42,486 nucleotides of DNA from an uncultured Hippea sp. (lineage in GTDB: Bacteria > Campylobacterota_A > Desulfurellia > JAADFJ01). Below the pieces are notes generated by a model. It saw only the letters and a list, made by a program, of their open reading frames with translations. It was not told the DNA's origin and ran no database searches. The stretch lies in assembly GCA_913009315.1 (NCBI GenBank), contig CAJVZA010000007.1, positions 1 through 42,486 on the forward strand. Direction: 5' to 3'. Position numbers and translations under genes: made by a program. Shown one piece after another: positions 1 through 42,486 of the stretch (position 1 is the first letter of the stretch; every line of letters begins with the position of its first letter).

Positions 1-1
1 G

Positions 2-793
2 AATCATGCCAGCATCATCGATGGAATCAGGCTGTGTAAAGCAAAAAAATACAGATACAGAAATAGAGATATGACTGAACTTGAAAATCGGTTAAAAGAA
101 GCCGAATCGGACAATGCAGATAAATTGCTTATTGCCACAGATGGTGTTTTTTCAATGGATGGATCTGTAGCCCCGCTAAAAGAGATCTGCGATCTCGCTG
201 ATAAATACAACGCTATGACGATGATTGACGATTCTCATGCTGTGGGATTTATGGGAAAACATGGCAGGGGAACACATGAACAGTGCGGTGTAATGGGAAG
301 AATAGACATAATAACCGGAACGCTCGGCAAAGCACTCGGCGGCGCAAGCGGCGGCTACACAAGCGGACACAAAACTATTATTGATCTGCTGCGTCAACGA
401 TCAAGGCCGTATCTGTTTTCAAATACACTTGCCCCAAGTATAGCAGCCGCTTCAATTAAAACATTGGAATTGTTGGATTCGAGCTTAAGATTAAAAGAAA
501 GACTTGAGAAAAATACTAAGCGCTTTCGCGAAGGTATCAGTAAGGCAGGATTCAGAATAAAACCCGGAAATCATCCAATAGTTCCTATCATGCTTGGCGA
601 CGCTAAGATTGCTCAGGAAATGTCAGACAGATTGCTGAAAAAAGGCGTTTATGCAATAGGATTTTTTTATCCTGTTGTCCCAAAAGGCACAGCGCGGATA
701 AGGGTACAAATCTCCGCGGCACATACAAAGGAAGATATAGAATTTGCGATAAAGAAATTCAAAGAGGTCAAAAAAGAGATGGGAATAATATAA
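2..793 (+). CDS. kbl: Glycine C-acetyltransferase / 8-amino-7-oxononanoate synthase family (2-amino-3-ketobutyrate CoA ligase-like), 5'-truncated by window edge
   Basis: Frame is open upstream of the listed ATG ([28 protein letters not shown]...). Motifs [37 protein letters not shown] and [11 protein letters not shown] are typical of the KBL/BioF PLP family. Confidence 0.9.
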
Positions 794-795
794 AG

Positions 796-900
796 TACCT
801 CTATCTAATCCATGAACGGCCGTCTTGAATCCTCCGGTGTGCTGCAAGTCCCGGCAGCAATAAGCCCCGCTGTTACTTGTGTTTGCAATTTACGCCTTTT
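796..900 (+). repeat. Divergent copy (A) of a palindromic intergenic repeat, just after the kbl stop
   Basis: TACCTCTATCTAATCCATGAACGGCCGTCTTGA resembles the start of the copy at 15951-16060 (minus strand ACCTCTATTAATTCATGAACGATCATTCTGAG). Right boundary uncertain. Confidence 0.5.
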
Positions 901-1056
901 ACTTGAAAATATAGGAATATAAAAATTAAATCTGCCGTGAACTCACCTTTTATCATTAGACTCGAATTTTATTTAGAGACTGCTGCAGAGTGAGGCTACT
1001 GCACAATATGAGTCAGTATAAAAGAAGAGGTCTTCTGTAAATACGGAAAATGACTC

Positions 1057-1085
1057 TTGACATTTATTCAATCGGATGATAAAAA
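1057..1085 (+). promoter_or_regulatory. Possible sigma70-type promoter for the tRNA pair
   Basis: TTGACA at 1057-1062, then an AT-rich GATAAA/TAAAAA -10-like segment just upstream of tRNA-Gly. The -10 match is weak. Confidence 0.35.
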
Positions 1086-1093
1086 GTGGGCAT

Positions 1094-1168
1094 GCGGGAA
1101 TAGCTCAGAGGTAGAGCACAACCTTGCCAAGGTTGGGGTCGCGGGTTCAAATCCCGTTTCCCGCTCCA
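1094..1168 (+). tRNA. tRNA-Gly (anticodon GCC), CCA encoded
   Basis: Cloverleaf: acceptor GCGGGAA/TTCCCGC, D-arm GCTCAGAGGTAGAGC, anticodon loop CTTGCCAAG, T-loop GGTTCAAATCC, 3' CCA. Confidence 0.97.
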
Positions 1169-1213
1169 AGAACAATCTTTTGTATGTACAAATAAATATG
1201 CACAGAGGAAGAT

Positions 1214-1287
1214 GGCGGCATAGCCAAGTGGTAAGGCACGGGTCTGCAAAACCCTGAACCTCGGTTCGAATCCGGGTGCCGCCTCCA
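1214..1287 (+). tRNA. tRNA-Cys (anticodon GCA), CCA encoded
   Basis: Acceptor GGCGGCA/TGCCGCC, anticodon loop TCTGCAAA, T-arm CGGTTCGAATCCG, 3' CCA. Confidence 0.97.
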
Positions 1288-1378
1288 AAATATCGTTTTT
1301 TATAATTTTCTAATTAAAAGATAATTACAATACGCATAAAATAGAATAAACGACAATAAAATCATTTGAGGGGTTTTT

Positions 1379-2641
1379 ATGAATAAATCTATCGAGTCTA
1401 TTGAGCAGCTGCAAAATAAAAAGGTTGCGGAACTTTACGAGATTGCAAAACAACTTGATATTCCGCTTCGTCGCGGAATGAGAAAAATAGAAATTGCAGC
1501 TCAGATCAGTAAAGCATTGACTCCTGAGGATCAGGAGGGTCAGGCAAGCGGAGTGCTTGAAATTCTTCAGGACGGCTTTGGATTCTTAAGAAGTTATACA
1601 AATAACTATCTTCCGGGGAAAAACGATATCTACATATCTCCCATGCAGATAAGAAAGCTGCATCTGAAAAGCGGAGACCTTGTATCGGGCGCAATCAGGC
1701 CTGCCAGAGAAGGAGAAAAATATGCCGCTCTTGCAAAAATTAATTTTGTCAACGGAATAGTTTTAGATCCGAAGGTTAGAAGAGCCGATTTTGACAATCT
1801 TACACCACTATACCCGGAAGAACGACTCATGCTTGAAACAGCAAGCGACAATTTTGCCATGCGCATCGTAGATATGCTGATGCCTCTCGGGAAAGGTCAG
1901 AGAGGCATGATAGTGGCGCCTCCGCGTACGGGAAAAACCGTTATATTAAAAAATATCGCAAACAGTATTACACGCAACCATCCTGAGGTTAAACTTTTTA
2001 TTCTTCTCATTGACGAAAGACCTGAAGAGGTAACCGACATGCAGCGTTCAGTTGATGCTGAAGTTGTAAGCTCAACATTTGACGAATCTCCAAATCACCA
2101 CGCTCAAGTAGCGGAAATTGTGATGGAAAGGGCAAAACGTCTCGTAGAAAATAAGACGGATGTCGTTATACTCCTGGATAGTTTAACCCGTGTAGCAAGG
2201 GCGTACAATGCCATAATACCACCTTCGGGCAAAGTTCTGACCGGAGGTCTTGATGCAAACGCACTTCATAAACCTAAACGGTTCTTCGGAGCCGCAAGAA
2301 ACATCGAGGAAGGCGGAAGTCTAACAATTATTGCGACTGCTTTAATAGATACAGGTTCAAGAATGGATGATGTCATATTTGAGGAATTCAAAGGAACCGG
2401 CAATATGGAAATGCATCTTGACAGAAGAATTTCCGACAAAAGAATATTCCCGGCTATAGATATCACAAAATCGGGAACGAGAAAAGAGGAGCTTCTCATA
2501 GAACACAACAGTCTTCAAAAGATATGGCTTCTCAGAAAAATGCTTTCAGATATGAGTTCAGTTGATGCTATGATATTTTTGTTGGATAAACTGAAGAAAA
2601 CAAAGAATAATAGCGAATTTATGGATATGATGAATAGATAA
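1379..2641 (+). CDS. rho: Transcription termination factor Rho
   Basis: 420 aa; [22 protein letters not shown] (P-loop), [66 protein letters not shown] upstream. Confidence 0.98.
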
Positions 2642-2668
2642 TAACGGGTTTTGAAAATCAGGCTTAAT

Positions 2669-3610
2669 ATGTTCAGCAATATAAAATTGATACCTGCTCC
2701 AATGGCATCTCTTACGGATCTGCCGCTTAGAGAGCTCTATATAGAATTTGGCGCAAAGGTTGTAGTGTCTGAAATGATTTCATCTGAGGCGCTCCATTAT
2801 GGCAAGCCTTCGGATCTTTTAATCAGATCGCTTTCCCAGCATGATCATTACGACGGAAGCTATATTTTCGGCGCCCAGATTTTTGGTTCCGATAAGAAAA
2901 AAATGGTGGATGCGGCTTGCTTTATTTCGCAATTTCCTGTTGATTTCATTGATATAAATGCAGGATGCCCTGTTAAAAAAGTAATATCTCAACATTCCGG
3001 AGCATATCTTATGAAAGATTACGAGAGACTTTTCGATATCTGCGAAGCGGTAAAAGCATCGACATCGCTGCCCGTAACGGTAAAAATCCGCATAGGATTT
3101 ACAAAGATTGCCGACAATATTACGGAAATTTGCAAAAAGCTTGAATCAATAGGTATATCGGCTTTATTTGTTCATGCGAGAACAAGAGATGAGTGGTTCT
3201 CAGGCGAATGTCACTGGGATATTTTAAAAAAAATAACATCGGCAGTCAGTATACCTCTGTTTGCCAATGGAAGCATAGACAGCAAAGATTATTCGAATAT
3301 CGTTATCGACGAAACATCGGCAAACGGCGTTATGATAGGAAGATATGCCGCGCAGGCACCATGGATTTTTTCAAGCTGGGCGGGAAAGTCTTTTAAAATT
3401 GATAGAAAATTTGTTGCAGAAATCATGATCAAACATCTCGCAGCAGCAGAATCTTTGTATGGAGAATATGCCGCAACAAAACTTCGAAAACAACTTATGC
3501 TCTATTCTTATAAATTCTCAAACTCAAAACAGTTTAAAATCTCGATCTGCAATTCCTCAAGCGTAAAAGAAACTCTGAATGCTATAAAGCGTTGGCAAAA
3601 TGCGGCTTAG
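2669..3610 (+). CDS. dus: tRNA-dihydrouridine synthase
   Basis: PAPMASLTD N-terminus, DINAGCPVKKV (catalytic Cys), VKIRIGF, HARTRDE. The listed ORF begins at a TTG (2651); ATG at 2669 seems more likely. Confidence 0.92.
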   Translation: MFSNIKLIPAPMASLTDLPLRELYIEFGAKVVVSEMISSEALHYGKPSDLLIRSLSQHDHYDGSYIFGAQIFGSDKKKMVDAACFISQFPVDFIDINAGCPVKKVISQHSGAYLMKDYERLFDICEAVKASTSLPVTVKIRIGFTKIADNITEICKKLESIGISALFVHARTRDEWFSGECHWDILKKITSAVSIPLFANGSIDSKDYSNIVIDETSANGVMIGRYAAQAPWIFSSWAGKSFKIDRKFVAEIMIKHLAAAESLYGEYAATKLRKQLMLYSYKFSNSKQFKISICNSSSVKETLNAIKRWQNAA

Positions 3611-4349
3611 AGTTTCAGCCGTAGAGTATCTGAATTCATACCCGCTTTATAAAACATTAGACAGCGGTATTTTTGAAATTAGCCTTGACTATCCGGCGAT
3701 CTGTTCAAAAAAGCTTGCCGACGGTCTGGTAGATATCGGTCTCATTCCTATCATGGGCTACAGAAACAGCTATTTTATCATTCCTGATATGGCAATAGGA
3801 TCTGACAATCGCGTAAAAAGCGTATTATTGGTGCTGAATAAACCGATTGAGTATTGTAACACTATCTCAATCAGTCCTCATTCAATGAGTTCAAATATTA
3901 TTGTTCAGATTATTGCCAAAGAATTTTTAAAGGCAGAGCGGTTGAAATTCGGGAACTTTGATAAACCTGATGGGAAGATAGTCATTGGAGATGAGGCCCT
4001 AAAAATTTACAGACAAGGTAATTCTATAATTTATGATGTGGCAAAACTATGGAAACATTACACCGGACTGCCGACGGTATTTGCTTTTTGGGCTTCGAAT
4101 AAAGTCCTTCCCAAAAAAATTATCAAATTACTCAGCAAAGCCAAACAGGATGGAATCAAGCAAATAGACAGATTTGCCAGGGAATTTTCGATAGAAAACA
4201 GATATGCGGATGCCGATTTTTTTGAAGATTATCTGAGAAATTCTATCTGTTATGCTCTTGATAAAGCTCAGAAACAGGCCATAGAACTTGAATACGAACT
4301 GGCATATAAATACGGATTAATAGGTAAAATGAAGCCTAAATTTTTATGA
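3600..4349 (+). CDS. mqnA: Chorismate dehydratase MqnA (futalosine menaquinone pathway)
   Basis: N-terminal MRLRVSAVEYLNSYPL and LADGLVDIGLIP match MqnA; followed by a deaminase-type amidohydrolase. Confidence 0.88.
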   Translation: MRLRVSAVEYLNSYPLYKTLDSGIFEISLDYPAICSKKLADGLVDIGLIPIMGYRNSYFIIPDMAIGSDNRVKSVLLVLNKPIEYCNTISISPHSMSSNIIVQIIAKEFLKAERLKFGNFDKPDGKIVIGDEALKIYRQGNSIIYDVAKLWKHYTGLPTVFAFWASNKVLPKKIIKLLSKAKQDGIKQIDRFAREFSIENRYADADFFEDYLRNSICYALDKAQKQAIELEYELAYKYGLIGKMKPKFL

Positions 4350-5455
4350 AATATGGCGCAAAATGGATTTTACCGATAGAAGGAGATCCGATAGAAAACG
4401 GTTCAATTGAAATTAAAGACGGAAAGATAGTCAAAATCAGCAGAAAATCAAATGGAAAAGTATTGGATTTAGGAGAAGGTATAATAATGCCGGCTCTTAT
4501 AAATTCTCATACTCATCTGGAAATGCCCAAAATCGATACGGTTTCTCAAAGCGGATTTATGCCATGGCTGGATTCATTTCTGAAATCTGTAAAGGCGATG
4601 CACAAAGCTGATTTTCAAATTCAATTACAAAAAAATGAGAGAAAATCTGCAGAAAATGGAACATGTCTGGTCTGCGATATAACTAATCACGAAGATCTCA
4701 GATACAGTTCAGCAGGTTTTTCGTTTTATGAACAAATAGGATGGGATAGTGCGCCGATAAAAGAAATAAGAAGCATTAACAACATCGTTCGCTGCTATGC
4801 CGCTCATGCTATATATTCAACATCTCCCGCAAAAATTAAAGCAACTTACGATTACAACACTATGCGCGGTTTGCCATGGAGCATTCATTTGGCCGAATCG
4901 AACGATGAGATAGAATTTTGCAGCGGCAAAGGAAAATTCATCGATTTCTGGAAGGATGCAGGTAATCTAAAACTCATCAGAATTCCTCATCTAACACCTG
5001 CACTGTATTTGGATAAGCTTGGCGTATTGGGAAAAAATTCGATTTTGGTGCATGCTGTACATCTGTCTGAGAAAGAACTTGATCTGATAGCACAGAGAGG
5101 ATCTACGATATGCGTATGTCCAAGAAGCAATGAACATATCGGTGTCGGAAAAGCCGGAATCAATCGGTTTTTGAAAAGAGGAATAAATGTTGTTGCAGGA
5201 ACCGATTCACTTTTGAGTAATAAAGACCTGAACATGATTAAAGAGATAGAATATATTGTTGAAAATTTCGGCATAAAACCGGAAACGGCAATTAAATTTG
5301 CTACGTCAAACGCAGGAATTGCGTTAGACCGCCCTTTTGGAATACTAAAGGAAGGATATTGCGCACCTATTTTATTCTTTGAAGGAAACGCCTCAGACCC
5401 TTATGAGATAATGTTTAATGAAAAAAATAATTCTGCAGTTAGAATAATCAGTTGA
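4346..5455 (+). CDS. Amidohydrolase, probable aminodeoxyfutalosine deaminase (S-adenosylhomocysteine/MTA deaminase-like)
   Basis: NSHTHLEMP, HAIYSTSP, HLAES, CPRSNEHIGVG, VVAGTDSLLSN motifs of the cytosine/adenosine deaminase-type amidohydrolase fold. Overlaps mqnA by 4 nt. Confidence 0.75.
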   Translation: MKYGAKWILPIEGDPIENGSIEIKDGKIVKISRKSNGKVLDLGEGIIMPALINSHTHLEMPKIDTVSQSGFMPWLDSFLKSVKAMHKADFQIQLQKNERKSAENGTCLVCDITNHEDLRYSSAGFSFYEQIGWDSAPIKEIRSINNIVRCYAAHAIYSTSPAKIKATYDYNTMRGLPWSIHLAESNDEIEFCSGKGKFIDFWKDAGNLKLIRIPHLTPALYLDKLGVLGKNSILVHAVHLSEKELDLIAQRGSTICVCPRSNEHIGVGKAGINRFLKRGINVVAGTDSLLSNKDLNMIKEIEYIVENFGIKPETAIKFATSNAGIALDRPFGILKEGYCAPILFFEGNASDPYEIMFNEKNNSAVRIIS

Positions 5456-6578
5456 AAATTACTTTCGATGTGTCCCATTTGCGGCATTGGGGGCATTTCC
5501 AGAACACCTTCTTTTGCACAAAGCCGCAATATTCACATCTAAATTTTGGTTTTTCAGAGATATTATCAAGAAATTGCCACACAGGCCTGCTGTCAATATT
5601 CTTTTTAATAATATCTATCTTGCATTTCCAATAATACAAAAGCTTCTTATATTCCTCTTCTTCAAAACTTGCCGACCCAATAAGATCTTCTGCAAGTAAA
5701 AGACGGTTTTCATTGCTCAAATGATGCAGCAGATCAAAAATCAGCTCAGGACTCTTTGGAAACTTTGATAATATTGATTCATAGAATTCCAGATAGTCTT
5801 CCTTTAACACTTCAGTAACAAAACCTGAAACCACAGATACGAATCGGTGATTTTTTTCTATAGCTTTTTTTATGAGCATCAAGGACTTCTCTTTATTATC
5901 CTCATCGTACTCCAATCTTGCAAGCTCATAATACGCTTCAAAGCAGTCACTGTCTGTTTTTATAGCTTTCTTAAAAAATGATTTTGCAGATTGATTGTCC
6001 CCGTTCACTTTTTTTTCCATTCCGATGGCCACCAGAATGTGCGCTTCCTCGTTTTTTCTTTTTAACCCAAAATTTTTCAGCACATCAAGAGCTTCCTTCC
6101 ATTCATGATTTTTTTCGAGTGATTCTTTAAGAAGATGAACAGCATCTTCATCTGATCCGTCCATATCAACCAATCGCTTAAAATTATCTGCCGCTTTCTG
6201 ATGAAAACCGGCCTTATCATAGTCCGTTCCTATTGCTAAGATTATTTCCCTTTTCAGTTTGTCATCGATATGAGGCTTCGCCATAAGACTTTTATGCACG
6301 ATAAGCGCTCTGTTGAGTTCTCCGCGTATTCTGAAAAGATTTCCTATGGCAAGATATATTTCTATTAATTCAGGATTAAGTTTTACTAAATTTGTAAGTT
6401 CATTGATTGCTCTGTCTGTCTCATTATCTATAACATAGTTGATGCTTTGCACATACTTTAAAAAATCCTGATGACTTTTTTCTGCAGCCTTGCTTTTTGG
6501 TCTTATCGTAAACGAGATGATGACACCGCATACAACACCAACAAGCAAATATGAGAGGTTGATGTAGGTAAGTACCAT
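5448..6578 (-). CDS. lapB: LapB/YciM-like TPR protein with N-terminal TM helix and C-terminal rubredoxin-type metal-binding domain
   Basis: N-terminal hydrophobic helix, TPR-like repeats, C-terminal CEYCGFVQKKVFWKCPQCRKWDT. Adjacent to lapA. Confidence 0.85.
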   Translation of the reverse strand: MVLTYINLSYLLVGVVCGVIISFTIRPKSKAAEKSHQDFLKYVQSINYVIDNETDRAINELTNLVKLNPELIEIYLAIGNLFRIRGELNRALIVHKSLMAKPHIDDKLKREIILAIGTDYDKAGFHQKAADNFKRLVDMDGSDEDAVHLLKESLEKNHEWKEALDVLKNFGLKRKNEEAHILVAIGMEKKVNGDNQSAKSFFKKAIKTDSDCFEAYYELARLEYDEDNKEKSLMLIKKAIEKNHRFVSVVSGFVTEVLKEDYLEFYESILSKFPKSPELIFDLLHHLSNENRLLLAEDLIGSASFEEEEYKKLLYYWKCKIDIIKKNIDSRPVWQFLDNISEKPKFRCEYCGFVQKKVFWKCPQCRKWDTSKVIFN

Positions 6579-6901
6579 TATTGATCGTCTGCGGTTATCT
6601 GCTCGCTTTTATCCTCTTTTGTTATAGTGAGATTTCTTAAATAACCGATCTCTTTTTTCAGTTCATCAATTTCATTTGCCTGTCCTTTGATTTTGGTTTT
6701 CAGCCTCATTATATCTATAAGGCCGTATAAAAAACTTATCATAAGTCCTATAACAAATGCTATAATAAGAAAAGACCATACCGGTAAGACTTTAGAATGA
6801 AGCATGAGGAAATTAAGCTGCAATGTTTGCTTGTTATATAGAGCAAAAAGTATCCCAGCCACCAAAACTACAATCCATATAATCAATTTGACCAATCTCA
6901 T
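6578..6901 (-). CDS. lapA: LapA-like (DUF1049) inner membrane protein
   Basis: 107 aa, two TM helices then a coiled coil; FALYNKQTLQLNFLML resembles the DUF1049 signature; next to lapB. Confidence 0.8.
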   Translation of the reverse strand: MRLVKLIIWIVVLVAGILFALYNKQTLQLNFLMLHSKVLPVWSFLIIAFVIGLMISFLYGLIDIMRLKTKIKGQANEIDELKKEIGYLRNLTITKEDKSEQITADDQ

Positions 6902-7419
6902 TGAATACTCCTGAATTCATTGAATAGTTTATCATAAGTTACATTAAGTGCCTCAGATATTACCCTTGATGAAGATAAAACAGGCATAAAATTTGTGTCT
7001 CCATTCCATCTTGGAACAATATGAATATGAAGATGGTCTTTGACGCCGGCACCGGCGGCCTGCCCAATATTTATCCCGATATTAAATCCTTCGGGGTTCA
7101 TCGCATTTCTTAACGCATTTATTGATCTGATCTTAAGTTGTATCATTTCACTGATAATTTCAGAAGACAGATCATCAAAATAGGTTGCATGTTTATAGGG
7201 AACTACCATTAGATGACCCGGATTATATGGGTACTTGTTCATAATAACAAAGGAAAAACTTCCCCTTTTCAAAACAAGCAGCCTTTTATTGTCATCGTTG
7301 TTCGTACTATTTGTGACTTTGCAGAAAACGCAGCTGTCGTTTTTGCTCTCGTCTAAAATATATTCGGCTCTCCATGGAGCCCATATTCTTTGATTATTCA
7401 AAACCACCTCCGTCTGCAT
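6898..7419 (-). CDS. HIT family hydrolase (Ap4A phosphorylase/hydrolase-like)
   Basis: RIWAPWRAEYI, CVFC, NKYPYNPGHLMVVPYKH, and histidine triad DHLHIHIVPRWNGDTNFMPV. Confidence 0.92.
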   Translation of the reverse strand: MQTEVVLNNQRIWAPWRAEYILDESKNDSCVFCKVTNSTNNDDNKRLLVLKRGSFSFVIMNKYPYNPGHLMVVPYKHATYFDDLSSEIISEMIQLKIRSINALRNAMNPEGFNIGINIGQAAGAGVKDHLHIHIVPRWNGDTNFMPVLSSSRVISEALNVTYDKLFNEFRSIQ

Positions 7420-7634
7420 GCAAGCCGTTAATTATTCTATGCTATGAAAAGCATATTTTCAAGCCCTATCCATGAGGGGATAGCCGCGTCAGATTCTTCT
7501 CTTCATCAAAAAAGAATTTTATCAGCTAAAGGAACTATTTTCTTGATCTTGCAATAGCGGCACTATGCTTTTCGGTTTCCGAATTAGATTCGAAGTTTTA
7601 TGAAAATTGCACTATTCCGTTACTTTTGCCACTC

Positions 7635-7662
7635 TTGACACAAAACTAAATTTTATTATAGT
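7635..7662 (+). promoter_or_regulatory. Putative sigma70-type promoter of the liv operon
   Basis: TTGACA (7635-7640), 16-nt spacer, TATAGT (7657-7662), 64 nt upstream of livJ, which has a GAGGAGG RBS. Confidence 0.6.
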
Positions 7663-7725
7663 TGTGATACAAGTTTAATAAAGTTGATTATTTATAAATT
7701 AATTCCAAAATTTTGAGGAGGTTTT

Positions 7726-8958
7726 ATGAGAAAGATTATTGCAGTTTTTGTGATGTTTCTTGTTGTCGGATCCGTGGCTTTGCTTTCTGCCTGCGCACCT
7801 AAGCAAAAAGCCCCAAGCGTTATAAAGTTTGGGTCTGCCATGTCGTTGACCGGCAAGTACGCAAGAGAGGGGAAGTTTTATAAAGACGGATATCTTTTGT
7901 GGGAAAAAAAGATTAACAAAGCCGGCGGCATTAAGGTAAACGGAAAGGCATACAAAGTAAAAGTTATCATCTATGATGATGAAAGCAATCCGGCAAAAAG
8001 TCAAAAACTTTATGAAAAGCTGGTAACATCAGATAAGGTAAATTTTCTTTTAGGCCCATATAGCTCCGGCATAACAATTCCGGATAGCTCAATAGCCGAA
8101 AGATATAAGATTCCTATGATAGAGGGAGGCGGAGCATCCGGGAAAATCTTCAGCAGAGGATATAAATATATCTTTGGTACGCTTCCGGCTGCCGGAAACT
8201 ATTTCAAAAACACTATCGAAATGCTGCACATGATGGCTTACACCGGTAAAAATTCAGCTAAAACAATAGAAGTTGTCCATTCCGATTCCGCATTTGATAA
8301 CGCCGTTGCGGCAGGTGCTGTACGTTGGGTAAAAGCATTCGGTCTGAAATTGACCGGCGTACAGGAATATCCCAGCGGGTCAAATGATCTGTCAAGCGTT
8401 CTGACGAAAATTAAGAAGAGTAATCCCGATGTAGTACTTGTAGCCGGACATACACATGACGCGTTACTCTTTATCAAACAGGCTAAAGAAAATAAGGTAA
8501 ATACAAAATTGATGGCATTTACCGTCGGTGTTCAGGCAGTAGACTTCAGGCAGTCATTAGGAAATGACGCTAACTATGCGGTGGGGGTTACCCCATGGCT
8601 GGCATCAATGAATTTCAAAGGCGCTGTATTTGGAACGGCTTCCGAGTTTGCCAAAACATTCAAGGCAGCTTATGGTTATGCTCCCGATTATCATGCCGCA
8701 TCGGCAGTAGCCGGAGCCTTGGCATTTCAGAGCGCAATAACTAAAGCCAATTCACTTGATCCCAAAAAAGTTAGAGATGCGTTAGCATCGCTTGATTTGA
8801 AAACGATGTACGGTGAAGTTAAATTCCAGGCAAACGGCCAGATTGCAAAAGGTCAGGCTGTTATACAGGTACAAAACGGAAAAGCTTATGCAGTTTTTCC
8901 GAAACAGATCGCACAAAAAGAACTACTTTATCCTGCTCCAAGCTGGGATAAGCGCTAA
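7726..8958 (+). CDS. livJ: Branched-chain amino-acid ABC transporter substrate-binding lipoprotein
   Basis: Signal peptide with lipobox LLSAC; IKFGSAMSLTGKYAREGKFYKDGYLLW type I periplasmic-binding fold; followed by livHMGF. Confidence 0.92.
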   Translation: MRKIIAVFVMFLVVGSVALLSACAPKQKAPSVIKFGSAMSLTGKYAREGKFYKDGYLLWEKKINKAGGIKVNGKAYKVKVIIYDDESNPAKSQKLYEKLVTSDKVNFLLGPYSSGITIPDSSIAERYKIPMIEGGGASGKIFSRGYKYIFGTLPAAGNYFKNTIEMLHMMAYTGKNSAKTIEVVHSDSAFDNAVAAGAVRWVKAFGLKLTGVQEYPSGSNDLSSVLTKIKKSNPDVVLVAGHTHDALLFIKQAKENKVNTKLMAFTVGVQAVDFRQSLGNDANYAVGVTPWLASMNFKGAVFGTASEFAKTFKAAYGYAPDYHAASAVAGALAFQSAITKANSLDPKKVRDALASLDLKTMYGEVKFQANGQIAKGQAVIQVQNGKAYAVFPKQIAQKELLYPAPSWDKR

Positions 8959-8975
8959 TTAGACCAGAAAAATAT

Positions 8976-9066
8976 TGTTAATCTATGAACGATCATCTTG
9001 AGCTCGAAATTAACATTCTCTGTGTCGCAAATCCCGGTAATAGTAAAGCTATTACCGGGATTTGCA
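8976..9066 (+). repeat. Copy (B) of the palindromic intergenic repeat, after livJ
   Basis: TGTTAATCTATGAACGATCATCTTGAGCTCGAAATT matches the consensus start; the 17-bp perfect hairpin lies in its distal part. Right end not clearly defined. Confidence 0.6.
9027..9065 (+). terminator. Perfect 17-bp stem / 5-nt loop hairpin between livJ and livH (attenuator or mRNA-stabilising hairpin)
   Basis: GCAAATCCCGGTAATAG-TAAAG-CTATTACCGGGATTTGC. No T-tract follows, so not a classical intrinsic terminator. Confidence 0.6.
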
Positions 9067-9126
9067 GCTTACCGACGGATATAGGCATCCCAAAACACAC
9101 CAAACAGCAGGCACGGACTAAAAAAT

Positions 9127-9990
9127 ATGTTTGAACTTCAGATTATTATAAACGGGTTACTGCTGGGCGGATTATATGCTCTGATGGCTATAGGTATGTC
9201 GCTAATTTGGGGCGTTACCAATGTTGTCAATCTTGCTCATGGTGCTTTGATAATGCTTGGAGCATACACTACTTTCTGGCTTTTCAAACTATTACATCTT
9301 GATCCTTTTATCTCGCTTGCCGCTTCATTTGCAGTACTTTTTGTATTCGGTTTTTTGATTCAAAAATATATAATAAATTTTGTAATAAGAGCAAAAATGT
9401 TCATAACACTTTTACTCACATTTGGACTGGATATCTTAATAACCAATGTTGCGCAAACCGCATGGACATCGAACTTCAGGCAAACCTCTCCTTCGTACGC
9501 CTCGAACGGTTTTTCTTACGGCATAATAACCGTGCCGTATGTGAGACTGGCTGCGTTTGCTATTTCGATTGCACTGGTTTTTGCGTTATATCTGTTTCTG
9601 AAAAAAACAAAAACCGGACAAGCCATAAGAGCGGTTAGTCAGGATATAGATGCAGCAAGACTCATGGGAATAAATGTTGCCAATACCTTTGCCGTAACCT
9701 TTGGGATAGGCGCCGGTCTTGCCGGTGTAGCAGGATCAATGATTGGCGTTTTAATACCGATTACTCCGCATATGGGTGAAATATTAACGCTAAAATCGTT
9801 TGTAATTGCTCTCATCGGAGGATTAGGGACAATTTTTGGTCCGCTTGTCGGAGGACTCTTTCTGGGTCTCGTTGAAACATTCGGTTCGTTTCACTTGGGA
9901 GCAAAATATGCCGATGTGATAGTCTTCGGCATATTGGTTGCCACTTTAATAATAAAGCCCACAGGAATATTAGGTAAAAATAATGAATAA
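9127..9990 (+). CDS. livH: Branched-chain amino-acid ABC transporter permease LivH
   Basis: GLLLGGLYALMAIGMSLIWGVTNVVNLAHGALIMLGAY is the classic LivH N-terminus; polytopic. Confidence 0.95.
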   Translation: MFELQIIINGLLLGGLYALMAIGMSLIWGVTNVVNLAHGALIMLGAYTTFWLFKLLHLDPFISLAASFAVLFVFGFLIQKYIINFVIRAKMFITLLLTFGLDILITNVAQTAWTSNFRQTSPSYASNGFSYGIITVPYVRLAAFAISIALVFALYLFLKKTKTGQAIRAVSQDIDAARLMGINVANTFAVTFGIGAGLAGVAGSMIGVLIPITPHMGEILTLKSFVIALIGGLGTIFGPLVGGLFLGLVETFGSFHLGAKYADVIVFGILVATLIIKPTGILGKNNE

Positions 9991-10930
9991 AGTCTTAAAA
10001 TATGTTTTTCTTGCAATTATTGCAGTACTCATTGCAACAGTACCACTATATTCCGGGGCATTTATTACACGATTTTTAATAGGAGTAATCCTGTATGCAA
10101 TAATGGCGGAAGGATGGAATGTAATTGCAGGATATACCGGATATCCTTCATTTGGTAATGTTGTATTTTTTGGCTTAGGAGCATATGTTACAGCCCTGTG
10201 CATGATAAACTTTCATACACCGTTTATTCTGAGTCTGATTTTTTCCAGTATAGCCGGTGCTTTATTTGCAATTATTATCGGAATACCTATTTTAAGACTA
10301 AAAGGGCACTATTTCGCAATAGTAACACTTGGGATCGGCGAAACAATGATGGCGATAACGTTCAATGTTCCGTTTACCGGAACGGGTGCCGGACTTTCGC
10401 TTCCGTTGGCAAGCAATCCTAACCTATTTTATTATGTCAGTCTGATTGTACTGGTAATCTTTATAGTTTTTCTCAAATTTATACTTTCCGGACGTCTTGG
10501 CTATGGAATGATAGCTGTCCGCGAGGATGAAGATGCTGCAAAAATGATGGGGATTGATACCGTTGCCGTCAAGATAAAGGCATTTGCAATAAGCGGATTC
10601 TTTACGGCTATAGCCGGCGGCATCTATGCATACTGGTCGACATTTATAGATCCTCCAACAGTTTATGATCCCGTAATGAGTATAAAAATGATAATTATGA
10701 CTGTTTTTGGAGGCGCAGGAACACTTTTGGGGCCTGTTGCGGGAGCGTTTATTATTATATTTTTATCAGATTTCCTTTCTACTCACTTTACCATTCTGCA
10801 CACATTCTTTTTTGGAGGACTAATCGTGATGACAGCCATATTTTTGCCTAAAGGACTTATGGACGTATTAAGCCAAAAAGGAATAGGGTGGAAATATTTT
10901 ATTGAAAATATAAGAAAGCATAGAGTATAA
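9983..10930 (+). CDS. livM: Branched-chain amino-acid ABC transporter permease LivM
   Basis: GYTGYPSFGNVVFFGLGAYVTAL, AVREDEDAAKMMGID, FGGAGTLLGPVAGA. Confidence 0.95.
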   Translation: MNKVLKYVFLAIIAVLIATVPLYSGAFITRFLIGVILYAIMAEGWNVIAGYTGYPSFGNVVFFGLGAYVTALCMINFHTPFILSLIFSSIAGALFAIIIGIPILRLKGHYFAIVTLGIGETMMAITFNVPFTGTGAGLSLPLASNPNLFYYVSLIVLVIFIVFLKFILSGRLGYGMIAVREDEDAAKMMGIDTVAVKIKAFAISGFFTAIAGGIYAYWSTFIDPPTVYDPVMSIKMIIMTVFGGAGTLLGPVAGAFIIIFLSDFLSTHFTILHTFFFGGLIVMTAIFLPKGLMDVLSQKGIGWKYFIENIRKHRV

Positions 10931-10932
10931 AG

Positions 10933-11679
10933 ATGAATATTATAAAAGGGGAAAAAGTTACAAAAAGCTTCAGCGGCTTAGTAGCCTTGAAAAATGTTGA
11001 TTTTGAACTCAATAAAGGTGAAATTTTGGGACTCATAGGACCCAACGGATCAGGCAAAACCACACTGATAAATGTTATAACCGGTTTTTATAAACCGACA
11101 AGCGGAAAAATATCATATAAGAATCATGATATCAGCGGACTTTCACCGCACAAAATCAGCAGACTTGGAATTGCCAGAACATTTCAGATTGTTAAACCGT
11201 TTATGGAATTAACTGTCCTTGAAAATGTTGCAACAGCTGCACTTTTTGGAAGAAATATTCATATCCCAAAATCTCAAACCAGAGAAAATGCGAAATCGGC
11301 GATAGAAGCTGTAGGTCTTTATGACAAATCGTCATACAAGCCGGGTTCTCTTTCGATTGCGGAATTAAAAAAACTTGAGATAGCAAAAGCCATCGCTCTC
11401 TCGCCGGAACTCCTGTTTCTTGATGAATCAATGGCAGGTCTAAATCTAAAGGAAACTCAAACTACAATGGACCTCATTCTTAAAGTGCGCGAACAGAGAG
11501 ATTTGTCGATCTTTTTTGTAGAGCATGTAATGAAAGTAGTTATGGGAATATCCGATAGAATAATGGTTCTGCATCATGGTGAGAAAATTGCAGACGGTAA
11601 ACCAAATGACATCGTAAATGATGAGAATGTAATAAAGGCATATCTTGGAAAACGATACAAAAGACAAAAAAATGCTTAA
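10933..11679 (+). CDS. livG: Branched-chain amino-acid ABC transporter ATP-binding protein LivG
   Basis: Walker A GPNGSGKTTLINVITG, GIARTFQIVKPF, LDESMAGLN, EHVMKVVM. Confidence 0.95.
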   Translation: MNIIKGEKVTKSFSGLVALKNVDFELNKGEILGLIGPNGSGKTTLINVITGFYKPTSGKISYKNHDISGLSPHKISRLGIARTFQIVKPFMELTVLENVATAALFGRNIHIPKSQTRENAKSAIEAVGLYDKSSYKPGSLSIAELKKLEIAKAIALSPELLFLDESMAGLNLKETQTTMDLILKVREQRDLSIFFVEHVMKVVMGISDRIMVLHHGEKIADGKPNDIVNDENVIKAYLGKRYKRQKNA

Positions 11680-12394
11680 AATAGAAAAACTTTCAGCGGG
11701 TTATGCGGATACGCAGGTTCTGTGGGACATAAATTTATCGGTAGAAAATGGTGAAACCGTTGCATTGATAGGCTCTAACGGAGCCGGAAAATCAACGCTT
11801 CTTGAAACCGTGATCGGTCTTGTCAAACCAATTTCAGGATTGATAGAACTTGAGAACAAACCTGTATATAGTGACTCAGCATCTATATCTATTCCAACCA
11901 GAGAAAGAGTTAAAAACGGAATGTCTCTTGTACCTCAGGGAAGACATCTTTTTCCGAATATGACAGTTGAAGAAAATATCTCTTTAGGGGCTTTTCTGCA
12001 AAACAACAGAAAGACGCTAAAAAAAGAACTCGAAAAGGTATACGAACTGTTTCCAAGAGTCTATGAGAGAAAAAATCATCCTGCAGGCAAGCTTTCCGGT
12101 GGAGAGCAACAGATGGTTGCGATTGCCAGAGCTCTAATGTCCAAACCTAAACTGCTTATGATAGATGAATTATCACTTGGATTGGCACCTGTAATCGTTG
12201 ATATTCTCATAGAAATAATTTATGATATCAGCAAAACGGGTACTTCACTGCTTGTGGTTGAGCAGGATGTTCAGGTAGCTTTAAGTGTTGCAAAAAGAGC
12301 ATATGTGCTCGAAACAGGCAAAGTTGTCATGCAAGGCAAATCAAAAGATCTGCTTGATGATCCGCAGATACAATCGGCATATTTGGGAATATAG
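11672..12394 (+). CDS. livF: Branched-chain amino-acid ABC transporter ATP-binding protein LivF
   Basis: Walker A GSNGAGKSTLLETVIG, VPQGRHLFPNMTVEENI, LSGGEQQMVAIARALM, LLVVEQDVQVALSVAKRAYVLETG. ORF track starts at 11645; ATG at 11672 (MLKIEKLSAGYAD) fits the family better. Confidence 0.95.
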   Translation: MLKIEKLSAGYADTQVLWDINLSVENGETVALIGSNGAGKSTLLETVIGLVKPISGLIELENKPVYSDSASISIPTRERVKNGMSLVPQGRHLFPNMTVEENISLGAFLQNNRKTLKKELEKVYELFPRVYERKNHPAGKLSGGEQQMVAIARALMSKPKLLMIDELSLGLAPVIVDILIEIIYDISKTGTSLLVVEQDVQVALSVAKRAYVLETGKVVMQGKSKDLLDDPQIQSAYLGI

Positions 12395-12437
12395 CCGAAT
12401 CCATATTTTTTTAGCGGATCTTTATCCGTGTCATCGG

Positions 12438-13175
12438 TTAATAAAATATTCCGTTTAAACAGTTTACAGCAAACTGCATTGCCAATCTGCCGGATCTTCC
12501 GGCACGGGCAAGTGCCCAGCGTTCAGCATTTTTTTCGTAACGTTTTTCCCATTTAATATTCAACTTTTTAAAGTAATATTTTACAATAGCCAAATATCTC
12601 TCTTTTGAAAGTGGATAAAACGGTATGATTAGACCGAAGCGAGCAGAAACAGAAAGAATCTCCGAAGAAGTTTCATCCGGATGAATATCATTATTATTGA
12701 TCTCACTAATAAGATGTCGTTTGTTTGCGGTTGCTACAATGAGTGCATTCTCGGGAAGCATTGAAAGTCCGCCATCAAGCGAACGTTTAAAGTTGCGATA
12801 TATATCAGGATCGTCGAGTCCCAGATCATCCATGAATATAAGAAATCGATAACGAATATTATAAATTTCCTCTGATAATTTTAACAGCTCTTCAGGATCA
12901 AAAAGTTCTATTGCTTTAAGATTCCTGCCGGAAAATCGCTCTATCATTTCATGCACAAGAGTAGATTTTCCGCAGCCTCGCTCACCCCACAGCAGAACAT
13001 TCACAGTCGGTGTTCCGTTAATAAACGCAGACAGATTTTTTTCCATCAGTTCTCTCTGCTTGTCTACGCCAAGCAATCTTATTTCTGTCCTTCTAAAGCT
13101 CCTTGTCGGTACGATTCTTTCGCTTCGGCTATCCCAGCGAAATGCGGTAAATTCGTTTAAAATATCGGTATTCAT
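12438..13175 (-). CDS. AAA ATPase of the DUF815 family
   Basis: GVDKQRELMEKNLSAFINGTPTVNVLLWGERGCGKSTLV, DDLGLDDPD, LPENALIVATANKRHLISE. Confidence 0.85.
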   Translation of the reverse strand: MNTDILNEFTAFRWDSRSERIVPTRSFRRTEIRLLGVDKQRELMEKNLSAFINGTPTVNVLLWGERGCGKSTLVHEMIERFSGRNLKAIELFDPEELLKLSEEIYNIRYRFLIFMDDLGLDDPDIYRNFKRSLDGGLSMLPENALIVATANKRHLISEINNNDIHPDETSSEILSVSARFGLIIPFYPLSKERYLAIVKYYFKKLNIKWEKRYEKNAERWALARAGRSGRLAMQFAVNCLNGIFY

Positions 13176-13196
13176 TTATTCTCCGGTTAAGGTAAC

Positions 13197-13316
13197 TCTA
13201 TTAATTTTGAGCGTCCGATTGAGAATCTAAATCTGCCGGTAAGACGCAAACTGCAAAAGTTGGCAGTACCAATAAGGCTGATTTGGAGCACAATATGATC
13301 GTTCATAGATTATAGA
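13197..13316 (-). repeat. Copy (C) of the palindromic intergenic repeat; supplies the stop codon of the CCA-transferase gene
   Basis: Minus strand TCTATAATCTATGAACGATCATATTGTGCTCCAAATC...TCAATCGGACGCTCAAAATTAATAGA; both ends match copy D. Confidence 0.75.
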
Positions 13317-14716
13317 TCTGCCTTTTTAAGATTTTTTACAATTTCAGCTGCATATTCTATCGCCTCTGATCTATTTTTTATAGCCCCCTTAATCTGCTCT
13401 TCCCGTATCTTTTTGAGAATAGTCTTAAAGACTGGAGATGGTTTCAATTGAAACTCTCTTATTATATCATATCCGTTTATCAGGGGAGCAATCTGTTTTT
13501 TTGGTAAATAATAATTGAAGTAAAAATCCGAAAGCTCTATAAACATCTTATGCATATCTACAAAGAGCGATTGGGATATTTGCCCTTTTGCAAGGGTATC
13601 GGCAATTGATAAAAAAAGAATCAATACGCCAAGTTCATCATATTTGCTGAAAAATCTTACCTTATGTTTTTTCAGCATTCTCTTTTCTCTAAAAAGTCTG
13701 AAATAATCGGCAACTGCAAGATGATAGAGAATAAGCTTCTTAATATCGAGACTCTCTTTTTTTGCAAGAGAAAGTCTCGGCGCGATCTTCTCATTGAATA
13801 TTTTTGCGCCTTTTGACTCATGCCTGTAAAAATGGATGGAACCCCCGTAGTTGGTTTTTACAAACGGTTTTCCTATGTCGTGAAAGAGAGCTGCAACTTT
13901 AAGTATTAGCATGTTTTTTTTAATCAATTCCTTTAATTCGGTATTATGCTTTACTATATTATCAATATCACAAATCATCTCATCTATTTTTCTTACAGTC
14001 AGTAAAGAGTGATCTTTTACATCATAAAGATGGAATCTGTTTTGAGTGCATTCATTTGCATATCTAAAATTTACAAACATCTGATCGATAAGCCCTACCC
14101 TGTTCATTTCAACAAGATATTCATAACTTTCTGTCGCTATAAGTTTCAAAAACTCATAACCGATTCTCTCTGATGAAATGCGTCTGATCAGTTTTTTGTT
14201 TTTTTCAATCAGCAATAGAGATCTGTCGGAAATTTTAAATTTTAGTTCAGCTGCTATTCTGAAAGCCCTCAGCATGCGCAGAGGATCATCTTTTATTGCA
14301 TTTTCACTTATTATTCTGATAATCCTGTTTTTCAGATCGGACTTTCCATTAAGAGGATCAATGATCGATTGAGTCGCAAAATCATACGCCATTGCGTTTA
14401 TCGACAGGTCTCTTTTTAACAGATCGGATTCTATATCGCCGGCTTTCGGCAAAGAGACATCAATTGTAAAATCTGCCCCATAAGATCTCCATACGGATCT
14501 GTCATTTCCAAATCGAAAAAAAGATACCCCGAGACTCATTGCAACAGACTTTATAAATTCCGATTCTTTGCCGAAAACAACAAAATCATAATCCGGACTA
14601 TTTTTTCCTAAAATCAGATCTCTAACATATCCTCCGACCAGATAAGCTTTATATCTGCATGCCGCAGATGCTATTTTTTCGAAAAAGATACTATTTTTTT
14701 TAAATTGTTCTTTTAT
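13310..14716 (-). CDS. CCA tRNA nucleotidyltransferase / poly(A) polymerase family with HD domain; 5' end uncertain (no canonical start in the conserved frame)
   Basis: In-frame extension upstream of the listed ATG (14539) reads KEQFKKNSIFFEKIASAACRYKAYLVGGYVRDLILGKNSPDYDFVVFGKESEFIKSVAMSLGV, containing GGYVRDLILG and DYDFVV. Downstream: RDLSINAMAYD, LRAFRIAAEL, ALFHDIGKP (HD domain). Confidence 0.85.
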   Translation of the reverse strand: MKEQFKKNSIFFEKIASAACRYKAYLVGGYVRDLILGKNSPDYDFVVFGKESEFIKSVAMSLGVSFFRFGNDRSVWRSYGADFTIDVSLPKAGDIESDLLKRDLSINAMAYDFATQSIIDPLNGKSDLKNRIIRIISENAIKDDPLRMLRAFRIAAELKFKISDRSLLLIEKNKKLIRRISSERIGYEFLKLIATESYEYLVEMNRVGLIDQMFVNFRYANECTQNRFHLYDVKDHSLLTVRKIDEMICDIDNIVKHNTELKELIKKNMLILKVAALFHDIGKPFVKTNYGGSIHFYRHESKGAKIFNEKIAPRLSLAKKESLDIKKLILYHLAVADYFRLFREKRMLKKHKVRFFSKYDELGVLILFLSIADTLAKGQISQSLFVDMHKMFIELSDFYFNYYLPKKQIAPLINGYDIIREFQLKPSPVFKTILKKIREEQIKGAIKNRSEAIEYAAEIVKNLKKADL

Positions 14717-14732
14717 TGTCTTTATACCTTTT

Positions 14733-15920
14733 TTAAATAACTATAATTTTTCCATCTTGTCCGTTCAATATTTCGCCTCCGTTATCTCCGACAAGATATG
14801 TATCCTCCAATCCTACAACCCCTTCATCAAAAACAATTTTAGGCTCAACAGCTATCACCATAGATTTTTCCAGCGGTTCATCAAAACGTTTTGCCAGAAC
14901 AGGATACTCATCTATAGCCAATCCTATGCCATGTCCGACAAAATGTACCTGCGATTCTCCTTGCCCCATAAAAATTTTTTCATATCCGGCTTTTGCCGCC
15001 TTTGCCAATACGCTCTCATATATAGATGAAGGAATCTCACCCGGATGAAGTCTGTCTGCTATATAGTCTCTCATATCAATACAGAATTGATGCGCATCAG
15101 TCATCTGTCCGGACAGATTCCCAATAGAATATGTCGTGCTCTTATCGGTTTTATATCCCTGATATCCATATAGAATATCAACCATAATTGGAGAATTTTT
15201 TTCTATTTTTATCAAAGGACTTCCAAAAAACGGACTGGCAGGACAAATTCCCCAACCGCCGCCGGGAGTTCCGTCGAAAACACTATAACATTTTCCTCCC
15301 TTTCCTGAAACAATAGTCGGTGTAGTAATCTCCTGCTCGAATGCATTCATGCGGCAGATACCGTCATGTTCACCATAAAACATACTTTTAAGAATATCGG
15401 CGGCAAGCTGCTTTTCGGTTTTTCCTGCCCTGATTAATTTCGGTATAATATTTTCGTGAAGCTCTTTCTGGAGTTCTCCGGCTCTTTTTAAAAGTGAAAT
15501 CTCATAGTCGCTTTTCTTTGATCTTATATATACCATAATAGAATCAATAGGTTGAAAATCAGCTTTGATTCGTTTTGATAGTCTTGCCGAAACCTGTAAA
15601 GTTATGCGCATAAACTCAAGACCGATCTTCTTGCCCGAACAATCTCCTATAACGGCCGTAATGTCTCCTATGCTTTTCATGGGATAAATTTCTTTGATCG
15701 GTGATTCAAGCTTTGTTCGGTAAAGACTTTTTCTGACAAAAAGCTTAGGCTGGCCTTCCGGTTCGACAAATAACATTGCGTTTACAATTGTACCCGTAAG
15801 ATAAAAGAGATTCATTCTGCCGGCTATAAGAGCACCATCCAGATTATTATATTGCAGTGCGGCTTGAAGATTTTTTATTCTTTTGTTTATTTCATACTCC
15901 GGTAAATAAAATTGTTCCAT
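14733..15920 (-). CDS. M24 family metallopeptidase (Xaa-Pro aminopeptidase-like)
   Basis: Creatinase-like N-terminus plus pita-bread domain: VDILYGYQGYKTDKSTTYSIG, HFVGHGIGLAIDEYPVLA, MVIAVEPKIVFDEGVVGLEDTYLV. Confidence 0.9.
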   Translation of the reverse strand: MEQFYLPEYEINKRIKNLQAALQYNNLDGALIAGRMNLFYLTGTIVNAMLFVEPEGQPKLFVRKSLYRTKLESPIKEIYPMKSIGDITAVIGDCSGKKIGLEFMRITLQVSARLSKRIKADFQPIDSIMVYIRSKKSDYEISLLKRAGELQKELHENIIPKLIRAGKTEKQLAADILKSMFYGEHDGICRMNAFEQEITTPTIVSGKGGKCYSVFDGTPGGGWGICPASPFFGSPLIKIEKNSPIMVDILYGYQGYKTDKSTTYSIGNLSGQMTDAHQFCIDMRDYIADRLHPGEIPSSIYESVLAKAAKAGYEKIFMGQGESQVHFVGHGIGLAIDEYPVLAKRFDEPLEKSMVIAVEPKIVFDEGVVGLEDTYLVGDNGGEILNGQDGKIIVI

Positions 15921-15950
15921 TTTGACTCCTTTTTAATTGTTCAAATCGTC

Positions 15951-16060
15951 TCTGTTAATTCTAAGCGTTTCGAATTGAGCCCCAAATCCGCCTGTCTGAG
16001 TGTAACGTACAGGAGGCGGGCGAATTTGGGGCTCAGAATGATCGTTCATGAATTAATAGA
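15951..16060 (-). repeat. Best-preserved copy (D) of the palindromic intergenic repeat; ends in 11-bp near-perfect terminal inverted repeats; supplies the sir2 stop codon
   Basis: Minus strand TCTATTAATTCATGAACGATCATTCTGAGCCCCAAATTCGCC...GGCGGATTTGGGGCTCAATTCGAAACGCTTAGAATTAACAGA: terminal TCTATTAATTC/TCTGTTAATTC, internal stem TGAGCCCCAAAT/ATTTGGGGCTCA. Confidence 0.85.
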
Positions 16061-16900
16061 GGTATCCTTAAGTTGATGATAGTTAGAAATTTTTTTTAAT
16101 TGCTTGTATATATCCGAAAGAACAGTACCAACCATTCCGCAAAGCAGGAAATCAGATATGCCATCTTCCGTAAGAACAGTTTTTGATAAATTTATTTCAA
16201 CCACAACAGCGGGACGTTTTTTATATTTTGCTATTCTTGGGAGTGCGGCGAATGGATAGACAACAGTCGATGTGCCGCATACAAAAACCAGCTCAGCCTT
16301 TCTCATCTCGTTTATGGAGTTTTCAATAATATCTTCGTCAATGGGCTCTGTAAAATGCACGACATCATCCTTAAGAGCATTTCCGCAGCGGCACAAAGGG
16401 GGAAGTTTGTCAAAATTTACTTCATTCCAAAAATATTTAGCACCGCAATTGATGCATTTAAGTTTATCAATACTTCCATGATATTCAATAACATTTTTTG
16501 AACCGGCCTTACGGTGCAATCCATCCACATTCTGTGTAATTACAGATTTCACAAATCCTTCTTTTTCCATAGAACTCATGATAAAATGTGCCTTATTAGG
16601 TTTCGCATTCCTTAGGATTTTGTAAAATTTTCCATATCTTGAATCGGAGTCAAGGATTGCCTCCCAATATGTTTTTGGATTTTTTAAAAAAAGCTCATAA
16701 AGATGATAGGCGTACTCCTCCGATTCTTTGTCTTTTGTCCAGATTCCATTGACGCCTCTGAAATCCGGTATACCTGATTCAGTGGATACGCCGGCACCTG
16801 TCAAAATGACAGTATAGTTGCTTTTGACAATCAGTTTGACTACTTCCAAAAGCTCTGCATCAGCAGGCAAGTCGTTTTGCATACTCGACATATCGCTCAC
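16046..16900 (-). CDS. SIR2 family NAD-dependent protein deacylase
   Basis: TGAGVSTESGIPDFRG, TQNVDGLHRKAG, YHGSIDKLKCINC...CRCG zinc site. Overlaps the pfkA 3' end. Confidence 0.93.
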   Translation of the reverse strand: MSDMSSMQNDLPADAELLEVVKLIVKSNYTVILTGAGVSTESGIPDFRGVNGIWTKDKESEEYAYHLYELFLKNPKTYWEAILDSDSRYGKFYKILRNAKPNKAHFIMSSMEKEGFVKSVITQNVDGLHRKAGSKNVIEYHGSIDKLKCINCGAKYFWNEVNFDKLPPLCRCGNALKDDVVHFTEPIDEDIIENSINEMRKAELVFVCGTSTVVYPFAALPRIAKYKKRPAVVVEINLSKTVLTEDGISDFLLCGMVGTVLSDIYKQLKKISNYHQLKDTSINS

Positions 16901-17819
16901 CCAATATCTTTTTATGCGCCAAAACCTCTCTGAACGATGTTATGGCAATCCTATTTCCGACAAGACCAACCATAACTCCGCTTATACCGTCAAGAAGTGT
17001 TTTCACCGCCTGAGCACCGAGTCGAAATCCCAGCATTCTGTCGAATACGGTGGGAGATCCGCCCCTTTGAAGATGTCCCAAAACCGTAACACGTGTATCA
17101 AATTTTGAGATAGTTTTTAAAGCATCAGACATTTCAGCTGTTGCTCCCGTTCCCTCGGCAACTACAATAATACTATATTCTCTGCCTCTCTCATGCTCAT
17201 TTTTCAGCCTGCCGGCAATACCTTTAATATCGTATTGCACCTCAGGAATAATAAGCGCTTCCGCACCGGTTGCCATAGCTCCTACAAGAGCCAAATATCC
17301 GGATGACCGCCCCATAGTTTCAATTACAAAAGCCCTGCCATGAGAAGAAGCGGTATCTTTTATGCTGTCAATAGAGCGTACGATAGTATTAAGTGAAGTA
17401 TCGACACCCAATGCAATATCGGTTCCGTATATATCATTATCAATTGATGCCGGAATAGCCACAACAGGTACTCCTATTAACTCCAAAGCCATTGCTCCAT
17501 GAAGAGACCCGTCACCGCCGATCACTATCAATCCGTCAATACCATTTTTTTGCAGCACTGCGGCTGCCTGCTTTTGAATCAAAACCTTTTCAAATTCCGG
17601 AAATCGAGATGTTTTAAGGAGAGTTCCCCCTCTTCTTGCAGCTCCCGACACGGTTTTATAATACATTTCAATAGCCATACCTTTAACCAAACCAAGATAG
17701 CCTCTTAAAAAACCGGTTACGGAAATATTATCCCTGCGTGATTCTTCAACAATTGATTTGAGAGTCGGATTCATGCCTGCCGAATCACCGCCGCTCGTTA
17801 AAACTGCTATACGTTTCAT
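16860..17819 (-). CDS. pfkA: 6-phosphofructokinase
   Basis: IAVLTSGGDSAGMNP, GGTLLKTSR, VIGGDGSLHGA, PASIDNDIYGTD, ETMGRSSGYLAL, GHLQRGGSPTVFDR. Confidence 0.95.
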   Translation of the reverse strand: MKRIAVLTSGGDSAGMNPTLKSIVEESRRDNISVTGFLRGYLGLVKGMAIEMYYKTVSGAARRGGTLLKTSRFPEFEKVLIQKQAAAVLQKNGIDGLIVIGGDGSLHGAMALELIGVPVVAIPASIDNDIYGTDIALGVDTSLNTIVRSIDSIKDTASSHGRAFVIETMGRSSGYLALVGAMATGAEALIIPEVQYDIKGIAGRLKNEHERGREYSIIVVAEGTGATAEMSDALKTISKFDTRVTVLGHLQRGGSPTVFDRMLGFRLGAQAVKTLLDGISGVMVGLVGNRIAITSFREVLAHKKILGERYVEYAKRLAC

Positions 17820-17828
17820 ATCCTTAGC

Positions 17829-18746
17829 TCATCTGCATTCTTTTATATCCTTTTTGATGCGGGTTATCAACTCGTTCGTATTGTTAAACCGTATTTCACC
17901 TCTAATATAACGTATAAGCTCCAATTTTACAACCTTACTCTCCAAATCTCCGCTAAAATTTATCAAATGAGCTTCTATATGTCTTGAGTCTCCAAATGTA
18001 GGGTTTGTTCCAATATTTATTGCCGCTTTATATACCTTATCTTTAATAGATGCATTGCCGCAATACACTCCATCTGCCGGCAAACCGATTTTGGGATATA
18101 GATTGATGGTAGGAATTCCTATTTTTGAACCTCTTCTGTTGCCCTTTTTTACTCTGGATGTAACAGAGTAGTGCCTGCCCAACATTCTACCTGCCTTTTC
18201 CATATTGCCCGACATAAGATATCGTCTTATTTTAGAACTGCTGACTATTTCCCCGTCAACCATAACAGGCGGGACTACTGCAACCTTAAATCCGTACAGT
18301 TTTCCGAGAATCTTAAGTTTTTCTATATCACCTTGCGCATTCTTCCCAAATGTATAATCATACCCGACAATCGCATATTTCATGTTTATGTTTTTCAGGA
18401 TATATTCTTTTATGAAACTATTGTAATCCATATCTCTTATCACTTCATTAAATCTGTTAATTATACCAACCTCTATTCCTGATTTTTTGAAAGACTCAAT
18501 CTGATCTCTGAAGCCCGATATTATAAACGGAAGTGTCGGTTTGAGAATAAATCTTGGGTGAGGCCAAAAAACAAAGACAGCAGGAATCAAAGCTTCTTTT
18601 TTTGCAATTTCATGCGCTCTGTTCAATACTTTTTGATGGCCGGTATGAACTCCGTCAAAACTTCCAAATGCCACAGCCATTCCTTTTTTCAAAATTCTGT
18701 CATCAAAATTTCTTACGACTTTGATATGTCCCAAATTATCCATCAA
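17829..18746 (-). CDS. ribF: Bifunctional riboflavin kinase / FAD synthetase
   Basis: AVAFGSFDGVHTGHQKVL, VGYDYTFGKNAQGD, SSSKIRRYLMSGNMEKAGRMLGR, GIPTINLYP, GVYCGNA, NIGTNPTFGD. Confidence 0.95.
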   Translation of the reverse strand: MMDNLGHIKVVRNFDDRILKKGMAVAFGSFDGVHTGHQKVLNRAHEIAKKEALIPAVFVFWPHPRFILKPTLPFIISGFRDQIESFKKSGIEVGIINRFNEVIRDMDYNSFIKEYILKNINMKYAIVGYDYTFGKNAQGDIEKLKILGKLYGFKVAVVPPVMVDGEIVSSSKIRRYLMSGNMEKAGRMLGRHYSVTSRVKKGNRRGSKIGIPTINLYPKIGLPADGVYCGNASIKDKVYKAAINIGTNPTFGDSRHIEAHLINFSGDLESKVVKLELIRYIRGEIRFNNTNELITRIKKDIKECR

Positions 18747-19606
18747 TTCAGTGTTTCAACCGATAGATCTGCCCCGAACTCACGTTCCATTGCGTCTATT
18801 ATTTCATCAACTATAAAATCAGGAGTTGATGCCCCTGTAATAAGCCCTATTGTGCTGTTTTTCGGGAACAAATCAAACCCAATGTCTCGAACGGTCTCAA
18901 TATGATAGCATACTTCACAATGATTTTGACATACTGTGTAGAGTCTTCTTGTATTTGCACTGTTTTTGCCGCCTACAATAAGCATAATATCAACCATACA
19001 AGACAGCTTTTCGGCTTCCGTCTGTCTGCTTTCGGTTGCCCCGCATATAGAGTTATATATATCAACCTCAACAGCTTTATCAAGAAGCACCATTACAACC
19101 TCTCTGAATAGCTGTTTCGACTGTGTTGTCTGGGAAACCACGGCAATCTTTTTAAAATTAGGAAGCGCCTTCACCTCTTCGATCGATTCGGCAACTACAA
19201 TATCTTTTGCATACGACATTACTGCTTTAACCTCAGGATGCTGTTTATCTCCAAAAATCAAAACAGTGATTTTTTCTCTATTTTTTCGTTTAACAAAATC
19301 CTGGGCATTTTTGACAAAGGGACAAGTTGCATCAATATAATCAATTCCCATCTTATTCAGCAAATTATATGTATCGGGACCAACTCCATGAGATCTTATA
19401 ACAATTTTACATTCCTTATTTGTTTTATCATTTAAACTATCGATTGTCTGAACACCTTTAGCCCTCAATCTCTCAATCATTTGAGGATTGTGAATCAGCG
19501 GTCCGAATGTTTTTACCTTGTATTCAGATGAGAGTTCATCAACAATACCAACTGCTCTTTTGACGCCATAACAAAAGCCGATGTTGCTGGAAAGTATAAG
19601 TCTCAT
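18743..19606 (-). CDS. ispH: 4-hydroxy-3-methylbut-2-enyl diphosphate reductase
   Basis: GFCYGVKRAVGI, FGPLIHNPQMIERLRAKGV, RSHGVGP, DATCPFVKNAQ, SICGATESRQTEAEKLS, GLITGASTPDFIVDE. Confidence 0.97.
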   Translation of the reverse strand: MRLILSSNIGFCYGVKRAVGIVDELSSEYKVKTFGPLIHNPQMIERLRAKGVQTIDSLNDKTNKECKIVIRSHGVGPDTYNLLNKMGIDYIDATCPFVKNAQDFVKRKNREKITVLIFGDKQHPEVKAVMSYAKDIVVAESIEEVKALPNFKKIAVVSQTTQSKQLFREVVMVLLDKAVEVDIYNSICGATESRQTEAEKLSCMVDIMLIVGGKNSANTRRLYTVCQNHCEVCYHIETVRDIGFDLFPKNSTIGLITGASTPDFIVDEIIDAMEREFGADLSVETLN

Positions 19607-21039
19607 TATCCGATAGATATTTTGAGAGTATTGCGAATAACCGAATTAATCATTTTTAAAACTCTGTCATAGCTTGCAGTCGTATCGAGATATACGGCAT
19701 CAGCGGCCATAGAAAGCGGAGAAACAGCCCTGCCCGTATCCTGCATATCTCTGTCACTCAACTGCTTTTTGGTTGCAGACTTATCATCCTTTGTTCTTCT
19801 TTTGGTACGCACCTCAAGCGGAGCATCCAAAAACAGCTTCAAGTCGGCATTTGGAAATATAGCAGTTCCCGCGTCTCTCCCTTCAACAACTGCGGATCGT
19901 TTGCCTACCATTCGATATATCATTCCGTTTATGTTTTCCCTTATTTTTGAATCTTTGGCAATATTGCTTGCGGCAATAGCTGCCTTTTCACCTCGTATAT
20001 CGCCTTCTATACTCTTATTTCCATAAAAAAGATCCCATTTGCCGCCGCTGTTTCTAAATTTGAGCTGCATCTCATCAATATCTTTGATTATCGCTTTGGC
20101 TCTATATAACGCACCGCTATCTATATACAAAAAGTCAAGTTTTTCTGCAATCCTCTGACTTACGCTGCTTTTTCCTACACCCGAAGGACCATCAACGGTA
20201 ATAATGATCTGCCTGTCTTCAACATTTTCTAATTTCGCATTTCTTACAGTCGAAAGAAATTCCAGCACTCCTCTCTCATTTTCTATGCATTCTTTCAGAC
20301 GATTCAGGCTTTTCTCGTATTTCTCAATTGATTTGGTCAGGTTTTTTTTATTATAAATAAAGATATCGTTCCACATTGACGGAGAACTTGCGGCAATTCT
20401 GGTATAGTCCGCCAGGCCGCCCCCTATGTATCGAGGCAGATGTCCGTTTACAATCACCGAATCAACAAGGCTATACGCAGCTATATGCGGAAGATGGCTC
20501 ACTGCGGCAAAGATCTCATCGTGCCTTTCCGCATTCATAAATACAATAGCTGCCCCAACCGATCTCCACAGTTCCGACACTTTTTCAATTCTGCTGCCTT
20601 TTTTTTCCGTTGTAATTATAACATTTTTTTTCTTAAACAAGCCGGGTACGGCTGCCGACGGTCCGCTGTTTTCGGTTCCCGTAATCGGATGGCAAGGCAC
20701 GAAGCACTGACTGTTTTCAATTCTGTTAATTCGATTTATTATATATCCCTTGACGCTTCCGGTATCAACAACAATTGTTTCATCGTTTAATCTCGGTGCA
20801 ATCTTTTTGTATACATCAGGTATTTGACCAACCGGAACCGACAAAACTATAAAGTCACTTTGATTGACTGATTCCAAAGGTGCCGCTTCATCTATAATAC
20901 CAAGTCTCACGGCTTCGTTCAGATTGGATTGATCACTATCATATCCTACTATTTTACCGGAAAGTTTATGTTCTCTTATATCTAAAGCTAAAGAACCTCC
21001 GATGAGTCCCAATCCAATTATAAAAACTTTTGAAAACAC
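19606..21039 (-). CDS. Fusion protein: prephenate/arogenate dehydrogenase (TyrA, about residues 1-270) + cytidylate kinase (Cmk, about residues 276-477)
   Basis: Single uninterrupted ORF. Tyr[42 protein letters not shown]. Cmk: [60 protein letters not shown]. Confidence 0.93.
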
Positions 21040-21042
21040 TTA

Positions 21043-22059
21043 CTATATTGTTCTGCCAACTGCTTTTGATATTATTTCTATCGCTTTCATCATAGTATTA
21101 AAATCAGATGGAAGAAGCGCCTGCACGCCATCGGACAATGCTTCCGCCGGGTTTGGATGCACCTCAACCATAATACCGTCAGCTCCGGAAGCTACAGCAG
21201 CAAGTGCCATAGGTATAACAAGATGTTTTCTGCCGGTTGCATGCGAGGGATCAACAATAATAGGCAGATGAGAAAGCTCTTTTATTGCAGGAACAATGGC
21301 AAGATCCAAAGTATTTCTCGTATATTGCTCAAATGTTCTTATGCCTCTTTCACACAAAATTACTTCTTCGTTTCCTTCGTTCATAATATATTCTGCGGCA
21401 AGCAAAAACTCCTGAAGCGTAGCAGACATTCCGCGTTTCAGCATAACAGGCTTTTTTGTTTTTCCAACCTCCTTTAAAAGGCTGAAATTTGCCATATTGC
21501 GTGCGCCTATTTGAAAAATATCGGTATATTTTTCAATAAGTTCCACATCTCTTACATCCATAACTTCTGTTATAACTTTCATTCCGGTTGCATCGGCAGA
21601 TTCTCTGAGAATTTTTAAGCCTTCTTCTCCGAGACCCTGAAAAGAATAAGGACTTGTTCTCGGTTTGAACGCACCGCCTCTCAATATCGTAGCACCGTTA
21701 GCGGAAACCGATTCTGCAACTTTCATAACCATGTCTCCGTTTTCAACCGAACATGGTCCGGCCATAATGGTTATCTTTTTGCCTCCGATTTCAGAGCTCT
21801 TTAAATCTATAATGGTATTCTCAGGATGAAACTCTCTGCTGACCAGTTTGTACGGTTTATTGACCTGCATAACATTTTCAACACCTTCAAAAGCAAGAAA
21901 TGCTCTGCTTTGCAGCGTTTCTCCTTTACCTATTACCCCGATTACGGTTTTATTGTCACCTTTAGAAAGATGAGTTTCAAAGCCCCATCTGTTTATTCTT
22001 TTGATTAATGCGTCAACCTGTTCTTTGGTTGCGCTGCGCTTCATTACAATAATCATCAT
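21043..22059 (-). CDS. aroF: 3-deoxy-7-phosphoheptulonate (DAHP) synthase, Thermotoga/Bacillus-like type with N-terminal ACT-like domain
   Basis: [87 protein letters not shown]. Confidence 0.95.
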
Positions 22060-23157
22060 CTATTCCTCGTTTAACACAGATTTTAGGCTTGCTATAAATC
22101 TTTTATTTTCGGTTTCGTTTCCGACTGTTACTCTTATAAACTCCTTGAGGCCATATCCCGACATGCTCCTGACAATTACACCCTTTTTAAGCAGTTTATC
22201 AGATATGTTTTCTGCATCTGTTTTTAAATTTATCAGCAGAAAATTGGCATAGCTTTCAGTATATTCTATTCCCATATTTTTAAATTCGGATTTGAGATAA
22301 GTCATACCGGATTCTATCATTGATCTCACTTTAGATAAAAATTCAGTATCATCCAATGCGGCAAAAGCGGCAATTTGGGCAGCTTTATTTACATTGAAAG
22401 GCTGCCTTACATGATTTATGGCATCTATAATTTCTTTATCGCCTATTGCATAACCGATTCTTAATCCTGCAAGACCGTATGCTTTTGAAAACGTTCTTAA
22501 TATCAGAAAATTATCAAAGCTATGTATAAAATCTATTGTTTCGGGAAAATCGGGTTTGCCTGTCGCATATTCATAATATGCCTCATCCATAACCACAAGA
22601 ATATTCTCAGGTACATTCTTCATAAACTCCATCAACTCGTCATGCTTGATGATAGTGCCTGTCGGATTGTTGGGAGAATTCAAAAAGATGACCTTTGTAT
22701 TTTCATTAATTGCATTTTTAACTGCATCGAGATCGGTTTTGAACTCCTTCAACGGCACCCTGAGAACATTAACTCTGTGAACTGCTCCAATAAGCAAGTA
22801 TTCTGCAAATGATGGAAATGCCATAATCGCCTCATCATTTTTTTGACAAAATGCAGAATATATAAGATTTATAATTTCATCAGAACCGTCACCTACCGCA
22901 ATCTGTTCCGGCAAAACGGAATACTTATCGGACAACTTGCCGATAAGATCATAATTTGAGCCATCCGGATACCTGTAAAAGGTATTGATGTTTTCTTTCA
23001 ATGCGGCTACTGCAAGAGGCGACGATCCCAGGCTGTTTTCATTCGAAGCGAGCTTTACAATCTCATCGGCAGTCATACCTATTTCTCCGGCCGCATGTGC
23101 AATCGGTTTGCCGGCTTCATATGTAACCAAATTTTTGACCCAATCTCTAACTTTCAT
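22060..23157 (-). CDS. hisC: Histidinol-phosphate aminotransferase family (HisC; may serve aromatic transamination here)
   Basis: KLASNENSLGSSP, VGDGSDEIINLI, LNSPNNPTGTI, DEAYYEYA, LRTFSKAYGLAGLRIGYAI. Confidence 0.92.
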   Translation of the reverse strand: MKVRDWVKNLVTYEAGKPIAHAAGEIGMTADEIVKLASNENSLGSSPLAVAALKENINTFYRYPDGSNYDLIGKLSDKYSVLPEQIAVGDGSDEIINLIYSAFCQKNDEAIMAFPSFAEYLLIGAVHRVNVLRVPLKEFKTDLDAVKNAINENTKVIFLNSPNNPTGTIIKHDELMEFMKNVPENILVVMDEAYYEYATGKPDFPETIDFIHSFDNFLILRTFSKAYGLAGLRIGYAIGDKEIIDAINHVRQPFNVNKAAQIAAFAALDDTEFLSKVRSMIESGMTYLKSEFKNMGIEYTESYANFLLINLKTDAENISDKLLKKGVIVRSMSGYGLKEFIRVTVGNETENKRFIASLKSVLNEE

Positions 23158-23173
23158 TATTTTTTACCTCTGT

Positions 23174-24244
23174 TTATTTGTTGTTTTCTAACCTTTGAGC
23201 GGGATAAGAACCGAGATGCTTGAAAATTGTTGACTGCATCTCAAGCTCACCCATTGCTCTTCTGACATTTTCATCGTTTATATGCCCGTCACAATCAATA
23301 TAAAAAATATAGCTCCACGGATCCTTATGATTCGGTCTTGAAAGTATTCTCGTCATATCAATTCCCCATCTCGAAAATATCGACAGTGAATCATATAGCA
23401 AACCCACTCTGTTTTTCGTGGAAAATAGTATTGACGTTTTATCGGTTCCTGAGGGTTTTGCTTCAAAATCTCCTATAACAAAAAAGCGCGTAGCATTGTT
23501 TCTCTTATCTTCAATATTTGAGGAAAGCAGATTCAAATGATAAATATCGGCAGCCGAAATAGAGGCAACGGCCGCAGAATATTCCTCTTCTGACGCAAGT
23601 CTCGCAGCTTGCGCAGTGCTTGCGACATCTATTATCTGTGCATCAAGATTATTTTTTATCCATCTTTTACATTGAGCTAATGCGTAAGGATGAGAATAGA
23701 TTTTTTTAATTTTTGAAATTGACTTCTCCCGACTTAAAAGGTGATGATGCACATTTAATACTATCTCGGAAACTATTCTAACTTTTGTTTTAAGAAAAAG
23801 ATCCAACGTATCGTTTATAACACCTTCGGTAGAATTTTCAATCGGGACAACTCCAAGATCCGTCCTTCCGGATTCAACTGAAGAAAATACCTGCTCTATA
23901 TCGGTCTGAGAAAAATATTCCGCACTCAAGCCGAAGCGCGAGATGGCGGCTTCATGACTGAAGGTTGCTTCAGGTCCAAGATATGCTACCTTGAGAGCAC
24001 CTTCCAGCAGAATAGATGCAGATATGATTTCTCTGAAGATAAATTTTAGACTTTCCTGCGGAAACGATCCCTCGGAAAATTGCATTACTCTGTTAAAAAC
24101 AACCTTTTCCCGTTCAGGGGCAAATATGGGAGATCTCTCCTTTCTTTTGACCTCACTTATTTTTTTTACCAACTTTGCCCGCTTATCTAAAAATTCTACG
24201 ATCTCTTTATCTATGCGATTGATCTCTTCTCTTATCTTTTTCAT
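23174..24244 (-). CDS. pheA: Bifunctional chorismate mutase / prephenate dehydratase
   Basis: REEINRIDKEIVEFLDKRAKLVKKISEVK (mutase), VAYLGPEATFSHEAA, VPIENSTEGVINDTLD, NATRFFVIG, KDPWSYIFYIDCDGH (ACT). Confidence 0.95.
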   Translation of the reverse strand: MKKIREEINRIDKEIVEFLDKRAKLVKKISEVKRKERSPIFAPEREKVVFNRVMQFSEGSFPQESLKFIFREIISASILLEGALKVAYLGPEATFSHEAAISRFGLSAEYFSQTDIEQVFSSVESGRTDLGVVPIENSTEGVINDTLDLFLKTKVRIVSEIVLNVHHHLLSREKSISKIKKIYSHPYALAQCKRWIKNNLDAQIIDVASTAQAARLASEEEYSAAVASISAADIYHLNLLSSNIEDKRNNATRFFVIGDFEAKPSGTDKTSILFSTKNRVGLLYDSLSIFSRWGIDMTRILSRPNHKDPWSYIFYIDCDGHINDENVRRAMGELEMQSTIFKHLGSYPAQRLENNK

Positions 24245-25188
24245 AGTAGATCGCTGCCTATCTTGCGAAGTTTGACATATCTTGCCTTTACAACTTTATC
24301 GGATTTTAAAGATTTTAGTTCTTTTAAAGACTTTTTGATAAAAGCAGCAATATTCTCGGCTGTCTGCAGTTTATCTCTGTGGGCTCCGCCAGGAGGTTCA
24401 TCTATAATTTCATCAATAATTCCAAACTGCAAAAGATCTTTCGCGGTAATCTTCATAGCCCTCGCTGCCTGTTCTGCATGATCGGCAGATCTCCATAGGA
24501 TTGACGAACATCCTTCGGGAGATATAACCCCATATATAGAATACGAAAGCATTGCAATTCTGTCTGCTACCGCAAGCGCAAGCGCACCTCCGGATCCGCC
24601 CTCTCCTGTTATAATGGAAATTATAGGAGTTTTAAGTGACGACATCTTATAGAGATTCATTGCTATAGCCTCCGCCTGACCTCTCTCTTCTGCATCAGGA
24701 CCGGGATATGCTCCCGGCGTATCAATAAAATTTATTACGGGCAGTCTGAATTTCTCGGCCAGACTCATTATTCTTTGAGTTTTTCTGTATCCTTCGGGAC
24801 GAGCCATTCCAAAGTTATATCTCAAATTATCTTTGGTAGTCTCACCTTTTTGATGACCTATGACCGCTACAGGTATGCCGCTGAATTTGCCGATTCCTGC
24901 AATTATCGCCTCATCTTCCTTAAACAGTCGGTCACCGGAGAGTTTTGTAAAATTTTCTATAAGCTGTTCAATATAAAAATCCGTGTGCGGTCTATCCGGA
25001 TGCCTTGCAATCTGAACGCGCTCTTTAAGGGTAAGACTATTATAAAGCTCTTTCAATAATTGATTGCGCCGTTTTCTGATAATCTCTATCTCATTATTTA
25101 TATCAAATTTGCCCTGCAGAGCCTCAAGTTCCTCTATTTTCTTATCAAGCTCAGCTATCGGTTCTTCAAACGGAAGCAGATGAACCAT
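24241..25188 (-). CDS. accA: Acetyl-CoA carboxylase carboxyltransferase subunit alpha
   Basis: LPFEEPIAELDKKIEELE, HPDRPHTDFYIEQL, GHQKGETTKDNLRYNFGMARPEGYRKTQRIM, INFIDTPGAYPGPDAEERGQ, SPEGCSSILWR. Confidence 0.97.
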   Translation of the reverse strand: MVHLLPFEEPIAELDKKIEELEALQGKFDINNEIEIIRKRRNQLLKELYNSLTLKERVQIARHPDRPHTDFYIEQLIENFTKLSGDRLFKEDEAIIAGIGKFSGIPVAVIGHQKGETTKDNLRYNFGMARPEGYRKTQRIMSLAEKFRLPVINFIDTPGAYPGPDAEERGQAEAIAMNLYKMSSLKTPIISIITGEGGSGGALALAVADRIAMLSYSIYGVISPEGCSSILWRSADHAEQAARAMKITAKDLLQFGIIDEIIDEPPGGAHRDKLQTAENIAAFIKKSLKELKSLKSDKVVKARYVKLRKIGSDLL

Positions 25189-26758
25189 TTTTTACCTTCG
25201 TTTTATCTTTTAGTAGTTTGTATATAATTGAATCGCAAATTGCATCTTTGCTTGCATCAAGAATATCGGTCGAAACCCCAACCGTTTCCCAGCTTGTTTC
25301 GGAATCTTTTGTTGTTATAAGTACCCTTATAGACGCTCTTGCTCCGTTCTCCGGTACAAGAATTCTAACTTTATAATCGGTAAGTCTGCATTCCGAAAGT
25401 GTAGGAAAAAACTGCCCGAGAGCTGCCTTCAGCGCCTGGTCAAAAGCACTGACAGGCCCGTTTCCCAAACTTGCTGTGTGTGCGGTTATACCGTTTACAC
25501 TTACTCTTGTTGTAGCTTCAACTAACGGCGCTTTCTCATTTTCTCTCCTTTCATCGAGCACTCTGTAGCTGATAAGTCTGAAATAGTCCGGAACCTGATT
25601 TAATGCCCTCTTTACCATCATGATGAAAGAGGCGTCTGCAGATTCGAAATAGTATCCGAGATTTTCCTTTTTTTTGATCTCAGCCAGAACTTCTCTTGCA
25701 GCGGATGTATTCTTTTTCAGGTCAAGCCCCAATTCTTTTGCTTTATATACAACATTGCTGGCCCCTGAAAGATCCGAGATAAGAACTCTCTGCTTATTGC
25801 CCACAAGGAGCGGATCAATATGCTCATATGTTCTGCTGTCTTTTAGAATAGCGGAGACATGAACACCGCCTTTATGAGCAAACGCACTCTTGCCGACATA
25901 AGGAAGATGGTTGTTGTGGCGCAAATTCAATATCTCATCAACTTTTCTCGATATCGAAGAAAGATGTTTCAGGTTATCGCTTCCTATGACCTTTTTGTTC
26001 ATTTTCAGTTCCAAATCGGGAATTATTGAACAAAGGTTTGCATTGCCGCAGCGTTCACCATATCCATTGATAGTACCCTGAACATGAGCAATGCCTTTCT
26101 CTACTGCAGCAAGACTGTTTGCAACTGCGCATTCCGAATCGTTGTGCGTGTGTATGCCAAGCATAACCGTTACACTCTTTTTTACATCTTCAATAATCCT
26201 GCCAACTTCCCGCGGAAGTCTTCCGCCATTTGTTTCACACAACACAATTGTGTCGGCTCCGGCATCTTGTGCCGCTTTGATGGTTTTCATGGCATATTCT
26301 TTGTTTGCGATATAGCCGTCAAAAAAATGTTCCGCATCGTATATGACCCTATCGGTGTGATTCAGAATATATCTTATCGATTCATAGATCAGTTCTAAAT
26401 TTTTATCAAGTTCAATCTTCAGAGCATTTGTAACATGAAGATCCCACGATTTTCCAAAGATTGTTACAATAGGCGTCTCGGATCTTATCAGCTTTTCAAA
26501 AATTATATCGGTTTGAGGGCTCATATTCGCCCTGTATGTGCTTCCAAACGCAGATATTTTAGCGTGGTTCAATTTCAAGGTACTCACGTCTCTAAAGTAT
26601 GTCTCATCTTTAGGATTTGAGCCGGGCCATCCTCCTTCGATTATATCTATACCAAGTTCATCAAGCAGCTCTGTAATTTTAAATTTATCTTCAACCAAAC
26701 ATGTAACATCTTCCGACTGTGTACCGTCTCGTAACGTTGTATCATAGATCTCAATCAT
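25166..26758 (-). CDS. cimA: (R)-citramalate synthase
   Basis: IEIYDTTLRDGTQSEDVTCLVEDKFKI, EGGWPGSNPKDETYF, HTHNDSECAVANSLAAVEKGI, GTINGYGERCGNANL; CimA-type length and N-terminus. Confidence 0.95.
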   Translation of the reverse strand: MIEIYDTTLRDGTQSEDVTCLVEDKFKITELLDELGIDIIEGGWPGSNPKDETYFRDVSTLKLNHAKISAFGSTYRANMSPQTDIIFEKLIRSETPIVTIFGKSWDLHVTNALKIELDKNLELIYESIRYILNHTDRVIYDAEHFFDGYIANKEYAMKTIKAAQDAGADTIVLCETNGGRLPREVGRIIEDVKKSVTVMLGIHTHNDSECAVANSLAAVEKGIAHVQGTINGYGERCGNANLCSIIPDLELKMNKKVIGSDNLKHLSSISRKVDEILNLRHNNHLPYVGKSAFAHKGGVHVSAILKDSRTYEHIDPLLVGNKQRVLISDLSGASNVVYKAKELGLDLKKNTSAAREVLAEIKKKENLGYYFESADASFIMMVKRALNQVPDYFRLISYRVLDERRENEKAPLVEATTRVSVNGITAHTASLGNGPVSAFDQALKAALGQFFPTLSECRLTDYKVRILVPENGARASIRVLITTKDSETSWETVGVSTDILDASKDAICDSIIYKLLKDKTKVKNGSSASV

Positions 26759-27969
26759 CTTCCCCCCATAAATTTGTTATGAAGAGCTCTTAGTGCGAGT
26801 TCAAAATAACGCTCTTCTATTAAACAGGAAATTTTTATTTCACTTGTAGTAATGGCGGCTATGTTTATGCCTTCCTGCGATAACGCTTCGAACATATCCG
26901 ATGCAACTCCGTAATGATTTCTCATACCGACACCAACAACAGAAACTTTTGCAACGTCTTTATCGGTTTTTATTGCTTTCACATTCAGTTCATTGCATGC
27001 GGGTTCTATAACCTGCTTTGCCGCAATAATCTCATCGGCAGGAACCGTAAATGAGATATCCGTCATACCTTTGTCGCTAATATTCTGCACAATCATATCA
27101 ACAATAATCTTTTTCTCCGAAAGCTTTTTGAATATGGCCGCCGCAATACCAAGTTTATCGGGAACCTCAAGAATCGTAATCTTTGCCTGATCTTTATCAC
27201 CCGTGATTCCTGAAACTGCACGATTTTCCATTTTGCCCTCCTTAGCAATGACTGTTCCCGGAAGAGTCGGTTCAAATGTAGATTTCACAACAATAGTAAC
27301 ATTATAACGCTCTGCCATTTCAACCGAACGTATCTGAAGAACTTTGGCTCCAAGACTGGCAAGCTCCATCATCTCATCATAGCTTATATTTTTTATAATT
27401 GATGCCTTTTTAACAATTCTCGGATCGGCGGTATACACTCCGGCTACATCCGTATATATGATGCATTTGTCAGCCCGAAGAGCCGCAGCAAGAGCGACCG
27501 CAGAGGTATCCGATCCTCCTCTTCCCAAAGTTGTAACATCGCCATTCTTATCAATGCCTTGAAAGCCTGCCACTACGGCAACTCTACCCTCTTGCAAATT
27601 CTTCCATATTTTATCGGTTTTTATAGATCTGATGCGTGCCCTGGTGTGTGCATCATCTGTCTGCATTCCTACCTGCCGGCCGGTCATAGAGATTGCCCTG
27701 CATCCAATTGAGTCAAGAGCAATTGCCAGAAGAGAAGAAGAAATCCTTTCACCGGATGACAAAAGAAGGTCCGTTTCCCGTTCATCGGGAATTTCAGTAA
27801 AAAATTTTGCCATGTCCAAAAGTTCATCGGTTTTGCCCTGCATGGCCGAAACCACGACCACAAGATTATCTATTTCTCTCTTTTTTTCTTTTATTAACCT
27901 GGCAACATGCTGAATTCTTTCCAGACTACCTACGGATGATCCTCCAAATTTGAAAACCTCAGTTGCCAT
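26755..27969 (-). CDS. lysC: Aspartate kinase with C-terminal ACT domains
   Basis: FKFGGSSVGSLERI, FQGIDKNGDVTTLGRGGSDTSAVALAAAL, YTDVAGVYTADPRIV, ACT-domain C-terminus. Confidence 0.96.
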   Translation of the reverse strand: MATEVFKFGGSSVGSLERIQHVARLIKEKKREIDNLVVVVSAMQGKTDELLDMAKFFTEIPDERETDLLLSSGERISSSLLAIALDSIGCRAISMTGRQVGMQTDDAHTRARIRSIKTDKIWKNLQEGRVAVVAGFQGIDKNGDVTTLGRGGSDTSAVALAAALRADKCIIYTDVAGVYTADPRIVKKASIIKNISYDEMMELASLGAKVLQIRSVEMAERYNVTIVVKSTFEPTLPGTVIAKEGKMENRAVSGITGDKDQAKITILEVPDKLGIAAAIFKKLSEKKIIVDMIVQNISDKGMTDISFTVPADEIIAAKQVIEPACNELNVKAIKTDKDVAKVSVVGVGMRNHYGVASDMFEALSQEGINIAAITTSEIKISCLIEERYFELALRALHNKFMGGR

Positions 27970-30122
27970 TATACCCTCTTAAATAAAATTTCTCTTCTTC
28001 CATGAAGATCAGGTGCGCTAATGATACCATCTTTTTCCATCTGTTCAATATACCTTGCCGATTTATTATACCCTATTCTGAGCTTTCTTTGAAGGTACGA
28101 GATGGATGTTTTTTTGTCGTTCAATACTGTATCTATAGCTTTTTGATAATTATCATCATTATCGTCTGCTTGATAATTCAAAAACTCATCGCCATTCTCA
28201 TCATCAGTCTGATCATCATCAAGAATTCTCAATAACGATTCATCATAATACGGCTCACCGTTTTTTCTCAAAAATTCAGTTACTTTAGATGTTTCATATT
28301 CCGATATGTATGCTCCATGGACACGCTGAGGAACACTTGTTCCCGGGGCCAAAAACAGCATATCTCCCTTGCCGAGCAGTTTTTCCGACCCTGATGTATC
28401 AATAATAGTTCTTGAATCAATCTTTGATGCCACCTTAAAGGCAATACGTGCGGAGAAATTGGCCTTTATCAAACCGGTCAAAACATCTACCGAGGGTCGC
28501 TGCGTTGCAACGAGAAGATGTATTCCCGATGCTCTTGCCATCTGAGCAAGGCGCGCTATTGCCATTTCTACCTTTTTCACCGAAATCATCATTAAATCCG
28601 CCAACTCATCAATCACTACTACAAGAAGAGGCAGCTTTTCATCATCGGCAACAATTTTGTTATAGTTAGCTATGTTCTTTACACCCTTTTTTCCCATAAG
28701 AGCATATCGATACTCCATTTTTCTCACCATGCCGGCCAATGCCGTCTGAGCTCTGTTTGGGTCCGTTATGACAGGAATAAGCATATGAGGTATTCCATCA
28801 TAAACCGATAACTCCAGAACTTTCGGATCAATCATCAAAAATTTTACCTCATCGGGTGTTGCTTTGTAGAGTATGCTTGTTATTATTGCATTCAATCCGA
28901 CGCTTTTGCCAGATCCGGTTGAACCCGCAATAAGCAGATGAGGCATTTTCGATAGATCGGCAACAATAGGATATCCTTCGGTATCCTTACCTAAAGCCAT
29001 TGTCAGAGGTGAATTGGAATTTCTAAACTCTGATGAATCTATAACATCGGACAGATGAACTATCTCTCTTCTTTCATTGGATACCTCGATTCCTATCACA
29101 CCTTTGCCCGGAATAGGCGCAACAATCCGCACTGAAAGCGCTTCCATTGCCATTGCAAGATCGTCGGCAAGATTAATAATCTTGCTTATTTTGACAGTTG
29201 ATGCCGGCTGATATTCAAACATTGTTATCACCGGACCCGGATGTATGCTTGTCACCTTACCCTCAATACCGAAACGTTTAAGTTTATCAGTGAGAATATC
29301 TGCCTTTTGCCTTAAATCATTCTTGTCAACAATGGCATTTGCACCATTCCTGTTAAGAAAGTTACTGTCGGGGAAAAGATAGTTTTTGCTAACCTGAATA
29401 TCTTTGCATTTATCAATTTCGGCAGAGTTATCCTTTTCGGCCGGCAAAATCTGTTGATCTGTTTCTTCTGCTCTATTCGCAATCTCATATGAATCGGTAT
29501 AAGATTTTTCGGAAGCCGGAACGGTTTCTCTGATAATCGGTTTGTTTTTTTCTTCTGCAGTAGTCTCTGTCTGAGGGCGGTTGACGGATTCGGTTTCACT
29601 ATTCTCAATCTTTTTTCTTATGATAACATCTTGAACAGTTTTGGCAATCCTGAGCAGATCAGCAGTAATCCGGTTAAGTAGAGCAGAGTAACGAAACTGA
29701 TAAAAGCAAAAAACAGAAAATGCACCGGCAAATATTTTGGTGGGATAATCGCCTATTATCGATACCAGTTTTGAACTTATAAAATTTCCTATAAAACCTG
29801 ACGGGAAAAATCGATGCACAACGAGGTAGCTGTTGTCATAGTGAGACCAAAATAAAATCGGTAAAAACAATATACCGAGAATACCCCATACCAGATGAGG
29901 CTGAAATTTACTCTCTATTTTCCAGTCAACAGTTGACACAAACAGCACAAGCGGAAAAATAATCGCAGCATAACCTATGGCACCAAAACTTATAAATGCG
30001 ATCAGTTTGCCTGCAGTACCTGTTATATTCAAAGTCAGACCTATATAATCAATGAGTGCAATCTGATAAAAAAGAATAGCAAACAGTATTATAATAAATA
30101 AGGCATCTCTTACTGTCTTCAC
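27969..30122 (-). CDS. ftsK: DNA translocase FtsK/SpoIIIE
   Basis: N-terminal TM helices, acidic linker, PHLLIAGSTGSGKSVGLNAII, LMIDPKVLELSVYDGIPHML, VVVIDELADLMM, C-terminal winged-helix gamma domain (SYLQRKLRIGYNKSARYIEQMEKDGII). Confidence 0.97.
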   Translation of the reverse strand: MKTVRDALFIIILFAILFYQIALIDYIGLTLNITGTAGKLIAFISFGAIGYAAIIFPLVLFVSTVDWKIESKFQPHLVWGILGILFLPILFWSHYDNSYLVVHRFFPSGFIGNFISSKLVSIIGDYPTKIFAGAFSVFCFYQFRYSALLNRITADLLRIAKTVQDVIIRKKIENSETESVNRPQTETTAEEKNKPIIRETVPASEKSYTDSYEIANRAEETDQQILPAEKDNSAEIDKCKDIQVSKNYLFPDSNFLNRNGANAIVDKNDLRQKADILTDKLKRFGIEGKVTSIHPGPVITMFEYQPASTVKISKIINLADDLAMAMEALSVRIVAPIPGKGVIGIEVSNERREIVHLSDVIDSSEFRNSNSPLTMALGKDTEGYPIVADLSKMPHLLIAGSTGSGKSVGLNAIITSILYKATPDEVKFLMIDPKVLELSVYDGIPHMLIPVITDPNRAQTALAGMVRKMEYRYALMGKKGVKNIANYNKIVADDEKLPLLVVVIDELADLMMISVKKVEMAIARLAQMARASGIHLLVATQRPSVDVLTGLIKANFSARIAFKVASKIDSRTIIDTSGSEKLLGKGDMLFLAPGTSVPQRVHGAYISEYETSKVTEFLRKNGEPYYDESLLRILDDDQTDDENGDEFLNYQADDNDDNYQKAIDTVLNDKKTSISYLQRKLRIGYNKSARYIEQMEKDGIISAPDLHGRREILFKRV

Positions 30123-31801
30123 TTGCGGAATATAACCGTTTCGACAAAGGGGCTGAATCCTGTCTTTTTTGATATAAATTTTGAAATATCTCTGTTAACT
30201 TTCATTAAAATGGAATTATATTCGTTGTTTTCTTCAAGAAGTTTCAAATATTTATTAGTGGCCCTGGATTCTATACTATTTTTTATTTCTTTGAATGAAT
30301 CTTCCGTTAAAAATCCTATAGATCTGCTGAAGGCAGACAAAGCATCTACTCTGCTATTTGCGCGGATTGTAATAAAAACAATGCCGTTTGCGGCAAGTTT
30401 ATTTCTCTGATTAATAATGTTGATATCAACCGAAGCGGCATTTCTCTCTTTTATAAAAATCTTTCCGACTGTAATTTTTCCGGTAATTTTTGCTTCACCT
30501 TTTGCGTTAAGCGTTACCACATCTCCATTGCTTGCCATGATAATATTTTTTTCATCAATACCCATCTGTTTTGCCAGCTCAGCCAATCTCGCCCTCATTC
30601 TGTATTCCCCATGAACCGGAAATAGATTTTTAGGTTTTGTCAGACTCATTATCATTTTTAACTCATCGGATGAACCATGCCCTGAAACATGAACAAAGGC
30701 ATTCTCTTCATAAACAACATCTACACCTTTTTCATATAGCATATTGACAACAGCCGAGACCGATCTCTCATTGCCGGGTATTGCATTTGACGAAATTATT
30801 ACGGTGTCTCCATGTTTGGCTTTGATCGTTTTATGCTCATCGTTGACAATTCGCGAAAGAACGCTCATCGGCTCGCCCTGAGAGCCGGTTGTAATAATTG
30901 CAATACTATTATCATTAACCGCGTTGATTGATTTGACATCTATAAGACTTGCCTTGGGAATCTTAAGATATCCCAGCTCTTCCGCAATCTCACAGTTCTT
31001 GACCATGCTTTTCCCTGTAATGCATATTTTTCTTCCATTCTTTATTGCAACATCAACTACCTGCTGAATTCTGTTGATATTTGAAGCAAAAGTCACCACG
31101 AGAATACGTCCTGTAATTTTCGGAAAGATATTTTCAAATGCTTCTCCCACAAGCTTCTCAGAAGGGGTATGCCCCGATCTCAGAGAATTTGTAGAATCCG
31201 AAAGCAATATATCAACTCCCTCCGCCCCGTAAGCAGAGAATCGATCAAAATCCGTCTTTTCTCCAACCGGTGTCATATCGATCTTAAAATCCCCTGTTAT
31301 TATAGCCGTTCCGGCCGGAGTTTTAATTCCATAAGAAACGGCATCTATAATACTATGAGTTACTCTAATCGGTTCTACAAGAAATTTTCCTATCTTAACC
31401 TTTTCTCTGGGTTTTATTGTAATTAATTTAGGATGCGCGAGAGCCTTAAACTCCTGAAGTTTTTTTGCTATCAGACCGATGGTAAGCCCTGTTCCATAAA
31501 CCGGAACATTGATATTCTGCAATATATAAGGTATCGCTCCGGTATGATCTTCATGTCCATGGGTTACAAATATCGCTTTTATCTTTTGAGCATTTTTTTT
31601 GAGATAACTTAGATCCGGTATAACATAGTCGACTCCATGCATATTATCTCCGGGAAACATAAGTCCCGCATCAACAACAATCATTACTCCGGCATACTCC
31701 AAAACCGTGCAGTTTAATCCTATTTCCGATAAACCTCCGAGAGGAATAATATTTAAATCTCCTTTTTTAAATAGACTCAACTTTGTCTTTTTCTTTGCCA
31801 T
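30119..31801 (-). CDS. rnj: Ribonuclease J
   Basis: IPLGGLSEIGLNCTVLEY, VTHGHEDHTGAIPYIL, TGDFKIDMTPV, LSDSTNSLRSGHTPSE, VHVSGHGSSDELKMI, FPVHGEYRM. Confidence 0.96.
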   Translation of the reverse strand: MAKKKTKLSLFKKGDLNIIPLGGLSEIGLNCTVLEYAGVMIVVDAGLMFPGDNMHGVDYVIPDLSYLKKNAQKIKAIFVTHGHEDHTGAIPYILQNINVPVYGTGLTIGLIAKKLQEFKALAHPKLITIKPREKVKIGKFLVEPIRVTHSIIDAVSYGIKTPAGTAIITGDFKIDMTPVGEKTDFDRFSAYGAEGVDILLSDSTNSLRSGHTPSEKLVGEAFENIFPKITGRILVVTFASNINRIQQVVDVAIKNGRKICITGKSMVKNCEIAEELGYLKIPKASLIDVKSINAVNDNSIAIITTGSQGEPMSVLSRIVNDEHKTIKAKHGDTVIISSNAIPGNERSVSAVVNMLYEKGVDVVYEENAFVHVSGHGSSDELKMIMSLTKPKNLFPVHGEYRMRARLAELAKQMGIDEKNIIMASNGDVVTLNAKGEAKITGKITVGKIFIKERNAASVDINIINQRNKLAANGIVFITIRANSRVDALSAFSRSIGFLTEDSFKEIKNSIESRATNKYLKLLEENNEYNSILMKVNRDISKFISKKTGFSPFVETVIFRK

Positions 31802-32546
31802 ATGTACTCCATAATTTGTATAATTTTAAAAAACCGTTTTGATCAATCTGGTGTGCCCGCTTTGCAGCGAAATCACCAAGAAACCCGTCCTTTATTGAAA
31901 GGTTGTTTGCAACCATTTTTTTTGGATGTTTCCAGCATATTTTTAAGAACCTCAAATATTTCTCTTCATCTATCTCTGAATAGCAGCGCTTTCTTTTCGG
32001 ATAGATGGCTATTATCTCCGAATCGACTTTCGGTACAGGTACAAATTGATGCCTTTCTACACTCATCAATCTTTGGCAATCGGCATAGAATGCAAGCCAC
32101 CACCCTAAAAAACTTCTGCCTTTTGTATCATTCAGATACTTTTGAGCAACCTCTTTTTGAAGACATATAATCATCAGATTCACCCTGCCGCATTCTATGA
32201 ATCTTTTTATTATATGCTTTGCACTCGCATAAGGCAGATTAGCTACAACCTTAAAGCTGTCCGGAAATCTGCTCAAATCGATATTAAAAAAATCATCCAT
32301 TATCACTGCAGCGGATGTTCCTGAGAGTCTTTTTTTTAGTATTGTCTCAAGAGATCTGTCAATTTCCACCGCAATTAGCTTCGCTTTCGCAGATAGCCGC
32401 GCAGAAAGTCTGCCGTCTCCCGCTCCCACTTCTATAACCGTATCGTTTTTAGAGAGATTCGCCGCATCAGTTATGAAGTCGAGAATTTTTTCAGATGAAA
32501 GAAAATTCTGAGAGTATCTCTTTTTCGGCCTAACTGCTTCCATCAC
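31767..32546 (-). CDS. rsmA: 16S rRNA (adenine1518/1519-N6,N6)-dimethyltransferase
   Basis: RPKKRYSQNFLSSEKIL, VIEVGAGDGRLSARL, VVANLPYASAKHII, QKEVAQKYL. 3' end overlaps rnj by 35 bp. Confidence 0.92.
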   Translation of the reverse strand: MMEAVRPKKRYSQNFLSSEKILDFITDAANLSKNDTVIEVGAGDGRLSARLSAKAKLIAVEIDRSLETILKKRLSGTSAAVIMDDFFNIDLSRFPDSFKVVANLPYASAKHIIKRFIECGRVNLMIICLQKEVAQKYLNDTKGRSFLGWWLAFYADCQRLMSVERHQFVPVPKVDSEIIAIYPKRKRCYSEIDEEKYLRFLKICWKHPKKMVANNLSIKDGFLGDFAAKRAHQIDQNGFLKLYKLWSTYGKEKDKVESI

Positions 32547-33495
32547 ACATTAATTCAGCCATATTTAGGGCGGCATAAAAACTTCTATTATCACTCTTGT
32601 ATAATCCTGCTATATCGAAAGCGGTTCCATGATCAACAGATGTTCTAATAAAGGACAGCCCGAGAGTCACGTTAACTCCATCAGAGAAATGAAGCATCTT
32701 AAAAGGTATTAGCCCCTGGTCATGATACATAGCTACAAATCCATCATATTTTTTTCGTTTTTCTTCAAAAAATGCAGTATCCGAAGGAAGTACTCCATCG
32801 CAATATTTCAGCGATCTTACAATCGGCTGAATTATTAGTTTATCGCACATTCCAATCACTCCTCCGTCGCCCGCATGAGGATTTACACCAAGAACGGCGA
32901 TTTTCGGATCACTTTTTCCAAAATAGCGCCGCAGTGCGTCATGAAGCGTTTTTATAGTATAGACAAGACGTTCTTTCGTTACATTAGATACGACATCACT
33001 CAATTTAATATGGTCGGTAACAAGACTCACCTTGAGATCGGAAGATGCCATAGTCATAACAGTTCGCCTTCCTGTCAGTTTAGAAAAAAAGTCGGTATGA
33101 CCTTTGTACTCAAATCCGGCCATATTTATCGCCTGCTTGTTAATCGGAAGCGTAACAATCGCATCAGCATTTCCATTTAATACCATATCTGCCGCTCTCT
33201 GCACATATTTGAAACTCATCAGACCGCTCAATTTCGAGAGCTTACCAATCTCTACAATAAAATCACCGCCTATATCAATTAGATTAAGAGCTCCTTCCTT
33301 TACATCTGCAGCAGTACTTTTATCCTGTAATATATTATAATTAATTACAGGAAGCTTGTACAGCATTCGATATTTTTCCAACACGGATTTCGACCCAACA
33401 ACAATCTTTCCATGAAGCATAGAATCAAAGTATGCTTTCAAAATTATTTCCGGCCCTATACCTGAGGGATCCCCCATTGTAACAACGATTAACAT
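32530..33495 (-). CDS. pdxA: 4-hydroxythreonine-4-phosphate dehydrogenase
   Basis: TMGDPSGIGPEIILKA, LPINKQAINMAGFEYKGHTDFF, NPHAGDGGVIG, GPLPSDT-like GVLPSDTAFF, AMYHDQGLIPFKM, SVDHGTAFDIAG. Confidence 0.95.
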   Translation of the reverse strand: MLIVVTMGDPSGIGPEIILKAYFDSMLHGKIVVGSKSVLEKYRMLYKLPVINYNILQDKSTAADVKEGALNLIDIGGDFIVEIGKLSKLSGLMSFKYVQRAADMVLNGNADAIVTLPINKQAINMAGFEYKGHTDFFSKLTGRRTVMTMASSDLKVSLVTDHIKLSDVVSNVTKERLVYTIKTLHDALRRYFGKSDPKIAVLGVNPHAGDGGVIGMCDKLIIQPIVRSLKYCDGVLPSDTAFFEEKRKKYDGFVAMYHDQGLIPFKMLHFSDGVNVTLGLSFIRTSVDHGTAFDIAGLYKSDNRSFYAALNMAELMCDGSS

Positions 33496-33640
33496 TATCT
33501 TACGGCAGATAGTAAAAAATCTGTTTTTGCTTCTTCCGACTACTAATTTTCAGTGCAAAACCATTTCAGGCTGAAGATATGAATCTCTTTCACATCTGCA
33601 GTTGCACAAAAACTGTTTGTGAGCAAATCCAAGTTTCCTG

Positions 33641-33874
33641 CTATACCTCCTTGCATGCCTCCCTGTTATTTACCCGAGGATTCGGATCAATCACTTTAAG
33701 TTTGTAAGGCTTACTTTTAAGTCTTACCTCTATAATATCGCCTTCTTTGACTTCGTAAGAAGGCTTTTTTAGTTTATCATTCACAAAAACAACACCGTTT
33801 GTTATGAATTCTTTAGAGATGCCGCGTCTTTTCACTATTCTCGACATTTTCAAGAATTTATCAAGCCTCATCAC
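33641..33874 (-). CDS. S4-domain RNA-binding protein (RqcP/HslR-like)
   Basis: MRLDKFLKMSRIVKRRGISKEFITNGVVFVNDKLKKPSYEVKEGDIIEVRL is a typical S4 fold. Confidence 0.88.
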   Translation of the reverse strand: MMRLDKFLKMSRIVKRRGISKEFITNGVVFVNDKLKKPSYEVKEGDIIEVRLKSKPYKLKVIDPNPRVNNREACKEV

Positions 33875-34752
33875 TATTTTTCATATATGGAAACAGAAGA
33901 GTATTGTTTGAGAGTGCTCATCCATCTTGCAAAAGATTCGCTGATGTTTCGGTTTACAAGAATAGATTTGATACGTTCTCTGACATCAGCCAAAGGCAGT
34001 ACCCGTTTGTTCTTTCTGCCTGCAAGCTCTATTATAAGGAATTGTGTTTTGGTTTTGATCAACCCGTACACTTCTCCTATTTTCAGTTTTTTTATAATCT
34101 TATAAAAAGACGGATACAGACCTGAAGGATTTATCCAACCCATATCAAAATTACCGTAGTCAAGTATCGATGCAGCATCATTAAAATCTAATTTTCCACT
34201 TTGTATATTTTCAAGCCAGGTCGAAGCGTTTCGCTTTTGAGCGTTCTCATTCGATATATTATAATCAAAGGCAATCTTATAAAGATGAATCGATTCTCCG
34301 GTTTCAAATCGTTTTTTATTCTCCATATAATATTTTTTTATCTGATCATTGTTGACCAGTATGCTTCCTCTCACTACATAAGAGATAATTTCTCTTTTGA
34401 GCATCTGAAGCTTGATGAACTTTTCCATGTCCGACTGCCTGAGACCAACCCGCTCCAGACTCTTTAACCGTTTTTCTGTTATAAATTGATCTTTTAATTT
34501 ATTATATTCGTTGTTGTTTATTGTCAAATTAAGCTTTTTTGCTCTTTGGGCAACTAATTTGTCTTCTATCGCCTGATTAATAGCCTTTTTCGGGTTATCG
34601 ATACCATAAAACCGCATAGTTTTGAAAAGGTCAACAGCCGTTATTGGTTCATCATTTACAACTGCCACGGTATCATCAATAACACCGGACATTCCGACAC
34701 CGACTTGACTTACAAGAAGCAAAATAACCAATACAAAAATAGTCTTGCGCAT
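33874..34752 (-). CDS. SurA-like periplasmic chaperone / peptidyl-prolyl isomerase
   Basis: Signal peptide; VDDTVAVVNDEPITAVDLFKTM-type SurA_N; degenerate parvulin-like C-terminal part; next to mfd. Confidence 0.75.
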   Translation of the reverse strand: MRKTIFVLVILLLVSQVGVGMSGVIDDTVAVVNDEPITAVDLFKTMRFYGIDNPKKAINQAIEDKLVAQRAKKLNLTINNNEYNKLKDQFITEKRLKSLERVGLRQSDMEKFIKLQMLKREIISYVVRGSILVNNDQIKKYYMENKKRFETGESIHLYKIAFDYNISNENAQKRNASTWLENIQSGKLDFNDAASILDYGNFDMGWINPSGLYPSFYKIIKKLKIGEVYGLIKTKTQFLIIELAGRKNKRVLPLADVRERIKSILVNRNISESFARWMSTLKQYSSVSIYEK

Positions 34753-37700
34753 CTATATCGCCTTTTCGAGACAACTAATTATTTTATTTAAATCCATAAA
34801 TCTGCTAACCCCTTTAAAATATACATCATTTTCACCGGCAAATCCAGCTTTGCCTTTATAACTGTCTATTATATTGATAATTGACGAAGTAGCAACAGGA
34901 GGATTCTTCTTGAATTTCAGAATAAGGCATTTATTATGAAAATCAATCTTTTTCACCCCTATTTCAGCGGCTTTATCCCCTATTTCGGCTGCAAAAAAGA
35001 GATTTTGGAATTCATCAGGCAGTCTTCCATACCTATCGTATGCTTCACGCAGCAGTCTTTTTATCTGTTCTCTGCCGGCATCACCAATTCTCTGATACCA
35101 TACAAGCCTGTCATCCTGACTCATAAGATCATCCGGAATATAGCTTGGCAAATCCCATGAAATTTCAGCAGAAGATTCCTTTTTCGCTGCTCCTTTGATT
35201 TGCGCTACTGCATCTTTGACCATCTGATGATAAAGAGAAAAACCGAGAAAATGTGATTTTCCTTTCTGCTCTGTTCCAAGCGGATTGCCTGTTCCTCTGA
35301 TTCTGCTGTCGCTAAGTGCCAAATCAAAAGATGAACCAAAATCTTTACTAAATTCCTTTAATGCCGAAAGTCTTTTCTTTGCACTTTCGGTCAGTCTGCT
35401 TATTTTATTAACAAAAAAAACAGCTCTGGCGCCTTTGCCCGAACGCCCCACCCTGCCCCTAAGCTGATAAAGATCGGCAAGACCGAAGTTTTCCGCCTCA
35501 TCAACCACAATAGTATTGACATCCGGAATATCTAAGCCTGACTCAATAATGGACGTAGAAAGCAAAATATCATATTTCTTCATTCTAAAATCTTTCATGC
35601 GGCTTTCTATCTGACCTTTTGTAAGTCTTCCATGCACGATAGCAATTCTGGCATTCTTAACAAGCGCTGCTATTTTATCGAAAACTTCATCGATATCTTC
35701 AATGCGATTATGAACATAATAGATCTGGCCGCCTCTCTTGAGCTCCCAAAGTATGATATCCTGAACTATTCTGTCGGATTTGATGCGTATTTCCGTGTCT
35801 ATTGGTACTCTGTCTGCAGGGGGAGTATTTATTACATTAATATCCCAAATTCCGGAAAGCACCATCTGCATCGTTCTCGGAATCGGAGTGGCCGATACCG
35901 TAAGCAGATCAACTGCAGCGTGATTTTTTTTGAATTGTTCCTTAAATTTAACACCGAATCGCTGCTCCTCGTCAATTATAACAAGTGACAGATTGTGCAG
36001 TTTTCCTGAAAATTTTGCAGCTCCCTGAGTTCCTATTACAATATCGCATCCTTTTAAATCGCTGTTGTCAATTTTATCAGAGCGTTTTATGTTAATCGGA
36101 AAGCCGGAAAATCTCCCGCAAAAAACATCATAATGCTGGTCGGCCAAAATAGTTGTAGGAGATGCAATGAGAACCTGTCTGCCGGAAAATACGGCTATGG
36201 CGGCGGCTCTTAGAATTACCTCAGTTTTACCGTATCCTGTTCCTCCGGTTATAAGTCTGTCCATTGGGATATCTCTCAGCATGTCTGATTTTAGTTCCCG
36301 TATCGCTTGTTTCTGGTCGGCTGTTTCGGTATACGGGAAAGTCTGTTCAAACTCGAAAAGATATGAGTTTTCCAGGTCATAAGGCAAACGCCGGGCAATA
36401 AAACGATTTGCGTAAATCGATGCAAATTGCTTTGCCATACGCATTATTTCATCATAAGCCTTTCTTTTTCTAATCTTGAAGGCATTACTTCCGAGCAGGT
36501 CCAGTTCCTGAGGATCCAAGCCTTCGTATTTGGTTATTTTGGCTGCATCCATAATTGACACATAAAGAGACTCGTCATTTCTGTAAGCTATTTTATACAT
36601 ATGGCTTTTGCAGCCTGAATCATTGATCTGAACAATTCCCTTGAATCGTCCTATTCCGCAATCCTTATGCACAATTATATCATCGGTATTAAAAATAGAA
36701 TGTTCTCTGCCGCTATGACGGGGGCTCTGTTTTTGCTGAACTGTCTTATTTCCAAAAATCATTGCGAATGAGAGAAAACAGGTTCTTCCGATACAGAAGT
36801 TATCGGCAAGTTTTCCATTTATACATAGAATATTCGAATATTGCCCAAACAACTTTTCGGTTCTATTTTGTGCATCATTGTCATCCGACACAATTTTCAC
36901 CTGAAAGCGGTTCGACAAATTCTTTATTTTCTCAAGGATAGTGTTGAAATTTCCATTTAATACCGGCTCAGTATACTCAGAAAAAGTCGGCCCTATAAAC
37001 AGTCTAAGAGCATCGGATTCTATGGCAGCGATCTTTTTTCTTTCAACGGTAATTGTATCGGGAGACAGCAGATAAATATCAGACCTGTTATCATAGCGCC
37101 AGTTCAGATCTTTATAAAGCTCATCAAAATTAACATCGCCGACAAAAATCCGGTTAAAACCTTCAAACAAATCGGGTGTCTGAAATGAGAAGTTTTTACG
37201 GACCCACATTGACTCATCTATGTCGAAAGCCTTTTTAAATTCATTTGCCGGGCCGATACTGATCTGCTCTGTCTGCCTTGTTGAAAGCTGGGTATCGCAA
37301 GAGAAAAAGCGCATAGATTCTATCTCGTCACCGAAGAACTCTATTCTTACAGGTTCATCATATATTGGAATAAAACAATCAATGATGCCGCCTCTGATAC
37401 AGTATTGTCCGCTTTGAAAAACTTTATCAGCTGCTGCATAGCCGTAATTTGCCAACTTTTCAATAAATTTATCTACAGGATAATCCTCTCCGACAGAAAT
37501 AGAAATAAAATTATCCTTCAATTCGTACGGATTGCATATCTTGTAAAAGAGCGCCCGGGCGTCCGTAACAACAACTGCGCTGCCTTTTCTATTCATAAAC
37601 CTATATAAAAAGTTCAATCGCTCATCTAAAATTTGTCTGTCAATTCGTCTTTCCTCGTAAGGCATCAAATCAAGATCGGGGAAACAGAGCGGAGATATTT

Positions 37701-37845
37701 TATCCGTTTGTCCACCCAAAAAAAACGACACTTCATCATAAACTCTGTTTAGCTGCTCTTTTGGTACGATAATTATAGTGTCGGAGTGAATATCTTTGGT
37801 AATAAGGTGAACCGCCGCAGATAGATTAGGAACAGTTGATGTCAA
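34753..37845 (-). CDS. mfd: Transcription-repair coupling factor
   Basis: 1030 aa; YCIRGGIIDCFIP, CID region with IVHKDCGIGRFKGI, helicase motifs TGGTGYGKTEVILRAA, IIDEEQRFGVKFKEQFK, TVSATPIPRTMQM, QLRGRVGRS. Confidence 0.97.
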   Translation of the reverse strand: MTSTVPNLSAAVHLITKDIHSDTIIIVPKEQLNRVYDEVSFFLGGQTDKISPLCFPDLDLMPYEERRIDRQILDERLNFLYRFMNRKGSAVVVTDARALFYKICNPYELKDNFISISVGEDYPVDKFIEKLANYGYAAADKVFQSGQYCIRGGIIDCFIPIYDEPVRIEFFGDEIESMRFFSCDTQLSTRQTEQISIGPANEFKKAFDIDESMWVRKNFSFQTPDLFEGFNRIFVGDVNFDELYKDLNWRYDNRSDIYLLSPDTITVERKKIAAIESDALRLFIGPTFSEYTEPVLNGNFNTILEKIKNLSNRFQVKIVSDDNDAQNRTEKLFGQYSNILCINGKLADNFCIGRTCFLSFAMIFGNKTVQQKQSPRHSGREHSIFNTDDIIVHKDCGIGRFKGIVQINDSGCKSHMYKIAYRNDESLYVSIMDAAKITKYEGLDPQELDLLGSNAFKIRKRKAYDEIMRMAKQFASIYANRFIARRLPYDLENSYLFEFEQTFPYTETADQKQAIRELKSDMLRDIPMDRLITGGTGYGKTEVILRAAAIAVFSGRQVLIASPTTILADQHYDVFCGRFSGFPINIKRSDKIDNSDLKGCDIVIGTQGAAKFSGKLHNLSLVIIDEEQRFGVKFKEQFKKNHAAVDLLTVSATPIPRTMQMVLSGIWDINVINTPPADRVPIDTEIRIKSDRIVQDIILWELKRGGQIYYVHNRIEDIDEVFDKIAALVKNARIAIVHGRLTKGQIESRMKDFRMKKYDILLSTSIIESGLDIPDVNTIVVDEAENFGLADLYQLRGRVGRSGKGARAVFFVNKISRLTESAKKRLSALKEFSKDFGSSFDLALSDSRIRGTGNPLGTEQKGKSHFLGFSLYHQMVKDAVAQIKGAAKKESSAEISWDLPSYIPDDLMSQDDRLVWYQRIGDAGREQIKRLLREAYDRYGRLPDEFQNLFFAAEIGDKAAEIGVKKIDFHNKCLILKFKKNPPVATSSIINIIDSYKGKAGFAGENDVYFKGVSRFMDLNKIISCLEKAI

Positions 37846-37847
37846 AA

Positions 37848-39239
37848 TTATCCCTGTGTTATAAACTGCTTATATGCTCTGTAGGTTTCATATAGATCAA
37901 TTTTTGAGGAGACTTCATACGGAGAATGCATTGAAAGCAAAGCCGGTCCAGCATCAATCACATTCATTCCATATTTTGCAAGAAATTTTGCAACGGTTCC
38001 GCCTCCACCCTCATCAACCTTTCCCAATTCTCCTGTCTGCCATACTATCTTGCCCTCATTAAAGATCCTTCTTATATGACTTACCCACTCTGCATCGGCG
38101 TCGTTTGCCATATACTTTCCTCCATGACCGGTAAATTTGGTCACAACAATTCCTCTGCCCACAAAACTTGCATTATCGTTTTCATAAACTGATTTATAAA
38201 GAGGATTGACGGCAGCATTAACATCAGCTGAAAGAGCGCCGCTTTTTGACAATAGTTCGAGCATATCGCTCTCATTCAGTACAGTTCCAAAAGCTGCTGC
38301 TGCCCGATAGATTCCTCTTATAAGAAACATCGAATTCATTCCCGTTGCTCCCTCCGAACCGATCTCTTCTTTGTCGGCAAGAAAAACTATTGTTGTATAA
38401 AGAGGTATACCGGTATCAAAAAGCGCTTCGGCCGAACTAAAAGCGCATATTCTGTCATCCTGTCCATATCCTGCTATCATGCTTCTGTCTATTCCCAAAT
38501 CCATAACCTGCATAGCAGGAACTGCTTCAAGTTCGCTCGAAATAAGATCTTCTTCTATTATACCGTACTGTTCATTGAGAAGCTTTAGTATATGAAGCTT
38601 TACGAGCGCCTTGCCTTTTCCCTGCTCAGGCATACTTCCGGCCAGCAGCGCAAGATTCTCTCCTGTTATTATCTCACCGGCTTTTTTATCACCTTGAGTT
38701 TTGCGAGAAAGATGCGGACAAAGATCGGGGACAACAAAAATCGTTCCCTCATCTTGTCCGAGTTTCAGATAGATCCGCTTTCCATCTTTTGTAATAACGG
38801 TTCCCCTAAGCTCAAGCGGAATGTTTGTCCATTGATATTTTTTTATACCTCCGTAATAATGAGTGTGAAAAAACGCCAGATCGGTATCTTCATATAATGG
38901 ATTCTGCTTAAAATCGATTCTCGGACAATCAACATGAGAAGCTATAATTCTTACACCATCGGTTATAGGCTTGCTGCCTTTTCTGATAAGCATAAGATTT
39001 TTGCCCCTGTTTGTTAAAAGCAGTTTACTCTTAGATTCTTCCTTATAGTCATGCTCTTCGGCTCTTTTTTTATAATATGAAACGGTTTCCCGCTCTGTTT
39101 TATTGTCATTGAGAAATCGTTTATACTGTTCGGCAAAATCAAATACCTTCTTTTCTGTTTTACCGGTTACGCCTTCCCATCCCTTTTTTCTTTTGTACTC
39201 TACCTTTTCTCTTAGATCTGCTATTTTTTTATCTTTCAC
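37848..39239 (-). CDS. M18 family aminopeptidase
   Basis: IIASHVDCPRIDFKQNPLYE, LADKEEIGSEGATGMNS, YGQDDRICAFSSAEAL, VVTKFTGHGGKYMANDADAEWV, MHSPYEVSSKIDLYETYRAYKQF. Confidence 0.9.
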   Translation of the reverse strand: MKDKKIADLREKVEYKRKKGWEGVTGKTEKKVFDFAEQYKRFLNDNKTERETVSYYKKRAEEHDYKEESKSKLLLTNRGKNLMLIRKGSKPITDGVRIIASHVDCPRIDFKQNPLYEDTDLAFFHTHYYGGIKKYQWTNIPLELRGTVITKDGKRIYLKLGQDEGTIFVVPDLCPHLSRKTQGDKKAGEIITGENLALLAGSMPEQGKGKALVKLHILKLLNEQYGIIEEDLISSELEAVPAMQVMDLGIDRSMIAGYGQDDRICAFSSAEALFDTGIPLYTTIVFLADKEEIGSEGATGMNSMFLIRGIYRAAAAFGTVLNESDMLELLSKSGALSADVNAAVNPLYKSVYENDNASFVGRGIVVTKFTGHGGKYMANDADAEWVSHIRRIFNEGKIVWQTGELGKVDEGGGGTVAKFLAKYGMNVIDAGPALLSMHSPYEVSSKIDLYETYRAYKQFITQG

Positions 39240-39270
39240 CTTTCCTCCATTTATTCTTTAGGATATCCTG

Positions 39271-39378
39271 ATAAGTTCCGTATGTTTCAAATTGAAGACA
39301 GCAGCAGAGATGTTGCCTGATTTGCAACAAAATAGAAGACTAATTCGAAGTTTAAGATAATCTTTATGAATTAACAGA
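39271..39378 (-). repeat. Divergent copy (E) of the palindromic intergenic repeat
   Basis: Minus strand TCTGTTAATTCATAAAGATTATCTTAAACTTCGAATT...TTCAATTTGAAACATACG resembles copy D at both ends (TCTATTAATTCATGAACGATCAT / TCAATTCGAAACGCTT). Confidence 0.45.
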
Positions 39379-39604
39379 GTCGCCCTTTACAGTCCGCCCC
39401 ATAATCAACATAACCTTCGGCAAAAAGAAAATATTAGTGTAATGCATCTTGTCGGCACAGCAGAAACTGCGGCGGCAGGGTTCAAATACGGTAAACATTT
39501 TCCCTCTTCTTGACCTTCGAATAGCTTAGTTGCTATGCTATCACTGCTTCAGCGCATACAATTACCTATAAAAACGCCGACAGATATGCACTGTACAAGA
39601 TGAG

Positions 39605-39841
39605 CTATTCAATCTCAAGCGAGTCGGAATCAATGCCGCCGGTTATCTTTTTCAGCGCTTCGAATTCCTCTTTATTTAATGTTATTCCTTTTTTCATCCG
39701 TTCATGGGCTTCATTCCAATCTCTTATATCAATCTTCGGGTCTCTATCATTCCATGAAACAATATTTATCTCCTTTTTAAAGCCGTTCTGTTTGTCTGAA
39801 AGAATACCAAGCTGCTTTATAATCTTGAATGTTATAGCCAT
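39605..39841 (-). CDS. YdbC-family (PC4-like) putative ssDNA-binding/transcriptional cofactor protein
   Basis: 78 aa; INIVSWNDRDPKIDIRDWNEAHERMKKGITLNKEEFEALKKI resembles the YdbC/PC4-like consensus. Confidence 0.7.
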   Translation of the reverse strand: MAITFKIIKQLGILSDKQNGFKKEINIVSWNDRDPKIDIRDWNEAHERMKKGITLNKEEFEALKKITGGIDSDSLEIE

Positions 39842-40056
39842 TTAATCCTCCAAGTTATTTATCTATGCAGAATGATATCCATATTTTATCTATTTTCAAT
39901 CTGTCCGGCATATTTTATCGGGACTCTCTTATTCCAAACCGAAATGCAAGTTCAAGCACAGCAGTCTCACTATAGACAGGTGCTGATACATTAAGATTGC
40001 TATGCTTCACTTGTTAATGACTTTTTCTCTCTGTCATCGTAAGCATTTTCCCCCTC

Positions 40057-40085
40057 CGTCATTGCGAGCGCAGCGAAGCAATCTC
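40057..40085. repeat. Single copy of a CGTCATTGCGAG...CGAAGCAATCTC type intergenic repeat
   Basis: CGTCATTGCGAGCGCAGCGAAGCAATCTC, a motif that recurs in intergenic DNA of many unrelated bacteria. Confidence 0.65.
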
Positions 40086-40101
40086 AGTTTCTTCAGTGTA
40101 T

Positions 40102-40120
40102 CACAGGCATCCTGCCTGTG
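40102..40120. repeat. Small hairpin next to the above repeat
   Basis: CACAGGC-ATCCT-GCCTGTG, 7-bp stem, 5-nt loop. Confidence 0.5.
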
Positions 40121-40220
40121 TTCTCTTTTCTTCTGTTCCGCATTTAAGAAAAGGCGTTAAGAAAATCTTCTGATGAAGCGTATAGAAAATTAAGGGTAAC
40201 TCTGATGGCCTGATGCTTCC

Positions 40221-40293
40221 ATAGAAGACAACTCAGGAGCAAGATAAAGTGATCTGTTTTTCGAAGGCTTAGCGGTATATGTTTGTCTTCTAT
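40221..40293. repeat. 11-bp perfect inverted repeat pair flanking about 50 nt
   Basis: ATAGAAGACAA at 40221-40231 and TTGTCTTCTAT at 40283-40293. Confidence 0.55.
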
Positions 40294-40420
40294 AGATCCG
40301 CATAGAGCTTTTAGAAATACCCTTGTTTTTAATCAACGACAAAAAAATAAGCCTGCCGGTTCTAATTGATACGGATAAAATCAAGGAGTTTTGTCAAATG
40401 CAAAGACACGACCCCGAGAT

Positions 40421-40900
40421 TTATCCGGATATAATCTTTATCGCTGTGATAAGCCATCTTTTTGTATTCTTTTTCAGAGTATACAGCACATTGTAGTGAA
40501 TATTTTTATAAGGCAAAGCAATCCGGTTGCTTTTCAGCCTTTTGTATTCGAATATCCAGTTCTCGGATGTTTGAACCGATGCTGACTGTCCCGATATATC
40601 AATCTTTTTGTATCTGATTTTTATAAGTCTCGCATCCATGTATAGATCCGAATCCCGCCACGAGGCTATCCAGAGTTTCAGCTTTTCAAGGATTTTATTT
40701 GACGCTATGCCTTTTAATGATTTGACACTGCCTGTTTTTGCAGCTCTTATAAGTCCGATATTATAATCTGAAACGGTTTTCTTTATGGATGCCATGTCCT
40801 GATTTTTGCATCCATAAAATGAAGCAGTCAAAAACAGGACAGAAAATAGTTCAAGAAAAGATAAAGAAAGAATTTTGACAGAATTAACAGGGTTATACAT
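40421..40900 (-). CDS. Hypothetical lipoprotein / secreted protein
   Basis: Hydrophobic N-terminus ending TASFYGCKNQ (lipobox-like), then an alpha+beta domain (SVQTSENWIFEYKRL...YTLKKNTKRWLITAIK) resembling stress/transport-type small domains; no family recognised. Confidence 0.6.
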   Translation of the reverse strand: MYNPVNSVKILSLSFLELFSVLFLTASFYGCKNQDMASIKKTVSDYNIGLIRAAKTGSVKSLKGIASNKILEKLKLWIASWRDSDLYMDARLIKIRYKKIDISGQSASVQTSENWIFEYKRLKSNRIALPYKNIHYNVLYTLKKNTKRWLITAIKIISG

Positions 40901-41029
40901 GGATAATTAAGTAAATCTCTTTTTTTGCATCCATTGATTCCAGCCTTTTTCTGTCCTGTTTAATCTTGTCAATCACGTTCAAATTCTTTTCTCGTTTGTA
41001 TTTCTATCATTTTTGTAAAAGCCTTATTG

Positions 41030-42485
41030 TTACGGATCGGGGTTAAATACTCGCATCATATGACAATCGGAACATGGCACACCCTTGTTGGGTGCAGTAG
41101 GAATTACGGCTCCAGCTATAGCATGTGCGTCTCTCGGCTTTTGGTTCAAAAAGGTTGATGGTTTACGAAACTGGTTTACCAACAATTTGCCTTGATAGTT
41201 ATAAGGCGATGGATCAGAGGCATATCCAATCAGCCTTGATCTTTTTGAACCGTGCGGAACTGCAACATGACAATTAACACAATACATTCCGGACATATCA
41301 CTTTCATTGTAGTGCCAATCATTTGGATTTGTCAGATTATGACAGTTTAGGCAAAATAGACCGGCGTCCGGGTAATCGGTCAAATTTATCCTATAAAGCT
41401 GACCACTCGCATCTGCAGGCCAATATTTGTTTTGACCCTTCAACATATATTTATAGTTTGAACCATGCGGACCTCTCGGATCACCCCCAATCTCATTATT
41501 CGCTCCATGACAGTCGGAGCAGTACATAGTCTGGTTGCCGACATTTGTCCATGGAGCTTTCATTGCGGCAGCCGCCAATGCCTTTGGCGTATAAGAACCC
41601 GTTTGATTATTCAGTGTTACGACAACGGGATGGGCGGATTTATTATTCGGATTGAATTCCCACGCCTGATCGGTTATTTTCCCTGTCGATTCTTCGTTTT
41701 CAAAATTTGTAACACCCTTTACAGCAGCGCCAAGTGCAAATTCCGAATGGCATTTGAAGCAGATCTGATACTCTTTCGACGCCGCTTCAAGTGTGGTAAA
41801 GGTTGTAGGCTGTGTCCATATAGATTGCCATGTCGGCTCGACACCTGTAACTCCTCTGAGAACATTTGATACATCATTTGTTAAAAGATTAGGCGATGCC
41901 GGATACCATCCGGTTGGATCAGCCGGAGAGCTATGCGTTCCCGCAGTTGCCTGATGCGGATTGTGACAATCAACACATGTTGCATGCCCGAAAGATGGCG
42001 GTGTCTGATCAAGAATCTCAAGATCTTTGTGAAGATAGAATGTTGGCGATGAAGAAACAGGATGACCGTAAATTCTGTTTAGTACAGATTCAATATTTTT
42101 TCCTCCCTGTGCAGCACCTGTTCCGTGGCAGGGTGCGGTGCTTGAGCTGCCGGCTGCTCCGGTATAACAGGTAGTGGAAAATGATCCTCTTAACAGATAT
42201 TTGTTATTTGCAGCGGCTTTATGCGGAACATGGCAATTTATACATCCAAGCCCGGAAACTGTATTTATACCGTATGCACTTGTTACGGAGGCATCTGTAT
42301 ATTTTGCCGCCTGAGTTTTATGAACGCTGCCTATCCAGCCTGTTTTGTCGTGGCAGGATGTGCAGGTTGTGTTAATCTTTTCGGCATTGTTTGCTCCCCC
42401 TGTTACTCTCAAAAAATCATAGTTTTCAATATGAGGGTCATGGCAGCTTTCACATTCAACATAGTTTACGCCGGAATATGAATAA
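41030..42485 (-). CDS. Multihaem cytochrome c (doubled CXXCH-type), 5' part beyond the window
   Basis: Frame stays open to the window edge (YSYSGVNYVECESCHDPHIENYDFLRVTGG...). Nine CXXCH motifs: CESCH, CTSCH, CINCH, CVDCH, CFKCH, CSDCH, CLNCH, CVNCH, CSDCH. The listed start at 42412 is an internal TTG. Confidence 0.93.
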   Translation of the reverse strand, partial: YSYSGVNYVECESCHDPHIENYDFLRVTGGANNAEKINTTCTSCHDKTGWIGSVHKTQAAKYTDASVTSAYGINTVSGLGCINCHVPHKAAANNKYLLRGSFSTTCYTGAAGSSSTAPCHGTGAAQGGKNIESVLNRIYGHPVSSSPTFYLHKDLEILDQTPPSFGHATCVDCHNPHQATAGTHSSPADPTGWYPASPNLLTNDVSNVLRGVTGVEPTWQSIWTQPTTFTTLEAASKEYQICFKCHSEFALGAAVKGVTNFENEESTGKITDQAWEFNPNNKSAHPVVVTLNNQTGSYTPKALAAAAMKAPWTNVGNQTMYCSDCHGANNEIGGDPRGPHGSNYKYMLKGQNKYWPADASGQLYRINLTDYPDAGLFCLNCHNLTNPNDWHYNESDMSGMYCVNCHVAVPHGSKRSRLIGYASDPSPYNYQGKLLVNQFRKPSTFLNQKPRDAHAIAGAVIPTAPNKGVPCSDCHMMRVFNPDP

Positions 42486-42486
42486 A

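Follow-up and report, generated by a model that had tools for sequence, protein, structure and literature searches.

Five segments of a bacterial contig share an imperfect palindrome that lies in or close to the 3' ends of genes, one of them between positions 15,951 and 16,060, raising the question of whether these repeats are mobile elements, signals acting on the 3' ends of transcripts, or both. A sequence-only reading of the DNA had left the choice between a mobile MITE/REP-like element and a 3'-end processing or termination element. The stretch analysed here, referred to throughout as the window, comprises 42,486 nucleotides and forms contig C7 of its own genome (G000; 1.74 Mb, 96 contigs, 87.6% complete). 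This source genome was compared with a syntenic, ~92% identical sister genome of the same genus (G001), and with a more distant congener (G002, ~74% identical).

Anatomy, spread, and insertion sites of the repeat

A complete copy of the repeat is ~160 bp long, within a range of 73–236 bp, and consists, in order, of a 19-bp terminal inverted repeat (TIR), a left block CRTRAACGATCATCYTGAGYCCC, a centre, a right block GGACTCTCAATTTGAAACGCTTA, and a second TIR. The TIRs of ~19 bp (GGGCACYTCTRTTAATYC) extend outward to GGG..CCC, with 85% of cells paired in helix 1, and the centre, often reading GCAAATTTTGGCAATAGC...GCTATTACCTGCAATTTGC, carries a variable hairpin. Size variants include short forms of 73–75 bp and others with an extra GC-rich palindrome in the centre. 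None contains a transposase gene, every copy being too short for one.

In the window, copy D (15948..16068, minus strand) is complete, matching both arm profiles, with its left TIR at 16068 and its right arm at 15948, and is neighboured by sir2 (16046-16900, -) and an M24 peptidase gene (14733-15920, -). Copy C (13191..13323, minus strand) is a shortened complete element that also matches both arm profiles, with a tRNA nucleotidyltransferase-like gene (13310-14539, -) and a DUF815 AAA gene (12438-13175, -) as its neighbours. Copies A and B retain the left arm alone in profile searches; copy A (794..900, plus strand) adds to it a remnant centre and adjoins the stop of an aminotransferase gene (71-793), which lies 1 nt inside the inferred element edge, and copy B (8976..9108, plus strand) adds its centre, the right arm having been lost in the source genome. 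Copy E (39271..39386, minus strand), 220 bp downstream of the nearest called gene end, keeps a good left arm at 39340-39386, with the remainder decayed and the right arm undetectable in the profile search. The leading block shared by A–D, the distal block shared by C and D, and the terminal inverted repeats noticed by the sequence-only reading are all borne out by alignment, whilst its size of ~110–120 bp applies to C and D as internally shortened copies and falls short of the full length.

A 26-nt pattern drawn from the leading block matches the window three times (B, C, and D), and matched none of 100 shuffles. Genome-wide, where fewer than about 10 copies would have spoken against a family, the 19-bp terminal motif RGGRCACYTCTRTTAATYC has 113 matches in the source genome at up to 3 mismatches, compared with 6 for the reversed control. 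Left-arm and right-arm profiles, applied to the stretches around the listed TIR matches, identify at least 95 loci in this genome, 43 of them with both arms among the matches listed. The sister genome holds 52 TIR matches (up to 2 mismatches), the congener 1, and other genomes 0–2, like their controls; among 25 genomes of the phylum, the source and its sister alone score, with the rest at background. Exact matches to the left block in GTDB occur solely in JAADFJ01 (contigs of ‘Campylobacterota bacterium M_MaxBin.016’), and no copy was found in viral contigs by exact pattern search or in plasmids by blastn. An integron attC site was considered and rejected, with the core reading GTTAATY and not GTTRRRY, and the neighbouring genes being housekeeping genes.

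The flanks of the repeat are distinctive. The left flank beyond the GGG spells TTAA (T 0.74, T 0.56, A 0.74, A 0.81). Of 43 unique left ends, 17 have TTAA within the final 6 nt, where the control averages 0.02. At the right end, viewed from outside and after a one-base shift of the model, TTA is present at 15 of 49 ends (0.09 in the control). These flanks fit a 4-bp duplication of TTAA upon insertion, a fit that falls short of proof since the duplication is clearly visible on both sides in only about 4–5 copies and the empty sites come from a genome of 74% identity; a duplication of TA within TTAA is a possible alternative.

At around 20 single-locus sites the source and sister genomes carry a copy in common, and the 17 of these that were aligned show identities of 0.57–0.87 including 30-bp flanks. 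Copy C is present at the same site in the sister genome, with the site empty in the congener, where its two genes overlap at ATGA. Site B in the congener is also without the element, and the sister's copy B has a right-arm-like block. The congener lacks both sir2 (window 16046-16900) and copy D, with pfk followed there by the M24 peptidase gene; as the gene is missing along with the element, no empty-site comparison can be drawn from copy D. Between the source and sister genomes copy D is 66% identical, compared with 92–93% for its flanks, and in the source genome it forms an unusually perfect hairpin. Arm-by-arm correction during replication, or recombinational replacement by another copy, could account for this divergence.

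Taken together, the ~95 loci, ~19-bp TIRs, TTAA-rich flanks, sites shared with the sister genome, and empty sites at C and B in the congener make it highly probable that the repeats are a family of non-autonomous DNA transposons (MITEs), whose orientation bias at gene ends would stem from the reading frame, and the mobile MITE-like half of the sequence-only reading is thereby supported. A transposase, since lost or missing from the assembly, would have moved copies into AT-rich targets of the TTAA type, with insertions made before the source and sister genomes split and falling mostly at tolerated sites between genes or at gene ends. Most copies would now be in decay. Three points count against this account, namely that no autonomous partner is seen, that the target duplication falls short of proof, and that the 66% identity of copy D goes beyond simple decay.

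Gene ends, reading frames, and RNA structure

The positions of the copies relative to genes, as placed by a simple codon-usage gene caller, bear on whether the family is instead a functional 3'-end RNA element, one that processes, stabilises, or terminates transcripts and is retained in the sense direction for its action on mRNA, as has been suggested of ERIC in yersiniae. Among the loci listed, 27 copies between tandem genes are sense and 17 antisense, with 18 further copies between divergent genes and 9 between convergent genes, and so no strong sense bias exists across the genome. Where genes meet the element the picture differs, with 19 stops inside or within 10 bp of a left arm versus 5 for a right arm (p=0.007), and 12 versus 1 lying inside an arm, again among the loci listed. 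The non-random sense placement proposed earlier is therefore upheld at the point of contact and fades to just 27:17 over tandem pairs as a whole. The related proposal that the block begins at or just after the stop in A–D suits copy A, where the stop is at the edge; the stop lies inside the element in C (by 14 nt) and D (by 22 nt), and in B it precedes the detected arm by 18 bp.

Nine of the 12 stops inside a left arm fall at exactly nt 22 and in a single frame, giving the host protein a tail of approximately KGTSINP*, with LKDTSINS, LKGAAINP, IKGASINP, IKNTSINP, and IKSTSINP among the variants, and a further protein of the sister genome ending LKGISANP. In the window, the left TIR of copy D supplies the in-frame tail of sir2 (16046..16067, minus strand; ...LKDTSINS*), with the sister's orthologue ending ...FKDTSVNP*. 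The hosts include Sir2, methionyl-tRNA formyltransferase-like, Mur ligase, DNA polymerase I, cytochrome c, TetR, CobD, and LuxR-type proteins. In 7 of the 9 nt-22 genes the Pfam domains end 7–27 residues before the C-terminus, indicating that the insertions are terminal; in Sir2 and the cytochrome they end 62–68 residues before it.

Over the final 30 codons of genes, TTAA is divided 89:66 between the frames xTT AA and TTA A. In the first of these frames the consensus left arm stops after 8 codons and the consensus right arm is open for all 56, and in the second both arms stop after 12. All nine cases fall in one combination of arm and frame and none in the other three, a split not easily put down to chance (0.57^9 = 0.007 counting the choice of left-arm frame by itself). 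The comparison was framed after the data were seen, and detection may be easier for arms under coding constraint, favouring exactly the nt-22 cases. As the left arm carries an early stop, with the right arm open in the same frame, the economical reading of the 19:5 contact bias is a filter that would remove long or frame-disturbing extensions, such that copies within last codons would have survived mainly where the left arm provides the early stop.

The same sense excess at contact can also be claimed for an RNA element, for which ERIC offers a precedent (PMC2229807), and copies D and B fold much more stably than their shuffles (z = -7.3 and -6.2), with L142 following at z = -2.6 and the stem of copy B perfectly conserved in two genomes. 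Folding of the remaining copies is not clearly better than that of shuffled sequences (C, z = -0.95; L113, -1.6; L122, -0.8; A, +1.4), and RNAalifold found no consensus pairs across 22 copies. The drawn palindrome contains 39 doubly changed cells compared with 29.6 in shuffles, 20 of 500 of which scored as high, a slight and weak covariation within the range that the tool warns of for related sequences. A scan for intrinsic terminators from 12300 to 17000 revealed no terminator-like site at C or D, and identity with an intrinsic terminator was rejected on this basis and on the missing T run after the stem of copy B. A scan of the window with Rfam 15 placed two tRNAs alone above the gathering score, with the repeat matching no described RNA family. 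With folding mostly at chance level, no consensus fold, slight covariation, and no terminators, an RNA function across the whole family is unlikely. The 18 copies between divergent genes and the 17 in tandem antisense positions point the same way, and we consider that a 3'-end RNA element explains the family with little probability. Processing or termination as the family's function, suggested by the sequence-only reading, consequently finds no backing in the folds, the terminator scan, or the weak orientation bias.

Individual copies may nevertheless have gained such a role. Copy B contains a hairpin (9027..9065, plus strand) with a perfect 17-bp stem, GCAAATCCCGGTAATAG-loop-CTATTACCGGGATTTGC, between the periplasmic-binding-protein and permease genes of an ABC operon. 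The stem is identical at 34 of 34 bases between the source and sister genomes, with two changes in the loop and 70% identity over the aligned intergenic region; a stretch as conserved as this stem arises in 0.15% of permutations, corrected to ~0.03 for the ~20 loci inspected. At the same site the congener possesses an unrelated 12-bp hairpin (z = -4.4). The T run is missing after both stems, which suggests a stabilising or processing hairpin rather than a terminator. Domestication of the copy B stem, set against the congener's unrelated hairpin, is thus possible, and a few copies, B above all, were perhaps co-opted as intercistronic RNA hairpins. A bolder proposal, which we hold to be doubtful, is that an older intercistronic hairpin of this branched-chain amino-acid-type ABC operon gave way to the centre of copy B, which is under selection as RNA, and that the tail of approximately KGTSINP*, found in nine or more unrelated proteins, is kept as useful and not just tolerated.

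The search for a transposase and a second repeat family

Searches of the source, sister, and congener genomes turned up no autonomous element bearing these TIRs, and among the TIR matches listed no pairs 0.8–3 kb apart were seen in the source or sister. DDE_Tnp_1 and DUF772 transposases are present, with no matching TIR at the ends of the IS elements found, and DDE_3 (IS630-type) is absent in the family search. In the present assemblies the family therefore appears to be an orphan, with the absence of a partner constituting weak evidence because these assemblies are incomplete and break at repeats.

Genes of the Y1_Tnp family number 5 above the family cut-off in the source genome and 1 in the sister, and blocks of the element lie within ~0.5 kb of Y1 genes at L284 and L286, as might be hoped for if the repeats were REP/BIME-like palindromes moved by a RAYT (Y1 transposase). 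None of these genes is flanked symmetrically, however, and a third match (L288) lies inside a transposase ORF and may be a chance occurrence. TIRs of 19 bp and TTAA flanks are not known as features of REP sequences and the HUH enzyme (RAYT) that moves them, and we count both against a RAYT origin, which we judge very improbable. The REP-like option of the sequence-only reading is accordingly set aside, and the RAYT or IS with the same termini that it had proposed to look for was not seen among the Y1, DDE_Tnp_1, and DUF772 genes present.

A second MITE family, with the TIR ATGAGACCACTGCACAATAARC, is more abundant, with 127 matches in the source genome, 101 in the sister, 2 in the congener, and 0 in 22 other genomes of the phylum. 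Its members range from bare palindromes of ~55 bp to forms of ~420 bp containing the present repeat (for example L003:1290-1710, L045:1525-1579, and L252:2018-2076 of the source genome). At L277:1477-2492 (contig C15 of the source genome), a shortened DDE_Tnp_1/DUF772 ORF has a second-family TIR 119 bp upstream of its start, and is a candidate relic of this family's autonomous partner. At L249:1551-4494 (contig C43), two consecutive ORFs, which may be halves of one redox-enzyme gene, meet at a second-family MITE (~2761-3027). A third palindrome, GC-rich (CCTGTCTGCGTGCG..GCACAGGCAGG), is nested in the centres of some copies of the present repeat (L118:142-330, L149:3002-3237, and L091:3003-3191), and is sometimes found in one orthologue and missing from the other. 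Near the end of the small contig C85 (L266:95-113) lies a sequence resembling an Illumina adapter, suggesting contamination of this contig. Although the youngest-looking, near-identical copies sit within an outer ATGAGACCACTGCACAATAARC element, the notion that all copies are fragments of the second family, and not a mobile unit of their own, is scarcely credible, with A–E and dozens more lacking the outer TIR and having their own TTAA flanks, and with outer elements lacking the inner copy also in existence.

Relation to described palindromic elements

Palindromic elements of Rickettsia resemble the present repeat in that they can add residues to proteins. These elements lie within proteins, whereas the present repeat gives C-terminal tails, with no read-through gene found. 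An in-frame insertion of the Rickettsia type was rejected here, no copy lying inside a called gene and three ‘in gene’ calls being edge overlaps.

As a non-autonomous transposon family, the repeat has several counterparts elsewhere. ERIC (IRU/RU-1), a 127-bp enterobacterial MITE, is likewise an imperfect intergenic palindrome, of ~130–160 bp in the forms compared, with TIRs, copies at gene 3' ends, and described fusions that change C-termini and stop codons (PMC2759123; PMC2229807). It is listed with a 7-bp TIR and TA termini, compared with ~19 bp and TTAA in the present repeat (PMC2229807). An effect of ERIC on RNA has been shown by experiment, and no sequence kinship between ERIC and the present repeat was established. 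In Coxiella burnetii, QMITE2 is found chiefly in the 3' untranslated regions of ORFs (PMC10969869), and both QMITE1 and QMITE2 overlap the C-termini of genes by a few to ~50 bp (PMC5896051); the present repeat, from another organism, differs in overlapping nine genes at one exact position and frame.

The Correia/NEMIS elements of Neisseria share a length of ~105–155 bp, long TIRs, size variants, a mostly intergenic location, and base-paired transcripts with the present repeat, but are listed with a 24-bp TIR and TA termini (PMC2229807), and their processing by RNase III has been shown. RUP of the pneumococcus is similar in length (~107 bp), copy number (~108), and possession of TIRs (PMC2229807), with the difference that its likely partner transposase is that of IS630-Spn1, and no IS630-type DDE_3 gene was found here. 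In TIR length and TA termini, GGGCACYTCTRTTAATYC with its TTAA flanks departs from the listed characters of ERIC, Correia, and RUP (PMC2229807).

A position at gene 3' ends and overlaps with C-termini are thus already known from QMITE2 and RU-1; what is new is the family itself, its recurring tail, and the candidate hairpin replacement. A poorly sampled lineage gains with it what appears to be an undescribed MITE family. Its placement shows that a pattern of ‘sense at gene 3' ends’ can come from reading-frame selection alone, which calls for caution when an RNA function is drawn from placement, whilst copy B offers a compact candidate for a transposon hairpin replacing the native hairpin of an operon.
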